DNA of 64,000 nt. It comes from Bacteroidota bacterium. Lineage in GTDB: Bacteria; Bacteroidota; Bacteroidia; Chitinophagales; Chitinophagaceae. Of this stretch, positions 1-64,000 are shown piece after piece (within the stretch, counting starts at the first letter, position 1; the number at the start of each line of letters is the position of its first letter). Both the position numbers and the translations under genes were made by a program. The notes below the pieces were generated by a model, which did no database searches, was not told the DNA's origin, and saw nothing but the letters and a program-made list of their open reading frames with translations. The DNA lies in assembly GCA_018267955.1 (NCBI GenBank), contig JAFDXL010000009.1, positions 398,717-462,716 of the forward strand. Reading direction: 5' to 3'.

Positions 1-615
1 CTGCCCGGCATCAGCATACCAAAAGGATAGTAATCGTACAGGGCCTGGCATACAGGACGGTAGTACAAGCCGCTATCGCCCGTTGTAGACTTGGACAGCC
101 GCTGGTCGCGGACTACAGCCTGCACATTGCCCAGGTGGTTGGTAACCTCGTAATTGCGGTAACCCAGCATGTCCGCGAACTTAAAGATACCCTGGTGCGT
201 ATTCTGCCATGGCGTAAGCTTGTCTTCCTTGATCAGGTCCTGGTAGGCATCGCTGTACCATGGGCGGATGCCGGTGAGGGTATTGATGGTTCCCGCCGCC
301 GTATCGCCGTGGTCTGCATCCCAAAGGTATTGGTACAGGTTGCTGGGGTAGATACGGTTGCCCAGCCTGCTGCTGCCATACATGATGTGCTCCGACAGGT
401 ACAGGTGGTCTTTCTTCTTTACCTGCGTTTCCCCGCCCCACATCAGGTCGCTGTTCAGCGCCAGCGGATAGCCAAGCCTGCCCATCCTGCTAGTTGCGTT
501 GCCGATCAGCTCATCGGGTGTTACATTGTCCATAGCCGCGATAGCCCCATCCATAATGCTGGTATCGGAGGTATAGCTGAAGTAATTTTTGATATAAGTG
601 TTCTGGTTCAGGTTA
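1..615 (-). pseudogene. Orphan Rhs core fragment, 5'-truncated, running off the left edge
   Basis: This stretch repeats, at about 95 percent identity by eye, the core-coding segment of the giant Rhs gene at 2774-3388, in the same orientation. On the minus strand the Rhs frame stays open from NLNQNTY at the right end to YYPFGMLMPG at the left edge. The residue changes I see are conservative (Ser to Thr, Arg to Lys). The match stops abruptly at 615. The frame remains open to a stop at 672-674 but has no ATG before the homology, so the N-terminal part is lost and the fragment is probably not translated on its own. It sits directly downstream of the toxin and immunity genes, where Rhs loci often keep displaced cores with alternative C-terminal tips. 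Any such tip would lie left of the window. Bases 616-811 hold nothing else I recognise. Confidence 0.8.
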
Positions 616-811
616 AAGAATATTGCAATCTTAATATTGTTTCTTTTTTGCCTGGGCTTTAATTCTACTATTCAGCTTCCACGGCGTTGGCACCATTCAT
701 CGTTCGGATGACTATTTAGCTGCGTCAATTGTTGAGGGTGTCTCGATGGAATCCGACACAACAGCCGATATAAAGCATACGACGAACATACATTACCAAC
801 CATATACTAAA

Positions 812-1360
812 TCATAAATCAACTGTTACCCTCCTATAATCTTTGTTAAACCACTTTGTAGAGTCTATACCATATGTATTAAGTTCCTTAGTAAAATCCC
901 CAATACTTTTATAAACTTTGCTGGCATTTGAGTAATTTAACCATACACATTTACCTGACTGATTATAAAAAGCTACCAATTCAGGACAAGCATTGCAGGA
1001 ACCAGCGCCATAAATCGTAAAAAGATTTCCCTTTCCCCCTTTTAAAGCCCCTATCTCATAAATAACATTATCCAGAACTGTTATACTATCCTCATGAGTA
1101 AATACTTTGTTATTAGCAATGATAGGTGAAGGGCTTTGTGCGATTTGATGCCCATTCTGTTTGAAGATCAACATCTGTTTTATAGAAACCGTGTTATTTA
1201 TTTTATTGCTATCAATACGAGTTTCTAATATTAACTCACTACTATCAACAGACACTCTTATAGAAATATTTTTTGAAGTATTCTTCAGTCCTTCATCACC
1301 TGCATTTTCGTTTGTGCAGGATGACATCATAAACGCGATAATTAACAGGTAATTCCTCAT
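812..1360 (-). CDS. Candidate immunity lipoprotein for the Rhs endolysin-like toxin
   Basis: The protein has 182 residues. It starts with a short lipoprotein signal (MRNYLLIIAFMMSSC) whose Cys15 would be the lipidated residue, so it should sit on a membrane facing the periplasm. Its ATG (1360-1358) overlaps the TGA of the Rhs gene by 4 bases (ATGA), which implies translational coupling. Immunity genes lie immediately after Rhs toxin tips, and a periplasmic location suits a cell-wall-cutting toxin. I recognise no known lysozyme-inhibitor family (not MliC, PliI or Ivy by motif). A CNAC pair near residue 125 and one further Cys could form disulfides. The gene is visibly more AT-rich than the Rhs core, like the toxin tip it follows. 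The immunity role is inferred from position, not shown. Confidence 0.7.
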   Translation of the reverse strand: MRNYLLIIAFMMSSCTNENAGDEGLKNTSKNISIRVSVDSSELILETRIDSNKINNTVSIKQMLIFKQNGHQIAQSPSPIIANNKVFTHEDSITVLDNVIYEIGALKGGKGNLFTIYGAGSCNACPELVAFYNQSGKCVWLNYSNASKVYKSIGDFTKELNTYGIDSTKWFNKDYRRVTVDL

Positions 1361-4300
1361 TTTAGCTTATTAATTGTTTGTTCTAATTGCCCTTGCGGGG
1401 TAGCTATATCTGACTTGCCTTGCAATTCATTTGAGACAGCACTTTTAAGCTCTTGTTCTGCACCCTCCATTGTTTGGGTTGGTTGCCCGTAAGGAGATTC
1501 AGGCAGACTCGCCCATTCCTTATTGGTTTTTCTTATTGCAGTTTTAAAATCTCCGTTAATAACATCTCCTAAAGCATTGCGGTTATCTATTAAATATAGC
1601 CCAAATTTATCTTGTGATTCAGCACTAAAATCCTTAATACCCAAACTTCTTCGTATACCTTGATTTCCATTCCATGTTCTTGAAAGGATTTGATATGCTC
1701 CTGCAGCACTTGAAGAATATTTACCGTTTTTGATAATTTGATTAGGATGGTCTGAAAGGTCTGTTATAATCTTTCCAGAAAATTGTTTACTATAACCCCT
1801 TGTGCCTAAAGTACCTTCACCCTTCCGTATCATTGTTAAAAACGCCCTTGCATGCAGCTCAGGCTGGTTCATGCCTGTATAAGTACTATTGGCATTAAGT
1901 TCGATAACTGGCACTTTTTTGCCGTGATTGGCTTGTACATATTTATCATTAACTACCATAACTTTTAGATTATCTCCATAGGTCCAACGCAAGGTTCCAT
2001 CTTGAGAATAGTACCTTTCAGCCCCTTCCAAATCCAAACATCTAATAACATCATTCTCTGCAAACGCATAAGTACTATTCCAAGGATATTGCATAGCTAG
2101 TGGATCAACAGACCAAAATTTGCCTAAACGTGGATCATATTCTCTAAACTTGAATTCATAATGATTTCCAATTCCTGCTATCTCGTTTGTTTTTTCAATG
2201 CCATTGAACCCGAACCTATACCCATCCCTCGGCACATCGCAGAGCGTATACGTGCTGTAGACATAGCGTATTAATCCTATATCAGTCACCGGTGGAATGT
2301 GTATCCTCGGGCTACCGCCTCCTGTAGCCTTCATATTCATCTGCCCGCTGTTGCTGGTGGGCGTAAAGCTGATATTATAAGTGCCTGTACTTGGTATCGA
2401 TACACTGCCTATCTGGTTCCAGCCGCCCGAGCCGTCCGGCTCTACGATCTCCGCCATCCAGCTGCCCGCAAGGTCATCTATCGTTAAGGTAACCGTATAG
2501 CTCACATCCGTCTGCGGCAATACATAGGTACTGCTGCTGCCGATACCCGCGCCGCTACCCGTAATAGTGAGCGCATTGCCTGCCTCCGTAGTATTGGTGC
2601 TGAGGCTGGCACCACCGATGGCCGTGGTGTTCTGTGTACTGCCCGATATCCTGAAACCGCCGCTGCCTGCCCCACCCGTAGGATCGTTCAGCAAATAGCC
2701 GGGTTTGGCTTCCAGCCGGTCTATCACCTGTGTGATCGTTACACAGTTCTGCCCCGTGCTGTCTTCCACATACCTGCCCGGCATCAGCATACCAAAAGGA
2801 TAGTAATCGTACAGGGCCTGGCATACAGGACGGTAGTATAAGCCGCTATCGCCCGTTGTAGACTTGGACAGCCGCTGGTCGCGGACTACAGCCTGCACAT
2901 TGCCCAGGTGGTTGGTAACCTCGTAATTGCGGTAACCCAGCATGTCTGCGAACTTAAAGATGCCCTGGTGTGTATTCTGCCATGGCGTGAGCCTGTCTTC
3001 CTTGATCAGGTCCTGGTAGGCATCGCTGTACCATGGGCGGATGCCGGTAAGGGTATTGATGGTGCCCGCTGCCGTATCGCCGTGATCTGCATCCCAGAGG
3101 TATTGGTACAGGTTGCTGGGGTAGATACGGTTGCCCAGCCTGCTGCTGCCATACATAATGTGTTCCGACAGGTACAGGTGATCCTTCTTCTTTACCTGCG
3201 TTTCCCCGCCCCACATCAGGTCGCTGTTCAGCGCCAGCGGATAGCCAAGCCTGCCCATCCTGCTAGATGCATTGCCGATCAGCTCATCGGGCGTTACATT
3301 GTCCATGGCAGCTATCGCCCCGTCCATAATGCTGGTATCGGAGGTATAGCTGAAGTAGTTCTTGATGTAAGTATTCTGGTTCAGGTTATACAGTACGCCT
3401 GCCAGTGTACCCGAACTTTCCGTATGGGTAAGGTAGCTGTGCGCCCCCGTCCAGCTATCCCAGAAATTATTCACGTTTGCGTGGTTGCCATATTGCAGCA
3501 ACTGCCCGCCAAGGTTATTACGCAGGGTGCTGCCCATGCCATATTCCGGTGTGCCGCCTGCAATATCGCTGTTCTGCACCAGGTCGTCAAGATAGCTGTT
3601 AAAATTCGCCATATTAGGCCCATAGGCCATTATCAGGTTGCTGGCAAGGCCCGGCATAGAGCTTACCGAAGATGCGATGGCAGAGGCATTGATATGGCAA
3701 TCGGGCGTAGGCGGTACGCCATAGCTCGTAGCCAGGCTGTTTACCACAGAGGAGGCATGGGTGCACATATCATCTATCCGCGCTGCCAGCACGGTGCTGC
3801 CGTGGTCAAATATTCCGGCGGTCCAGTTCTGTATATCCATGGCATTGCCCAGCATAAACATCTGCTTCCATGCACCGCTGATAACACTGCCGCTGCTGTA
3901 GCCAAACATCGGGCTCATATAATCCTGGCCGTTCAGCAGCATATCGCCATACACGGCATTGCTATTACTTGTAAAGGTAGATACATTATTACCACTCACC
4001 TGCCCGCTCACAAAGCCGGTATTAGCGGCCGTTTGTTCTGTCAGCGCATTATTGAACTGGCTGTTGCCATGATAGTCCGGCAATACAATACTATCTATAT
4101 AAGTATTTACATCGACCGAGGCTACAACGTCTCTGCGTATGATCTCCCAAAGCCTTTTTTTATCGTACCGGTACTTGGTCTCTCCACGGTATATTGCCAG
4201 TATATTGCCCTGCGCGTCGCGCACATAATAATCAGATACCGTAAGGCTGATGGTATCCTGCCGAATATCAGATTTCTTGGTCACCCGGTTACCGGCGCCG

Positions 4301-7300
4301 TCATAGGCAAAGGTGAGCGTAGTCTTTGCCGCCGTATCCTGGCTCATGGTCACCTTGTTATACAGGTTCCATGCTATAGTATCCTGCCCTGCATTCAGGT
4401 CTTTGATCACATTACCGATGGCATCGTAGGCATACCGTACTGCGGTGCTGTCCGTATTTTTCTGGATGTCTATTTTATACCTGTTAGAATCCTGGTCTGT
4501 AACTGTTTTTAATTTGTTGGAGTAGTTGTTTGCATAATAATACCTCAAAGTATCCATCTGGTAAATACCGCCGCCGCTCACATACCTGGTGCCTACCACA
4601 TTACCTTTGCGCATCAGCCGCTTCAGGTTGCCATCCTGGTCGTAGCTATAGGTATTGCGATAAGCCTCTACGGGGTTCAATGTCAACGCCGAGGTATTGA
4701 TACTGTCGTAAGCCGCCCCTACGATACGGTTGAGCTGGTCGTATGTATAATTGGCGGCAATATTGGAGAATGGCGCCATCGATAGCGTTTGCCTGGATAT
4801 ATTGCCGTTATAAAGACTTTTATTACGTTCGGGTAAAGCAGCCACGGTACTGCCGCTGATAGAATTGTAATCACCCTGGAAGTATTGCAGCGTCAGCGCC
4901 AGCGCATCTTTAGCAGTTACAGAAGCACGTCTGCCATCACCGCCAATATCACGGGTGGTATCCTGCAGATCGCCATTGATGGCTTTTAACCAGCCTTGCA
5001 AGGTATACACATAATCCACGCCCTGCACATTCTGGCCGCCCAGCACCATGCGTGCCAGCGGGCCATGTTTATAATAGCTATATTGTGCATCGTTGTGCCA
5101 GATGATGCCATCATTGCTGCATTCTGTCAAAGTGACCCTGTTATCATCATCGTAGGTATATCGCTGGTAAAACTGGTCTACATTACCCCTGTTATAGCTC
5201 AGCAGGTTTACCTTTCCGCTGATCAGGTCATAATCATAGTCAACACGCTTGAACCTTTGGCCGTAACCTCCCAAAGCGGGTATTTCGTGTACCAGTGTTT
5301 TTACATTACCTGCTATATCATAGCTATAATAAGTTGCATACTGGTAATTGCCCCGGTAATCCGCATCGGTAAATGAGGTCAGCACAGAATAATACCGAAC
5401 GGCACTTACACGTTTGCGAAGATTGGTCTGCTTGTCAAAGCCAAAGCTGTCCAGTCCTTTTGTCTGAGCATCGTAAGAGGTGACAACGACATCTGTGCAA
5501 TTGTGAAAGCCATGCACATAGGCCGTAATATCATTTGTGCCGGGCGTATATACGACGGCTGGCACGCCAACCAGTATGTCATTGGCATAATCAATGGAAT
5601 AACACCCTTTCACTTTTGTAGTATCATTGGCTATCGGGCGTGGTGCAAACCAATGACAACCGGTTTTAAACTGCCCCGTCTCCACGATCCTGTTCTGATT
5701 ATCGTAAAGATTATAAGTGAAAGAGCCTTCTTTACGCTGCTTGTCATTTTGAGAGAACACCAGTCTGCCCGCGTTATCATAATAATAGTTTACCGCGCCG
5801 CCATCGGGCGTTTTCTGGTAGATAAGCTGGTTGCGTGTGTTATACATATACACACTGCTTTTTTGCTGCTGCGAGAAGGGATATAATGTACTTATAGAAG
5901 TATCTTTTGTACGTGCATTGTCAACAGCTGCCACATTTGTAGAACTGAGCTTATAGATCCCTTCCGGAGATACCGTCCGCATCAGGTTGCCTGCCCTGTC
6001 ATAATAATAAAGTGTGGTGTTAAACCGTTGATCCCTGTAGCCCAATGTCAGGCTCTCCCTGATGTTTTTCATGGCATAATCAGAAAAACTGTCTATAAGG
6101 GCAGTCCTGATGGAATCGATATAATGCTGATACCTTACCTTGCCCATATAAATAGCAGACAGCAGCAGGTCTTTTTCGCAATTGTCAAATGTATCCCTGG
6201 GCGCGGCAACAATACTGTTAGAAGGATTACCCAAAAGTACATTGGACAATTTGGATCCATTAGATACGGCAAAGCCGGCCATGCAGTCATCTACCCATAT
6301 ATGCGTATTATTGGCGGTGTTCTTTAGCTTTATCTTAAACAGCTCACAACCCTGGCCGCCGGGCACCGGCTGCACATCTTCGAGAACATATTTATGATGA
6401 TCCCTTACCGGTATATACTTCGGCATCCTTATGAAAAAATAAAATAGCTTCAGCTTATCATCAAAATCAATGTATAAATAACTGTCATCGGCGCAGCGGT
6501 AGAGGTATGCGTCGGGGTAGGAATATAAGTAAGGGCCGGGCAAAATCAAATGGTTGGTGGTATCCCGCAGGAAGATGCTGCCGTCGTAAGGAGCATAATA
6601 ATGGGTTTCATAGTCCGTAAATTTGGCTAACATGTGTCGTATCGTATCAGTCCTGTCATCTGCCAACGCTGCAAGATAGAGATTGGTAACATTGGCCGGA
6701 TCGGATGGGATCGTATAGGTAACGCCCTGGGTCCCGAAAATGTACCTGTTTAAAGAATCTTCACTCATGGAATCCAGCACCACGCGCATGCTGGCATTCT
6801 GCCGGCTGTACATATAACGGAGCAGGTTTTGCTTACTGGTATATTCATTATCAACCGTACTTTGATAATTGTTAAATACATATAAAGCAGCAGGAGAGCT
6901 ACCGGGATGTAGCGCCATATTTTGCATCAGGTTATAGAGCCCACCCGATATCTGGCTGGCGGTTGGCATGCTCGATGTCGTTTTCATCACCGCATACTTT
7001 TTACAATACATCCAGACGCTGCCGGTTTTCACATATACCGTGGTGGGCGCATTGATCTCCATATGTGTATAATAGTCATTACCGAAAGCAGCAGCGTCAG
7101 AGTAGTTCGAAGCATTGTTGTCGGCCTTAGTCGCCGAATTATATTCATAGATAAGCGTGCTCAACTGGTTCGCAGCCTGCCAGTAAGGATTAGGCTGGTT
7201 TACTATCCTTGCCTGCAACCCTGTAGCGGAGTAAGAGCTAATAAAGTCTTTATATTTCCATAGCGACCTTACCGGTATGCTGTTAAAGTCGACTAATACG

Positions 7301-10300
7301 AAAGTCACACCCGTTGTTGCATCCCGTTCCATATAAGGCGGCATCAGGAACACCGTAGGATCAACGGCATTAAAGCCCGAAATGAAAGCATTGGCCGCAG
7401 TAGTATCCGAGAACCTCAGGGAACTATATGCAATGTATTGTATCAATGGAAGGCTGTCGGCCAGTGCGCAGCTCCGCATAAAATCCAGGTACTGGTCCGC
7501 ACTATAGTTCCTGCCTAGTTTGTAGTTCATGTAATTGGTGAGTACCGTTCCAAACAATGGGTGGTCTGTACCGTAAATTCCATAAGAATATAAAGTATCA
7601 CTCAATTGCCTGTACAATCGTTTCATCTCGGTACACGGTATGCAACCTGCAATCTTATTTTCTGATGGCAACAGTGACTGCATCCTATCGGACCATCCTA
7701 ACATCTGGCAAGTAGTAGTGGTAATGCCATGTGTCGCCGATACATTGGCGAGGAAGCTATAATTCTGAATATAACCATCGCCAATAGCTGAACCCAGATC
7801 ATTAATGCAGGAAACTGATGGAAACTGGAAGGAAGTACCCGATACGCCGCTGAATATAGAATCGCAGGTAGAAACCGCACTGCCTGCAAAAGATTTTAGA
7901 TATAACCTGATAGAATCCGCTCCGTTGTAAATGTATAGCGTATAGAGATTGACAGATCGTGTGTAGGCTGCGACAACGTGCACTGTATCATTCCCTGCAC
8001 CCAGCGTATCTTTAATATTACTCTCAAAAATATTGGATGTGGGACTTAGCAGGAATGTGTTCATAGTACCCAGGCTGGATAAAGAATTGAGAACACCTGT
8101 ACGGTTCAGGAAAGCGCCCATATCAGCGTAATAGCTTGGGCCTTTGCACAAAAAAGTACCTTTCTGCGCTGATGCCTGCACCTGGTCATAAGAGATCAGA
8201 TAGGGGTTACACAGGTCTGAATTAGATACACCGTTTACAGATAATGCATAAGAAATGAGCCCCGGTGTAAAAATTCCGTTGGGCACACGGTTTCCGGAGC
8301 ACATGTTGGACAAGGTATCATGTATCTTATTTAGCAAGGTTGTATTTCCCTTTATACAGTTAGACAATTCAGCTACTATGGAGTCTACTTGCCCTGTACA
8401 TAATAAGTTGGTATTCGCCGATACAGTTGCAGCCGCACTATCCCTATATTTCATAAGTGAGTCCTGGGATAGGCTCATCAACTTTTTAATGCCATCTGCC
8501 GTTGATGCTGCCCCACTGTTAGCAAAAAATTTCCATATCGAGGCAGAATCGTAAGACGCGCCGCCGGGAGAGAATATCGTAGGAAACGTAGGTAAGGGTT
8601 TGATGATAGGTATACGTCGCAGTTTACAGCTCTCACAGGTATCTCCGTGGCTCGATGTCATGATGTCTATATACCGCTCCCTGTTCGCTAGATATAAGGG
8701 CAGCATGATCCTGTAATAATTGTTTTTGGTCACATCATTAATAAGTGCCGAGGTATTGATCTTATCCTTAAAAATATGATCCAGGCAGCGCCTGTACATG
8801 ACACTGTCACCACAATTACAATAGGCCATTGAAAAAGCGAACGAATCTATATATATCTGGCTGCGACCTAATCGCAATAAGGAGTCCTTTGCTGCCGCGG
8901 CAGGCCATGAAAGCGGCGGGCCTGCCAGCTTAGCAACTAAAGGATCTGCATTAACTATATCGCTTAACCGCAGGAGGTTTTGTGTTTCAGCCGTAACACC
9001 ATCGGGAATCGCCTGTAAGCGCTCACCGAAGGTATCTACAAAGCAGGCCATGAGGCGGCAATATTCCGGATGTAAAGGCAATAGCATTTCTGCAATTGTA
9101 TCATCAAAGGCTTGCATTAATATGGGCGGTGCTGCGTTATGCAGATCGCCAAAGGACCTGAAATGCTTATAATAGTTTTTGGGATATTTAATACAGGTAT
9201 CCTGGTACCTGTAGGGATAAGGTTCCTGCCTGGTAAAGATGGAGTTATCACCGTTAACATTATAATGAAAGGAATCTGTATAGTAAAAGTTTCCATACTT
9301 TCCTGTTCCCGGATAAAGATCCTTGAGCATCTCCTTTTTCTTCTTGTCGCATAAGTCTGTATATTCAGGAATACACGGAAATGGCTTTTTAAGGACTTCA
9401 TAGTTAATAAACATGGCTTCTGTCCTTAAACAAACCCCATCGTCATTGGCTACCTGTTGAGAAATAAATTGGTCAACAGCAGATGCAAAATTGTCCGGAT
9501 CAATTGTTAGCTCCTTATGAATGGTATGTTTACCCATTTCCAGGTATGCGGTATCTCTATGATTCGCCGTAACAGGTCCAGCCGCGCTGAACACCACGCC
9601 CGTATATCCTAAGGTGTCTGTTTCCGTATAATTCGTATTACCACATTTATCAATGATGTAGTAATTGTATTTTGCATTCACAGACAATGCCTTACCTGTA
9701 CAGAATGGCACGGTATAGGGATAAAACGTGTATACATAATTGGTAGAATCGTTACCGGTGACATCCATATAAAAGTCCTTGTCCAGCACTTTGGAAAAAC
9801 CAATTGTTTGTTGCACATTGCTGCCAATAAGCTCCTGCTGCAGATATTTGGCCCCGGGTACATTATCGTTTGCAATGATGGCATGTGTAATCGCATCGGG
9901 GCCTGTCCCGATCATACAAGACGTGACAGGGCGTCCTTTATAATCCTGGACAGACATGGATACCTGGTGATTAGGATCAGTGGTAACTGTTTTGCGATAA
10001 AAACCTTCCCAGCCGGCGTCGAGGCCCATCAGTTGGTCCAGATCCGCCTGGTCGGCTCCAACATATTCATTTTTTGTCTCGTGTCCTCCGCCGATCTGGA
10101 GTGTATAACCGGCTCCGCCCTGTACATCAACTTTTTTGTCGTTCTCAGGAGAAAATATAGTTTGCACAAACGGGTATCCCTGTGCATCCGGAACATATTT
10201 CTGAATACCTGATTGGTTTGGGTTATTCGATGAATAATAAATATTGCCTTGGGCAAAGGTGGCCAACGGCGATGGCCGATATTCTCTAGGGCAGGTTGTC

Positions 10301-11652
10301 CGGCAGATTGTATCAAAATCTATAGGCCGGTATGGTATCGAGGTATAATAATTTAAACTTACATCCGGTAAAAACTTGAAGGAGGAAGAAACGACAGGGG
10401 AAGGCAATAACTTTATGGATGGCCGGCCTTCAAAATCGTATAAGTTCTCCGTCACTAAAAGATCGCTTAGGTTAGAATTAAACCTGGTAATCGTTTGCCT
10501 GTTTTTCAGAAGGCCATCATAATAGCTCAGTACATGTTTATACTTGCCATCTTCAGCAAAACTGATCGTGTATTGCCAGTTCATCTTATCATAAACATGT
10601 CCGGCCGGAATGTAAAAATATTGGGTGCTAGCCGTTAGACTACCGATGGAACCGGAATCATTGTCAATGCTCCATTTGGTATACAGCGGATCTCTAAAAT
10701 AAACTGAATCGGGTCGTACCATCCTCACCCGGAATACAACATAGCCGCGTTCATAGACTAATGGTATCCTGTAATAGTTAGTAGATAACCAAACCCTGGT
10801 AGCATTATGCTTAAAATTATAACTTAGGTTGCTTGCAGGAATGACTTCATTTGCACTGTCTGGGCCATAGTTGTCTACGTACGTCCATTCCAGTTCAAAA
10901 TTCGCAGGTGTAACATCGGGAGGAGCTGCCAGCGTTACATAATTCATATTCATCTGGACATCCAGGTAATTATGGGCCGTATCACCAAAAGAGCTTGTTT
11001 GTAAAATAATATTCGGATCATAACCATTGTGGCCATAAACATCTTTTTTTGAATACCCTTCGGTATAAATATTTACCTCGAGAGAAAAATTCTTCCATTT
11101 CAATGAATTAGCTGTAAGGTTGACCGGATTATTGGCCGCATCATAAATACCTATGATAGTAAAGGCGTTGATAACATTATAACCGTAGTATTTAGCAATA
11201 CTGATATCCTGGTAATTGGATAGAGAATCCGGGGAATAACTGATCGTAAGCGAATCTTTAATGGGTACCCCACCACTGGAAGTATCCAGACCAAAACCGA
11301 TAAATGTATATACTACCTTATAAGTGTAAGCTGTGTCCACTTTGTATTTGCATTCATGGTTTACCTTAAACGTGACCAAGTCCTGAACGCTTTTAATTTT
11401 CCTATAGCTTCCATAAGATGATCCAAGACTTAATTTTTGCAGCCTTTCATTACTTGCTATGTTATTGAACACCTTAAACGGCAAGGTTTTGCCAAATAGA
11501 TCTTTAGGCGTGCAAATCGCAGGTATGCCCGGGATCTTGTCAAAATCGAAACGAGGCTGGGCCAATAAGGGACTAAGCGTTGATATACAGATCAGGACGA
11601 TCATAAATGGCAACGCTATCTTATAAAACATGCGGGATTTAGTGGTTTTCAT
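1357..11652 (-). CDS. Giant secreted Rhs/YD-repeat protein with GH104 endolysin-like C-terminal toxin domain
   Basis: The protein has 3431 residues. A Sec signal peptide (about 1-32, ending LSPLLAQ) is followed by about 1,850 residues I cannot assign, with clustered cysteines near 945 and 1007. YD/Rhs repeats run from about 1880 to 2500 (YYYDRAGNL, YYYDNAGRL, FAYDGAGNR). After a spacer come the core segments NHLGNVQAVV and YYPFGMLMPG, a jelly-roll-like insert at about 3000-3140, and the Rhs end motif YDPRLGKFWSVDPL near 3180. The last 220 residues are a separate toxin-like tip, described in its own entry. Rhs shells usually enclose and later release such tips. The gene lies seventh in a minus-strand operon, 11 bases after its upstream neighbour, and overlaps the immunity candidate. 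The signal peptide, with no recognisable PAAR domain, points to Sec export rather than type VI secretion. Confidence 0.9.
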   Translation of the reverse strand: MKTTKSRMFYKIALPFMIVLICISTLSPLLAQPRFDFDKIPGIPAICTPKDLFGKTLPFKVFNNIASNERLQKLSLGSSYGSYRKIKSVQDLVTFKVNHECKYKVDTAYTYKVVYTFIGFGLDTSSGGVPIKDSLTISYSPDSLSNYQDISIAKYYGYNVINAFTIIGIYDAANNPVNLTANSLKWKNFSLEVNIYTEGYSKKDVYGHNGYDPNIILQTSSFGDTAHNYLDVQMNMNYVTLAAPPDVTPANFELEWTYVDNYGPDSANEVIPASNLSYNFKHNATRVWLSTNYYRIPLVYERGYVVFRVRMVRPDSVYFRDPLYTKWSIDNDSGSIGSLTASTQYFYIPAGHVYDKMNWQYTISFAEDGKYKHVLSYYDGLLKNRQTITRFNSNLSDLLVTENLYDFEGRPSIKLLPSPVVSSSFKFLPDVSLNYYTSIPYRPIDFDTICRTTCPREYRPSPLATFAQGNIYYSSNNPNQSGIQKYVPDAQGYPFVQTIFSPENDKKVDVQGGAGYTLQIGGGHETKNEYVGADQADLDQLMGLDAGWEGFYRKTVTTDPNHQVSMSVQDYKGRPVTSCMIGTGPDAITHAIIANDNVPGAKYLQQELIGSNVQQTIGFSKVLDKDFYMDVTGNDSTNYVYTFYPYTVPFCTGKALSVNAKYNYYIIDKCGNTNYTETDTLGYTGVVFSAAGPVTANHRDTAYLEMGKHTIHKELTIDPDNFASAVDQFISQQVANDDGVCLRTEAMFINYEVLKKPFPCIPEYTDLCDKKKKEMLKDLYPGTGKYGNFYYTDSFHYNVNGDNSIFTRQEPYPYRYQDTCIKYPKNYYKHFRSFGDLHNAAPPILMQAFDDTIAEMLLPLHPEYCRLMACFVDTFGERLQAIPDGVTAETQNLLRLSDIVNADPLVAKLAGPPLSWPAAAAKDSLLRLGRSQIYIDSFAFSMAYCNCGDSVMYRRCLDHIFKDKINTSALINDVTKNNYYRIMLPLYLANRERYIDIMTSSHGDTCESCKLRRIPIIKPLPTFPTIFSPGGASYDSASIWKFFANSGAASTADGIKKLMSLSQDSLMKYRDSAAATVSANTNLLCTGQVDSIVAELSNCIKGNTTLLNKIHDTLSNMCSGNRVPNGIFTPGLISYALSVNGVSNSDLCNPYLISYDQVQASAQKGTFLCKGPSYYADMGAFLNRTGVLNSLSSLGTMNTFLLSPTSNIFESNIKDTLGAGNDTVHVVAAYTRSVNLYTLYIYNGADSIRLYLKSFAGSAVSTCDSIFSGVSGTSFQFPSVSCINDLGSAIGDGYIQNYSFLANVSATHGITTTTCQMLGWSDRMQSLLPSENKIAGCIPCTEMKRLYRQLSDTLYSYGIYGTDHPLFGTVLTNYMNYKLGRNYSADQYLDFMRSCALADSLPLIQYIAYSSLRFSDTTAANAFISGFNAVDPTVFLMPPYMERDATTGVTFVLVDFNSIPVRSLWKYKDFISSYSATGLQARIVNQPNPYWQAANQLSTLIYEYNSATKADNNASNYSDAAAFGNDYYTHMEINAPTTVYVKTGSVWMYCKKYAVMKTTSSMPTASQISGGLYNLMQNMALHPGSSPAALYVFNNYQSTVDNEYTSKQNLLRYMYSRQNASMRVVLDSMSEDSLNRYIFGTQGVTYTIPSDPANVTNLYLAALADDRTDTIRHMLAKFTDYETHYYAPYDGSIFLRDTTNHLILPGPYLYSYPDAYLYRCADDSYLYIDFDDKLKLFYFFIRMPKYIPVRDHHKYVLEDVQPVPGGQGCELFKIKLKNTANNTHIWVDDCMAGFAVSNGSKLSNVLLGNPSNSIVAAPRDTFDNCEKDLLLSAIYMGKVRYQHYIDSIRTALIDSFSDYAMKNIRESLTLGYRDQRFNTTLYYYDRAGNLMRTVSPEGIYKLSSTNVAAVDNARTKDTSISTLYPFSQQQKSSVYMYNTRNQLIYQKTPDGGAVNYYYDNAGRLVFSQNDKQRKEGSFTYNLYDNQNRIVETGQFKTGCHWFAPRPIANDTTKVKGCYSIDYANDILVGVPAVVYTPGTNDITAYVHGFHNCTDVVVTSYDAQTKGLDSFGFDKQTNLRKRVSAVRYYSVLTSFTDADYRGNYQYATYYSYDIAGNVKTLVHEIPALGGYGQRFKRVDYDYDLISGKVNLLSYNRGNVDQFYQRYTYDDDNRVTLTECSNDGIIWHNDAQYSYYKHGPLARMVLGGQNVQGVDYVYTLQGWLKAINGDLQDTTRDIGGDGRRASVTAKDALALTLQYFQGDYNSISGSTVAALPERNKSLYNGNISRQTLSMAPFSNIAANYTYDQLNRIVGAAYDSINTSALTLNPVEAYRNTYSYDQDGNLKRLMRKGNVVGTRYVSGGGIYQMDTLRYYYANNYSNKLKTVTDQDSNRYKIDIQKNTDSTAVRYAYDAIGNVIKDLNAGQDTIAWNLYNKVTMSQDTAAKTTLTFAYDGAGNRVTKKSDIRQDTISLTVSDYYVRDAQGNILAIYRGETKYRYDKKRLWEIIRRDVVASVDVNTYIDSIVLPDYHGNSQFNNALTEQTAANTGFVSGQVSGNNVSTFTSNSNAVYGDMLLNGQDYMSPMFGYSSGSVISGAWKQMFMLGNAMDIQNWTAGIFDHGSTVLAARIDDMCTHASSVVNSLATSYGVPPTPDCHINASAIASSVSSMPGLASNLIMAYGPNMANFNSYLDDLVQNSDIAGGTPEYGMGSTLRNNLGGQLLQYGNHANVNNFWDSWTGAHSYLTHTESSGTLAGVLYNLNQNTYIKNYFSYTSDTSIMDGAIAAMDNVTPDELIGNASSRMGRLGYPLALNSDLMWGGETQVKKKDHLYLSEHIMYGSSRLGNRIYPSNLYQYLWDADHGDTAAGTINTLTGIRPWYSDAYQDLIKEDRLTPWQNTHQGIFKFADMLGYRNYEVTNHLGNVQAVVRDQRLSKSTTGDSGLYYRPVCQALYDYYPFGMLMPGRYVEDSTGQNCVTITQVIDRLEAKPGYLLNDPTGGAGSGGFRISGSTQNTTAIGGASLSTNTTEAGNALTITGSGAGIGSSSTYVLPQTDVSYTVTLTIDDLAGSWMAEIVEPDGSGGWNQIGSVSIPSTGTYNISFTPTSNSGQMNMKATGGGSPRIHIPPVTDIGLIRYVYSTYTLCDVPRDGYRFGFNGIEKTNEIAGIGNHYEFKFREYDPRLGKFWSVDPLAMQYPWNSTYAFAENDVIRCLDLEGAERYYSQDGTLRWTYGDNLKVMVVNDKYVQANHGKKVPVIELNANSTYTGMNQPELHARAFLTMIRKGEGTLGTRGYSKQFSGKIITDLSDHPNQIIKNGKYSSSAAGAYQILSRTWNGNQGIRRSLGIKDFSAESQDKFGLYLIDNRNALGDVINGDFKTAIRKTNKEWASLPESPYGQPTQTMEGAEQELKSAVSNELQGKSDIATPQGQLEQTINKLK
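1360..2028 (-). other. Rhs C-terminal toxin tip: lambda-endolysin-like lytic transglycosylase domain (GH104)
   Basis: Residues about 3209-3431 of the Rhs protein follow the core end motif. From about 3268 to 3390 they line up with phage lambda endolysin as I remember it: AFLTMIRKGEGT against AFLDMLAWSEGT, then TDLSDHP, SSAAGAYQILSRTW, LGIKDFSAESQD and KEWASLPESPYGQ, in the same order and spacing. The catalytic Glu of lambda endolysin corresponds to Glu3279 (GAA at 1818-1816). The lambda enzyme cleaves peptidoglycan between MurNAc and GlcNAc, leaving 1,6-anhydro ends. The substrate of this tip should therefore be the cell wall of a target cell. About 40 residues with no recognised motif follow the domain. 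Activity and delivery are inferred. Confidence 0.85.
2774..3388. repeat. Direct repeat within the Rhs core, second copy at 1-615
   Basis: Bases 2774-3388 match 1-615 with a constant offset of 2773 and no gap that I could see. Most differences are silent third-position changes. The right ends diverge sharply after 615/3388. The left boundary of the shorter copy is outside the window, so the repeat may be longer. Confidence 0.9.
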
Positions 11653-11662
11653 ACACGTTGTT

Positions 11663-12379
11663 TTATAATATTGTTTTTAATTGATACGTCTTATATTTTT
11701 TCAATACAATTTTATTCCCGCTAACGGTGAAATAGTTATTCATATCCATATTCTTTTCAGAAGTATGATAATGATCACAGGTAATTGTTTTCCGGGTGCC
11801 TGTCTTATCTCCGCGTGTCTGCCAGGGCTCATGGTAAAATGCATTCAGGACAATCTTAATGGGCAGTTTACTTGCTTTATTGTAGACGATATCCATGCTC
11901 TTGAATGCAGTATAGCTTGTTGTAAAGGAAATATGGAACTTCAGCGTATCGTGGCTGATGGATGAATAATCCAATTTGGAGTACCGCATCAGAAAGGAAT
12001 CCACGAACTCCCCGAAAAAATCCGAACCTGGCGGCGTGCCGCTGCCCTCCTTGTTCCCTGCCTGGCTTTTTACGCCATAGACGAATACCTGCCTGTGCTT
12101 ATGGTCTGCCTGGTATACCCACTTTTTTGTCGCCATATAGGTGATATCATCACTATAGCTGTACGTGATGTTTTTGGACGCACTTCTATACATTTCTCCA
12201 CGCATTTGATCCTTGGTCCCATCGGGGAATATCGCATCAACGGTATAATCATAACCGAAATCACGCAGGGACTTCATTCGTGAAAATACCTCCTGAACGT
12301 CTTTAAGCGAAGGCTGTGCATATATGCCGACACTGGACATAGAACAACAAAGCATAACAATCAATTTGATATAATTCAT
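11663..12379 (-). CDS. Secreted LolA-like small protein of unknown function
   Basis: The protein has 238 residues with a Sec signal peptide (cleavage likely after SVGIYAQ). The mature part has alternating beta-strand patterns (FGYDYTVDAIFPDG, MYRSASKNITYSYSDD, WVYQADHKHRQVFVYG) of the kind found in LolA-fold periplasmic proteins. I see no catalytic motif. The gene sits between the two giant YD-repeat genes, 10 bases before the Rhs toxin gene and 6 bases after the SpvB-like gene. That spacing implies co-transcription and a shared role, possibly in handling one of them in the periplasm. The LolA resemblance is only a fold-level impression. Confidence 0.65.
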   Translation of the reverse strand: MNYIKLIVMLCCSMSSVGIYAQPSLKDVQEVFSRMKSLRDFGYDYTVDAIFPDGTKDQMRGEMYRSASKNITYSYSDDITYMATKKWVYQADHKHRQVFVYGVKSQAGNKEGSGTPPGSDFFGEFVDSFLMRYSKLDYSSISHDTLKFHISFTTSYTAFKSMDIVYNKASKLPIKIVLNAFYHEPWQTRGDKTGTRKTITCDHYHTSEKNMDMNNYFTVSGNKIVLKKYKTYQLKTIL

Positions 12380-12385
12380 CCCGAT

Positions 12386-15300
12386 CTACTTTTTAGGGTT
12401 AGCGCTTCGTGATTCAGAAATGGTCATGATACCTTTTTCCGTTTCCTTTTTAGTTCTTACAAGATTCCCTTCCGCATCATACTCGTAAAAAGTAGCGTAG
12501 TTATTTTCATCGAGGGTAGCCATTAATTTTTCGTCTTTGGAATTGTATGCGAAGGATTTCATGTTAGCATCATAAGGATAAATACGAATGTCATCTACAT
12601 ACACGTTACCGCGAAGCACCAGGGACTGGGTACCAGAACTTTTAGCTGTAAACACACATTCGACCTGTTGCCATTTATCGATAAAAGGTGATTTCGTGGT
12701 AGAGATCAGATTGTCCAGGCTAACAGGAGAACCATCGCCGCCATCTGTAGGTGGCTTTACCCAATAGGATAAAATGTACTTCGCCCCGGCCTGTAGTGTG
12801 AATGGCTTATACAAATTTGTAGATAGCGATGATGTGATGGGGAAGCCGATAGTGGTATTATCGTTACCGACTTTAAAAGAAAAATTGCCGGTATGGGAAA
12901 CACCATTTATGATCTTGGTATTATTATTACCGTTATCAAGGTTCAGACTTCCGTACTTTGAAGATCCCGATACAGCGACTTCACTGAAATAAGTCTTGAA
13001 AGGTGAGTAGAGGAAATTCGTCAGGTTGTTCAATACCCGAACTGCGCCATAGTCCTCAAAGCCATCATATAAAATGGTTCCCTGTTTTGCATTGAATGCA
13101 ACCGCGACTGGTAGCTCCTGGTTAAATCCATAAACTGCCGTACTGTTATTGCCTGCCGCATCCAGATTTTCTACCTCTGTAGCAAACGGCGACCACATCG
13201 TAACTTTACGCTGAACGTTCCACCCGCCAAAATTTGGATAGAAATAGGATGATCTCGTATAAGTTGCCAGCCTGTAAATATCATCATCCTTATTATCATC
13301 GAAATGGTCATTGCCGTCACTGCTGCAACCGCCATTGAATGCTGTTAATACCCTCCACGGAGACATCAGGAAAAATACGCCCGCTTTTCGAACGCCGGGG
13401 CTTGTATAATTACGGCTGTTTTGATAAACATATTCCCCGGTCAACCGGTACATGCCTCTCCTGCCATTTGAATACGCATTAATGTACGTATCCGCCGCGG
13501 TAACTGCATGGACTTTGGGATCACCGAAAGACCTGGCTTTAATTTCAATTACATTCGTAAGCGAATCCTGCAATCCTCCGCCTTTAACCGGCATATCAAA
13601 AGTGGTATAGGATTCTATATTGTCCGTCAGTAGATTTCTACGTCCCGACCTCAAAATCTTTAACGTTACATTGGTAAATGTGTGCGAGCCATCCCAGCCG
13701 TATGTAGAATTAAGATTTAAGAATTTAGGTTTTAACAAAGGCTGGCAATCGCCGGATCCATATCCCATAACGTATGCGATTACACGCAGTCCGGTAGAAC
13801 TGCCATAATCATAGGTCATCAATACTTCATCGCCGACATTATAATTCAGCTTTTTACCATCAGCGGGTATGATAGCTCCGTCAGATGTATTGACGCTGAC
13901 ACTTGAATACTGATCTGTATATCCTGCATTCTGATATGCCCCACCCATCTCTTTGTAAGCCCAATAGGCGGGGTAACTAACGGAATACTCCTTATCCTTA
14001 AACTCATTATTAACAGATGTAATTACAGGCTGCCCGGTCAGAGGATCGAAAACCTCATTTTTCAACACGGTTAAAGCGCCTTCGTCATAACTCTCTACCT
14101 CTGTTAAGATCGGGTAACGTTGTACGACTTTGGTGATAACAGAAGACGCAAATTCATTGTTATATTCGCCATTCCATCCATAGACCAAAACGATCGGTAT
14201 AGGGATTACAAATGCCGTACTGACGTTTAAGTTGCCATTTACGGTATGCGTGTGCGTACTTTCTGTTTTCTGCCTTGAGTCTAACGTTACATCCGCGTCT
14301 ACGCCTAACAGGGCCTGCCTGGTACCAACACCCGAGTCGGTCAGGTTAACAACGTTCACGATATTGTCTTTACTGTAATGGTAGATCTGGTAGCTGACCT
14401 TCGCCAACGTCGCAGTAGTTGCCGTTGGCTTCCTGACAAAATGCTCGATGCTCTTAGGACGGCCATGCATATCATTAAGGTTGATCACGTACCCTTGTGT
14501 AGCATGTAAAGAATAGTCCTGCTCCTTTAGTTTGAATTTATGTTTATCCTGCTCATTTATAGGAGATGCTGCACCACTGCATGGATAATCAGCTGCAGTG
14601 TAGAATTGATAAACATCCACGGCCTGGGAAGACCTTCCGACCGATTGATGGATACTCGAAACCGTAACCTTGGAATAACCTACTAAAGGAGAAGGAAATA
14701 ACGATTCCCCTATGGGCCCTTCCTGGTAAAGGTCAACAGCATCATTAGGTGGGAAATGGCTTGCGTTTTGACCGATATACGGAATAGGTTGTCTCATTGG
14801 GTTCTCATCACCACCAATCATCGGTTCATAACTCGCTACGCCGCTACTGTAAATATTGCCGGACACATCTTTTGTTGTATAGTCATATCTTTTACCGTAA
14901 GATGCAGTTTGCGTATATCCGCCAACCATATCGTTCCAGGAATCGTAGAATGCCAATTGTTTTACCCTGTATCCTCCGCCCTTCTTTACGTGACCCGGTG
15001 AACTAAGCCGGATAAAAGATTTCTCGGGGTTAAATTCATTGGCCCAACCTTGTTTTAACATGTGAATCAGGGGATTCTGGCCGATCCGGATAGCTTCCTG
15101 AATGGATTGCTTTAAACCCGACAATAAATTATCTACAGTACTGGCATCGGGATCGGAACCGGGAAATAAGATATGTGGTAAATTGTAACGCCCGATGTTC
15201 AGGGCCGTCTTCGTGATAGGATTTAGTACCTCATCAGATCCTTCTATACTCACGGAGCCAATGTCGACGTATCCATAATCGCTATTAGCGTAACCTATAT

Positions 15301-18190
15301 CGTTGACGCCGGCATAGCCACGTATTTGCTCAAATTTCTCACGCAGCCGGACGTTAAAGCTAAAATATACGAGGTTCTCAGGTCCTAAATAATTGGCCTC
15401 TGCGTTCAAAGCCGGATTCTCACGGCTCTTGTCCCTTTTAAAATAAATATACCTGTTAGGGTTGTTTTTATTTGCATACAAGAATTTACCCGGGCTAAAC
15501 GCATTGGTATACCCTACACCTGCAACTTTAAACATCTCCGTAGCACGGGAGTTCTGGACCTGGCTATAATCGTCCGCTTCGTAATCTACCTTAATTACAC
15601 CGCCTGATGGCAGGATGATCTTAGTTAAGGACCATGCACTTGCATACGTATTATCAGCGGTATCTGTCTGATCTACATACGGATATTCAAAATTGGACAT
15701 GGAACCGGTACTGGGTTTGTAATTTCCCCACCGGTCTTTATTAACGATGTTATAATCAGGATTGAAACTGCTGTAGGTAAACTGGTATGGGCTTACCATG
15801 CTTTTATTTGAATTGCCATAACGGAAGAAAATTTTGGTTAAGGTCAACTTACCATTGCTGTCTGCATTTGGAACATTTCTGCAAAGCGTATCCGTGTATT
15901 GAAAGAAAACCGTTTTTATTGGTATCGCGGATGCTTTATGTAATATCCTGTCATTTTTACTATACAGTTTAATAGAATCGAGCTTATAGGAATATTGCTT
16001 ATCTGAAGAAGCACTGCTGTTGTAGGAACCTCCTCCTTTAATTGCCTCGGTAACGCCTTTCGCGTCTGCACGCTTTGACGTATAAAACTCTGCCACGAAA
16101 TTTTTACTCTCTATCGACTGCAGTATCCATTCTTCACGGGAACCTACAATATAACTTGCTTTGTCATCCCTGCTGTCTGATAAAAAACCAGGGTTATATT
16201 GGGCTTTCCCTGGTTGTACAGGAGCCCTCCACCTATAATCATCAGATTTTAAAGAGTAGTTGAATTTATTGTAAGATCCAATGTCATCTTCGGTCGGTCC
16301 ATTACCTGTTATGTCCACATAATCTGTTGAAAGAACGGAGGTTAGAAAGTAAGCATGAGTAAAGGCGGGAGTAATGGTACTGCTATAATATTCATCGATG
16401 CCGTTAGTATTACTTTTACTGTCATCTGTACTGGTATAGCTTACTAAACCATTGCCATCCCCAATATTATTAGTAGCGAAAATGGATTCCCTTTGTACGT
16501 TGTTCATAGCAGGTAAGCCATACACATACCTGCGACCATCTGTCTGCGTCTGTACGATTTCCGATACCTGGTATCCTTTCCGGCTGCCGCCGACACGGCT
16601 AATTGTCGCTATCGAATCTTCGAAACCATCCTCAAACCCGTTTTTACCATAATAATTCTGGATATTTTTCGTCGAAACCGTCTGGTCGCTGTTGACAACA
16701 TCATCAGCCTTATTGCAGGAATAAAATGTGCTCCTCCGCTGCCGTTCCCCGTCTTTTTTCGACGGGATATTCCAGAAATCATAATCTTCGATAATGCCAT
16801 ACTTCCTGATCGCATTCCAATAGTCCTGATCAATCATCGCAAGGTCACCGCCTTGTTTAAAATATACTTTTTCATAAAGGTCACCCGGGCTGGCATCTGA
16901 CGAAAAACTTTTGAAATAGTTCATCCATGGCCCGGACGTCGCCCTCGTATCAGCAGTTGAATAATCCGCACCAAATGCAAATAACCATCCGAAACTTGCT
17001 TCAAATTGACCGGAAGTCAGTTCAGCGCTGTTGCTCACAATTGGGTCAAAGACGCTGGCAATATCATTTCTGAACGCTCGGAACGAACCTCCGGTTCCCT
17101 GGCCGCTTAATGAATACACATCGTAAGTCATGGTTGCCAACGGCAGGTTTTGCATGGACTTATTGAACATACCATCTTTCTCCCTTGTAAAATCCATGAT
17201 GTCTGTGGTATTTGCTGCCTCCGCATACATATACCCATAAGCATTCCGGGTACCATCATCATAATACTGTATCTTACTAAACTTAGCTTTGATTGCTCCC
17301 CACACGTTACACCATGCGGCTTCCAGGCCACCTTTTATCCGGCCGTAGTAGGTCGTCATGGTATTGCTATTTGTTATGACAGGCACATAGTTCTTTAAGC
17401 TGATCGGAATATTTCCTGATATCAGTGATGTAGACGCGCTTAGATTATTACAGCGTGCAGTTCCTGAAACATTAAAACTAATATCTTTTGATCCGGTTCT
17501 CGTATTGTAACCTGTGCCGACATTCACACCTACACCGGCACCCATATCTTTGCTGATAAGCTGGGATGTCGCGATATTTATTCCCCCGTATAGATCAACA
17601 TCAGCACCACTTTGGGAACCGACACCCAGGTTTACACCCGCAGAAATAAAATTGAAAAGCTGTACGCCCGTACAAAATGTAAAATCAGCGCTTACACCAC
17701 GATAGTTGCTAATATTGACGTTGCTGCCCACGCTTGCGTCCAGTTGTATGATCGAAGGATCACCAAGGCCGGCAGTTTCGCCACCTTCTTCAATTCCTAA
17801 TCGCAATATCTTTTCATCCTTTATGTGAAGTTCTTTTGTTAAGGTTTCCCCTTTAAAATCATCAGGCACGCCGCGAACAGTACGATTAACAACGCCGGGG
17901 TTAATATTCCAGCCGAGACCCACCCAGCTCGCTTCCTGTTCCATGCCCACTCCCCCATGATAAGAGATGTTAATCGGGTACCCCTCAATATCCATCAGTG
18001 GTATATTATAATTAAAGTCCCCGGTAAACATATCTACCATATCCGTAGTTCCTACAGGTTCAAAGCTTTGCACCTCTGGCTGGCTGGGACCTGAGGTGAG
18101 GGCCATAGCGACGTTAGGATAAACTAATTGAAATGTCAGGCTCAGAATCAGACATCTCGCTATAAGTTTTAAAATAACTTTTTTTCTCAT
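12386..18190 (-). CDS. Giant secreted SpvB/TcB-like YD-repeat protein
   Basis: The protein has 1934 residues with a long signal peptide (about 1-30, ending PNVAMA). The mature start (SGPSQPEVQSFEPVGTTDMV, then FTGDFNYNIPLMDIEGYP and ASWVGLGWNINPG) is the conserved opening of a Bacteroidota family related to SpvB and the B component of Tc toxins. A carbohydrate-binding-like jelly roll lies near the C-terminus (about 1760-1870; LQAGAKYILSYWVK, VYVDDIRIYP). It is followed by a closing YD-like motif (ATFYEYDAEGNLVRTKKE). No toxin tip follows. It precedes the Rhs toxin in the same operon. In Tc toxins, TcB and TcC together form the shell that holds the toxin tip. A comparable pairing here is my inference. 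Confidence 0.75.
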   Translation of the reverse strand: MRKKVILKLIARCLILSLTFQLVYPNVAMALTSGPSQPEVQSFEPVGTTDMVDMFTGDFNYNIPLMDIEGYPINISYHGGVGMEQEASWVGLGWNINPGVVNRTVRGVPDDFKGETLTKELHIKDEKILRLGIEEGGETAGLGDPSIIQLDASVGSNVNISNYRGVSADFTFCTGVQLFNFISAGVNLGVGSQSGADVDLYGGINIATSQLISKDMGAGVGVNVGTGYNTRTGSKDISFNVSGTARCNNLSASTSLISGNIPISLKNYVPVITNSNTMTTYYGRIKGGLEAAWCNVWGAIKAKFSKIQYYDDGTRNAYGYMYAEAANTTDIMDFTREKDGMFNKSMQNLPLATMTYDVYSLSGQGTGGSFRAFRNDIASVFDPIVSNSAELTSGQFEASFGWLFAFGADYSTADTRATSGPWMNYFKSFSSDASPGDLYEKVYFKQGGDLAMIDQDYWNAIRKYGIIEDYDFWNIPSKKDGERQRRSTFYSCNKADDVVNSDQTVSTKNIQNYYGKNGFEDGFEDSIATISRVGGSRKGYQVSEIVQTQTDGRRYVYGLPAMNNVQRESIFATNNIGDGNGLVSYTSTDDSKSNTNGIDEYYSSTITPAFTHAYFLTSVLSTDYVDITGNGPTEDDIGSYNKFNYSLKSDDYRWRAPVQPGKAQYNPGFLSDSRDDKASYIVGSREEWILQSIESKNFVAEFYTSKRADAKGVTEAIKGGGSYNSSASSDKQYSYKLDSIKLYSKNDRILHKASAIPIKTVFFQYTDTLCRNVPNADSNGKLTLTKIFFRYGNSNKSMVSPYQFTYSSFNPDYNIVNKDRWGNYKPSTGSMSNFEYPYVDQTDTADNTYASAWSLTKIILPSGGVIKVDYEADDYSQVQNSRATEMFKVAGVGYTNAFSPGKFLYANKNNPNRYIYFKRDKSRENPALNAEANYLGPENLVYFSFNVRLREKFEQIRGYAGVNDIGYANSDYGYVDIGSVSIEGSDEVLNPITKTALNIGRYNLPHILFPGSDPDASTVDNLLSGLKQSIQEAIRIGQNPLIHMLKQGWANEFNPEKSFIRLSSPGHVKKGGGYRVKQLAFYDSWNDMVGGYTQTASYGKRYDYTTKDVSGNIYSSGVASYEPMIGGDENPMRQPIPYIGQNASHFPPNDAVDLYQEGPIGESLFPSPLVGYSKVTVSSIHQSVGRSSQAVDVYQFYTAADYPCSGAASPINEQDKHKFKLKEQDYSLHATQGYVINLNDMHGRPKSIEHFVRKPTATTATLAKVSYQIYHYSKDNIVNVVNLTDSGVGTRQALLGVDADVTLDSRQKTESTHTHTVNGNLNVSTAFVIPIPIVLVYGWNGEYNNEFASSVITKVVQRYPILTEVESYDEGALTVLKNEVFDPLTGQPVITSVNNEFKDKEYSVSYPAYWAYKEMGGAYQNAGYTDQYSSVSVNTSDGAIIPADGKKLNYNVGDEVLMTYDYGSSTGLRVIAYVMGYGSGDCQPLLKPKFLNLNSTYGWDGSHTFTNVTLKILRSGRRNLLTDNIESYTTFDMPVKGGGLQDSLTNVIEIKARSFGDPKVHAVTAADTYINAYSNGRRGMYRLTGEYVYQNSRNYTSPGVRKAGVFFLMSPWRVLTAFNGGCSSDGNDHFDDNKDDDIYRLATYTRSSYFYPNFGGWNVQRKVTMWSPFATEVENLDAAGNNSTAVYGFNQELPVAVAFNAKQGTILYDGFEDYGAVRVLNNLTNFLYSPFKTYFSEVAVSGSSKYGSLNLDNGNNNTKIINGVSHTGNFSFKVGNDNTTIGFPITSSLSTNLYKPFTLQAGAKYILSYWVKPPTDGGDGSPVSLDNLISTTKSPFIDKWQQVECVFTAKSSGTQSLVLRGNVYVDDIRIYPYDANMKSFAYNSKDEKLMATLDENNYATFYEYDAEGNLVRTKKETEKGIMTISESRSANPKK

Positions 18191-18203
18191 CGGCTAATGA
18201 TAG

Positions 18204-18812
18204 TTAAATAGACACTTTAATATTGTTTAGTTCTTTTAGGGACGACTTCTCAAAGCTTGCTTTAATGATCCCGTTCTTAAATACCCTGTCTAATAATATC
18301 AGCTGCATATTTTCCTCAGGACCTTTATTCCCATTCTTAAGGTCAAAGCCAACGATCATCGTTTCAAAGGGCGCTACATTATAAGAGGTCTCAAAAACAT
18401 AACTCATGGGATGGAGGGTATCCTGCCCGTAAATAAGGGTGATATCGTTCATTGCCTGGGACATATAATACACATAGCGTTGCTGGTATTCGTCCAGGGA
18501 ATGCACACCGACACGTAGCGGGCTCTGATCACTATTCTCCTTCCTGAATCTGATACTGAACCAGGCCGTCCCTTTCAGTTGGTCAAACCTGATCTTTTTC
18601 ATACTGTCCGACATTCCATTCCTTGATTCCTGCAATACAGTATAATCATATGGCCTGTACTGCATATCATATTCCCACCCTGAGATCGACAGCTTTCTAC
18701 ATAGGCCATTTGCCGGGGATTCTACGAATGACACGTAGTTTTTGGGGGCATACTCTTTTGTCCCGCAAGAGCAAAAGAGTAGGAATGCCCAGCTGCTAAT
18801 ATTAGTTCTCAT
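18204..18812 (-). CDS. Small putative lipoprotein of the Rhs operon
   Basis: The protein has about 202 residues. The N-terminus MRTNISSWAFLLFCSCG looks like a short export signal with an imperfect lipobox. I chose this ATG because an in-frame ATG at 18827 would add five residues and lengthen the overlap with the upstream chaperone gene from 11 to 26 bases. No domain is recognised. The rest (for example MNDITLIYGQDTLHPMSYVFE, given as two short strand-rich patches) suggests a compact beta-rich domain. It lies between the OmpH-like gene and the SpvB-like gene in the minus-strand operon and is probably an envelope-anchored accessory. Confidence 0.6.
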   Translation of the reverse strand: MRTNISSWAFLLFCSCGTKEYAPKNYVSFVESPANGLCRKLSISGWEYDMQYRPYDYTVLQESRNGMSDSMKKIRFDQLKGTAWFSIRFRKENSDQSPLRVGVHSLDEYQQRYVYYMSQAMNDITLIYGQDTLHPMSYVFETSYNVAPFETMIVGFDLKNGNKGPEENMQLILLDRVFKNGIIKASFEKSSLKELNNIKVSI

Positions 18813-19305
18813 AGTTCTTATTAACATATTGTATTACCTCTTCGGTCTTGTCAAAATAGTTATCGTTATACAATACGCTTCCCATCCCATTTGCCCCAAT
18901 AATTAAATGGAAACCATTCTTTTTGCCATATTCATCGATCAATGGGTTTAACCGCTTCCATACCATCTCATTGATCAACTGATTGCTTTGATTATACTGG
19001 TTCTCTAATTCCCTCTTGGTGATCAGGTATTTTTGTATCAGGCTCCTCCTAACAGCGGAATCCTTACCATAACCTGCCAACTTGATCTGCCCATCAAGGC
19101 TATCGACTTGCAAGCTGAAATATTTCAGTTTCACTTCTGCCTCTTTTTCGAGCTCTTTTTTCATGGTAAACCCGTTAAATAATTTGACGGCATCGACCAC
19201 GGCGATCTTCTTATCGTGATTGGCGGAAATAAAATAATTAGCCAATATCGAAATGATGATCACCACCGCGAAACCTGAATACTGCTTGATCCTGCTTGTT
19301 GTCAT
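18802..19305 (-). CDS. OmpH/Skp-family periplasmic chaperone-like protein
   Basis: The protein has 167 residues. One N-terminal hydrophobic helix (about 8-28) is followed by IAVVDAVKLFNGF, which matches the conserved start of the OmpH/Skp domain (IAyVdsqkvf...), then a charged helical stretch (KKELEKEAEVKLKYFSL) and a closing LNPLIDEYGKKNGFHLIIG segment, again typical. Skp/OmpH chaperones hold unfolded outer-membrane proteins in the periplasm. This one keeps its N-terminal helix as a probable membrane anchor. It lies between the Fn3-like and lipoprotein genes of the Rhs operon, with 4 bases to its upstream neighbour. A dedicated chaperone inside a toxin operon is unusual and suggests it serves the barrel or the giant YD-repeat proteins. 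Confidence 0.75.
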   Translation of the reverse strand: MTTSRIKQYSGFAVVIIISILANYFISANHDKKIAVVDAVKLFNGFTMKKELEKEAEVKLKYFSLQVDSLDGQIKLAGYGKDSAVRRSLIQKYLITKRELENQYNQSNQLINEMVWKRLNPLIDEYGKKNGFHLIIGANGMGSVLYNDNYFDKTEEVIQYVNKNYEN

Positions 19306-19309
19306 TGTT

Positions 19310-20482
19310 CTATTTTATAAAATCCGGATTTAAATACTTAAATGGAAGCCTGTATATTTTCCCTGCCTGGTTTGTTAATGTCAGGAGATAATAACCGTTA
19401 TGCTTTAATGGATTATTCTTGTAGAAATCAAATACATAGAAGTTATCACCGTAGTTGACTTTAAGCTTTTGTTCCTTCATATCGATATCTTTCGCTCCCG
19501 TCAGGAATCTCACTTTTACGGTTAAACTGTCGTCGCGTTGTTCTCGCAAGGAGTATTTTACATTCAAACTTCCGATCGCAACGACCTGGCTGGAGCCATT
19601 CGTAACCCGGATATCGACATAGGGCTGCTTTCCCGGCGGCCTGTTATCCAATGAATCTTCGATGATGGTAAATTGCCATGGTTCCGCACCTCCTAGTAAT
19701 ATTCCTTTATAAAAAGCATCAACTGTCCAGACGTAAGGCTGGAACACCTTTAGCGGCTTAGCGGTTACAGGGTATATGATATTAGTCATAGTGACTTTGT
19801 CGTCCTGGTATACCGGGTTGTTTCGCACAATGGCGTTTTCTTTATTTTGTCCAACTTTCAATTCAGCGACACGCACCCTATAGGTTAGTTCGCTTGCAAA
19901 AGGAAAATTGACTACCCAGGATAGATCCGGGTTATGCTCATAGATCTTCGCATCGTCTTCAGGATCAACCAGGTTAATTAAAAACAGGTCATTTACGGTC
20001 TGGTAAATACACTCTGCCTGCGGGTCATCCATGACAGATTCCGTATGCGGAGTCGTTAATGACACATTTACACAATATTCGTAGGTACCCTGTGGCATTT
20101 TTCGATAAGTAAAGAATAACTCCCTAAAAGCTTGGCTGGAAAATTCCCAACTCAGATTGTGTACTTTCTCCTTAGAAATTTGGTTAAACCCATTTTGCAA
20201 TGTCACTTGGCAACTGTACCGGGCGCTAATGCCTGAAGACCTGTAAACGACTGAGCCCTTAACGGTAACATCTTTTGTACTCCCGGTATTATTGATCATC
20301 TGGTAGTTAAAAATGTTCTCAGGGTTTAATTCCAAACCATCTATAGCCGATAGGTTAGTTACTACCGACTGCGACTGACCAAAGCATTTGCCTGAATCCA
20401 TCAGCAATACCAATATCGTGCATAGGACAGAGGCCCGGAGCCAGCCGGATTTTATTACTGCTATATTAATAGGCTTGTTCAT
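19310..20482 (-). CDS. Secreted protein with Fn3-like domains, unknown function
   Basis: The protein has 390 residues with an N-terminal signal (hydrophobic stretch about 15-30, likely cleaved before QSQSVVTN). The mature part has segments of the fibronectin-III/Ig kind: LINLVDPEDDAKIYEHNPDLSW followed by ELTYRVRVAEL, and FQPYVWTVDAFYKG, a layout common in Bacteroidota surface proteins that bind or scaffold other proteins (the first motif is split here by its Pro residues). No enzyme motif is visible. It is the second gene of the operon, 18 bases after the barrel gene and 4 bases before the chaperone gene, so it probably works in the periplasm or at the surface with the barrel protein. Confidence 0.6.
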   Translation of the reverse strand: MNKPINIAVIKSGWLRASVLCTILVLLMDSGKCFGQSQSVVTNLSAIDGLELNPENIFNYQMINNTGSTKDVTVKGSVVYRSSGISARYSCQVTLQNGFNQISKEKVHNLSWEFSSQAFRELFFTYRKMPQGTYEYCVNVSLTTPHTESVMDDPQAECIYQTVNDLFLINLVDPEDDAKIYEHNPDLSWVVNFPFASELTYRVRVAELKVGQNKENAIVRNNPVYQDDKVTMTNIIYPVTAKPLKVFQPYVWTVDAFYKGILLGGAEPWQFTIIEDSLDNRPPGKQPYVDIRVTNGSSQVVAIGSLNVKYSLREQRDDSLTVKVRFLTGAKDIDMKEQKLKVNYGDNFYVFDFYKNNPLKHNGYYLLTLTNQAGKIYRLPFKYLNPDFIK

Positions 20483-20500
20483 GAACGGTTATTTTTCTCA

Positions 20501-23362
20501 TTATTGATGATCTTTTATTAACCAGCTAAATCCTAACTGCATTGCTAGTATGTTGCCCATCCCTTCAATATTCACCTGGTAGAGGTAGGAGTAACGTACT
20601 TGAGTATGAATAACAATTGGTTTGTTTTTTAAGCGCCAGTCTATGCCTGCTATCCCCCCCAAACGTTGGATGTGTTGTGTTCCGATCGCAAAGTCAACAC
20701 CGGCATTAACCCGGACGCTTGTGTTGAGTGATTTACTCACATTCGAATTAAGAAAATAAGTGGCTTGAGATTGTCCCTTAATAAGAGACGGCTGTCTCAT
20801 CCAACCGAGCGTAGCAGAAATGGACATATCTCTTGAAAATAGATAATAGCTGGCCTGGGCCGTCTGTGCTTTATAGGCAACAGTGTCCATATCACTGCTG
20901 TTTTGATTGTAAGTCACCATCAGCCTGTGCATAATACTATTCTGCCTTTTCCACTGATAGGAACCCCTGGCTATGGAAACAGCGCCTGTGATCGGACGCT
21001 GGGGGATAGCCAACGTATCATCATACCTCCTGAAAGTAGAGAATGGTTTGTAAGACAGGTAAATAGTGGGATATTGTTTTGAATTTGTCCTGATATCGAT
21101 CCCCCATCTTACGTTGTAACCTGTAGTTACCAGCGATTCCTGTTTTAAATAGTTAAACTGAACTCCTGCGATAAGAAAGGATTTTAGGAATGATCCTTGC
21201 GTTGATAGGGAATACCTGTCTGTGCCGGCACCCGTATAGGGCATAGAATTATTTTCAAATTCCTTTCCCATGTGCTCCCATTCAGCTTTTACAATACTGT
21301 GAATGATTGGAAGGCAATATACTAAGCCAGCTCTTAGAGAAGACTTTGCATATTGAATATCCGTTACTCTTTGTGAATTTTTAATACTCGCAGCGGCTTC
21401 CGTTTCCAACGATAGTTGTTTAGTTATATTACCATTATACACAACAGACAAAACGTGGACCGGTTTCATAAACGACGGCACACCTACATCCGCCTTAATA
21501 AAATTATCGCTTTCAATAATCTGACGAGTTGGAGAATAGCCATAATAGATAATGCCTAAATGTTGCTTATTTATTGGCTTAAAATCTACGCGTGCGAGGT
21601 AAGAATTATACCTATCCACGTCCCCTGTCCTTGAAATGTATTCTGTTTTGCCAAGCGCAATACCTACTTCTGCAAAACCAATATCATAACCTAATGCACC
21701 ACCTTTCAGATTTTGACCCGCAAGGGTATATTTAGACTCATATTTATTCAGCATTCCAAGCTCCAGTTTTGTCAGTCCGGACATAAATGATTTCACTTTG
21801 GATGTTGGCAGGATATGGCTGGAAGCTGCAACTAACTGCTTATAAGACACATTGGGGTTATCCTTCAGTTCCTGTAGTTTGGAATAGGTATTTACAGAGT
21901 CAAAATAATGCTGTTGTTCTATCTGGGTAGCTAATCTTTCATATTTTTCGATCTTTCTTTGCAACGCAGTGATTCGTTCATATTCCTTTGTGATCTTCTC
22001 CTTGTTGCGATTGATCTTATTTTTGGCCGCTAAAACATCACTGTCATTGGGCACATGCGAAATATCCTTCGAAACTATAGATGTCTTATTAACAGAGGAC
22101 TCAATACCTTCCGCTTTACCTTTATACGAATCCAGCAGATTCCCATCTACGCCATACTCCTCTGCAAATTTCTTCTTGATTGAAAATTGCTCATTCTGCA
22201 ATTGTCTTACAAGCTGTACATATAGCTGATCACTGTTTTTAATTTCTCCGGATACCTGGTTGAACCTGCTCTGATACGCATTGGTACTTTGGGTGAGATC
22301 GTCTTTTGCCTTATCAATATCGTATTTCAAACGCAGGTAGCTTGCTTTCGCTTTTCTGCCAATATCCTGGGTAGTGTAAAAACCTTCTATTGCAACGGGT
22401 ATATTCAAAAGCTTGGTTCGCACATCACCTCTTAATTCGCCATAATTATTCCTCAATTGCGAGGTAGATTCCTGGCCATTACTGAAACTGCCCAGTACAT
22501 CAATACTCCCTGACATATCATCCGAGGACCTACTGGTAATGGTCTCCGCTTTAGCTTTTGAATCCAGGCTAACTCCTTCATCAGAAGTACTGGCAAATGG
22601 ATAATTAAAGGGATCTGCAAACACATTGCTTTCTTTATATACTTTTGAAATTGCAGTGCGTCTGTCTTCTACATGGTAATACCCTAGAAAAATACCTTTA
22701 TAATAGTTTGCAAGATATTGCGCTCCCTCACGTGTGACATTTACACTTGAAACGCCTTCTGTCCGTGATAATTTCCTGGACAAACGTTCTGCATTTAATG
22801 CAGCTTGTTTTTGAGATTGTTGCGATACTCCCTGCGTAACCTGCAGATTTACGGGCAATCTATTATTACGACCGATCAACAGCCTGTTAAGTTTGCGGCC
22901 AATAGACGACCTCCCGGAAATTGTACTATCTATATTATAATAAAACTCGCTTGAATCTATCCTTACACCTTCGTTATCTTTAATCTTGATGAATGTAACA
23001 TAGCTTCCAGGAGGCAAAAGCTTGAACTTTTTGATAACATCTAAAAATGGGTAGTTAATAGTCCTTAGCTTGGTGTTCCTCTCCAGGTTTAAGTTTACGG
23101 AATGGACGCCATGACGGATATGAACATCATTAAATTCCAAATCTAATACACAACTACTATCGCTATCGTGATATTGGTAACATCTTAAATGCACCGCAAC
23201 ATTGCGATTTGACTTTGAGGAATAATTCAGTGTTTGGAAAACAAAATTATCTTCTGAATAAAGAGGATCTAATGAAAAAATGTCCTTTATTGTTTCTTGA
23301 GCATTGCTAGCCAAGGAAATAAACAAAAACATAAAAACATTTACCATGCATTTTTTATGCAT
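20501..23362 (-). CDS. Outer-membrane beta-barrel protein with periplasmic coiled coil; first gene of the Rhs operon
   Basis: The protein has 953 residues with a Sec signal peptide (about 1-22, ending ASNA). Residues about 30-330 are beta-rich and contain a DUF-like segment. About 345-505 is a long charged helical stretch with heptad character (KNKINRNKEKITKEYERI, LQRKIEKYERLATQIEQQ). From about 540 to the end, alternating amphipathic strands (VYCLPIIHSIVKAEWEHM, MSISATLGWM, ILAMQLGFSWLI) look like an outer-membrane barrel. It could be the pore or anchor for the secreted Rhs partners. I do not recognise a named family, and it lacks a TonB-dependent receptor plug motif. Start: the first ATG of the frame, 18 bases after a run of AT-rich sequence. 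Confidence 0.6.
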   Translation of the reverse strand: MHKKCMVNVFMFLFISLASNAQETIKDIFSLDPLYSEDNFVFQTLNYSSKSNRNVAVHLRCYQYHDSDSSCVLDLEFNDVHIRHGVHSVNLNLERNTKLRTINYPFLDVIKKFKLLPPGSYVTFIKIKDNEGVRIDSSEFYYNIDSTISGRSSIGRKLNRLLIGRNNRLPVNLQVTQGVSQQSQKQAALNAERLSRKLSRTEGVSSVNVTREGAQYLANYYKGIFLGYYHVEDRRTAISKVYKESNVFADPFNYPFASTSDEGVSLDSKAKAETITSRSSDDMSGSIDVLGSFSNGQESTSQLRNNYGELRGDVRTKLLNIPVAIEGFYTTQDIGRKAKASYLRLKYDIDKAKDDLTQSTNAYQSRFNQVSGEIKNSDQLYVQLVRQLQNEQFSIKKKFAEEYGVDGNLLDSYKGKAEGIESSVNKTSIVSKDISHVPNDSDVLAAKNKINRNKEKITKEYERITALQRKIEKYERLATQIEQQHYFDSVNTYSKLQELKDNPNVSYKQLVAASSHILPTSKVKSFMSGLTKLELGMLNKYESKYTLAGQNLKGGALGYDIGFAEVGIALGKTEYISRTGDVDRYNSYLARVDFKPINKQHLGIIYYGYSPTRQIIESDNFIKADVGVPSFMKPVHVLSVVYNGNITKQLSLETEAAASIKNSQRVTDIQYAKSSLRAGLVYCLPIIHSIVKAEWEHMGKEFENNSMPYTGAGTDRYSLSTQGSFLKSFLIAGVQFNYLKQESLVTTGYNVRWGIDIRTNSKQYPTIYLSYKPFSTFRRYDDTLAIPQRPITGAVSIARGSYQWKRQNSIMHRLMVTYNQNSSDMDTVAYKAQTAQASYYLFSRDMSISATLGWMRQPSLIKGQSQATYFLNSNVSKSLNTSVRVNAGVDFAIGTQHIQRLGGIAGIDWRLKNKPIVIHTQVRYSYLYQVNIEGMGNILAMQLGFSWLIKDHQ

Positions 23363-23669
23363 AAGACCTTAATTAATTCAGTTTGAATTAACAATTAGCT
23401 TGATAATATATATAATTATTATTTGTTTGTAGTATGTAAAGTGCGGAAGTTATTATGGACTTATCGAAATAAAATCCTTACATCTCTTGTAATTTCGATG
23501 GATTAGTTGCATAGAATAGTAGTTATAATACAGGTTAATATATCGGGTATGAAGTAAAGGTATATACAATGAAATATAAAGTCAATAGCTAACCATGTGT
23601 TAATGAAAAATTAATTTTACACAGACAATTAACATTATTCGTTCAAAAAAAACTAACAATTCATCTACA
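23363..23669. other. AT-rich intergenic region between dnaE2 and the Rhs operon
   Basis: This gap of about 300 bases must hold the promoter of the minus-strand Rhs operon. It is very AT-rich. I do not find a clean TAnnTTTG element on the minus strand close to the 23362 start, so the operon may use another sigma factor or an activator, or it may be read from upstream. No ORF, tRNA or clear terminator is visible. Confidence 0.4.
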
Positions 23670-26600
23670 TCATCTAAAATCCCTCGAATGACCAAACAAC
23701 TCCGTTTGAACAGCATTAGCTGCACGCACCCTTGCATCCTGGTTGTGATAGCTGTCCATATCTTTTTCATCACCTCTTGCCAATGTTTGCACATCCGGCT
23801 CTTCGTTGGTTTGCGAAAGCTTTTTGAGTAATGGAGATAAATTATGACATCGTTGTACAATGACATGTATCACTTCATCTTCTATCTGTAATTTACCCTC
23901 TACCATTAGTAGCCGCGATTGTAGTATCTCCTTCCGGTATTTATCAAATAGTTTTTGAAACACTACCAGGTTGGCAATGCCGGTTTCATCCTCTATAGTA
24001 ATAAAACATATTCCACTGGCAGTACCAGGTCTTTGCCTAACCAATACAAGGCCAGCAACTTTCACTGTCATACCATCTGTAAGTTTTGATAAATCTGTCG
24101 TTGGGGTGATGTGCAGGGACGTCAATGCATCCCGTACAAAACTTACGGGGTGTGCTTTAAGAGATAAAGATGTAGCACTATAATCCTGTACTACATGTTC
24201 CGGTAAGCTCATCTCCGGTAATGAAATATCTTTTTCCAAAGCGCTTTCTGAAGCCTGTCCTTCATAGATACCGGTAGGTGTATCACTTAATGCAGCAACT
24301 TCCCATAAAGCTTTTCTCCTATCCAACCCTATCGACCTGAAGGCATCGGCATCTGCCAGCTTCTCTAATGTTACAAGAGAAACGCCTGTCTGGTATAATT
24401 GTGGTATATCCTTATACGGTTCAGCTCTTTTGTCAACAAGTAATTGTACCTCTTCCTGCTTTAGCCCGCCTACCTGCCGGAAACCAAGCCTTAATGCACA
24501 ATAGCTACCGCATATTTCTTCCAGTTGATTATCCCAATCTGAATAATTGATATCAGCGGGCCTCACCTCTACCCCATGTTTCTTTGCATCTATTACTATC
24601 TGCGCAGGTTGATAAAAGCCCATAGGCAAACTATTGAGCAATGCCGCAGCAAACACATCAGGATAAAAGCATTTGATCCATGAGGATACATACACCAATA
24701 AGGCAAAGCTGACTGCATGGCTTTCAGGAAAACCATAACTACCAAAACCTTCCAGTTGTCTGAATACCCGCTTTGCAAATTCTTCCTCATATCCATTGCC
24801 CACCATCCCATTTATAAGCTTTGTTTCCCAGTCGCTTACTTTACCCTTAGCCTTGAAGGTTGCCATGCTCCTGCGCAATCCATCAGCTTCAGCGGGTGTA
24901 AATCCGGCAGCTACAATAGCTATCTCCATAGCTTGTTCCTGGAATAAAGGCACTCCTAATGTTCTGCCAAGTATATCCTCTAGTTCTTTTGACGGATATG
25001 TTACCGGTTCTTCTCTATTACGCCTGCGCAGGTAGGGATGCACCATATCGCCTTGTATTGGCCCCGGCCTTACGATTGCCACTTCTATTACCAGGTCGTA
25101 AAATTCTCTGGGACGCAATCGTGGCAGCATAGACATCTGTGCCCTGCTCTCTATCTGGAACACGCCTATGGTATCTGCATGGCTTATCATTTCATACACA
25201 GCAGGATCATCTTGCGGAATATTAGCCAGGGTAAGATCCAGGTCGTAATGCTTTTTAGCCAGATCGAATGCTTTACGTATGCAGGTAAGCATACCAAGCG
25301 CTAATACGTCTACTTTCAAAAAGCCTAATGCTTCAATATCATCTTTATTCCATTCTATGCAGGTACGGTCTTCCATCCTTGCATTAAGGATAGGACATAG
25401 TTCTGTCAGCTTGCCTCTTGTTATCACAAAGCCTCCTGTATGCTGTCCTAATTGCCGCGGGAAACCAACATACTGCTCTGTAAGCTCCAGCACTTTCATC
25501 AAATGAGGGTCTTTTGCATTGAAGCCTTCTGCAGATATGCGCTCGCCTGCCATCCATTCATCATTAAATTCCCAGATAGATTTAGATAAGCGGTTAATAG
25601 CATCTACAGACATACCCATGGCTTTAGCCACATCCCTTATAGCGCCTTTATTATGTACCTGCGTTACCGTTGCCACGATGGCCGCCCTATCGCGGCCATA
25701 TTTCTCATATATGTATTGTATCACTTCTTCGCGTCGCTCGTGTTCAAAATCTACATCTATATCCGGTGGCTCATCTCTTGCATCGGACATGAAGCGGGCA
25801 AACAATAAATTGAATTTTGAAGGATCTACAGAAGTGATGCCTAAACAATAACAAATTACAGAATTAGCTGCTGATCCCCTGCCCTGGCATAGTATATTTT
25901 TACTTCGGGCAAAACGTACAAAATCGTATACGGTTAGAAAATAAGCAGCATAGTTTTTACGCCCCATAAATTCCAGCTCCATGTCAATAGTCGCCTTTAC
26001 TTTTTGAGGTATTTGTTCGCCAAATTTCTCCTTCGCTCCGATCCATGTAAGGTATTCTAACTCCTCCTGAGGCGTACGCCCTTCACTGGTGATCTCTTCG
26101 GGGTATACATATTCCAGTTCATCCAAAGAGAACTGGCAAGCCTTTGCTATCTGTTCCGCATTGGCAATGGCCTGTGGATATTGCGCAAACAAACGCAGCA
26201 TTTCTTTTTCGGGCTTTAGAAACCTTTCTGCATTTTGATGCAACTTGTAACCGGCATTATAAATGGTACATTTTTTGCGCACGCAGGTGAGCACGTCTTG
26301 TAATTCCCTTCGTTGCGGTATATGGTAATGCACATCATTGGTAGCTGCCAGGGGAATATGGTATTGTTCTGATAACTGTGCCAATCTGTATAATCTCTTA
26401 TTATCACCGGCCTGGTAAGTACGCATCATCCCCAGGTACAATTGGTTACCAAGAGCCTGGATATATTCCTCAACAGCTTGCTTGAAATCTGCATTAAAGT
26501 CAAATTGTGCATTTAATTGCAATGGTGGAACAACTATAAATAAAATCCCTGCAGCATGGCTAAATACATCTGCTTTATATAGTTGACATTTGCCTTTTTC

Positions 26601-26897
26601 AGTTCGTAGGTTACCGAGTGACAGTAAAGAAGATAATCTTGCATAAGCTTCTTTATTTGTAGGATAAGCTAATAAGGAAGGACCATCTGCAAGGTCTAAT
26701 CTGCATGCGGGAATAATATGAATATTATGTTTTCTCGCCGCTGCATGGGCGCGTACTATACCGGCAAAAGTATTGCGGTCTGTAATGGCTATTCGCTCAT
26801 ATCCTAATTCCGCCGCCTGCGCCACTAACTCTTCCGGGTGAGAAGCACCACGCAAAAAGCTGAAATTGGTTGTTACCTGTAGTTCTGTATATCCCAT
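23670..26897 (-). CDS. dnaE2: Error-prone DNA polymerase III alpha subunit DnaE2
   Basis: The protein has about 1075 residues. The PHP domain is N-terminal (YTELQVTTNFSFLRGASHPE). The polymerase active-site aspartates lie in PDIDVDFEHERREEV, with a third in FLKVDVLALGML. A C-terminal OB-fold (GLVLVRQRPGTASG, IANLVVFQKLFDKY) completes it. DnaE2 carries out mutagenic translesion synthesis together with ImuA and ImuB, whose genes lie directly upstream in the same order seen in many bacteria. I chose ATG 26897 (MGYTELQ), which matches the usual family start and lies 4 bases after the imuB stop. The frame is open upstream with ATGs at 26918 and 26990, but those would overlap imuB. Confidence 0.93.
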   Translation of the reverse strand: MGYTELQVTTNFSFLRGASHPEELVAQAAELGYERIAITDRNTFAGIVRAHAAARKHNIHIIPACRLDLADGPSLLAYPTNKEAYARLSSLLSLGNLRTEKGKCQLYKADVFSHAAGILFIVVPPLQLNAQFDFNADFKQAVEEYIQALGNQLYLGMMRTYQAGDNKRLYRLAQLSEQYHIPLAATNDVHYHIPQRRELQDVLTCVRKKCTIYNAGYKLHQNAERFLKPEKEMLRLFAQYPQAIANAEQIAKACQFSLDELEYVYPEEITSEGRTPQEELEYLTWIGAKEKFGEQIPQKVKATIDMELEFMGRKNYAAYFLTVYDFVRFARSKNILCQGRGSAANSVICYCLGITSVDPSKFNLLFARFMSDARDEPPDIDVDFEHERREEVIQYIYEKYGRDRAAIVATVTQVHNKGAIRDVAKAMGMSVDAINRLSKSIWEFNDEWMAGERISAEGFNAKDPHLMKVLELTEQYVGFPRQLGQHTGGFVITRGKLTELCPILNARMEDRTCIEWNKDDIEALGFLKVDVLALGMLTCIRKAFDLAKKHYDLDLTLANIPQDDPAVYEMISHADTIGVFQIESRAQMSMLPRLRPREFYDLVIEVAIVRPGPIQGDMVHPYLRRRNREEPVTYPSKELEDILGRTLGVPLFQEQAMEIAIVAAGFTPAEADGLRRSMATFKAKGKVSDWETKLINGMVGNGYEEEFAKRVFRQLEGFGSYGFPESHAVSFALLVYVSSWIKCFYPDVFAAALLNSLPMGFYQPAQIVIDAKKHGVEVRPADINYSDWDNQLEEICGSYCALRLGFRQVGGLKQEEVQLLVDKRAEPYKDIPQLYQTGVSLVTLEKLADADAFRSIGLDRRKALWEVAALSDTPTGIYEGQASESALEKDISLPEMSLPEHVVQDYSATSLSLKAHPVSFVRDALTSLHITPTTDLSKLTDGMTVKVAGLVLVRQRPGTASGICFITIEDETGIANLVVFQKLFDKYRKEILQSRLLMVEGKLQIEDEVIHVIVQRCHNLSPLLKKLSQTNEEPDVQTLARGDEKDMDSYHNQDARVRAANAVQTELFGHSRDFR

Positions 26898-26901
26898 AGC
26901 C

Positions 26902-28398
26902 TTATGCAAAATATCCATGAAGAAACCATTTGGGCTCTGCCTGTTCATAATGGCCTGCCCTGAACAGCCAATACCTGCATCCATTATCATCTTCTACACA
27001 ATAGTAATCTCGATAAAGCCCTTGTTCTATCCACCATTCCTGTTCTATACGTTCCGGGCCATCTGCTTTAGCTACACGATGCAGTACATCCTTATGTTTA
27101 AACAATATGGGCGGATAATCCGGTATAGCTACCGTTACTTCTATTTGCTCCGGTTGTGGTAACAAGTGTATAGGCCTTGGTAAGTCTTCTCTCCATGCAG
27201 TACCAGGTTGCTCTTCTAATGATAAAGCTTGTTTATAAGAACGTTCCGGCCAATAGTGCTCTGAAGGTAAGTAACGATGGATGGCCTTTTCACCAACCTT
27301 CACTGCAAGCCTGTCCAATAATTCTGCAAGCTGCATTTCCTTATCCTGACTGACATTCCACATTGCTTCCTGGCTGCTGATGAGCGGTTCTACTATGGGT
27401 GCTTCCAATACAAATAATTCTATGCCGAGGTCAGGTTCTATCTGGCCGGTCTTCAGTTCAAATAATTTATAAAGATGGCTGCTGTTGCGCGATGCTTTGG
27501 CAGTATTGATCTGGATTGCTTGTATATTACCATCCAGCCTGTAGCATTTAAACACAGCTATACGCAGGCCCATACTTTCATCTGCCAGCCGTTTACATAA
27601 TTGTTCCAGTAGTTCTTTTAAAGCTATCTCTATACCTGTTGCCGTTTTGATAGGTTCCAGGCAGGGCAGTCGTTCCTGGTAAGGCTCTATGGGGCATACC
27701 GGTACCAATGGCTCTATTTGTTGTCCTACGGCATAATCTAATTGTTGCAATAAGGATTCACCAAAGCGTCTGCGTAATGCCTTGCGTGGCATTTGTATAA
27801 AGCTGCGTATGTCTTTTAACCCGAGCTTGTGAAGGCGCTCTGCAATATTGCTTTCGATTCGCAATGCAGCAGGTGGCAATGGTAATAATGCTTCTATATG
27901 CTTACCGGGCTCTATGATTGGGTAGGCACTCCCATAACGTGATACTGCCCATGCAGCACCTATCGTATCAGCCATAGCTATACGCACATGGTAACCGAAT
28001 ACCCTGAGCCTGGTGAGCAGGTCTTTAAGATATGCAAGTTCCCCACCCCATAGATGCGCGCAGCCACTGGCATCCAGTATAATGCCATCCGCTCCGTCAA
28101 TAGCGGCTATGGGAGTGAAACGGATACACCATTCTGCCAATGCTTTGAGTAACCGGTGATCCCTACCCGGCTCTTCATCAAACACCTGCAGCTCCGGTAA
28201 TATAGCACGCCCATCGGCAACTACCATTCCGGTATATATACCGCTTGTGCAGGCTATGGGGTTTACAGCTTTTACGATCATCCTGCCGTGGTCAGGTGCA
28301 GCTATTACAAAGGGAATCTCTTTCAACTCCGGTTTGCGACGGGTGAACCAATCTGTTAGCAGATGACGAAACCATATTGCTACAAAACGCCTAGCCAT
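26902..28398 (-). CDS. imuB: ImuB, catalytically inactive Y-family polymerase homologue
   Basis: The protein has 498 residues. The start (RRFVAIWFRHLLTDWFTRR) corresponds to the Y-family motif I, but the metal-binding Asp and the SxDE motif of active DinB/UmuC enzymes are not present (AIDGADGIILDASG is found where SxDE is expected). This is the known signature of ImuB, a non-catalytic adaptor linking DnaE2 to the sliding clamp. Helix-hairpin-helix-like residues about 180-220 (RLHKLGLKDIRSFIQMP) and a C-terminal segment WWIEQGLYRDYYCVEDD are also typical. The gene starts 1 base after the imuA stop and ends 4 bases before the chosen dnaE2 start, so the three are co-expressed. Confidence 0.92.
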   Translation of the reverse strand: MARRFVAIWFRHLLTDWFTRRKPELKEIPFVIAAPDHGRMIVKAVNPIACTSGIYTGMVVADGRAILPELQVFDEEPGRDHRLLKALAEWCIRFTPIAAIDGADGIILDASGCAHLWGGELAYLKDLLTRLRVFGYHVRIAMADTIGAAWAVSRYGSAYPIIEPGKHIEALLPLPPAALRIESNIAERLHKLGLKDIRSFIQMPRKALRRRFGESLLQQLDYAVGQQIEPLVPVCPIEPYQERLPCLEPIKTATGIEIALKELLEQLCKRLADESMGLRIAVFKCYRLDGNIQAIQINTAKASRNSSHLYKLFELKTGQIEPDLGIELFVLEAPIVEPLISSQEAMWNVSQDKEMQLAELLDRLAVKVGEKAIHRYLPSEHYWPERSYKQALSLEEQPGTAWREDLPRPIHLLPQPEQIEVTVAIPDYPPILFKHKDVLHRVAKADGPERIEQEWWIEQGLYRDYYCVEDDNGCRYWLFRAGHYEQAEPKWFLHGYFA

Positions 28399-28399
28399 T

Positions 28400-29158
28400 T
28401 TATCCGGCTTTCAGCTTTTGAGGAATGGAAATAATATGCTGCCGGGTATCATATTCTTCAAATCCATTGCCATTCCATTGCAATTGCCAGCTGCCGGGTT
28501 TTCCGTTACGTACTTTCAAAAGATTTGCCTGCCAGTGAGGGTGACCTACACCGGGAAGCCCATCTAATATAGCGCTATGAATACTTCTGATCTTAAACCG
28601 GGAAACACAGGCGGTAATATTTTCTGTCTTTGGTTTATATCTATGAATAAAGCCTGTAACATGGCTTTGCTCCACTGCCAACTGCAGCCGACGGGATTCT
28701 TTAAAGGATAGTTCAGATAATATGCCTACAACAGCAGACACAGCCTGGCATTTAAGCGCTTCTTCTACTGCCCACAATATATCCTTATTACTTACTTCCA
28801 GGAAGATGATATGCTCCGGATCAATTCCAAAAAATTTAAGTGCCGGTGGAAATACAACTCTTGCGGATCCTACCCAAATACTATATCCGGATCTACCTAT
28901 CAGGTAGCTTAATATGCCGCTTATAAATCCATTTGTAGCGGCTGCATGTTCCGGCTCATGGCTGATGAATTCATGCACTGCACCTGTAGGAAAACTTTGA
29001 TTAGGAAAAGCAGTTTCAAAGGGGCCGATAGTATGCGTGATTGCATCATTTACTTTTTTAAACCGCTGCAAGCTGTATACCTCCTGCTGCAGCCTGGCAA
29101 TAATCTCTTGCTTTGCTTCAGCTTTATTGAAAAATGGTATTTTAGCGTTAACAGCCAT
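28400..29158 (-). CDS. imuA: ImuA, RecA-like accessory protein of the mutasome
   Basis: The protein has 252 residues and is related to the RecA/SulA-like family. It has the ImuA opening (LQQEVYSLQRFKK, then FPTGAVHEFI) and the segment YSIWVGSARVVFPPALKFFGI, which replaces the ATPase P-loop region. The segment DPEHIIFLEVSNKDILWAVEEAL is the family's best conserved part. ImuA interacts with ImuB and is needed for DNA-damage mutagenesis. It is the first gene of the imuA-imuB-dnaE2 operon. A repeated operator-like element and a promoter lie 16-62 bases upstream. Confidence 0.9.
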   Translation of the reverse strand: MAVNAKIPFFNKAEAKQEIIARLQQEVYSLQRFKKVNDAITHTIGPFETAFPNQSFPTGAVHEFISHEPEHAAATNGFISGILSYLIGRSGYSIWVGSARVVFPPALKFFGIDPEHIIFLEVSNKDILWAVEEALKCQAVSAVVGILSELSFKESRRLQLAVEQSHVTGFIHRYKPKTENITACVSRFKIRSIHSAILDGLPGVGHPHWQANLLKVRNGKPGSWQLQWNGNGFEEYDTRQHIISIPQKLKAG

Positions 29159-29173
29159 TATTGATTCTTATTC

Positions 29174-29220
29174 GTACAAATGTACAAATAAATAAAATAA
29201 ATCTGTACAAAAGAACAAAT
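29174..29220 (-). promoter_or_regulatory. imuA promoter overlapped by four GTACAAAT-type elements (candidate damage-response operator)
   Basis: On the plus strand the octamer GTACAAAT occurs at 29174-29181 and 29182-29189, GTACAAAA at 29205-29212, and GAACAAAT at 29213-29220. This makes two tandem pairs set 31 bases apart, about three helical turns. On the minus strand the first pair contains TACATTTG (29184-29177), a perfect TAnnTTTG -7 element, 19 bases from the imuA ATG. A repressor bound there would block the promoter. A LexA-like or other damage-responsive regulator is the natural candidate for an imuA-imuB-dnaE2 operon, but its identity is not shown. Confidence 0.6.
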
Positions 29221-29315
29221 CAGACTGAATTTCTGCAAAGTATTTTATACTGTTATCATTCCACAATCACATATCTTTTTCATTTTTTAATCGTTAGCCT
29301 TAGCAATCAGAGCCA

Positions 29316-30944
29316 TTAATTATTTACTATTGTTGAATCTGTAAGTCTCGTATCATTATCGGTGTTAAGTACAATTATCTCATCATCGGGCAACAGTTCA
29401 ATTTCCCTAAGATGTTTCTCGGGAATGTTCTTATTCGTTTTAGCTTCGAGCTTTTTAATAGCTTCAAATCTTCCTATGATTGTATTTCCTTTCTTAGTGC
29501 CATCTTTCAAATTATACATCGCGTCCTTGTGAGCTTTTGTAGCATTGATAAGTGCTGTTTCTATTTTATCCATTTCTTCAATGAATGAGACAAATTTATT
29601 ATAAAGCTCTCCGCATTGCCTGAATATTTCCTCCACATTTTTCACCTGGTTCTCCTTTTGCCATAGAATTTTTACAACTTTCAAAGTTGCAACAAGTGTA
29701 GTAGGCGTGATTAGTACAATTTTTCGTTTTAGGGCATTGTTGAATATTTCAGGATTCTGATTCATTGCCAGCGTCAGGGCGGATTCTACTGGCATAAACA
29801 TAAATACATAATCAGGTGTAGTCAATCCGGCAAGCGACTGGTAATTTTTATCCGCTAACGTATTAACATGATCTGTTACACTTTTTAAATGTTGCTTGAG
29901 ATATTCAATTTTCTCATCGGCCGTTTGTGCGTTATAGTAATTCACATATGCTGACAATGATACTTTGCTATCGATAATGATACATTTGTCATTAGGTAGT
30001 TTCAAAATGAAATCCGGCTTACGGTTCTTATCCTGTTCATCGTCCCGATACATTTCCTCTCTACTGAAATCAATATATTTCTGAAGCCCTTCAACTTCCA
30101 ATATCATATTTAACCTGTCTTCTCCCCAATCGCCTTGCATTTTGACTTCAGACTTCAAAGCTGTCGCAAGGTTTCTCGCATCATCACTGAGTTGAACATT
30201 CAATTTATTAAGAGATTCAATTTCTTTCTTTAGAGAGGTTATGTCCTGTATATCTTCTTTTCGTGTCGCTTCTACTTTTTCCCGGAATTCATTCAAATTG
30301 GTTTTCAATGGGTCAAGTATGGTATTCAGTTCTTTTTTGTTTTCATCTACAAACAGCTTTTTCTTATCCTCCAGTACTTCAGTGGCAATGTTCTTAAATT
30401 GCTCTTGCGATCTATTATGTAAGTCTTCTATTTCCTGTTTGAAAACACTAAGCTTTTCATTTAAATTTTCTTCCTTTTGCTGGAGCTCAGTTAAATGAGT
30501 ATTTAAGTTTAGAATCGTCTGCTCACGTTTTATCAGCTCTGTTTCTGCAGTGTCAAGCTTTCTACTAATAATATCGAAGCTCTCTTTGGCAATATAATTT
30601 CGTTCCAACTCCAGCTTGGAAAGTTTCTGTTCCGATTCACTGGTAAGCCTTAAAATAGTAGTCTGATGATCTTTATTCGCAGTAACTTCATTTTCCAAGC
30701 CTACTTTAACCTCTTCCAAATTTTGTGCTACATTATTATATAACTCTTTAGCAACATAGCTTGCTGCGATCTCTTCTTTTAGTACTCGGGAGGCTATTTC
30801 AACCTGCAATTGCAATATCTCTTTTTGCAATGTTTCAAATTCAGTTTTAGGTACATAAGCTCTCTGCTGATTTACTTTTAAAATGAGATAACCAATGACT
30901 GCTCCTACAATAGCACCAATAACCAGATATAATATGCCTTCCAT
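29316..30944 (-). CDS. rmuC: DNA recombination protein RmuC
   Basis: The protein has 542 residues. It has an N-terminal membrane helix (about 4-22, YLVIGAIVGAVIGYLIL), a long coiled coil (about 30-250), and then the RmuC nuclease-like domain with the family motifs QGDWGEDRLNMILE, PDFILKLPNDKCIIIDSKVSL and FMFMPVESALTLA. RmuC limits inversions and recombination between short repeats and is thought to be a nuclease of the PD-(D/E)XK fold (PDF and IDSK fit the catalytic Asp and Asp-x-Lys). It lies between the imu operon and the divergent helicase-defence gene. Confidence 0.9.
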   Translation of the reverse strand: MEGILYLVIGAIVGAVIGYLILKVNQQRAYVPKTEFETLQKEILQLQVEIASRVLKEEIAASYVAKELYNNVAQNLEEVKVGLENEVTANKDHQTTILRLTSESEQKLSKLELERNYIAKESFDIISRKLDTAETELIKREQTILNLNTHLTELQQKEENLNEKLSVFKQEIEDLHNRSQEQFKNIATEVLEDKKKLFVDENKKELNTILDPLKTNLNEFREKVEATRKEDIQDITSLKKEIESLNKLNVQLSDDARNLATALKSEVKMQGDWGEDRLNMILEVEGLQKYIDFSREEMYRDDEQDKNRKPDFILKLPNDKCIIIDSKVSLSAYVNYYNAQTADEKIEYLKQHLKSVTDHVNTLADKNYQSLAGLTTPDYVFMFMPVESALTLAMNQNPEIFNNALKRKIVLITPTTLVATLKVVKILWQKENQVKNVEEIFRQCGELYNKFVSFIEEMDKIETALINATKAHKDAMYNLKDGTKKGNTIIGRFEAIKKLEAKTNKNIPEKHLREIELLPDDEIIVLNTDNDTRLTDSTIVNN

Positions 30945-31090
30945 GATTTAATGTGTTTATATACTAAAAATATTTAAAAAAACTCTATTTAGAACCAATT
31001 ATTCTCAAGTCCTACCCTAAATGCGATAAACAATCGCGCTATTTTTCGTCCCTGAGGTAAAATTCTTACTTTGTTATAGCTAATAAATTT

Positions 31091-34000
31091 ATGATGATAC
31101 AACAACCCACTTTGTCGGAATTGCTTTACAATCCCGCCATTAACTATGCTATGCAACAAAACCACGTACCTGTGGTAAGAAAATTAATTATTAAAAACGA
31201 TACAACTGAAGATTGGAGAGATATTACTGTTACGATTGATATAGAACCTGATTTCGCACATTCATGGCAATATCGTATTGAATCTATTCCTTCAGGAGGT
31301 ATTATTGAATTGGATGCGATACAGATCAGTATACGCCCCCAATTACTAGCGGAATTGACGGAAAGGATTTCAGGTAGCTTAATGCTGAAAGCTTTAATGG
31401 GCACGACTATTCTTTTCGAACAACGTTATCCTATGGATATACTTGCCTATGATCAGTGGAATGGTGTAAGTGTATTACCTGAGATGCTGGCAGCTTTTAT
31501 AACACCCAATCACCCTGAGATACCTAAGATCATTCGTCGTGCATCTGCAATTCTTGAACGTTGGACTGCTAACCCTTCTTTCGATAATTATCAAAGCCGC
31601 AACCCAGACCGGGTACGTAAACAAACGGCAGCCATTTATGAAGCAATTGCGGACCTACAAATTCTATATTGTACTGTGCCTGCATCTTTTGAAGAACAGG
31701 GACAACGTATTCGCCTTGCAGATGCAATTTTCAGTCAGAAATTAGGCAACTGCCTGGACATGTCATTACTCTATGCAGCTTGTTTAGAAGCTGTAGGGAT
31801 ACATCCTCTCGTTATTATCATAAAAGGGCATGCGTTCACAGGCGCCTGGCTGATTGATGAAACTTTCGCGGATCCGGTAAACGATGATGCCTCATTACTT
31901 ACTAAACGCAAGGCATCTGGAATTAATGAAATTACTTTAGTAGAAGCGACCTGTATGAATATGGGTAAGACAGCAGCTTTTGACGATGCTGTCCGTTTAG
32001 CGAACCAGCACTTACATAATAATGCGGATTTCGGACTATTTATAGATGTGAAACGAGCGCGTTTCAGTCGTATTCGTCCGCTGCCTTTACGAATAGCTAC
32101 CTCTAACGGATTTGAAATAATAGAAGAAAAACAGACGGTCGAACGTAATACAGGAATGCCTATTGCATTAGATGAAACATTATTGGTAGCTGAAGGCATG
32201 GCCGGTCCAGTGGGCAAGCAACAATTGTGGGAACGAAAACTACTCGACCTTACATTACGCAATAACCTCCTCAACCTGCGTGTCACAAAAGGAACACTTC
32301 AATTTATTAGTATCAACCCTGCAAAACTGGAAGATGCATTAGCAAGCGGTGACGAATTTCAAATCCTGCCAAAGCCATCCGATTGGGATAACCCACATCG
32401 TAGCGCAGGTCTTTACCAAACTGTTCATGCTTCTGATCCTATGTCAGAACTGGTGCAGCATGAACTTACACAAAAACGTCTTAGAAGCTATCTAAGCGAC
32501 GGAGAGTTAATTACAAATCTTACTGCGCTCTATCGCTCGTCCCGTTTAGCTATTGAGGAAAATGGCGCCAGTACATTATATATTGCGTTAGGATTTTTGA
32601 AGTGGTATGAAACTGTAAACAGCGAAGTGCCAAGGTATGCTCCTATATTGTTATTGCCGGTTGAGATAGTTCGTAAATCTGCAAGACAAGGTTTTGTGAT
32701 TCGCGGACGTGAAGAAGAGCCAATGCTTAACGTGACACTTCTGGAAAAACTGAGACAAGATTATGGGATCAACGTTAGTGGGTTGGAAGTATTACCACGT
32801 GATAATAGCGGCGTGGATGTTCCGGTGATATTCAATATTATCCGTAGAGCTATCATGGCCCAAAGCCGATGGGATGTAGAAGAGCAGGTCGTATTAGGCA
32901 CTTTCTCCTTTAGTAAATTTATCCTTTGGAACGATATTCATAATAATAGTCAGCACCTACTAAAAAATAAAATTGTTGCAAGCCTTGTACATAATCAGTT
33001 ACAATGGCAGGTTGTACCGGAAGTGGAACATGAACTTGATGTTTTCTTAAATCCATCAACTATAGCGTTACCTATTGCAACAGATTCATCGCAGTTAGAG
33101 GCTATTATTAGTAGTACAGAAGGAAAAAGCTTTGTGCTACATGGTCCACCGGGAACCGGAAAGTCTCAAACTATCACTAACATTATCGCAGCAGCATTGC
33201 ACGCAGGCAAAAAAGTCCTGTTCGTTGCAGCCAAAAAAGCTGCGTTGGACGTCGTGCAATCAAGATTGGAGAGTATAGGAATAAGTCCTTTCTGTTTGGA
33301 ATTACACTCCAATAAAGCGAAGAAGACATCAATAATAGAACAATTAAAGCATGCATCAGAAGTGGCAAAGAAAGCCACTCCCCCAACTTTCGAAACTGAA
33401 GCGCAACGTCTGAGTTCTTTGCGTTCAGAACTGAATGAATATGTAAAAGCATTGCATTACACATGGCCATTCGGCATTTCATTATATGACGCATTTACCC
33501 GTTATAATGTACAAAATACAGGGGTTTTAAAGCTTACGTTTCCGCATACTTTCATTGTATCACTTACTAATGCACAAATAGATGCGTTGAATGACATAGT
33601 TGCAGAAATGGAAATAATAACGGCAAGCATTGATCAACCTAACCGGCATTTACTTCGCGACGTAAAAGTAATTCAGTACTCTCCGCAGATTAAAGATGAT
33701 ATAGCTGCCGCGCTTAAGAATTACTTATCTGCGCTCCAAAATGTGGAAGCTGTTGTAGAGAAAACCACCAGACATATTTGCATAGAAAATTCATCTCTGA
33801 CGAAAATCCAGACAGGGCATTTGCGGTATCTGTCAAAAACTATTCTGGAGTTGCCCGACATTCCAGCCTCATTGTTGATAATAGATTCGCCAGAACAGTT
33901 TTTTGTACGTATCCAAGAATTGACTAAACATGGACGGAAGCGTGACGAGTTAAAAGCTGCTTTGCTTCAGAATTTTAGCAAAGGTATTCTTACCGTAAAT

Positions 34001-36946
34001 GCAGAAATTTTACTAAACGAATGGAATGCCGCAAAAAATAAGTGGTTCCTACCTCGTTTATTGGGACAAAACAAGATAGTGAAAGCTATTAAGCTTTTTC
34101 GGAATAATGGAATATTAAACAAAGCTGATATTCCACAAGTACTGCAATCCGTTATTGCCTATAGAGATGAACAAAACATACTGGATAAAGCTACCGATAT
34201 CCGCGGTACAGCCGGCGCTCTTTGGCGTGATGAAAACTGTGATTGGGATACCCTGGACAACTTTTGTGACAAACTTACCGAGCTTTTCAAGGTAGCAGTA
34301 GCGCTTACCGGACCAACGTCCTTAAATACCTGGCGTCAGCGTTTCGCTAAGGCAAGTGGTGACAGTACTACTATGTTCATCTCCGCTTTTGGAAAAGATT
34401 TAATGCAGTTGGAAAAGCAATTGCAAGAGCTTGAAAATACTGAAGCAGCATTAACATCCTTAATCGGTAAAAACGCTATTTCTTCTGATGACAGTACGTC
34501 CTGGCTACAGAATAATATTATTACTGCTCAACGACAACAATCCGGAATTGATCTGCTAAAGGATTGGACGTCCTGGACTAATATAAGGGATAAGGCTAAA
34601 GCCTCTGGCTTAGACGTGGTTGTAGCTGCATATGAAATTGGGACAATAACATCAGCTGAAATTGGTATTCAATACCGCAAAGCTCTTTATAAAGCTATAG
34701 CAGAGTATATTATAGGTCAGTCTCCTGCACTGGCATCATTCAATAGCGCTTTATTTGAAGATAAGATCGCCCGTTTTAAGAATATTAGCGAGAGCTTTGA
34801 AAAGCTCACTCGTGAGGAATTATATGCCAGATTGGCTGCCAAAATTCCTGATTTTAGTATTGAAGCGTCGCAAAGTTCGGAAGTTGGAATTTTACAAAAA
34901 GCAATTCGCAGCAATGGTCGTGCTATGAGTATCCGTAAATTATTTGACTCTATTCCCAATTTACTTCCACGCCTCACACCTTGTATGCTCATGAGCCCTA
35001 TTTCTGTAGCACAATATTTTGACGCAGCTAAAGCACATTTCGACCTTGTCATATTTGATGAAGCATCTCAGATGCCAACATGTGAAGCCGTTGGTGCAAT
35101 GGCTCGAGGTTCGAATGTAATAGTAGTGGGTGATCCCAAACAAATGCCGCCTACATCTTTCTTTGCTACAGCCAATCGTGACGAAGACAATCCTGAGGAA
35201 GATCTGGAAAGCATACTGGATGATTGCCTGGCATTATCAATGCCATCTAAACATTTACTATGGCATTATAGAAGTAAACATGAGAGTCTAATTGCTTTCT
35301 CCAATGCAAAATATTATGAAAACAAACTATTTACATTTCCTTCCACAGATGACTTAGCAACTAAAGTTTCGTTCGTTCATGTACAAGGCTTTTATGATAA
35401 GGGGAAAACACGACAAAATAAGGCAGAGGCTATTGCAATAGTTGCAGAAATATTACGTCGTCTAGCCCATCCCGACCTTTCCAAACGGAGCATGGGTGTT
35501 GTTACTTTTAGCTCGGTGCAACAAAATTTGATAGAAGATATACTTACGGAAGAATTCCGCAAAGCGCCACATTTGGAGAAGATCGCTTTAGAAGCTGAAG
35601 AGCCTCTATTTATTAAAAACCTGGAAAATGTGCAAGGCGATGAGCGTGATGTTATTTTATTTTCCATTTGCTATGGGCCTGATGAAACGGGAAAAGTAAG
35701 TCTGAACTTTGGCCCATTGAATCGTGAGGGTGGCTGGCGTAGGCTTAATGTTGCCGTGAGTCGTGCGCGATATGAAATGACTATCTTTTCTACATTACTT
35801 GCAGACGGTATTGATCTGGCACGAACAAGTGCTGAAGGTGTTGCTGGCTTAAAGGCATTCCTTGCCTTTGCAGAAAAGGGTAAAGCTGCTTTACCTGGGA
35901 AAATCGGACATACTGCTCCTCAAACAGCCGGTTTGGAAACAACAATTGCAGAGGCTATCAGGGCTAAGGGTTACGATGTGCACTTGTCAATAGGCTGTTC
36001 TGGCTACCGTGTCGACATTGGCATAGTACATCCCGAGCATCCATCTGAGTATTTGCTGGGTATTCTCTGCGATGGTAATAATTATAAGGCTTCAAAAACG
36101 GCTCGTGATCGTGTAGTGGTACAAGAAAGCGTACTCCGGTCGCTCGGCTGGAAATTGCACCGGGTATGGAGTCTCGACTGGTGGGAAAAACCAGATTTAG
36201 TACTAACTGGTATCATACAAGCTATAGAAAACGCAAAAACATCTACAGAGACATTGGCTCCAAAGGCAAACCTAGCATTACCGGACGTAGAAACTATACC
36301 ATCCACTGCTCCATCTGCGGAATTTACTCCGCTTAACAATGCAGTAGCATCTTTGCAACCAGTTCTATCTCCAAAATCGGATTATATAGAATCCTACGAA
36401 GTATGCCATCTACTCCCCGTAGCAACAGCGTCTACTGATGCCTTTTTGCAGCCTTATAATGGTATGCGTATACGCGAACAAATTGACCAGGTGTTGGAGA
36501 AAGAGTCTCCAATCAACAAGTCTTTACTATATCAAAGGATTCTGACAGCTTGGGGCATTGGCCGTGCAGGTGGGCGTATTGCAGCTCATCTGGATAATCT
36601 TATAGGTAATATGGGAATCAGGCAGATTAAACATGGAAAACAAGTTTTCCTGTGGAAAATGACGCAGCATCCTAGCACTTATAAAGTATACCGCTTGTCC
36701 CAAAATGATGCGCAGAAACGAGATGCAGAAGACTTGCCACCTGAAGAAATCGCTGTTGCGATACGCCATATTCTTAAAGCTCAATTGAGTTTGCCTAAAG
36801 CCGATTTAATTCGTGAGGGTGCACGTCTGTTTGGATACGCGCGTTTAGGTGCTAAAGTAGATGAAGCCATGCAAATCGGTATCGATGTCGCCATAAAGCA
36901 TGGCTTTGTTATCACAGAGGGGAACCGTATTGTTTATAAAGAATGA
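31091..36946 (+). CDS. DUF4011-superfamily 1 helicase-Vsr-like nuclease (Hhe-type defence protein)
   Basis: The protein has 1951 residues. N-terminal beta-rich part; transglutaminase-like segment with Cys221 (GNCLDMSLLYAA) and His247 (KGHAFTGAW); DUF4011-like motif WERKLLDLTLRNNLLNL near 380; helicase Walker A GPPGTGKS at 685-692; Walker B DEASQ at 1323; GDPKQMPP; motif VI LNVAVSRAR near 1555. A Vsr/MTES_1575-like nuclease follows (about 1615-1700: ETTIAEAIRAKGYDV, YRVDIGI, WKLHRVWSLDWW). A DUF3320-like tail closes the protein (AWGIGRAGGRIAAHLDNL). This order matches the single-gene antiviral system that I recall being named Hhe (DUF4011-helicase-Vsr). It would act on foreign DNA in the cytoplasm. 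The gene is transcribed away from rmuC, and its codon use looks slightly more AT-rich than its neighbours, as for many defence genes. Confidence 0.85.
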   Translation: MMIQQPTLSELLYNPAINYAMQQNHVPVVRKLIIKNDTTEDWRDITVTIDIEPDFAHSWQYRIESIPSGGIIELDAIQISIRPQLLAELTERISGSLMLKALMGTTILFEQRYPMDILAYDQWNGVSVLPEMLAAFITPNHPEIPKIIRRASAILERWTANPSFDNYQSRNPDRVRKQTAAIYEAIADLQILYCTVPASFEEQGQRIRLADAIFSQKLGNCLDMSLLYAACLEAVGIHPLVIIIKGHAFTGAWLIDETFADPVNDDASLLTKRKASGINEITLVEATCMNMGKTAAFDDAVRLANQHLHNNADFGLFIDVKRARFSRIRPLPLRIATSNGFEIIEEKQTVERNTGMPIALDETLLVAEGMAGPVGKQQLWERKLLDLTLRNNLLNLRVTKGTLQFISINPAKLEDALASGDEFQILPKPSDWDNPHRSAGLYQTVHASDPMSELVQHELTQKRLRSYLSDGELITNLTALYRSSRLAIEENGASTLYIALGFLKWYETVNSEVPRYAPILLLPVEIVRKSARQGFVIRGREEEPMLNVTLLEKLRQDYGINVSGLEVLPRDNSGVDVPVIFNIIRRAIMAQSRWDVEEQVVLGTFSFSKFILWNDIHNNSQHLLKNKIVASLVHNQLQWQVVPEVEHELDVFLNPSTIALPIATDSSQLEAIISSTEGKSFVLHGPPGTGKSQTITNIIAAALHAGKKVLFVAAKKAALDVVQSRLESIGISPFCLELHSNKAKKTSIIEQLKHASEVAKKATPPTFETEAQRLSSLRSELNEYVKALHYTWPFGISLYDAFTRYNVQNTGVLKLTFPHTFIVSLTNAQIDALNDIVAEMEIITASIDQPNRHLLRDVKVIQYSPQIKDDIAAALKNYLSALQNVEAVVEKTTRHICIENSSLTKIQTGHLRYLSKTILELPDIPASLLIIDSPEQFFVRIQELTKHGRKRDELKAALLQNFSKGILTVNAEILLNEWNAAKNKWFLPRLLGQNKIVKAIKLFRNNGILNKADIPQVLQSVIAYRDEQNILDKATDIRGTAGALWRDENCDWDTLDNFCDKLTELFKVAVALTGPTSLNTWRQRFAKASGDSTTMFISAFGKDLMQLEKQLQELENTEAALTSLIGKNAISSDDSTSWLQNNIITAQRQQSGIDLLKDWTSWTNIRDKAKASGLDVVVAAYEIGTITSAEIGIQYRKALYKAIAEYIIGQSPALASFNSALFEDKIARFKNISESFEKLTREELYARLAAKIPDFSIEASQSSEVGILQKAIRSNGRAMSIRKLFDSIPNLLPRLTPCMLMSPISVAQYFDAAKAHFDLVIFDEASQMPTCEAVGAMARGSNVIVVGDPKQMPPTSFFATANRDEDNPEEDLESILDDCLALSMPSKHLLWHYRSKHESLIAFSNAKYYENKLFTFPSTDDLATKVSFVHVQGFYDKGKTRQNKAEAIAIVAEILRRLAHPDLSKRSMGVVTFSSVQQNLIEDILTEEFRKAPHLEKIALEAEEPLFIKNLENVQGDERDVILFSICYGPDETGKVSLNFGPLNREGGWRRLNVAVSRARYEMTIFSTLLADGIDLARTSAEGVAGLKAFLAFAEKGKAALPGKIGHTAPQTAGLETTIAEAIRAKGYDVHLSIGCSGYRVDIGIVHPEHPSEYLLGILCDGNNYKASKTARDRVVVQESVLRSLGWKLHRVWSLDWWEKPDLVLTGIIQAIENAKTSTETLAPKANLALPDVETIPSTAPSAEFTPLNNAVASLQPVLSPKSDYIESYEVCHLLPVATASTDAFLQPYNGMRIREQIDQVLEKESPINKSLLYQRILTAWGIGRAGGRIAAHLDNLIGNMGIRQIKHGKQVFLWKMTQHPSTYKVYRLSQNDAQKRDAEDLPPEEIAVAIRHILKAQLSLPKADLIREGARLFGYARLGAKVDEAMQIGIDVAIKHGFVITEGNRIVYKE

Positions 36947-37182
36947 CTTTAGTCACAATATAATGCAGTACTTGCGTCTACTGGCATTCAATAATTAGTT
37001 TAGTTCTCTTTTTGATTTATGCGCGACAATTTTCGTGATTTTCTATCTCACCTCGGATGATAGTTGCGCCTAAATGACAACTGTACACTTATTGCATGCA
37101 TCAGAAATGCAATGGCGATTCGGCCCGATAATGTTCAATAAATTAGGCACAATTTCGAATTTTGTACGTTATATGTAACATT

Positions 37183-37329
37183 ATGAAAGAACAAGTAACC
37201 ATAATGCCTAGGGAACAAAAAGCACTGAACAGATCGCAGAACGTGCTGGTAACTGGCACAGATGACGAGTTTGGTCGCAAATTGCAGGACATAGGATTGA
37301 TTACTAAAAAGCGTGCACCTAAAACGTAA
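37183..37329 (+). CDS. Small ORF, 48 residues, unknown
   Basis: ATG 37183 to TAA 37329 encodes MKEQVTIMPREQKALN and continues with a DDEFGRKLQDIGLITKK patch. The protein is charged and soluble with no signal peptide. I recognise no family. The composition looks more protein-like than a random ORF, but no ribosome binding site or promoter stands out. It may be a small regulator or a remnant. Confidence 0.35.
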   Translation: MKEQVTIMPREQKALNRSQNVLVTGTDDEFGRKLQDIGLITKKRAPKT

Positions 37330-37464
37330 GGTGATTCAGGTGATTCATTTTTTTATTACTGAAGGTGCTCCAAATCCATCTGTCCGTTTTCCAGCCTCGA
37401 TAATGATAACTTTTCGTCCATGGTCCATAAATATAATAAATTACCGTCCTCGTTTATTATTGTC

Positions 37465-37602
37465 TTAGGGTTTGTTCTTGTGCAAATAATCATACCCATC
37501 GGGATTCTTACCCATCTCTTTTAGTATATAACGAATATCCCTGTCATTAAGGTCATATTTAGCTATATGGGTATTTGCGAATGGCTTCTTACCCCTCTTC
37601 AT
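37465..37602 (-). CDS. Small ORF, 45 residues, overlapping the start of its neighbour
   Basis: Reads MKRGKKPFANTH, then a helical patch YDLNDRDIRYILKEMGKNPDG, given here in part, ending HKNKP. Its ATG overlaps the TGA of the ORF at 37599-37733 by 4 bases. The two could be coupled small genes, or one older gene split by a frameshift. No family is recognised. Confidence 0.3.
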   Translation of the reverse strand: MKRGKKPFANTHIAKYDLNDRDIRYILKEMGKNPDGYDYLHKNKP

Positions 37603-37733
37603 CTGAAATGGTTCTCTGTAAGATTTTTAATGTCGCTCTTCTTATTAATATCAGGCCATAAAAAGGAAGTGTGAATGATACCCATCTCTGGCACCATTTT
37701 CGTCACAGACATAAAACATTCTAATCTCTGCAT
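37599..37733 (-). CDS. Small ORF, 44 residues, upstream partner of 37465-37602
   Basis: Reads MQRLECFMSVTKMVPEMG and continues with FLWPDINKKSDIKNL. No signal peptide or family is recognised. The 4-base ATGA overlap with the next ORF, on the same strand in a gene-poor region, is the only positional support. A degenerate remnant is as likely as a working gene. Confidence 0.25.
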   Translation of the reverse strand: MQRLECFMSVTKMVPEMGIIHTSFLWPDINKKSDIKNLTENHFR

Positions 37734-37821
37734 TGAATCCAAAGTAATGTGCTATGTTGTATCTTTGGTAAGACTAAGTAATCCTAAGTAAATATAGGTG
37801 CACTTGTTTACTGTTCTTAGA

Positions 37822-37845
37822 AATTAATCGAGCAATTAATCGAGC
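37822..37845. repeat. Perfect 12-base tandem repeat
   Basis: AATTAATCGAGC occurs twice in direct succession at 37822-37833 and 37834-37845. It lies about 65 bases upstream of the intrinsic terminator. Its role is unknown. Confidence 0.8.
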
Positions 37846-37910
37846 AAATTATAAAGTTCGCTCTTGGCAAAGGATTCAAAGCATTTTTCGAATCCAATCC
37901 GGATCACACA

Positions 37911-37939
37911 GCCCTCTCGATCAACCGAGAGGGCTTTTT
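37911..37939 (+). terminator. Strong intrinsic terminator with no gene in front
   Basis: Stem GCCCTCTCG (37911-37919), loop ATCAAC, stem CGAGAGGGC (37926-37934), then TTTTT. The nine-pair GC-rich stem and T tract make a good plus-strand terminator. The nearest plus-strand ORF ends almost 600 bases upstream, so the transcript it ends is probably a small RNA. Confidence 0.8.
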
Positions 37940-38114
37940 CGTATCCGCAAGTCTCACTCTATACTCGTGGCATGAATTTTTCTAATATACTCTAGGTCAT
38001 TCATAAGCATTTGATAAATAGCAGATAGCATAAACAGACTGAACTATATCAGTTGCCAGCCATTATTAATATATATGATGCAGTAGAATGCACCGCCCGT
38101 TCTAAACCTGAAAT

Positions 38115-40079
38115 ATGCAAATAACCGAGAATATAGACCTCCTGCAAACTGTATTCGATTCCGCGCCCAATGGTATCGCAGTAATGCAATCATTATATAC
38201 CCCCGAGGGATTGGTTGAAGATTTCTCAATCTTACTTTTTAATGAACGCATGCTTCAGTGGGTAGGTAATACAGATTATAAAGGAAAATCTTGCAGAGAA
38301 GCATTTCCTATCGTAAAGCCGGCCGATGTATTCGATAGGTTTATTAATGTTGCGAAAACAGGAACAACCATTGAGTTTGAAACATGGTGCGATGGGAAAG
38401 ACCATTTAAACAGGTGTTTTCATTTCCAGGTCCTTAAGCATGGTGAATTACTTTTAGTTACTACAGAAGATATTACCCGCAGGAAAAAAGCGGAAATTGC
38501 TTTAACAGAAGCTTTAAATAGTGCAGAAAAGCAACAAAGGCTTTATGATTCTATCATTAATAATACACCCGACCTGGTATATGTATTTGATTTGAATTAT
38601 CGTTTTACTTATGCCAATAAGGCTTTACTTTCTATGTGGGGAAAGACGGCGGAAGAAGCGATCGGTAAAGGCCTGCGCGACAACGGGTATGAAGAATGGC
38701 ATGCTTTAATGCACGAACGGGAGATAGATAACGTGATTGCTACAGGAAAACGCATACGTGGTACGGTTTCATTTCCACATGCAGAATTAGGAAGACGGGT
38801 TTATGATTACATCTTTGCTCCTGTATTTAATGAGCAAGGCGTAGTAGAGGCTATAGCAGGTACTACACGTGATATTACCGATTTCAAGCAGGCGGAAGAG
38901 CACCTTCAGCAAAGCGAGGCAAAGTTGAAATCTGTAATTGACCAGACACCTGCTGCTACACTAGTATTGCGTGGAGACGACCTGGTAATAGAACAGATAA
39001 ATCACACCATGCTTCAGTTCATTGGTCAGAACGCAGAAATAGTTGGGAAACCACTAATAACTGTATTGCCCGAACTGGAAGGCCAATATGTTTGGAGCCA
39101 GGTACAAAAGGTATACAAGGAAGGCATACCTTTCAATCAGTCTGAAGTATTGGTTCGGCATAAACGTAATGGCATTATCCAGGATCACTATTATAATCTC
39201 GCTTATCGTCCATTAATGGAAGACGGACAAATAACCGGAATGATACAGGTAGCAATTGATGTTACAGAACAGGTTGTGGCTCGTAAGCGGTTAGAAGAAA
39301 GTGAGAACCGTTACAGGACACTATCTGAAACTTTAGAACAGCAAATCGTTGACCGTACAAAAGAGCTGCAGCGTTCCAATGAAGATTTGCAGCAGTTTGC
39401 CCATGTGGCCAGTCACGACCTTAAAGAGCCTGTACGAAAAATTAAAACTTTTACAGACCGGCTAGAGAAAAACCTCGCTGGTAAACTCGATGAAGAAGGC
39501 GCTAAATTCATTGAAAGGATTCACATAGCCACCAATCGAATGTATAATATGATTGACGGTGTACTTACTTATTCTACCACTAATGCCGGAATACAAAATT
39601 GTGAATTTGTTGATCTGAATGACGTTATCAAAAGTATCGAGACCGACCTTGAAGTAAAGTTACAAACCACTGGGGCTAAAATTACCAGCAGTAATCTGCC
39701 TGTTGTAGAAGGAGCACGGGTACTGCTGTACCAGCTGTTCTACAATCTTATCAACAACTCCATTAAGTTTGTCGCGCCAGGTTCTGCACCCCGTATCCTC
39801 ATTTCTTCAGAACAAATCACAGGAAATGATACCGGTTTTGTTAGGATCATCCTCCGAGACAATGGTATTGGATTTGAACAGGAGTTTGCGGAGCGTATCT
39901 TCGAAACTTTTACGCGTCTTAATTCTAAAGACAGTTATGAAGGAACGGGCCTGGGACTTTCGCTCTGCAAAAAAATTGTAGAGCGCCATGGAGGCAATAT
40001 TTTGGCATCTGGCGATCCCGGTATGGGAGCATCATTTACAATAACACTTCCTCTTCTGCAAAAACAGGCGCTTATCTAA
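38115..40079 (+). CDS. Soluble PAS-domain sensor histidine kinase
   Basis: The protein has 654 residues and no membrane segment or signal peptide. Three PAS/PAC sensor regions (about 8-125, 135-265, 275-395; FDSAPNGIAVMQ, YANKALLSMWG, RDITDFKQAEEHL) are followed by a short coiled coil and the kinase core: phospho-acceptor His434 in HVASHDLKEPVRK, N box NLINNSIKF (about 543), G1 box RDNGIGFE (about 582), and G2 box GTGLGLSLCKK. It should autophosphorylate in response to a cytoplasmic signal, perhaps redox, light or a small molecule. The single-domain response regulator gene 3 bases downstream is the likely phosphate acceptor. Confidence 0.9.
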   Translation: MQITENIDLLQTVFDSAPNGIAVMQSLYTPEGLVEDFSILLFNERMLQWVGNTDYKGKSCREAFPIVKPADVFDRFINVAKTGTTIEFETWCDGKDHLNRCFHFQVLKHGELLLVTTEDITRRKKAEIALTEALNSAEKQQRLYDSIINNTPDLVYVFDLNYRFTYANKALLSMWGKTAEEAIGKGLRDNGYEEWHALMHEREIDNVIATGKRIRGTVSFPHAELGRRVYDYIFAPVFNEQGVVEAIAGTTRDITDFKQAEEHLQQSEAKLKSVIDQTPAATLVLRGDDLVIEQINHTMLQFIGQNAEIVGKPLITVLPELEGQYVWSQVQKVYKEGIPFNQSEVLVRHKRNGIIQDHYYNLAYRPLMEDGQITGMIQVAIDVTEQVVARKRLEESENRYRTLSETLEQQIVDRTKELQRSNEDLQQFAHVASHDLKEPVRKIKTFTDRLEKNLAGKLDEEGAKFIERIHIATNRMYNMIDGVLTYSTTNAGIQNCEFVDLNDVIKSIETDLEVKLQTTGAKITSSNLPVVEGARVLLYQLFYNLINNSIKFVAPGSAPRILISSEQITGNDTGFVRIILRDNGIGFEQEFAERIFETFTRLNSKDSYEGTGLGLSLCKKIVERHGGNILASGDPGMGASFTITLPLLQKQALI

Positions 40080-40082
40080 ATT

Positions 40083-40535
40083 ATGGATGCGAAGATATTT
40101 TTGTTGGCCGATGATGATATGGATGACAGGGAGATGTTCTGTGAAACATTGGAAGAGATCGACAAAAATATAATATGCCATACCGCAGAGAACGGTCGGG
40201 ACGCATTAGGCCTATTAAACAAGTTGCTTATACAACCACACCTTATTTTTCTTGATATTAATATGCCTATATTAAACGGGTGGCAATGCCTTGAAAAAAT
40301 AAAAAACGACGAGCGATACAAAGAGATTCCCGTCATTATTATTTCTACATCATCTCACCAGCGTGAGATGGATATTGCCCAAAAGCTTGGTGCTATTGGC
40401 TACCTCACTAAACCACATGACCTTGACGAACTGAAGGAGGTTTTACATGCAATAACATCAAACATCGGCCCCAGGCTCATCAGCACACTTAAAAACTTAG
40501 AAGCACATAAGCCGGAATATATTCGTGCACTATAA
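40083..40535 (+). CDS. Single-domain CheY-like response regulator
   Basis: The protein has 150 residues, just a receiver domain with no DNA-binding output. The acidic pocket LADDDMDDRE, phospho-acceptor Asp58 (FLDINMP), Ser/Thr ISTSS and Lys110 (LTKP) are all present. Members of this family in Bacteroidota (the rcp type) often pair with PAS kinases and pass phosphate on or act by protein contact. It starts 3 bases after the kinase stop, so the pair is co-translated. Confidence 0.92.
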   Translation: MDAKIFLLADDDMDDREMFCETLEEIDKNIICHTAENGRDALGLLNKLLIQPHLIFLDINMPILNGWQCLEKIKNDERYKEIPVIIISTSSHQREMDIAQKLGAIGYLTKPHDLDELKEVLHAITSNIGPRLISTLKNLEAHKPEYIRAL

Positions 40536-40552
40536 TATCCTGTTTTAAGAAA

Positions 40553-41173
40553 TCACAAAGTCATATATTGTATGGAAAAATAAAGCTCAAAATGTTTTTC
40601 AGAACATATTCTTCTCTTTTCTACGCAATAAAGGTAATGTTCATTTGTCTGTGCTATATTTCTATACGCAATATTGAGGCGTGGAAATAATAAAATAAGC
40701 ATTCCCCTGATAGCAATGCCGTTATCACTTTGTTCGTTATACCAATCAACGATCGTATCAAGTTTTACCCTCAATTCCTGTACCTGTTGCTTGCATTTAT
40801 CGTCAGCTTCCGGGGATATAGAACCTGCTAAAATAGAACCACTGGTTTTTATAACTGCGTATAATTTCGGGTAAAATATTTTAATTCCTGTAATGACTAT
40901 TAAGTCACAGATATTCACTTTATCCTTTAATATTGGCAGTGCTTCTGCGAGGGTATTAGCGTGACGTTTTGCAGTATAAATACTCTTTGCCGATTGCAGA
41001 AAGGTTTTGACATATATCAATGTAAAGCGTTCCCTGTCTTCTTCCTCTACATAAGCGTCGTTTTTTTTCATCTCATCATCAAGCAACGTTATTGCATAGT
41101 TATAGATTACTTTCCCATAATTTTCAGTAGGCGCGCTACCGGCAGAAAATCGTATAAAAGGTATAAAAAACAT
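40553..41173 (-). pseudogene. Fragment of a KAP-family P-loop NTPase (C-terminal part)
   Basis: The ORF has 206 residues. About residues 60-120 (RHANTLAEALPILKDKVN, then CDLIVITGIKIFYPKLYAVI) match the end of the KAP NTPase domain, where the pattern R.xN...VN..DLi.i..i..F.P.lY is conserved. No P-loop or Walker B is present, and nothing similar is found in the short gap to the next gene. It therefore looks like a 5'-truncated remnant. KAP NTPases include phage-exclusion proteins such as PifA. A short intact protein using only this domain cannot be excluded. The frame opens at a stop just upstream of the ATG. Confidence 0.45.
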
Positions 41174-41255
41174 TATTGTTGATTTATAGGAGAATAACCG
41201 GGGTTTTACTTATATGACAAAATATAGAGACAGAAGGTAGATCTTAAATACTTCT

Positions 41256-42620
41256 TCAATCATGTAAATTCAATAAGCCAGGGGACTTTTCGATAGAAGG
41301 CATTTCCGGGCTATTCTTTTTTTCTGTAGCCAAGGGGATAGATATATAAAAAGTAGAACCTATACCTGGTGTACTTTCAAAGTTTATATGTCCACGCTGA
41401 CGTTCCATAAATTCTTTGCATAGCGGCAAGCCCAGGCCTACACCCTTTTCGTTATTGGTACCAAATGTTGACCCTGATGCCATTGAAAAAAGTGTGGCTT
41501 GTTTAACGGGATCGATACCGGTTCCATTATCGGCAACTACTATCCGGCATTCTTTTTCATGCACCTCTGCATGTATATCTATCAACCCTTCCGGCAGTGT
41601 AAACTTAATGGCATTGTTAACGATATTGCGGATTACCAATTGCAGCATATTAGGGTCTGCAATTACGATAATAGCTGCATCTATTTGATAGCTAAGATTG
41701 ATCCTTTTTCTTGCTGCCAGCGTCTTCTCTATCTGCAGTGTATTATTTACTATGTTGAGTAGATTTACTTCCGCCAGGTTGGCGGCAACACCTTCCATTT
41801 GAGACTTAGACCAATACAACAGGTTAGATAGCATTTCTATTGTTTGGTCAGTTGTACTCAGCAATTCTTTTTCCAGTTCCAGGCGCTCCAGACTATTTAT
41901 CTCTACCTGGCTTAGTAACTGCAGATAACCTTGTATATGAATAAATGGTGCCCGCATATCATGCGATATAATGGATAACAGCTTATTCTTTTCAGCATTG
42001 CTTTGTTCTAATTGATCTGCCTTTTCCATCGCTGCAGCTCTTTCTCTATCATAGCCCTTCCTCAGGAAAATGATAATGATAGCCGTACCAATAACAGGCA
42101 TAGGAAATGCTGTAATGCGGTCAATGAACGCTCCCCTGCCAAGATCAAAAGGATGCTTTACTAATGCCGGGTAATAATATTCTATCAGATGCACCAATAA
42201 AAAAGCAACTATATAAACAGTAACCCATACAAAATGCTGCCGGTAGGGAGAAATAGCCAGTACCAGCAGCAGGTAAGCGGGCCATATCAGGTCGGTAGAG
42301 CCATTGATACCCGAATTGGAAAAATAGTTGATAGAAAAAAGTACAATCCCGGCCAGGGCAAATATGATGTTACTATGTGCCTTGCCTCGAAACCTCGAAT
42401 TATAATATTGGAAAAAGAAAAAGCCTGCTATCGCCAGGGCAGAAATAGCAGCTATATACAGCCCTTCAAATAGATTATACGGAACGTAAATTAACGTTAA
42501 CAGTATCAACCCGATGCTGATAGAATGAAAGATGCGCGTCTCTAAAGAAAAAGCTGCTGCACTACCTATTAGCCTATGCCATACACTGCTTATTTTTTGA
42601 GCGGACTGAGATATGGGCAT
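41256..42620 (-). CDS. Membrane-bound sensor histidine kinase
   Basis: The protein has about 454 residues from ATG 42620 (MPISQSAQK). The 35 codons upstream in this frame read like untranslated DNA. Six hydrophobic segments (about 35-180) form a membrane sensor domain without a large extracellular loop. A linker coiled coil and the kinase core follow: H box LSIISHDMRAPF, N box IVNNAIKF, G1 box VADNGTGID, G2 box GVGLGLPLCKEF. No response regulator gene is adjacent, and the pair at 38115-40535 is on the other strand. It is probably an orphan kinase sensing a membrane or envelope signal. Confidence 0.9.
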   Translation of the reverse strand: MPISQSAQKISSVWHRLIGSAAAFSLETRIFHSISIGLILLTLIYVPYNLFEGLYIAAISALAIAGFFFFQYYNSRFRGKAHSNIIFALAGIVLFSINYFSNSGINGSTDLIWPAYLLLVLAISPYRQHFVWVTVYIVAFLLVHLIEYYYPALVKHPFDLGRGAFIDRITAFPMPVIGTAIIIIFLRKGYDRERAAAMEKADQLEQSNAEKNKLLSIISHDMRAPFIHIQGYLQLLSQVEINSLERLELEKELLSTTDQTIEMLSNLLYWSKSQMEGVAANLAEVNLLNIVNNTLQIEKTLAARKRINLSYQIDAAIIVIADPNMLQLVIRNIVNNAIKFTLPEGLIDIHAEVHEKECRIVVADNGTGIDPVKQATLFSMASGSTFGTNNEKGVGLGLPLCKEFMERQRGHINFESTPGIGSTFYISIPLATEKKNSPEMPSIEKSPGLLNLHD

Positions 42621-42849
42621 ACTAAATGTTAATAGACCTGGAACAATATGATAAATTACAATGCAATAAAAGAACTTAAAATTACAATTTCGAATCTGAA
42701 TTGAAGAATAAGCCTTGCCCTGCATACGAAGAAATTAAAAAGTATACTTTAAAATTTTATAGGAACAACCTATAGGCACGCTTTTCGTATTTTGTAAACA
42801 ATAGCATCCTATATGCAGTTGGTATAGGATGATCGTTTAAAAATCCGTT

Positions 42850-44364
42850 ATGATAAAGCAAATAGAAATAGGCAACCTTGTATTAGAAGATTACCAGGAA
42901 TTATTAAGCGTTATGAAGGCTGCCTACCCACTATGGCAGGGAAGCTACTGGAGCGAAGGCGCTATAGAACGCATCATCAACCAATTTCCGCAGGGGCAGA
43001 TAGTACTGAAGGCCGATGGCAAAGTAGTTGGCTGCGCGTTATCCATTATTATTGACTATGCTCTATTTGGAGATGTGCATACCTATAAAGAGATAACTGG
43101 CAACTATAAGTTTGATACACATAACCCTGCAGGTAATGTTTTATATGGTATAGAAATATTCATACACCCGGATTATAGAGGCCTGAGGCTGGGCCGCAGG
43201 ATGTATGATGCAAGAAAAGAGCTTTGCGAACACCTGAACCTGAAGGCCATAGTATTTGGCGGACGAATACCCAACTATCACAAATATGCGGACCAGATGT
43301 CGCCCAAAGAATATATACAGAAGGTGAAATTGAGAGAAATATATGATCCCGTTCTATCCTTTCAGCTGGCGAATGACTTTCACGTAAAAAAAGTGCTGAA
43401 GAATTACATGCCGGGCGACCGGGAAAGTATGGACTATGCTACACTGCTACAATGGGATAATGTTTATTACCAGCCCAATGAGCACAAGCAGTTCAAAACA
43501 AAAAGCTATGTGCGCCTTGGGCTGATACAATGGCAAATGCGGCCGTATAAAAACCTGGAAGAATTATTTACACAAGTGGAGTTTTTCATTGATGCCGTCT
43601 CTGCTTATAAAAGCGATTTTGCCCTGTTCCCTGAGCTATTTAACGGACCATTGCTGGCAGAGTTTAATGAGATGCCCGAAGCGGAAGCCATGCGTGCGCT
43701 GGCAACATACACGCCCCAGATCAAGCAAAAATTTAAAGATCTGGCTATTGCTTACAATGTAAATATTATATCGGGCAGCCTGCCGAGTGTAGAAAATAAT
43801 GAGCTGAAGAACGTAGGGTTTTTATGTCACCGAAACGGGGATATAGATCAATACGAAAAGATCCACATAACGCCCGACGAAACCAAGGCTTGGGGCATCC
43901 GCGGTGGCGACACCTTAAAAGTATATGAGACGGATGCCGGCCGTGTAGGCATATTAATATGCTACGATGTGGAATTCCCGGAACTATCGAGATTGCTGGC
44001 AGATGATGGTATGCAAATACTCTTTGTACCCTTCCTTACTGATACGCAAAATGCCTATATGCGTGTACGATGCTGCTCGCAGGCGCGCGCCATAGAAAAT
44101 GAATGCTTTGTTGCCATTACAGGCAGCGTAGGCAACCTACCCAAAGTGGCTAATATGGATATCCAGTATTCTCAATCGGTAGTATTTACACCCTGCGATT
44201 TTGCCTTCCCTTATAACGGAATAAAAAGTGAAGCAACACAGAACACAGAGATGGTACTGATATCGGACATTGATCTTTCGCTGCTAAACGAACTACATAT
44301 GTATGGCAGCGTACGCAACCTAAAAGACCGAAGGAAAGATTTTTATGAGCTGAGGCTTAAATAG
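42850..44364 (+). CDS. Bifunctional GNAT acetyltransferase and carbon-nitrogen hydrolase
   Basis: The protein has 504 residues. The GNAT domain is N-terminal (about 1-190), with the acetyl-CoA loop in HPDYRGLRLGRRMYDARKE. The nitrilase-superfamily domain (about 220-500) shows the complete catalytic triad: Glu262 in FPELFNG, Lys337 in YEKIHITPDE, Cys371 in ILICYDVEFPE. The fused architecture is a known family in bacteria. Its substrate is unknown, but the two activities suggest turnover of an amide or amine. The 24-base perfect palindrome right after the stop is its terminator. Confidence 0.92.
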   Translation: MIKQIEIGNLVLEDYQELLSVMKAAYPLWQGSYWSEGAIERIINQFPQGQIVLKADGKVVGCALSIIIDYALFGDVHTYKEITGNYKFDTHNPAGNVLYGIEIFIHPDYRGLRLGRRMYDARKELCEHLNLKAIVFGGRIPNYHKYADQMSPKEYIQKVKLREIYDPVLSFQLANDFHVKKVLKNYMPGDRESMDYATLLQWDNVYYQPNEHKQFKTKSYVRLGLIQWQMRPYKNLEELFTQVEFFIDAVSAYKSDFALFPELFNGPLLAEFNEMPEAEAMRALATYTPQIKQKFKDLAIAYNVNIISGSLPSVENNELKNVGFLCHRNGDIDQYEKIHITPDETKAWGIRGGDTLKVYETDAGRVGILICYDVEFPELSRLLADDGMQILFVPFLTDTQNAYMRVRCCSQARAIENECFVAITGSVGNLPKVANMDIQYSQSVVFTPCDFAFPYNGIKSEATQNTEMVLISDIDLSLLNELHMYGSVRNLKDRRKDFYELRLK

Positions 44365-44374
44365 ATAGTATTTA

Positions 44375-44404
44375 GAAGCCGCTCCCGGGAGCGGCTTCCT
44401 TATT
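44375..44404 (+). terminator. Intrinsic terminator after the GNAT-nitrilase gene
   Basis: A perfect 24-base inverted repeat (GAAGCCGCTCCC against GGGAGCGGCTTC, 44375-44398) is followed by CTTATTTT. It is very stable and starts 10 bases after the stop codon. Confidence 0.85.
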
Positions 44405-44460
44405 TTAACGCTATTGCTTTCTTGCAGAATAGCTTATATTTTTATACAAAAATAAATACT

Positions 44461-44949
44461 ATGAAACTATTAAACACCTTTATAGGCCTGAGCTTCCTCG
44501 CCTCCTTAGCTGCCTGCACAAAAAGCAATAATAATGATGCAAATAACAACAATAATAACAATGGTAATTCGACACCATCTCAGCTACTGGTAGCGGGTAA
44601 ATGGCAGATGATAGCAGGAACCGCTACAACCAAATACATGGGCAAGGATACTACTGTAGACGTATATGCCGAAACGGATGATTGTGACAAAGATGATTTT
44701 ATACTCTTTGCAAGTAATGGCACCGGCACCATTGACGAGAATACCAACAAATGTGCTGACGACCAGCAAGTCGAAAGCTTTACCTGGGCTTTACTGAATA
44801 ACAATACCAGGCTAGCGGTTGTAGACAGTAACCCTGATACGATGGATGTGCAGGAATTAACAGCTACTGAAATGAAGCTTAAAGAAGTTTCTAACAATTC
44901 ATCCGGAACACCAATCATTACTGTGGTGACTTATAAGAACATAAAATAG
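44461..44949 (+). CDS. Lipocalin-like lipoprotein
   Basis: The protein has 162 residues from ATG 44461 (MKLLNTFIGLSFLASLAAC). The lipobox LAAC puts the lipidated Cys at residue 19. An Asn-rich linker (about 24-37) follows, then a beta-rich domain with the pattern LVAGKWQMIAG, CDKDDFILFASNGTGT, FTWALLNNN, typical of short Bacteroidota lipocalin-like lipoproteins. It resembles the protein at 61664-62140 in layout. An in-frame ATG 13 codons upstream would give no proper signal peptide, so I rejected it. Function unknown; probably binds a small hydrophobic ligand or serves the envelope. Confidence 0.8.
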   Translation: MKLLNTFIGLSFLASLAACTKSNNNDANNNNNNNGNSTPSQLLVAGKWQMIAGTATTKYMGKDTTVDVYAETDDCDKDDFILFASNGTGTIDENTNKCADDQQVESFTWALLNNNTRLAVVDSNPDTMDVQELTATEMKLKEVSNNSSGTPIITVVTYKNIK

Positions 44950-45038
44950 CTGTAGCTTCAATGTATTGTTAAAACCTGCTATTCCCTGCACGGAGGCATA
45001 AGAGTTTTGCTTTAAAAAGTGAACCAAAAACTTGAATT

Positions 45039-45197
45039 ATGCCAGGTAAGAAGCATGGAAATGTAAAGGATAGCGACAAATATGAAGCCCTGCGTGATAA
45101 AGGCGTGAGCAAAACAAGAGCAGCAAAAATTGCCAATTCACCGGGAGCATCCAAACGTGGCGGCGAACATTCGCATAGCGGACGTAAGCATCACTAA
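45039..45197 (+). CDS. Small basic protein of the DUF7218 type
   Basis: The protein has 52 residues: MPGKKHGNVKDSDKYEALR, then SKTRAAKIANSPGASKRGG and a His/Ser-rich tail. I recognise the pattern MPGKKHG...YEALR.KG.SK..AA.IANTPGAS.RGG from a widespread small family (called DUF7218, I believe) of unknown function. It is highly basic and may bind nucleic acid. It lies alone between the lipocalin-like gene and a convergent gene. Confidence 0.8.
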   Translation: MPGKKHGNVKDSDKYEALRDKGVSKTRAAKIANSPGASKRGGEHSHSGRKHH

Positions 45198-45235
45198 TTA
45201 CATTTCAAAAAGAAACATAAGGAACAGAAGTTGCT

Positions 45236-45257
45236 GGCCGGCCACAAGCCGGCCTTT
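45236..45257. terminator. Terminator-like hairpin between convergent genes
   Basis: GGCCGGC (45236-45242), loop CACAA, GCCGGCC (45248-45254), then TTT on the plus strand. It lies between the small basic protein gene and the convergent gene ending at 45264, and could serve both sides. The T tract is short. Confidence 0.55.
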
Positions 45258-45263
45258 ACGTTA

Positions 45264-46151
45264 TTATCTGCCCTTGTATGGCTGCGGTGCCGGCGCATCG
45301 CCATCTTTTAGCATATCCAGCGGTATCAGGTTCTGCACATAATTCCAGTGTCCATCACCCCATTTAAAACCATCATATTCTCCCGTAGGCACAAATGTAT
45401 ATTTACGATTGGGGTCGTTACTTTCTGATGCCAGCTTATCAAAATACACCGCACCCAGCTCTGCATCCCAGTTCATAGATACCTGCACCGCTTTTTTATA
45501 TTCCAGTATAAAACGGTTGACGCGTTCATTTGGATTGTTCTGTGATCTGATGTTGAACAATGGCGCGCCAAACACTACTCCATTATCTGTAAAGCTCATA
45601 GGATCCATCACCTTCCTGTTGGTGAGCGGGCTCGATGCATTCAGCCCGAACATGGTGTAATACATTACCCCATCCGATTCGTGCGGTATAATGCGATAAT
45701 ACAGGGCTCCATACCATTTACCTTTCGTAAGGATGCTATCCTCAGCACCCTTTCCCAGTTCGGCAGTGCAGTCTATCAGGGGATACAGTTTTAATGCTTC
45801 GGCGTTCATCTGTATTGCACCATAGTACCTGCGTGATATCTCATCTGTCGCTATACCCCAGTTAAATATGCGAAAGCTCTTATCGTCAGGATAAATTATA
45901 TTGATGCGTTGTGCCAGGCTATCAAAGCCATATTTATAGGAACCGGGATACTTCAGCGCACGTACCAGCAGTTTAATAAAGCGTTCATTATATGTAGTGC
46001 GTTCATCGGGTATCACTGCGCCATACATAGAGTCGGATATATTAACCAGCGTATCCTCTATCAGTTTTATCTCGGCAACATTTTCCTGGGCATGCACGCG
46101 TTGCACACTCATCAATAAACATGCTATAAGAACGAAATATGTTTTACGCAT
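45264..46151 (-). CDS. Secreted Bacteroidota protein of unknown function
   Basis: The protein has about 295 residues from ATG 46151 (MRKTYFVLIACLLMSVQRVHA), which gives a clean Sec signal peptide. The longer frame adds seven poor residues. Conserved-looking blocks include RRYYGAIQMNAEAL and YYRIIPHESDGVMYYTMFGL, and the C-terminus is FKWGDGHWNYVQNLIPLDML. I know this layout from uncharacterised Bacteroidota proteins but cannot name a fold or reaction. The minus-strand motif TAGGTTTG at 46177-46170 is a possible -7 element. Confidence 0.7.
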   Translation of the reverse strand: MRKTYFVLIACLLMSVQRVHAQENVAEIKLIEDTLVNISDSMYGAVIPDERTTYNERFIKLLVRALKYPGSYKYGFDSLAQRINIIYPDDKSFRIFNWGIATDEISRRYYGAIQMNAEALKLYPLIDCTAELGKGAEDSILTKGKWYGALYYRIIPHESDGVMYYTMFGLNASSPLTNRKVMDPMSFTDNGVVFGAPLFNIRSQNNPNERVNRFILEYKKAVQVSMNWDAELGAVYFDKLASESNDPNRKYTFVPTGEYDGFKWGDGHWNYVQNLIPLDMLKDGDAPAPQPYKGR

Positions 46152-46269
46152 CAGGCAAACCATTTGCTTCAAACCTAAACAATTTCCGGCAAAAGCCCAT
46201 TACCGTAGCCGTTAAACTATGTTTTTAGCGCAAAAGCCTTTAATTTCGACGCGTAAAACACCGTATTTC

Positions 46270-47598
46270 ATGCATCTTATTCAGCAATTGTTATTTATAC
46301 TTTTTGCTGGTGCCGCTATCTATTTTTTTGCTAAAAAGGTAGGCGAGATCAGGCGCAACATTAAGCTCGGGCGCGATGAAGACCGCACCGACAACTCTTC
46401 CGCACGCTGGCGCAACGTGCTACTGCAGGCTTTCGGGCAGAAGAAAATGTTCAAAAAGCCTACGCCTGCCATCCTGCACTTTTTTGTGTATGCAGGGTTT
46501 ATTATCATCAATATCGAGATATTAGAAATTTTCCTCGATGGCATCCTGGGCAAACACCGCATGTTTGTGCCTATGCTGGGGGGATTGTATTCTTTCCTTA
46601 TTGGTTTCTTTGAAATATTAGGTGCACTGGTACTTATTTCCTGTGTGGTATTTTTGATACGTCGTAATATACTGCACGTAAAACGCCTGAGCCAGCACGA
46701 ACTGGATGGATGGCCCAAAACGGACGCCAACCTGATACTTATTACAGAGGTGATCTTAATGTCCCTGTTCCTGACGATGAACACTGCAGACCAGGTATTG
46801 CAGAGCCGCGGTGTAGAACACTATGTACTTACCGAGCCTTTCTGGGTCACCGGCCATTTTACAGGTATGCTCTCGGGTATGTCCACAGGCGCTCTTATAG
46901 CATTAGAGCGTAGCTGTTGGTGGCTGCATATTGTTGGCGTGTTCCTGTTCCTTAATTATCTGCCTTACTCCAAGCACCTGCATATTGTATTGGCTTTTCC
47001 TAATGCCTACTATACCCGCCTCGACCCACAGGGCGAGATGAGTAATATGAAGGAGATACAGAATGAGGTGCTGTATATGATGCAGCCTGAACTGGCACCT
47101 GCGGCAGACCCTAACCAACCACAACAACACCGGTTTGGTGCAAAAGACGTGATGGATCTTTCCTGGAAAAACCTGATGGATGCATATTCATGTACAGAAT
47201 GCGGACGATGCACTGCATCTTGCCCCGCTAATATCACAGGTAAAAAGCTATCTCCACGCAAGATCATGATGGATACCCGCGACAGGCTGGAAGAAGTAGG
47301 CAAAAACATTGATAAGAATAAGAGCTTCGTGGATGACGGTAAATCTTTGGTTCATGATTATATTACTGTAGAAGAATTGCGTGCCTGTACTACCTGCCAG
47401 GCATGTGTAGAAGCCTGCCCGGTTGGTATAGAACCATTATCTATTATCAACCAGCTACGCCGCTACCTGGTAATGGAAGAGAGTAACAGCCCGCAGGAAT
47501 GGAACCTAATGTTTGGTAATGTAGAGAACAATATGGCTCCGTGGAAGTTTAGTCCGGACGAACGCGACAGGTGGGCAGAAGAGATGGCATCAGCATAG
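46270..47598 (+). CDS. Membrane iron-sulfur oxidoreductase, heterodisulfide-reductase-like
   Basis: The protein has about 442 residues from ATG 46270 (MHLIQQLLF). Five or so membrane helices (about 1-25, 75-105, 115-145, 165-185, 215-245) form a cytochrome-b-like part. Two 4Fe-4S motifs follow, CTECGRCTASCPANI (about 305) and CTTCQACVEACPVGI (about 380). This layout is seen in quinone-linked Fe-S oxidoreductases that work with a CCG-domain partner, encoded 39 bases downstream. The pair probably passes electrons between the menaquinone pool and a soluble acceptor such as an electron-transfer flavoprotein. I rejected an ATG 17 codons upstream because it adds non-membrane residues. Confidence 0.88.
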   Translation: MHLIQQLLFILFAGAAIYFFAKKVGEIRRNIKLGRDEDRTDNSSARWRNVLLQAFGQKKMFKKPTPAILHFFVYAGFIIINIEILEIFLDGILGKHRMFVPMLGGLYSFLIGFFEILGALVLISCVVFLIRRNILHVKRLSQHELDGWPKTDANLILITEVILMSLFLTMNTADQVLQSRGVEHYVLTEPFWVTGHFTGMLSGMSTGALIALERSCWWLHIVGVFLFLNYLPYSKHLHIVLAFPNAYYTRLDPQGEMSNMKEIQNEVLYMMQPELAPAADPNQPQQHRFGAKDVMDLSWKNLMDAYSCTECGRCTASCPANITGKKLSPRKIMMDTRDRLEEVGKNIDKNKSFVDDGKSLVHDYITVEELRACTTCQACVEACPVGIEPLSIINQLRRYLVMEESNSPQEWNLMFGNVENNMAPWKFSPDERDRWAEEMASA

Positions 47599-47637
47599 TA
47601 ATTACAATTCATTATTGCTAACAGCAAAAAACAACAC

Positions 47638-48420
47638 ATGCATATAAAGTCAATGGCCGAATACGCTGCGAACGGAGAAAACCCTGAAGTACTTTTTTGG
47701 GTAGGATGTGCCGGCAGCTTTGACCAAAGAGCTCAAAAAATAACAAAGGCATTTGCGCAGATACTGGATAAAGTAGGTGTGCAATTTGCCATATTGGGTA
47801 AGGAAGAAATGTGCACGGGCGACCCTGCAAGACGTGCCGGTAATGAATTCCTGTTCCAGATGATGGCATATAATAATATCCAGACGCTGAACGGATATGG
47901 TGTAAAGAAGATCGTAACGGCTTGTCCGCACTGCTTTAATATTCTGAAGAACGAATACCCGGAACTGGGCGGTAATTATGAGGTAATACATCATACCACA
48001 TTCCTGCAGCAGCTTATTAACGATGGCCGTGTACGCCTGAAGGAAGGTGGTGATTTCAAAGGTAAAAAGATCACCTACCACGATAGCTGCTACCTGGGCC
48101 GCGGCAATAATATATACGAAGCCCCACGAGAGGTATTACAGGCGCTGGACGTGGAACTGGTGGAGATGAAACGCTGCCGTACTAATGGCCTGTGCTGCGG
48201 TGCCGGTGGTGCGCAGATGTTCAAGGAAGAAGAGAAAGGTGATACACGCATCAACTTCGAACGTTCTGCCGAAGCTATAGACACAGGCGCAACAATCATC
48301 GCAGCCAACTGCCCTTTCTGTACCACTATGCTTACGGATGGTGTAAAGAATAAAGAAAAAGAAGATAGCGTAATGGTGATGGACATAGCCGAAATGGTAG
48401 CCCGGTCACTGGCAGATTAA
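47638..48420 (+). CDS. CCG-domain iron-sulfur protein, HdrB/GlpC-like partner
   Basis: The protein has 260 residues. Two CCG-type motifs that bind a special 4Fe-4S cluster are visible: VTACPHCFNILKNEY (about 97-111) with a distal HHTTFL, and HDSCYLGRGN (about 150) with LCCGAGGAQMF (about 186). The same domain occurs in HdrB, GlpC, LutA and succinate:quinone reductase E. It should form the soluble catalytic half of the enzyme encoded upstream. A downstream gene starts 3 bases after its stop. Confidence 0.9.
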   Translation: MHIKSMAEYAANGENPEVLFWVGCAGSFDQRAQKITKAFAQILDKVGVQFAILGKEEMCTGDPARRAGNEFLFQMMAYNNIQTLNGYGVKKIVTACPHCFNILKNEYPELGGNYEVIHHTTFLQQLINDGRVRLKEGGDFKGKKITYHDSCYLGRGNNIYEAPREVLQALDVELVEMKRCRTNGLCCGAGGAQMFKEEEKGDTRINFERSAEAIDTGATIIAANCPFCTTMLTDGVKNKEKEDSVMVMDIAEMVARSLAD

Positions 48421-48423
48421 TAC

Positions 48424-49041
48424 ATGGATAATAAGCCCGTAATATCGAAAGAAGGAAAGGCTAAGTGGGAAAGCAGGTTGCTCAACGACCTGGTGTATAT
48501 CAAAAAAAATGGCCGCTACCCACTCAATAAAAGGACAATACTTCCTGTTGGCGGTATATTCCTGTTTATTCTGCTTATGCTGCGGTTTGCATGGCCGGTA
48601 TTGGTATTAGGCAAGGATTCTGCGTTGGTACCTTATATGATGCTTGGCGTAGGACTATTGGCTATATGCAATGTTATACTTAGGTATATTAATGTGCTGA
48701 AATTCAGCAGACTTACTACACCGTTACATGTACAAGCTAATATTGCCCTTCTGACAGATTTCTTTAAAGAACAACACCTGGCATATACTCAACACCCGGA
48801 AGCACCGGAGGTATTTATGATACTGAGCAGGCCACTGGGCGGCAATGATGATAATCGCGAGGTAATGATATTTATCGCTGATGATAAACAGATATTAGTT
48901 AACAGCCATTTTACCAATCAAAAATTCACCGTATCACCGCCATCAAAACAATATAAGCACATGGCTGCCCGCCTGCACAAATGGATCAATGAGTATATTG
49001 ATAACAGTAATAGCACCGGCAGCAGCCTGCAAAAAAACTAA
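48424..49041 (+). CDS. Membrane protein of unknown function
   Basis: The protein has 205 residues. Two transmembrane segments (about 42-60 and 70-90, ILPVGGIFLFILLMLRF and PYMMLGVGLLAICNVILR) are followed by a cytoplasmic domain. No family is recognised. Its position 3 bases after the CCG-domain gene suggests co-transcription with the iron-sulfur pair, perhaps as an accessory, but no motif supports a catalytic role. Confidence 0.65.
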   Translation: MDNKPVISKEGKAKWESRLLNDLVYIKKNGRYPLNKRTILPVGGIFLFILLMLRFAWPVLVLGKDSALVPYMMLGVGLLAICNVILRYINVLKFSRLTTPLHVQANIALLTDFFKEQHLAYTQHPEAPEVFMILSRPLGGNDDNREVMIFIADDKQILVNSHFTNQKFTVSPPSKQYKHMAARLHKWINEYIDNSNSTGSSLQKN

Positions 49042-49043
49042 TG

Positions 49044-49051
49044 TAACTTTG
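49044..49051 (+). promoter_or_regulatory. TAnnTTTG -7 element four bases before a start codon
   Basis: TAACTTTG at 49044-49051 matches the Bacteroidota -7 consensus. The ATG at 49056 follows after four bases, so a transcript from it would be leaderless or nearly so. It overlaps the 3' end of the preceding gene's downstream gap and would give the next gene its own transcription. Confidence 0.55.
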
Positions 49052-49055
49052 CGGT

Positions 49056-49580
49056 ATGAATATTGAAATTTTAAAATCTGAAATACCTGCAGATTTTCAC
49101 GATAGTTCGCGTGTGTGGATATACCAGAGCAGCCGGCCATTTATAGAAAAAGAAGAAAAAGAGATCAACGAGCAACTGCACCAGTTCTATACCCAATGGC
49201 AATCTCATGGCATTCCTGTAAAGGGATGGGCTAAATTACTTTTCAGGCAGTTTATTGTGATGATGGCAGATGAAACAGCTACAGGTGTCAGCGGCTGCAG
49301 TACCGACTCTTCTGTTCGGGTAATAAAAAGCATCGAACGCCAGTACGATGTCAATATGTTTGACCGTATGATGATGACCTTCCTTGTAAAAGGCAAGGCC
49401 GAAATGTTGCCTTTGAATCAATTGCAGTATGCGGTTGACAAGGGTTATATAGATAAAGACACTATGATGTTTAACAACGTAGTTACCAATAAAAAGGAAC
49501 TGCTGGAAAACTGGCTGGTACCTATCTCAGACACCTGGCTGGCAAGCAGGCTGAATTTTGACGTTGCAACACAACAATAA
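49056..49580 (+). CDS. Conserved Bacteroidota protein often mislabelled ABC transporter ATPase
   Basis: The protein has 174 residues. The pattern ADFHDSSRVWIYQSSRPF and the block GWAKLLFRQFIVMMADE followed by SGCSTDSSVRVIKSIE match a conserved Bacteroidota family that databases often call ABC transporter ATPase, yet no Walker motif, signature LSGGQ or ATP site is present. True function unknown. A conserved Cys/Ser segment (GCSTDSS) might be functional. The gene is followed by a strong bidirectional terminator. Confidence 0.75.
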   Translation: MNIEILKSEIPADFHDSSRVWIYQSSRPFIEKEEKEINEQLHQFYTQWQSHGIPVKGWAKLLFRQFIVMMADETATGVSGCSTDSSVRVIKSIERQYDVNMFDRMMMTFLVKGKAEMLPLNQLQYAVDKGYIDKDTMMFNNVVTNKKELLENWLVPISDTWLASRLNFDVATQQ

Positions 49581-49583
49581 TAA

Positions 49584-49612
49584 GAAAGGCTCCGGATGGA
49601 GCCTTTCTTATT
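49584..49612. terminator. Bidirectional terminator between convergent genes
   Basis: GAAAGGCTCC (49584-49593), loop GGAT, GGAGCCTTTC (49598-49607), then TTATT. A-rich bases on the left side also give a minus-strand U tract (TTATTATTG on the minus strand). It ends the gene at 49056-49580 and probably also the convergent gene that stops at 49611. Confidence 0.85.
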
Positions 49613-50216
49613 ATTTCATTTCCTTACTGAGGAATTTACCTAATCCCTTGCCTGCTACTGCATAGGATTCTTCAATCCTGTTGCCGGTATCATAATCGTT
49701 ACCGCCAAATGTGCGGCCAGGGCAGTTCTGTACAGATATTTTAGCGATCACGTTTGATGGATTGGCAGTCTCCACGATCCAAACCTCGCCATCTATTTCG
49801 GCATTCTTACGGCTCACATATATATTATAGCCCGGCTCTGTAAAGGTGGTTTTGAAAATCATCGTATATTTTTCTGATGGGTATTCTCCCAGCAGCAGGT
49901 CTTCATCATATTTAGCAAATAACTCTTTGAATTGGGGCTCGAAGCGATTTTTACGATCTGCAACCCAGGATTTTTCCCATTGATCGCCCCTGCCCTCTTC
50001 TTTTTTATTGTAATCTGCTTTTTTCTTGGCTATATATTCTTCTTCGGTAGCAAATTTGCCCACACCCATTTTGCTATAGTCAAACTGCAGGTTCATTTTG
50101 TGGACGCTTTTCAGTGCATCCAGGCTGCCATCTATAACGCGTACCCGCTGGCCAGATGCCGAGTTAATGGCAAATAAAGTCATAAGGGAAACAATGGTGA
50201 TCTGTATTGCTTTCAT
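49611..50216 (-). CDS. Secreted protein of unknown function
   Basis: The protein has about 201 residues from ATG 50216 (MKAIQITIVSLMTLFAINSASG), which gives a good Sec signal peptide. The frame seven codons upstream adds only poor sequence. The mature protein has a lysine-rich helix (EEYIAKKKADYNKKEEGRG) and a C-terminal RIEESYAVAGKGLGKFL. I recognise no family. It is convergent with the gene at 49056 and divergent from the topoisomerase gene. Confidence 0.65.
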   Translation of the reverse strand: MKAIQITIVSLMTLFAINSASGQRVRVIDGSLDALKSVHKMNLQFDYSKMGVGKFATEEEYIAKKKADYNKKEEGRGDQWEKSWVADRKNRFEPQFKELFAKYDEDLLLGEYPSEKYTMIFKTTFTEPGYNIYVSRKNAEIDGEVWIVETANPSNVIAKISVQNCPGRTFGGNDYDTGNRIEESYAVAGKGLGKFLSKEMK

Positions 50217-50291
50217 ATCTAAGAGATTTTGCCGCAAAATAAATTTAAAGTCTCCATAATTCCATGATACACATCATTAAATATCCAATAC

Positions 50292-50321
50292 TTTGTTTTT
50301 TACTCGTAACCAATACTTTTG
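50292..50321 (+). promoter_or_regulatory. Promoter of the topoisomerase IV subunit A gene
   Basis: TTTG at 50292-50295, 18 bases, then TACTTTTG at 50314-50321 match the Bacteroidota -33 and -7 elements. The TSS would be about 50328, followed by AGGAAAG and the ATG at 50346. This also shows the apparent start nine codons upstream is inside the promoter. Confidence 0.75.
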
Positions 50322-50345
50322 CACCTACAAAGGAAAGTCCCCCGG

Positions 50346-52859
50346 ATGAGCGAACAGAATAATAACAACCGTACAGAGCAAAATTCTGTAGTCATTAATG
50401 AAATGTACCAAAACTGGTTCCTGGATTACGCCAGCTACGTGATCCTGGAACGAGCAGTACCTGCTGTAGAAGATGGCCTGAAGCCCGTACAAAGGCGCAT
50501 CATGCACGCCATGAAAGAAATGGACGACGGCAGGTACAATAAAATAGCCAATGTGATAGGCCAAACCATGCAATACCACCCGCATGGCGATGCTTCTATT
50601 GGCGATGCTATCGTGAACATAGGGCAAAAGGACCTGCTGATAGACACACAAGGTAACTGGGGAGATGTACGTACAGGAGATAGCGCTGCCGCGGCACGTT
50701 ATATAGAAGGCCGTCTTTCCAAGTTTGCACTGGATGTAGCCTTCAATGGCAAAACCACAGAGTGGCAGCTTAGCTATGACGGCCGTAAGAACGAGCCCAT
50801 AACACTGCCCATGAAATTTCCACTACTGCTGTCGCAGGGTGCGGAAGGTATTGCGGTGGGCCTTTCTACAAAAATATTACCGCACAACTTCTGCGAACTG
50901 CTGGACGCTGCCATCAAATACCTGAAAGGCAGGAAGTTTGAACTATACCCCGACTTCAATACCGGGGCTATGATCGATGTAAGTAATTATAACGATGGTG
51001 GCCGTGGCGGTAAGGTGCGTGTAAGGGTACACATAGAAGAGGTAGATAAAAAGACCTTAGCCATTAAAGATGTGCCTTACAGTGTTACCACTACGCAACT
51101 GGTAGATAGCATCCTGAAGGCGAATGATACTGGTAAGATCAAAATAAAAAGCGTAACAGATAACACGGCTAAGGATGTAGAACTGCTGGTACAGCTAGCT
51201 CCCGGCGTGAGCACTGACCAAACGATCGATGCGCTGTATGCATTTACAGACTGTGAAACATCTATATCGCCGAATGCATGCGTTATCATTGATGAAAAAC
51301 CACACTTCGTAGGTGTTAGCGATCTGCTGAAAAACTCTGCCGAGCATACCAAATACCTCCTGCACAGGGAACTGGAAATAAAACTGGGCGAGCTGGAAGA
51401 TGATTGGCATTATTCTTCTCTTGAAAAGATATTTATCGAGAAGCGCATTTATCGAGACATTGAAGAACAAACGACCTGGGAAGGAGTGCTTGGCGCCATT
51501 GACGCGGGATTGAAGCCGTATAAAAAGAAATTCCGCCGAGAAATAACGCAGGATGACATTATAAAACTTACAGAGATCCGCATCAAACGTATCTCCAAGT
51601 TCGACAGCTTTAAGGCTGATGAACATATAAAAGGTGTAGAGGCTAATATAGAAGAGGTAAAGCACAACATAGAATACCTGAATGATTTTGCGATAGCCTA
51701 TTACGAAAACCTGCTGAAGAAGTATGGCAAAGGCAGGGAACGTAAAACGGAGATCCGCACATTTGAAACCATACAGGCGCAAAATGTAGCCATCGCCAAC
51801 GCCAAGCTTTATGTAAACTATAAAGAAGGCTTTATAGGCACAGGCCTTAAAAAAGATGAGTTTGCTTTTGACTGTTCTGACCTCGATAACATTATTGTGT
51901 TCCGCAAGGATGGTAAGATGTCTGTTACTAAAGTGGCCGACAAAACCTTTGTAGGTAAGGATATCATTTACCTGGCCATCTTCCAGAAGAATGATGAACG
52001 CATGACCTATAACATGATATACCTGGATGGTAAATCGGGCATAACATATGGCAAGCGCTTCAACGTAACTGCTATTACCCGCGATAAAGAATATGATCTT
52101 ACAAAAGGCAACCCGGGTAGCAAGGTGCTATATTTCTCTGCCAATGCAAACGGCGAGGCCGAAGTAGTAACTATTACTCTGTCTCCAGGCAGCAAAGCAC
52201 GGATCAAAGTGTTGGATTTCTATTTCGAAGAAATGGAGATCAAAGGACGTTCTTCGCAGGGCAACCAGGTAACCAAATACCCGGTAAAAAGCATCAAATT
52301 CAAAGAAAAAGGACGCTCTACCCTTGCAGGCCAGAAAATCTGGTACGACCCATCCACAGGCCGCCTCAACAAAGATGACCATGGAGAGATGCTAGGTAAA
52401 TTTGACGAAAATGACCGCATCATATCCTTCTACAAAGATGGTACTTACGAGCTTACCGATTTTGAGCTTACCAACCGTTTTGACACGGATAACCTGGTAA
52501 AAATTCAGAAATTCAATCCCGATAAGGTAATAACGGCTATTTATTTTGACAATAAGGGCAAGCAGTTCTATGCCAAACGCTTTGTGATAGAAAGCCAAAC
52601 CCTGAAAAACCGCTATAGCTTTATAAAAGAAGGGGAAGGCAACTACCTGCAAATGGTTACTACGCTGCCTGAACCGATAGTAATATTGCGAACCGGCAAA
52701 AAGAAGTCAGAACTGACAGAGGAAACCGTGGCCCTGCACGAAATGATAGACGTTACAGGGTGGAAAACGGTTGGCACAAAAATAGCCGGGGCCGACCTAA
52801 AAGAAGTGCAGCTGATTACAACGGAGGAAGGCGAATCTGAAGCGCCTACCCTTTTTTGA
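50346..52859 (+). CDS. parC: DNA topoisomerase IV subunit A
   Basis: The protein has about 837 residues. The type IIA A-subunit breakage-reunion motifs are clear: DGLKPVQRRIMHAM, YHPHGDASI, QGNWGDVRTGDSAAAARY (the catalytic Tyr is Tyr119) and EGRLS. The C-terminal part (about 500-800) has beta-pinwheel-like blades with variable GKMSVTKVADKT, SQGNQVTKYP and similar units. In Bacteroidota this length and lack of a clear GyrA-box (QxxGGKG) suggest ParC rather than GyrA. It decatenates daughter chromosomes with ParE, which is not in the window. Confidence 0.9.
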   Translation: MSEQNNNNRTEQNSVVINEMYQNWFLDYASYVILERAVPAVEDGLKPVQRRIMHAMKEMDDGRYNKIANVIGQTMQYHPHGDASIGDAIVNIGQKDLLIDTQGNWGDVRTGDSAAAARYIEGRLSKFALDVAFNGKTTEWQLSYDGRKNEPITLPMKFPLLLSQGAEGIAVGLSTKILPHNFCELLDAAIKYLKGRKFELYPDFNTGAMIDVSNYNDGGRGGKVRVRVHIEEVDKKTLAIKDVPYSVTTTQLVDSILKANDTGKIKIKSVTDNTAKDVELLVQLAPGVSTDQTIDALYAFTDCETSISPNACVIIDEKPHFVGVSDLLKNSAEHTKYLLHRELEIKLGELEDDWHYSSLEKIFIEKRIYRDIEEQTTWEGVLGAIDAGLKPYKKKFRREITQDDIIKLTEIRIKRISKFDSFKADEHIKGVEANIEEVKHNIEYLNDFAIAYYENLLKKYGKGRERKTEIRTFETIQAQNVAIANAKLYVNYKEGFIGTGLKKDEFAFDCSDLDNIIVFRKDGKMSVTKVADKTFVGKDIIYLAIFQKNDERMTYNMIYLDGKSGITYGKRFNVTAITRDKEYDLTKGNPGSKVLYFSANANGEAEVVTITLSPGSKARIKVLDFYFEEMEIKGRSSQGNQVTKYPVKSIKFKEKGRSTLAGQKIWYDPSTGRLNKDDHGEMLGKFDENDRIISFYKDGTYELTDFELTNRFDTDNLVKIQKFNPDKVITAIYFDNKGKQFYAKRFVIESQTLKNRYSFIKEGEGNYLQMVTTLPEPIVILRTGKKKSELTEETVALHEMIDVTGWKTVGTKIAGADLKEVQLITTEEGESEAPTLF

Positions 52860-52929
52860 TGAGCATATATTTAACAGAAAAATACTATCTTCACGGCTCT
52901 TTACTTGGCTTGAAGATTTAGAAAAACTA

Positions 52930-53541
52930 ATGAAAAAAATAGAGCTGGAAATTGTAGCCTTGTCGCATAGTATTACCCAAACACATTCTTATGCAGTAGT
53001 ATTAGGTGAGGTCAACGGGCTCCGCAGACTGCCGATAGTTATAGGTGGTTTCGAGGCCCAGGCAATAGCCGTTGCCCTGGAGAGAATGCAGCCAAGCCGT
53101 CCCCTTACACATGATCTTTTTGCAAATTTTATGGATACCTTTGACATTGAGTTAAAGGAAGTTCTTATATACAAGCTGGAAGAAGGCATATTTTTCGCTA
53201 AACTGGTATGCCAAAACAGTATAGAAAGCATAGAGATCGACTCCCGCACCTCAGATGCACTGGCACTCGCCGTTCGTGCCAATTGCAAGATTTATACCTA
53301 TGAGAATATCCTTGATACTGCCGGCCTGTACCTTGAAAATACAGAAGGACAGCCCGGTGAAGCCCCGGAAGCGAAACCCACCACTACCGCATCAGCGGTA
53401 AAAACATCAGGTTTTGAAAAAGATCTTAAGTCCATGAGCCTGGATGAGCTGAAAACATTACTTCAACAGGTCCTAGACCAGGAAGATTATGTTACAGCGA
53501 TCGCCATCAGGGACGAGATCCAGAGCCGGGAATCAAAATAG
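52930..53541 (+). CDS. Bifunctional nuclease domain protein (DUF151) with UvrB/UvrC-type motif
   Basis: The protein has 203 residues. The DUF151 domain (about 1-135: YAVVLGEVNGLRRLPIVIGG, MQPSRPLTHDLF, DSRTSDALALAVR) is followed by a linker and a UVR helix-turn-helix (about 165-200, LKTLLQQVLDQEDYVTAIAI). DUF151 proteins have been described as nucleases acting on RNA and DNA, with roles in the stress response. The C-terminal UVR motif may bind a partner such as ClpC. It lies 70 bases after the topoisomerase gene. Confidence 0.88.
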   Translation: MKKIELEIVALSHSITQTHSYAVVLGEVNGLRRLPIVIGGFEAQAIAVALERMQPSRPLTHDLFANFMDTFDIELKEVLIYKLEEGIFFAKLVCQNSIESIEIDSRTSDALALAVRANCKIYTYENILDTAGLYLENTEGQPGEAPEAKPTTTASAVKTSGFEKDLKSMSLDELKTLLQQVLDQEDYVTAIAIRDEIQSRESK

Positions 53542-53569
53542 GCTTAAACGTATAAATAACTACTGGTAA

Positions 53570-54943
53570 ATGAAAAAAACTTTGGTTGCAGCAACCCTCG
53601 CAAGCCTTGCGTTTAGCGGAGGAATAGCGTCTGCACAGGAAAGGATATGCGGAACGGATATCGCGATTCAGCATCTTATCGCAAATAATCCGCAATTAGA
53701 GTCTGCATATACCCAATACGAAGCTGATGTTAAGCAAAGAACAGCAGCTCTGGAAGCTCAAAACACCAATGCTGCACAAAAAACTACCGCTACCTACAAC
53801 GTGCCGGTTGTATTTCACGTAGTGCTTTCGCAGGCACAAATAGATGAGATCGGAGGCGTATCGGGTATATACGACCGTATAGCTTCCCAGATCGATGTAT
53901 TGAATACGTGCTATACCGGTCAAAATTATAATACCGACAAGGGTAAAATACTCACTCAATTCCAGCCTCTGTTCGGTAATCCTAATATTACGTTCGGAAT
54001 AGCACATACCGATCCTAATGGCGGAGGAACCACGGGTGTTGAAATAAAAATTGCACCAGCAACATTTACCGGTTTTGACGTTACAGATAACAATATCAAA
54101 AAATCTTCGGGTGGAGGATTTACTACCTGGGATACGAAGTATGTAAATATCTGGATAACGCATATTACTACCGCCAGCAATGGTGGCCAAGTTTTGGGAT
54201 ATGCCTACAATCCGGGACTAGCACAATCTATGGGTGATGCATCTCTTGCAGGAGTAGTAATTGATTATCTGGCATTTGGCAGACGTAGTTCTATACGGCA
54301 AAAATTCTTTGGCACTGCGGATAAAGGAAAAACATTGGTACATGAACTAGGACACTACTTTACTTTGAAACATATATGGGGCGATCTGCCAGTTGGTGGC
54401 GGTACTTGTGATAAAACACAACCTCATAGTGACGATGATGTAGCTGATACCCCGCCTCAAAAAGATGCCAATCAATCAACATGCCCATCCGGCGTAAAAC
54501 CGAATTGTACCAATAGCCCCGGTGGCGAAATGTATATGAACTACATGGACTATGTACAGGACGCATGTATGGTGATGTTTAGCAAAGGCCAGGTTACCCG
54601 TATGCAAACAGAATTTACACCGGCCGGTGGTTCTTACCAGTTACAATTCAACGGTGGAACGCTCAACTGGCCAACCGGAATTTCGGCTGTAGAAGCTAAA
54701 AACACTTTTGATATTGTTCCAAACCCTTCTAATGGCGTATTTAGCATTAACTTTGCAAATACAACTGCAGATCTGAGGGCCGTAACAGTAGTAAACATGA
54801 TGGGACAATCTGTAAAACAGATAAACACCACGGAACCTGCCAATAGCCTATTGATAGATATGAAAGGAATGCCTGCAGGAGTATATACAGTAAACTGCCG
54901 TTTTGATGAAGGCATAGTGACAAAGAAAATAGTAATTGAATAA
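53570..54943 (+). CDS. Secreted M43 zinc metalloprotease with type IX secretion sorting domain
   Basis: The protein has 457 residues. A Sec signal peptide (about 1-21, ending GIASA) is followed by a pappalysin-type M43 protease domain with zinc site HELGHYFTLKH (His258, Glu259, His262, His268) and Met-turn region MNYMDYVQDACMVMF. The last 75 residues (VPNPSNGVFSINF, GVYTVNCRFDEGIVTKKIVIE, split here at the loop) are a T9SS type A C-terminal sorting domain, so it should be exported across the outer membrane and anchored or released. Disulfide-forming Cys pairs surround the active site. It lies 28 bases after the DUF151 gene and overlaps mqnE by 1 base. Confidence 0.92.
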   Translation: MKKTLVAATLASLAFSGGIASAQERICGTDIAIQHLIANNPQLESAYTQYEADVKQRTAALEAQNTNAAQKTTATYNVPVVFHVVLSQAQIDEIGGVSGIYDRIASQIDVLNTCYTGQNYNTDKGKILTQFQPLFGNPNITFGIAHTDPNGGGTTGVEIKIAPATFTGFDVTDNNIKKSSGGGFTTWDTKYVNIWITHITTASNGGQVLGYAYNPGLAQSMGDASLAGVVIDYLAFGRRSSIRQKFFGTADKGKTLVHELGHYFTLKHIWGDLPVGGGTCDKTQPHSDDDVADTPPQKDANQSTCPSGVKPNCTNSPGGEMYMNYMDYVQDACMVMFSKGQVTRMQTEFTPAGGSYQLQFNGGTLNWPTGISAVEAKNTFDIVPNPSNGVFSINFANTTADLRAVTVVNMMGQSVKQINTTEPANSLLIDMKGMPAGVYTVNCRFDEGIVTKKIVIE

Positions 54944-56088
54944 TGACAGAGAATTTTAGCCTGGAAGCAGCTTTAAAACACCAAGACAAAGCATTACAAG
55001 CAATAGCTGAAAAAGTAATAAACAAGCAACGCCTTACCGACGAGGAAGGCGTTTTGCTTTTTGAAAAAGGGGAATTGGGATTTGTAGGCGCACTGGCCAA
55101 CCATGTGCGCGAAAGAATGCACAGTGATAAAGTGTATTTCAACCGCAACTTCCATATAGAACCTACCAATGTTTGCGTGTTTACCTGCAATTTCTGTTCT
55201 TACTCCCGCCAATACAAGCATCGCGATGAGGGCTGGGAATTAAGCATAGAACAAATGCTGGATATCGTACGCAAATATGATGGACAGCCGGTAACAGAAG
55301 TGCATATTGTAGGTGGTGTGCACCCCAAAATGAACCTGGAGTTCTTCTGCGAACTGATCAGCAAGATACGCGCGCACAGGCCCGATCTGCACATAAAAGG
55401 CTTCACAGCGGTGGAACTGGACTACATGTTCCGCAAAGCGAAGCTTACCGTTGAAGAAGGCATGCAAAAGCTGAAGGATGCCGGGCTGCAATCTATGCCG
55501 GGCGGTGGCGCAGAAATATTCCACCCCGAAGTGCGTGAACAGATATGTGCCGATAAAGTGGATGCCGATGGCTGGCTGCTGATACATGAAACAGCGCACA
55601 AGCTGGGTATGCATACCAATGCTACGATGCTCTACGGGCATATCGAGAATTATGCACATCGTGTAGACCATATGAGCAGGCTCAGGGCGCTGCAGGATAA
55701 AACAGGCGGCTTCAATTGCTTTATACCGCTGAAGTTCAGGAACAAGGACAATGATATGTCTAACGTACCGGAATCGACCATTATCGAAGATCTGAGGCTG
55801 TATGCTATAGCGCGTTTGTTTATGGACAATTTTGCGAACCTGAAGGCATATTGGCCAATGCTTGGCCGCCAATCTGCACAGCTCACTTTATCATTTGGCG
55901 TGAACGACCTGGATGGAACTATAGATGATACTACCAGGATCTACTCTATGGCGGGCTCTGAGGAACAAACACCTTCTATGAGTACAGAAGACCTCTGTGA
56001 TCTGATAACTGCCGTAGGCCGCGTACCTGTAGAACGTGATACGCTTTATAATGAGATAAAAGTATATGCAGATGCTCCGCTTGCATAA
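54943..56088 (+). CDS. mqnE: Aminofutalosine synthase MqnE (radical SAM)
   Basis: The protein has 381 residues. The radical SAM cluster CVFTCNFC (Cys78, Cys82, Cys85) and the surrounding NFHIEPTNVC...SYSRQYKH, EVHIVGGVHPKM, GGGAEIFHPEVR and CFIPLKFRNKDND match MqnE. It makes aminofutalosine from 3-[(1-carboxyvinyl)oxy]benzoate and SAM in the futalosine route to menaquinone, the Bacteroidota respiratory quinone. MqnC shares the fold, but the NVCVFTCNFC-SYSR signature fits MqnE better. The ATG overlaps the protease stop by 1 base, although the two have no obvious link in function. Confidence 0.9.
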   Translation: MTENFSLEAALKHQDKALQAIAEKVINKQRLTDEEGVLLFEKGELGFVGALANHVRERMHSDKVYFNRNFHIEPTNVCVFTCNFCSYSRQYKHRDEGWELSIEQMLDIVRKYDGQPVTEVHIVGGVHPKMNLEFFCELISKIRAHRPDLHIKGFTAVELDYMFRKAKLTVEEGMQKLKDAGLQSMPGGGAEIFHPEVREQICADKVDADGWLLIHETAHKLGMHTNATMLYGHIENYAHRVDHMSRLRALQDKTGGFNCFIPLKFRNKDNDMSNVPESTIIEDLRLYAIARLFMDNFANLKAYWPMLGRQSAQLTLSFGVNDLDGTIDDTTRIYSMAGSEEQTPSMSTEDLCDLITAVGRVPVERDTLYNEIKVYADAPLA

Positions 56089-56107
56089 GCAGGAACTATA
56101 CATAAAA

Positions 56108-56142
56108 AATAATAGCCGGCTAATGCCGGCTATTATTTTTAT
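56108..56142. terminator. Bidirectional terminator after mqnE
   Basis: AATAATAGCCGGC (56108-56120), loop TAAT, GCCGGCTATTATT (56125-56137), then TTTA. The minus strand also reads a U tract (ATTTTTTATG), so it suits the convergent MFS gene that ends at 56146. Confidence 0.85.
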
Positions 56143-56145
56143 GTA

Positions 56146-57369
56146 TCAGTGTTCTAAAAAGTTCAGGTCTTTGCCAAAGGTTTCTTCCGTCATTACCGCG
56201 GCAATAGAACTAATGATCATCACGATAACACCGGTAATGATACCCGCGGTGATATAGCCATAGCCGGGTTGTAGTATTTTAAATCCCCATACCATGATGG
56301 GTAGCGAACCACGCACCATATTAGGCACCGTAGTAGCGGCGGTAGCTCGCAGGTTGGTACCAAAATGCTCTGCTGCCATCGTTACAAATATTGCCCAGAA
56401 ACCCGTGCCAAAGCCCACCAGGGCACATATAGCATACATTTGGGTTGCTGATCCTCCATCCTGCCGGAAATATAGCACTATGCCTACTATGGTGATAGCA
56501 TAAAAGATATATAAGGCTTTTTTACGACTCTTTAATGCCTGGCTCAGGAAGCCTATAGCAAGATCAGCGATGGATATGGCTACGTAGGAAAGCATCACCG
56601 CTTTGCCCGGGTTGATATCTTCTGCAATGCCAAAGGCTTTACCAAACTCTTTGGAGAAGGTAACCAGGATTCCTATTACATACCATGTAGGTAACCCTAT
56701 CAGTATGGCCAGCAGGTATTTTTTAAATCTTTGTCCATTGGTAAAGAACATCAGGAAGTTGCCTTTGCTAACCTCTGCATGTTGTATGTTTTTAAACATA
56801 CCTGATTCATATACACTAATGCGCAATGCAAGCAATACCAGCCCCAATCCGCCACCGATATAATAGCAAATACGCCAGTCGAACGACTGTGATATAAAAT
56901 AAGCGAGCACTGCCCCCATTAGCCCCACGCCGGCTACTACTGACGTAGCCATACCACGCTTTTCTTTTGATATCAGTTCGCTCACCAATGTAATACCAGC
57001 ACCTAATTCGCCCGCAAGGCCAATACCTGCAATGAAACGGCAGATAGCGTATTGATCTACATTTACGACAAAACCATTGGCTATATTGGCAATGGAATAA
57101 AGAAGAATGGAACCAAATAATACACTTAGCCTTCCTTTTTTATCACCCAGCATCCCCCAGATGATACCACCTATCAGCAGGCCCCACATCTGCACACTGA
57201 TGATGCGCATACCATCGCTGGAAATAAGCTCATCTGTCAGCCCCAGGCTTTTGAGGCTTTTAACACGAACTATACTAAAAAGAAGAAGGTCGTAGATATC
57301 TACAAAATAACCGAGGGCAGCTACAATTACGGGTATGCTTACAATAGAAAGCGACTTGTTTTCGTGCAT
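56146..57369 (-). CDS. Major facilitator superfamily transporter
   Basis: The protein has 407 residues with about 12 membrane helices. Motif A is GMLGDKKGRLSVLFGS between helices 2 and 3; an Arg-rich RFIAGIGLAGELGAG matches the metabolite:H+ symporter (sugar/organic acid porter) branch. Substrate unknown. No partner gene in the operon gives a hint. The nearest minus-strand gene upstream starts at 58069. Confidence 0.85.
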   Translation of the reverse strand: MHENKSLSIVSIPVIVAALGYFVDIYDLLLFSIVRVKSLKSLGLTDELISSDGMRIISVQMWGLLIGGIIWGMLGDKKGRLSVLFGSILLYSIANIANGFVVNVDQYAICRFIAGIGLAGELGAGITLVSELISKEKRGMATSVVAGVGLMGAVLAYFISQSFDWRICYYIGGGLGLVLLALRISVYESGMFKNIQHAEVSKGNFLMFFTNGQRFKKYLLAILIGLPTWYVIGILVTFSKEFGKAFGIAEDINPGKAVMLSYVAISIADLAIGFLSQALKSRKKALYIFYAITIVGIVLYFRQDGGSATQMYAICALVGFGTGFWAIFVTMAAEHFGTNLRATAATTVPNMVRGSLPIMVWGFKILQPGYGYITAGIITGVIVMIISSIAAVMTEETFGKDLNFLEH

Positions 57370-57403
57370 AATACATTTGGCGTAGTGCGCACAAAATACA
57401 GTT

Positions 57404-58069
57404 TTATTTTTCAGCTTCAGCCGGTTTCTTCTTACCGAAGAACATTTTGAAAATTACCGGTGCGGTTGTAACTATGATCAGGCCAATTACTATTTTTTCA
57501 AAATTATGATGTACCCATTCGTTCTTACCAAGGAAGTAACCTGAAAGGGTCATACTCATGATCCAGGCCACGCTACCGATGATATTAAATGAAAAGAACT
57601 TTCTCCGGTCCATACGCACGATACCTGCAACGATAGGAGCAAATGTGCGCACAATAGGAAGGAAGCGAGCCAGTATAATGGCACTACCGCCGCGTTTATC
57701 ATAGAATTCTTTTGCCTGCAATACGTGTTTTCTTTTAAACAATAAAGTATCACGTTTTTCGAACAGGATCGGGCCGGTTTTTTTACCAAACCAATACCCA
57801 ACCATATTACCTACAACACCTGCTATACTGAATATTGCTATCCAGTAGCTTAGGTTTGCAAAATCATTAGGAAATGGATTGCCCGAGTCTGCGATCATCA
57901 GGCCTGCAACAAATAGCAAAGAATCTCCCGGAAGGAAAAAACCAACGAACAAACCAGTCTCCGCAAAGATGATCAGAGCCACCAGGTAAAGGCCACCGTA
58001 GTCCTTCACCAGTTCCTTCAACTTGTCTGCGTTCGTCAGTTGCTTTAAAAGCTCTATGATATTGTGCAT
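57404..58069 (-). CDS. DedA-family membrane protein
   Basis: The protein has 221 residues. Conserved DedA motifs are visible: FAETGLFVGFFLPGDSLLF (acidic residue in the first helix) and the segment ILARFLPIVRTFAPIVAG (the Arg/Pro re-entrant motif). DedA proteins scramble or flip lipids such as undecaprenyl phosphate and support membrane homeostasis. It stands between the MFS and DAACS genes on the minus strand with gaps of about 35-45 bases. Confidence 0.92.
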   Translation of the reverse strand: MHNIIELLKQLTNADKLKELVKDYGGLYLVALIIFAETGLFVGFFLPGDSLLFVAGLMIADSGNPFPNDFANLSYWIAIFSIAGVVGNMVGYWFGKKTGPILFEKRDTLLFKRKHVLQAKEFYDKRGGSAIILARFLPIVRTFAPIVAGIVRMDRRKFFSFNIIGSVAWIMSMTLSGYFLGKNEWVHHNFEKIVIGLIIVTTAPVIFKMFFGKKKPAEAEK

Positions 58070-58112
58070 TATGGTTTTTTAGCGGCGTGAAAATAAAGAA
58101 TTTAACCCAATT

Positions 58113-59507
58113 CTATCCATTTAATGAGTTTTCCCATTTGCTCACGGCCACGGTGGCTACGCTGTTACCTATTACGTTGGTAGCGCTGCGGCCCATATCC
58201 AGCAACGGATCTATGCCCAATAACAGCGCCAGCCCGGCCTCGGGTATGTTAAAAGTAGCCAGGGTACCTGCTATTACCACTAGCGATGCTCTTGGAACAC
58301 CTGCGATGCCTTTGCTGGTAAGCATCAATACCAGTAGCATACTCAGTTCCGTGCCAGGATCAAGGTGTATGCCGTATGCCTGCGCTATGAACATAGATGC
58401 AAAGGTCATATACATCATAGAGCCATCAAGATTGAAGGAATACCCTAATGGCAGCACAAAGCTCACAATGCGATCATTACAGCCAAACCGTTCCAGCTCC
58501 ATCATTGTTTTAGGGAATGCTGCCTCGCTGCTGCTGGTACTGAACGCCAGCAAGGTCGGTTCTTTAATATGCCTGAGTAATGTAAATATTCGCTTCCTGA
58601 CAAATAAACTGCCCGCCAATAACAATACGACCCATAAAAGAAGCAAGCCAAAATAAAATTCGCTAATGAAAATAGAATAGGTAGAAAGAATGCCCAGGCC
58701 TTGCTTGGCTATTATTGCCGTCATAGCGCCGAATACTGCAACGGGTGCCGCCTTCATCACATAGCCGGTTATTTTCAATATCACGTGCGCAATAGCATCC
58801 ATGGCTTTGATGACGATCTCGCCCTTCTCCCCTATTGCAGCGGTGGCTACGCCAAAGAATAAGGCAAACACTACGATTTGCAAAATCTCATTCTTCGCCA
58901 TAGATTCAAATACACTGCTGGGGAATACATGGTATAAGAACTCTCTAAGCGTCAGGGCCGTCTTTTTAATACCTGTATCTACTGCTGCATCCGGCAATGG
59001 CAAATGCATGGCTACACCAGGTTTAAAGAAATTTACCAGCATCATACCCAAAAAAAGGCTGGCAAAGGATGCGCTGAAAAACCATAGCAATGTTTTACCG
59101 CCAATGCGCCCTACGGATTTAATATCACCGAGTTTTGCAACCCCAACAACCAGTGTAGTAAATACCAATGGCGCTACGATCATCTTTATGAGCCTAAGGA
59201 AAATATCAGCAAGCAAGGAGAAGGGTTCCAGCTTATCGTCCCGGGCAATTATTGCTGCCGACTTAGATTTAGATAACGATTCTACCTCTGCCTTCAGTGA
59301 ATGATATGCAGGGAAAGTAGTATCGTGAAGCGTTGTTAATTGATTTTGCAAAGACTTTATGGTCACCTCTGCAGTGGCAATCCTTTGATTTTCGGCAGAC
59401 ACATAGCTACTGTTGAGCATAAACCCAAGGCCTATACCCAAAATGAGTGCAATGAGAATATATAATGTCAGGCGGTTCTTTTTTGCCGGTGCGTGTATTT
59501 CTGCCAT
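58113..59507 (-). CDS. Dicarboxylate/amino acid:cation symporter (DAACS)
   Basis: The protein has 464 residues. The serine-rich hairpin AFSTSSSEAAFPKTM and the substrate-binding loop FNLDGSMMYM are signature segments of the GltP/DctA family. Eight or so membrane helices and two re-entrant hairpins are expected. A charged, likely periplasmic segment at residues 25-85 (between helices 1 and 2) is longer than in many family members. It should import C4-dicarboxylates or acidic amino acids with sodium or protons. Confidence 0.9.
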   Translation of the reverse strand: MAEIHAPAKKNRLTLYILIALILGIGLGFMLNSSYVSAENQRIATAEVTIKSLQNQLTTLHDTTFPAYHSLKAEVESLSKSKSAAIIARDDKLEPFSLLADIFLRLIKMIVAPLVFTTLVVGVAKLGDIKSVGRIGGKTLLWFFSASFASLFLGMMLVNFFKPGVAMHLPLPDAAVDTGIKKTALTLREFLYHVFPSSVFESMAKNEILQIVVFALFFGVATAAIGEKGEIVIKAMDAIAHVILKITGYVMKAAPVAVFGAMTAIIAKQGLGILSTYSIFISEFYFGLLLLWVVLLLAGSLFVRKRIFTLLRHIKEPTLLAFSTSSSEAAFPKTMMELERFGCNDRIVSFVLPLGYSFNLDGSMMYMTFASMFIAQAYGIHLDPGTELSMLLVLMLTSKGIAGVPRASLVVIAGTLATFNIPEAGLALLLGIDPLLDMGRSATNVIGNSVATVAVSKWENSLNG

Positions 59508-59522
59508 CGGGCTAAGATAGTA

Positions 59523-60428
59523 TTAATAAATGAGGCTTTGTTGTATAGAAACATTCCCCTGCAGGCCACCTGTATGGATGCATAATATGCGGGCATCAGC
59601 CGGGAAAACCTGTTGCTGAAGCTGCTGCTGAATGCCGGCCATCATCTTACCTGTGTACACCATATCCAATGGTATTTCATTCGTACGATAAAACTCGTTC
59701 ATGAACCCGATCAATTCATCTGTCCACTTGCCAAAGCCACCGAAGTGCCAATCTGCGTATATCTTTTTGTTAGCTCGTTTATCTGCTTCTAAATAGATAT
59801 CTATTATCTCATTCAGATAATCGCCGCCTTTCATAGGTGCATACCCATAAACACTCGTATCAGCAGGTAATGCATTAGCCACCCCGCAAAAACTGGTTCC
59901 CGTGCCTACGGCAAGGCAAATATGCGTGTATTTGTCATCAATAAAAGAAGCGATCTCTTCGCAGCCAATACGACCATTCTCATTCGCCCCACCTTCCGGT
60001 ATTATGTATGGCAGATCAAATTGCTGGCTCAGTTGTAAAAGGTAGTCCCCCTCCTCTTTCATTGCATATTCTTCCCTGCTGACGAACTGTAACTCCATAC
60101 CATACGCCACACAATCCTGCAAAGTAGGTGTGATGCTTTTTTGTGCATAGGTGCCTCTTACAATACCTATAGACCTCAACCCATATTGCTTTGCCGCAGC
60201 CGCTGCTGCTACCAGGTGGTTAGAATATGCCCCGCCAAATGTCAGCACTGACTTATACCCTTCTTCAATAGCATGTTGCAGGTTGTGCTTCAGCTTATAC
60301 CATTTATTGCCGGAAACTACAGGATGTACTACATCGAGCCGAAGCATGTCTAAGGCCGCGACATAAGGACGATACCAATCAGGATGGAGAGGCTGTATGA
60401 AAGGCTCCCTGTTAGGAATTGTATCCAT
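59523..60428 (-). CDS. PLP-dependent ACC deaminase / D-cysteine desulfhydrase family enzyme
   Basis: The protein has 301 residues. The active-site Lys lies in the segment VSGNKWYKLKHNL, followed by FGGAYSNHLVAAAAAAKQYG and PEGGANENGRIG, typical for this tryptophan-synthase-beta-like family. ACC deaminase and D-cysteine desulfhydrase cannot be separated by eye. It overlaps era by 17 bases, so the two are expressed together. Confidence 0.88.
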   Translation of the reverse strand: MDTIPNREPFIQPLHPDWYRPYVAALDMLRLDVVHPVVSGNKWYKLKHNLQHAIEEGYKSVLTFGGAYSNHLVAAAAAAKQYGLRSIGIVRGTYAQKSITPTLQDCVAYGMELQFVSREEYAMKEEGDYLLQLSQQFDLPYIIPEGGANENGRIGCEEIASFIDDKYTHICLAVGTGTSFCGVANALPADTSVYGYAPMKGGDYLNEIIDIYLEADKRANKKIYADWHFGGFGKWTDELIGFMNEFYRTNEIPLDMVYTGKMMAGIQQQLQQQVFPADARILCIHTGGLQGNVSIQQSLIY

Positions 60429-61299
60429 ATTCTTTCAGGTAGTTCTCGTTATCGCGCCATTTAGGCCGCACTTTCACAAACAACTCCAGGTGCACCTTAC
60501 CCTGCACAAACTCTTCAATTGCTTTACGGGCGTTGATACCTAGCTGCTTTATCATGCTGCCACCCTTACCTATCAGTATTACTTTTTGCGTTTCGCGGGT
60601 AACGATGATGTCTGCTTTAATAACATTGATATTCGGCTTCTCCTCAAACGACTGTATCAGCACTGCTGTATGGTATGGAATTTCTTCCTGGTACAGGTCA
60701 TAGATCTGTTTGCGTATCAGCTCGCTTACAAAAAAGCGAACGGGCCTGTCTGATATATGATCTTCCGGATAATAAGGCATCCCTTCCGGCAGGTATTTAA
60801 GAATAGCAGGCATGATCTTATCAATATCCTTACCACTCTTAGCAGATACCGCTAATACATCCTGTATCTTAAACTTTTCTTTGTATTGCTTTATGATCCC
60901 GTCAACGCTGCCCTTGTCTTTAACAAGATCCTTTTTATTCAGCAGCAGTATTACAGGCACTTTCAGCTTAAGCATATCATGTATCGCCTCAAACTCCTCC
61001 ATAGGCAGCGTTATATCATGCACAAGTATTGCTACGTCGGCATCTTCGAGTGCACTTTTTACATGCAGCATCATTTTTTGATGCAGTTTATACTTCGGTT
61101 CAATAATTCCCGGTGTGTCAGAAAAAATTACCTGGTAGTTTGGTTCATTAAGTATCCCTAATATTCTGTGGCGCGTGGTTTGCACTTTTGCAGATGTAAT
61201 CACCAACTGCTCACCAAGTAATGCATTAAGTAAAGTTGACTTACCGGCATTAGGCGCACCAAAAATGTTTACAAAACCCGACTGAAATTGCTCTTGCAT
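60412..61299 (-). CDS. era: GTPase Era
   Basis: The protein has 295 residues from ATG 61299 (MQEQFQSG). G1 GAPNAGKS (14-21), G3 DTPG, and G4 NKKD are all present. The C-terminal KH domain has GKGGSMIKQLG as its GxxG loop. Era binds the 3' end of 16S rRNA and aids 30S assembly. I chose this start because the promoter element CAAAAGTA/TACTTTTG lies at 61308-61315, which is inside the longer frame. Initiator tRNA is encoded divergently on the other side. Confidence 0.95.
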   Translation of the reverse strand: MQEQFQSGFVNIFGAPNAGKSTLLNALLGEQLVITSAKVQTTRHRILGILNEPNYQVIFSDTPGIIEPKYKLHQKMMLHVKSALEDADVAILVHDITLPMEEFEAIHDMLKLKVPVILLLNKKDLVKDKGSVDGIIKQYKEKFKIQDVLAVSAKSGKDIDKIMPAILKYLPEGMPYYPEDHISDRPVRFFVSELIRKQIYDLYQEEIPYHTAVLIQSFEEKPNINVIKADIIVTRETQKVILIGKGGSMIKQLGINARKAIEEFVQGKVHLELFVKVRPKWRDNENYLKEYGYNS

Positions 61300-61307
61300 A
61301 TGATACA

Positions 61308-61336
61308 CAAAAGTATGACAAGGAAATAAATTCAAA
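61308..61336 (-). promoter_or_regulatory. era promoter
   Basis: On the minus strand TTTG (61336-61333), 17 bases, then TACTTTTG (61315-61308) match the Bacteroidota consensus. The ATG lies 8 bases downstream, so the era transcript should have a leader of only a few bases at most. Confidence 0.7.
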
Positions 61337-61342
61337 ACTTTG

Positions 61343-61373
61343 TTTGCAGATTAATATTGTTATCCTATCTTTG
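61343..61373 (+). promoter_or_regulatory. Promoter of the initiator tRNA gene
   Basis: TTTG (61343-61346), 19 bases, TATCTTTG (61366-61373), a perfect Bacteroidota promoter, ends 10 bases before the tRNA. A second TTTG directly in front (61339-61342) is an alternative -33. Confidence 0.8.
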
Positions 61374-61383
61374 CACCCCACAT

Positions 61384-61455
<72 letters not shown>

Positions 61456-61502
61456 CAACAACATATAGATTTATCGCTTAGAGCGATACAATTTAGGAAG
61501 AG

Positions 61503-61548
61503 AGCCACGTTACACATCCCAAAAAAATCAGGGATATGAAACGTGGCT
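61503..61548 (+). other. Long hairpin downstream of the initiator tRNA
   Basis: AGCCACGTT (61503-61511) pairs with AACGTGGCT (61540-61548); inside it, ATCCC (61516-61520) pairs with GGGAT (61531-61535) around an A-rich loop. There is no strong T tract (TCATCTTTGTTA follows), so it may be a processing or termination structure for the tRNA transcript. Confidence 0.6.
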
Positions 61549-61663
61549 TCATCTTTGTTATAACATTACTAACATCTTATTAACTGATAGAAAACAAACC
61601 GATAACAACAAAACATATTCATTGCACTATAATTTTACCATCGAAAAATAAAGAACTACAACA

Positions 61664-62140
61664 ATGAAAAACATTCTATTCATCAGCATCCTGGGCATGG
61701 TAGCTTTTTCTGCCTGCAGTAAAAAGAACAACATCAACGGGAACATTGGAAACAGGGACGAGATCCTTACCAGCCGCCACTGGCAAATCACTTCAAAGAA
61801 AGCTAACAACTCTTATGTTGACATAAAATCCTGCGAAAAAGACAATTATTTCGTTTTCGAAACATCAGGCAACGGCCGTTGGGAAGAAGGCAACAATAAC
61901 TGCTTCGCTATATCTAACAGCGGAACGGATAGCACGGGTGCACCTATACCTACAGCTACATACTTTACATGGTCTATTACAGGTGATCAAAGGATCATAT
62001 ACATCAAAAACTTTGGCAAAGACGGTTATAACCCCGAATGGCAAATCACCAATATGGACTACAGTTCGCTGGACGTGCGCACATCTCAAAGAGTAGATAA
62101 CGAAACCGTGGTATATGATATACACCTGGTTGCTTTGTAA
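61664..62140 (+). CDS. Lipocalin-like lipoprotein, paralogue of 44461-44949
   Basis: The protein has 158 residues. Signal and lipobox are MKNILFISILGMVAFSAC (Cys18). The mature part shows the same order of blocks as the protein at 44461: SRHWQIT, then CEKDNYFVFETSGNGRWEEG, FTWSITGDQRIIYI. The two have little identity otherwise but the same Cys/Asp layout. It ends with a strong terminator at 62166 and is a single-gene unit. Confidence 0.78.
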   Translation: MKNILFISILGMVAFSACSKKNNINGNIGNRDEILTSRHWQITSKKANNSYVDIKSCEKDNYFVFETSGNGRWEEGNNNCFAISNSGTDSTGAPIPTATYFTWSITGDQRIIYIKNFGKDGYNPEWQITNMDYSSLDVRTSQRVDNETVVYDIHLVAL

Positions 62141-62165
62141 GATAATACGTATGAAATATAACAGG

Positions 62166-62194
62166 CGGAGCGCATATAACGGCGCTCCGTTTTT
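62166..62194 (+). terminator. Intrinsic terminator
   Basis: CGGAGCGC (62166-62173), loop ATATAACG, GCGCTCCG (62182-62189), then TTTTT. It ends the lipoprotein gene transcript. Confidence 0.9.
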
Positions 62195-62237
62195 ATTTAA
62201 ATAAGCCACAGGTATGGCTTTTACATTTTTTTTCCTT

Positions 62238-62245
62238 TATTTTTG
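62238..62245 (+). promoter_or_regulatory. -7 element of the NlpC/P60 gene
   Basis: TATTTTTG at 62238-62245 is a perfect TAnnTTTG. No clean TTTG -33 is seen upstream (T-rich stretch). It shows that the longer frame starting at 62243 cannot be translated from this promoter, which supports the ATG at 62267. Confidence 0.6.
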
Positions 62246-62266
62246 CTACAATCAAAACAGAGGTGG

Positions 62267-62950
62267 ATGAGATTATTGAAGACTGTATGCCTTGGCATAA
62301 GCATAGCAGCCTTAGGTTCCCTTGGGGGTTGTACCAGCAGCGAAGAGCTGATGCAGGCAACCAACAGAAAAAACACAAAATGTAAAACTGAATTCCTTGA
62401 TGATGTAACCATTAAGGGTTGCAGCACCAATGTTCACACCAATATCTCCGGCGGTAAGGTGGCCTTAACAGAAGATACCCACCGCAGGAAAAAGAAAGAA
62501 TCTATCTTAAACAGCTACATACAGCAGAAATATTCTGAGATGATGAATGTAGCGCCCGACTATATCAGAAGCCTGAAACTATACTCTTTTATTGATGACT
62601 GGTATGGTGTGCGTTATCGCCTTGGCGGTAATGACAAATCGGGCATAGACTGCTCTGCATTCGTACAGCAACTGTATGGCAACGTATTCAATATAGACCT
62701 GGTACGTACCTCTTTCGATCAGTATAACTCTGTTACCTACGTTTGGCATAAAACAGAGCTGCATGAAGGCGATCTTGTTTTTTTCCGTACGCGGGGCAAG
62801 CATATCACCCATGTGGGCGTGTACCTGATGAACAGCTATTTCGTACATGCATCTACCAGCGGCGTGATGATCAGCAGCCTTAAAGAAGGCTACTGGTCGC
62901 AAAGATTTGCAGGTGCGGGATATGTAGATTTGAACAAGAACAAAGGCTAA
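62267..62950 (+). CDS. NlpC/P60-family cell-wall hydrolase lipoprotein
   Basis: The protein has 227 residues from ATG 62267. Lipobox LGGC puts the lipidated Cys at 22. The NlpC/P60 cysteine-peptidase domain is C-terminal, with Cys129 (GIDCSAFVQQLYG), His182 (HITHVGVYL) and the third polar residue His194 (YFVHAS). It should cut peptide stems in peptidoglycan from the inner face of the outer membrane. It is convergent with the phosphatase gene 4 bases further on. Confidence 0.93.
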   Translation: MRLLKTVCLGISIAALGSLGGCTSSEELMQATNRKNTKCKTEFLDDVTIKGCSTNVHTNISGGKVALTEDTHRRKKKESILNSYIQQKYSEMMNVAPDYIRSLKLYSFIDDWYGVRYRLGGNDKSGIDCSAFVQQLYGNVFNIDLVRTSFDQYNSVTYVWHKTELHEGDLVFFRTRGKHITHVGVYLMNSYFVHASTSGVMISSLKEGYWSQRFAGAGYVDLNKNKG

Positions 62951-62954
62951 CCCC

Positions 62955-64000
62955 CTATTTTTTCATCAGTTCCTTTATTGGCTTGCCAATGCAGCCATTG
63001 GGCATTTGTATATGCAACATAGCTGCAAGCGTTGCGGATATATCGGTCATATTTACTCTCTTAAAGTCCTCTCCATGGCGTATGCCCCAGCCATACCACA
63101 ACAGTGGTATATGGGTATCATAGGGATTCCATGTACCATGCGTGGTGCCGGTAGGGCCATAACCGCTATACCACCCGGGTTGTAATATCACCTGCAGGCA
63201 GCCGCTACGCAACCTGTTATAGCCATTCATTGCCATCTTGCAGACATTTGCAGGCGCTGTGCTATTGGATATGTGTTCCAGGTCTATTACATAAGCCACC
63301 CCATCCTGCTGTTCAAACCATTCTGTCACAAGGCGTTTTACAGCTTCACGATCCATTTTGTATTTATCAATATTGCGGTCATTCAGATACACCTGGTAAT
63401 TGCTAAGATCTTTTACCAGGCTGTCTTTACCCGTTTTCTCTTTCAGCCATTTGTTGAGCGATGTAAAAGCATCTCCTTCCATACGGTTTCCGGCAGGCAG
63501 TTTAATGCTTTGCATGTAATCAGCATTATGCGCTGCGCCGTGGTCTGCGGTCAGGAATATTGTATAATTACCCGCTCCCACATGCCTGTCCAGGTATCTC
63601 AGCAAAGAAGCTATCTCTTTATCCAGCCTCAGGAACATATCTTCTGCTTCAATGGAGTTAGGAGTAAATGCGTGGCCTACATAGTCTGTTGACGAAAAAC
63701 TAATACATAGGAAATCTGTTTCACTACCCTGCCCCATTTCCGCACCTGCAATACATGCTTTAGCGGCTTTGACAAGCATCGTATTTGCAGTTGGCAGATA
63801 TCTGAGCCTGTAATAATTTTTCTGAGCACCTGCTACTGAATGGGGAAACGTGACGTTATTCTCTCCTTTAATAGGCCCTTCGAATATATTCTTGTCTGGC
63901 AGGCTTTGCACATAACTATCCTTATCGTACAAAGTAACCCATGTGCTATTGACGAAACTATCTGCCCATCGTTTGTTGTTGAATTTCACCATCCATTCCG
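62955..64000 (-). CDS. Alkaline phosphatase superfamily protein (PafA-like), 5' end beyond the window
   Basis: About 348 residues are visible, and the frame continues past the right edge. The metal-binding C-terminal half of the AlkP superfamily is clear: DFLCISFSSTDYVGHAF (Asp/His), FLTADHGAAH (Asp-His) and, near the end, TGTTHGTWNPYDTHIPLLWYG. This layout fits PafA, a calcium-dependent periplasmic phosphatase common in Bacteroidota. The phospho-acceptor Thr and the signal peptide lie outside the window. The stop is 4 bases from the convergent NlpC/P60 gene. Confidence 0.85.
   Translation of the reverse strand, partial: EWMVKFNNKRWADSFVNSTWVTLYDKDSYVQSLPDKNIFEGPIKGENNVTFPHSVAGAQKNYYRLRYLPTANTMLVKAAKACIAGAEMGQGSETDFLCISFSSTDYVGHAFTPNSIEAEDMFLRLDKEIASLLRYLDRHVGAGNYTIFLTADHGAAHNADYMQSIKLPAGNRMEGDAFTSLNKWLKEKTGKDSLVKDLSNYQVYLNDRNIDKYKMDREAVKRLVTEWFEQQDGVAYVIDLEHISNSTAPANVCKMAMNGYNRLRSGCLQVILQPGWYSGYGPTGTTHGTWNPYDTHIPLLWYGWGIRHGEDFKRVNMTDISATLAAMLHIQMPNGCIGKPIKELMKK

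Follow-up and report, generated by a model that had tools for sequence, protein, structure and literature searches.

The 64,000-nucleotide stretch of DNA analyzed here (the window) very probably contains a double SOS operator at 29172-29218, in front of imuA. Sequence comparison points to a repressor with a Peptidase_S24 domain (the S24 repressor) as the protein that binds it and runs the SOS regulon. The genes imuA, imuB, and dnaE2 are on one strand, with ends overlapping or abutting. The dyads begin 14 and 45 bp upstream of the imuA start codon (29158, - strand). The features are as follows.

29203..29218: operator 2 (distal), CTGTACAAAAGAACAA; 10/12 matches to TTGTAC-N4-GTACAA; 31 bp from operator 1.
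29172..29187: operator 1 (proximal), TCGTACAAATGTACAA; 11/12 matches to TTGTAC-N4-GTACAA; dyad conserved in relatives.
29184-29177, - strand: predicted -7 promoter element, TACATTTG, a perfect TAnnTTTG, inside operator 1.
28400..29158, - strand: imuA (252 aa); NF033429, E 1.7e-17, 63.9 bits, under the cut-off of 150.
26902..28398, - strand: imuB (498 aa, Y-family polymerase-like); PF00817, 43.6 bits, above the cut-off.
23670..26990, - strand: dnaE2 (1106 aa, error-prone DNA polymerase); NF004225, 1389 bits, above the cut-off.

A large helicase gene is also present near the operon (window 31091-36946; NF058533, anti-phage ProA, 2267 bits, above the cut-off).

The preliminary description had reported four octamer-type elements before imuA, in two pairs three helical turns apart, overlapping a perfect -7 element. 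All of these were found at 29174-29220. Exact copies of GTACAAAT are at 29174-29181 and 29182-29189, and one-mismatch copies are at 29205-29212 (GTACAAAA) and 29213-29220 (GAACAAAT). The starts of the two pairs are 31 bp apart. Four nonoverlapping octamers within 47 bp occurred once in the window and in 0/100 first-order simulated windows. Single octamers with at most one mismatch were not clearly enriched in the window (92 versus 76.6 +/- 9.4, with 7/100 shuffles as high).

The unit is a 16-bp dyad, TTGTAC-N4-GTACAA, with a mostly AAAT core, and two copies precede imuA. The octamer repeat appears within the dyad because GTAC is self-complementary. The two tandem octamer pairs were placed correctly, but the octamers are not the half-sites they were taken for. 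When 103 sites were chosen by ACAWWTGT alone, the left outer letters were T (75), T (89), and G (76), and the right outer letters were C (54), A (100), and A (69). Since the outer letters are conserved on both sides under selection of the inner 8-mer only, the element is a dyad, and four tandem half-sites were ruled out as the unit. Among 94 sites chosen by the arms, 71 contained the oriented AAAT core.

The exact palindrome is TTGTACAATTGTACAA. Its usual single departure creates TACATTTG, a -7 element on one strand (the -7 consensus is TAnnTTTG). A -7 element overlaps the operator in 8/12 imuA promoters and in 14/15 S24 promoters having operators. The overlap is found in only 3/15 recA promoters, and in 13/15 of these promoters a -7 element is 24-35 bp downstream of the operator's start. 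At both imuA and the S24 gene, operator and promoter appear to be integrated with one another. It is extremely improbable that the repeats are only promoter elements (TTTG or TAnnTTTG pieces of Bacteroidota promoters) with no operator. TTTGTAC is similar to such pieces, and TACATTTG is a perfect -7 element. However, a promoter is not expected to show a 16-bp dyad with both arms conserved. The dyad also marks damage genes, whereas another box is present in 54 of the 59 other recA promoters of the family.

The imuA operator pairs have spacings of 22, 22, 31, 32, 32, 39, 41, 41, 43, and 43 bp. The values cluster around integral numbers of helical turns (p 0.0015, falling to 0.023 once near-duplicates are collapsed), which weakly suggests cooperative dimers on one helix face.

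The motif was expected to recur before other damage genes, and it was found throughout the genus. It precedes recA in 15/15 genomes, imuA in 12/12 genes (nine genomes), the S24 gene in 14/14 cases, and a second Y-family polymerase gene in 13/13. This comparison supports the SOS operator that had been proposed before imuA. For recA, the dyad was present within 336 bp at 9/12 or more matches in every genome and at 10/12 or more in 14 (dinucleotide-shuffle means, 3.2 and 0.40). At the common recA position, -68 to -82, sites reached at least 9/12 in 15/15 genomes and at least 10/12 in 11. The site there scores only 9 in G001, G002, G004, and G006. Chance alone yields roughly 0.2 matches of 9/12 per 336 bp, and a lone weak site therefore carries little weight. 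All imuA genes had a dyad of at least 9/12, and 11 had at least 11/12 (shuffle means, 2.36 and 0.04). The second polymerase genes all had at least 10/12 (shuffle mean, 0.40). We term this polymerase UmuC-like; for the one scanned, the best NCBIfam matches were Pol IV models, below the cut-off. The genus contained 34 Y-family matches, of which 12 ImuB were left out of the promoter count. Ordinary dinB had a dyad in 0/8 cases, a count that chance can account for (shuffle mean, 1.52 at 9/12 or more). A different dinB in G007 has one dyad in common with a divergent SRAP gene. SRAP is present in 3/15 genus genomes, with a 10/12 site before one. In G003, a dyad precedes a UDG-linked-type radical SAM gene (TIGR03916). 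Simulation, shuffles, and conservation rule out a chance origin of the sites.

In the organism's own genome (G000), GTACAAATGTACAAA with up to two mismatches had 19 matches versus 15 for the reversed pattern, so most of its matches are chance. The exact match is the window site, and two one-mismatch matches precede recA and the second imuA. Two two-mismatch matches begin 66 and 47 bp upstream of the sole Peptidase_S24 gene. TTGTACAAATGTACAA with up to three mismatches had 88 matches versus 58 for the reversed pattern. Seven sites were within one mismatch of TTGTACAAATGTACAA: at recA, imuA1, imuA2, the S24 gene, two genes for products resembling terminase small subunits (TerS-like genes), and a leftover copy (remnant) of one TerS-like gene region. 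The arms alone, with up to two mismatches, were hardly enriched (219 versus 197 for the reversed pattern). Allowing no more than one arm mismatch left 19 sites; the AAAT core was present in 7, the ones considered as operators, and absent from the other 12. The second Y-family polymerase gene has two 10/12 sites, 23 bp apart. The second imuA-imuB copy (L065, G000:C10:1031244-1031996) is 95% identical over 2.3 kb and has a double operator.

Orphan TerS-like genes are found directly behind a dyad at L075 (G000:C8:80056), L081 (G000:C10:209979), L263, and L272. L075 and L081 were called by their match to PHROG 51 (E 1.7e-06 and 1.2e-13 for the two products, with L081 read from the ATG at 1534); L263 and L272 were called by eye. 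The surroundings of L081, inspected by eye, contain housekeeping-looking genes only, and phage genes were not seen. A phage search with one TerS-like protein returned no match.

Genome-wide, with up to two mismatches, the 15 genus genomes contained 214 sites versus 62 for the reversed pattern, and 15/15 were above the control. The 39 other family genomes contained 295 versus 188, and 30/39 were above the control. Near-palindromic sites score on both strands in these counts. The two-mismatch sites in relatives were read in a chosen part. Strong dyads recurrently precede single AAA_25 or DUF3987 genes in several relatives (L246, L247, L249, L251, L255, L260, L264, L269, L275, and L276). L246, L247, and L251 were tested against Pfam, and the rest were assigned by resemblance. 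These genes look as if they were selfish or phage derived and used the host SOS operator. No integrase was seen by eye in the one context inspected (L329).

The sole Peptidase_S24 match in the own genome is a 239-aa protein encoded on contig C9, outside the window. An S24 protein of MKUO01000005.1 (Bacteroidetes bacterium 43-93) is 100% identical to it. Thirteen of the 14 genus genes have three operators, spaced by 41 and 19 bp, and the control region in G003 has two dyads. This triple was found in 0/1600 shuffles. It is also present in G064 (another genus), in Taibaiella sp. BROCD030 (L112), and in two further MAGs (L110 and L116). The operators are 777-837 bp from the S24 start in G007 and 291-351 bp in G004. 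G001 (84% complete) contains dyad sites, and its S24 ortholog was not found. The Paraflavitalea proteins L114 and L115 have no dyads. With the S24 ortholog as the query, no second S24 protein was matched in 10/14 ortholog-bearing genus genomes. Extra S24 proteins were found in G003, G005, G011, and G013; one of those in G005 (L113) does not have the operator triple.

The S24 control region looks like a phage immunity region. A 71-aa protein is encoded divergently from the S24 gene in 12/14 genus loci. It has no Pfam match, so its HTH was read by eye. A 125-aa protein adjoining the repressor (L013:3336-3713) was matched in 13/16 loci (L010-L025) and has no Pfam match. Two neighbors of the S24 gene have no Pfam or PHROG match. 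It is very unlikely that the dyad is the operator of another regulator, such as the 71-aa protein, with the S24 gene merely a target. The two genes do have one three-operator region in common. Cro-like proteins generally bind the operators that their CI partners use, which counts in favor of the 71-aa protein. However, it had no match in G005, G003, or the Taibaiella-type loci, all of which retain the operators, and its HTH is seen by eye only. The preliminary description had named the strain's LexA or an S24-family repressor as the protein to test for binding. The likely ligand is the single S24 repressor, which differs from the published LexA of the family.

The S24 repressor matched PF00717 in 18/18 members. 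A105 and G106 (cleavage site) and S144 and K185 (catalytic dyad) are invariant in 18/18 aligned proteins; L116 was left out of the alignment (in-frame stops). Across the 18 members, 12 families were matched at E 0.1; HTH_3 (PF01381) was not one of them, and neither was a LexA DNA-binding family. HTH_3 was matched by two CTAA-box regulators and one near-genus regulator scanned. The structure model contains five short N-terminal helices, with helices only in the N terminus, and an S24 beta fold (pLDDT 71.8, moderate). The best E-values in the fold search were for the lambda-186 hybrid, lambda, and 186 repressors, followed by LexA; across the full length, their superposition is poor (TM about 0.33). 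Ten phage records matched in sequence, none above 33% identity and all confined to the C-terminal 53-58%. A PDB sequence search with the repressor returned no match.

The SOS box of the Chitinophagaceae is CTAA-N5-TTAG, according to the main text of PMC8565304. A perfect copy was present in 54/59 other family recA promoters (shuffle mean, 0.56) and before recA in 0/15 genomes of the genus. The survey covered 75 family genomes outside the genus, from which G044, G047, G057, and G063 were dropped for having no usable upstream sequence, and the order-level sample was four genomes. The family was assigned to the Chitinophagaceae from its named relatives, Taibaiella, Flavipsychrobacter, and Paraflavitalea. 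No exact CTAA-N5-TTAG was found in recA (15), imuA (12), S24 (16), or second-polymerase (13) promoters. GGA-N5-TCC was found once among these four promoter sets, at recA of G010. The recA dyad is present in the genus and in G064. Eleven nearer genera (G056, G083, G040, G076, G031, G070, G019, G034, G060, G025, and G015) have neither box before recA; there was one weak 9/12 dyad and one 7/8 CTAA match. Most nearer genera carry S24 regulators of two further types (L194-L204). Shared dyads before 10 near regulators were A/T-rich candidates only. The clade's operator differs from that of most of the family, so this bacterial group seems to have exchanged one damage switch for another.

The system resembles the noncanonical LexA of Bacteroidetes as described in the main text of PMC8565304. 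Both have an S24 repressor with an Ala-Gly site and a Ser-Lys dyad, a repressor gene preceded by its own box, and two or more sites per promoter. Both regulons contain recA, imuA-imuB-dnaE2, and Y-family polymerases. The published regulon also contains rSAM-UDG and SRAP, which are found here in single relatives (G003 and G007, respectively). The noncanonical groups described there have CTAA-N5-TTAG or GGA-N5-TCC, whereas the operator here is TTGTAC-N4-GTACAA. The repressor here also has no HTH_3 match and is separate in the tree from the CTAA-box regulators of the family. Its control region holds three operators, and a small gene diverges from it. The Elizabethkingia anophelis site TTAC-AAATT-GTAA (PMC8565304, main text) is likewise a palindrome with TAC/GTA arms and an A-rich core, and it lies upstream of genes for an S24 regulator and a polymerase. 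It differs in its N5 spacer and shorter arms. Exact TTAC-N5-GTAA was found in one tested promoter, that of imuA in G001. No published TTGTAC-N4-GTACAA operator was found in the leading literature matches. The terms "gtac" and "Taibaiella" are absent from the main text of PMC8565304.

Phage CI repressors (lambda and 186) share the helical N-terminal domain and the S24 domain. They also share three operators between a divergent repressor gene and a small HTH-like gene, and paired operators. Unlike in those phages, no adjacent gene here was recognized as phage, and the dyads are at recA and polymerase genes. Canonical LexA has a winged-helix DNA-binding domain, whereas no such family was matched here and the modelled N terminus has helices only. 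As expected for an SOS master repressor, predicted operators precede the repressor gene, recA, and the genes for error-prone polymerases.

We infer the ligand, cooperativity, cleavage, and damage induction from sequence. Dimers of the S24 repressor would bind the two TTGTAC-N4-GTACAA dyads, probably cooperatively, on one helix face. The bound repressor would cover the -7 element of the imuA-imuB-dnaE2 promoter. Upon DNA damage, the repressor, prompted by RecA filaments, would cut itself at Ala105-Gly106 through Ser144/Lys185. Cleavage would lift repression of recA, imuA-imuB-dnaE2, the repressor's own gene, and the second Y-family polymerase gene. In the genus and its Taibaiella-type relatives, this repressor and operator would replace the noncanonical LexA system with CTAA-N5-TTAG that most of the family has.

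PMC8565304 puts forward duplication and the capture of phage repressors as routes to a take-over, and it reports that motifs diverged after paralogy. Here, a phage-type S24 repressor that is not orthologous to the family LexA probably took over the whole SOS regulon. In this genome, the repressor is the sole S24 protein, CTAA-N5-TTAG is gone, the new operators are at the same kinds of genes, and the control region is phage-like. In an S24-domain tree of 38 proteins, a long branch (95/85) splits the new clade from the CTAA-box regulators. The tree includes eight CTAA-box regulators of the family and excludes the reference proteins of PMC8565304. Its new side includes regulators of Paraflavitalea and G069. 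The phage LoVE row, which was poorly trimmed, sits on a very long branch. As to origin only, the S24 repressor could be a fast-evolving ortholog of the family CTAA-N5-TTAG LexA whose operator drifted, which we consider unlikely. Both have the S24 domain, the published motif divergence after paralogy fits, and the tree program warns that long branches meet, so that the joining is possibly false. However, the two groups are on opposite sides of the long branch, and the new type is without HTH_3. G069 also has two S24 proteins from the new side together with a CTAA-box regulator.

The evolutionary question here is how SOS networks come to swap their master repressor and operator. Within one family, most members have the old box, 11 nearer genera have neither, and one clade combines a new box with a new repressor. 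With these three states in one family, the take-over may be traceable through living relatives. If a phage-type repressor did take over, the event would count as a separate and recent capture like those depicted in Figure 9 of PMC8565304. The predicted operators also provide a first sketch of the damage regulon for a little-studied environmental group.
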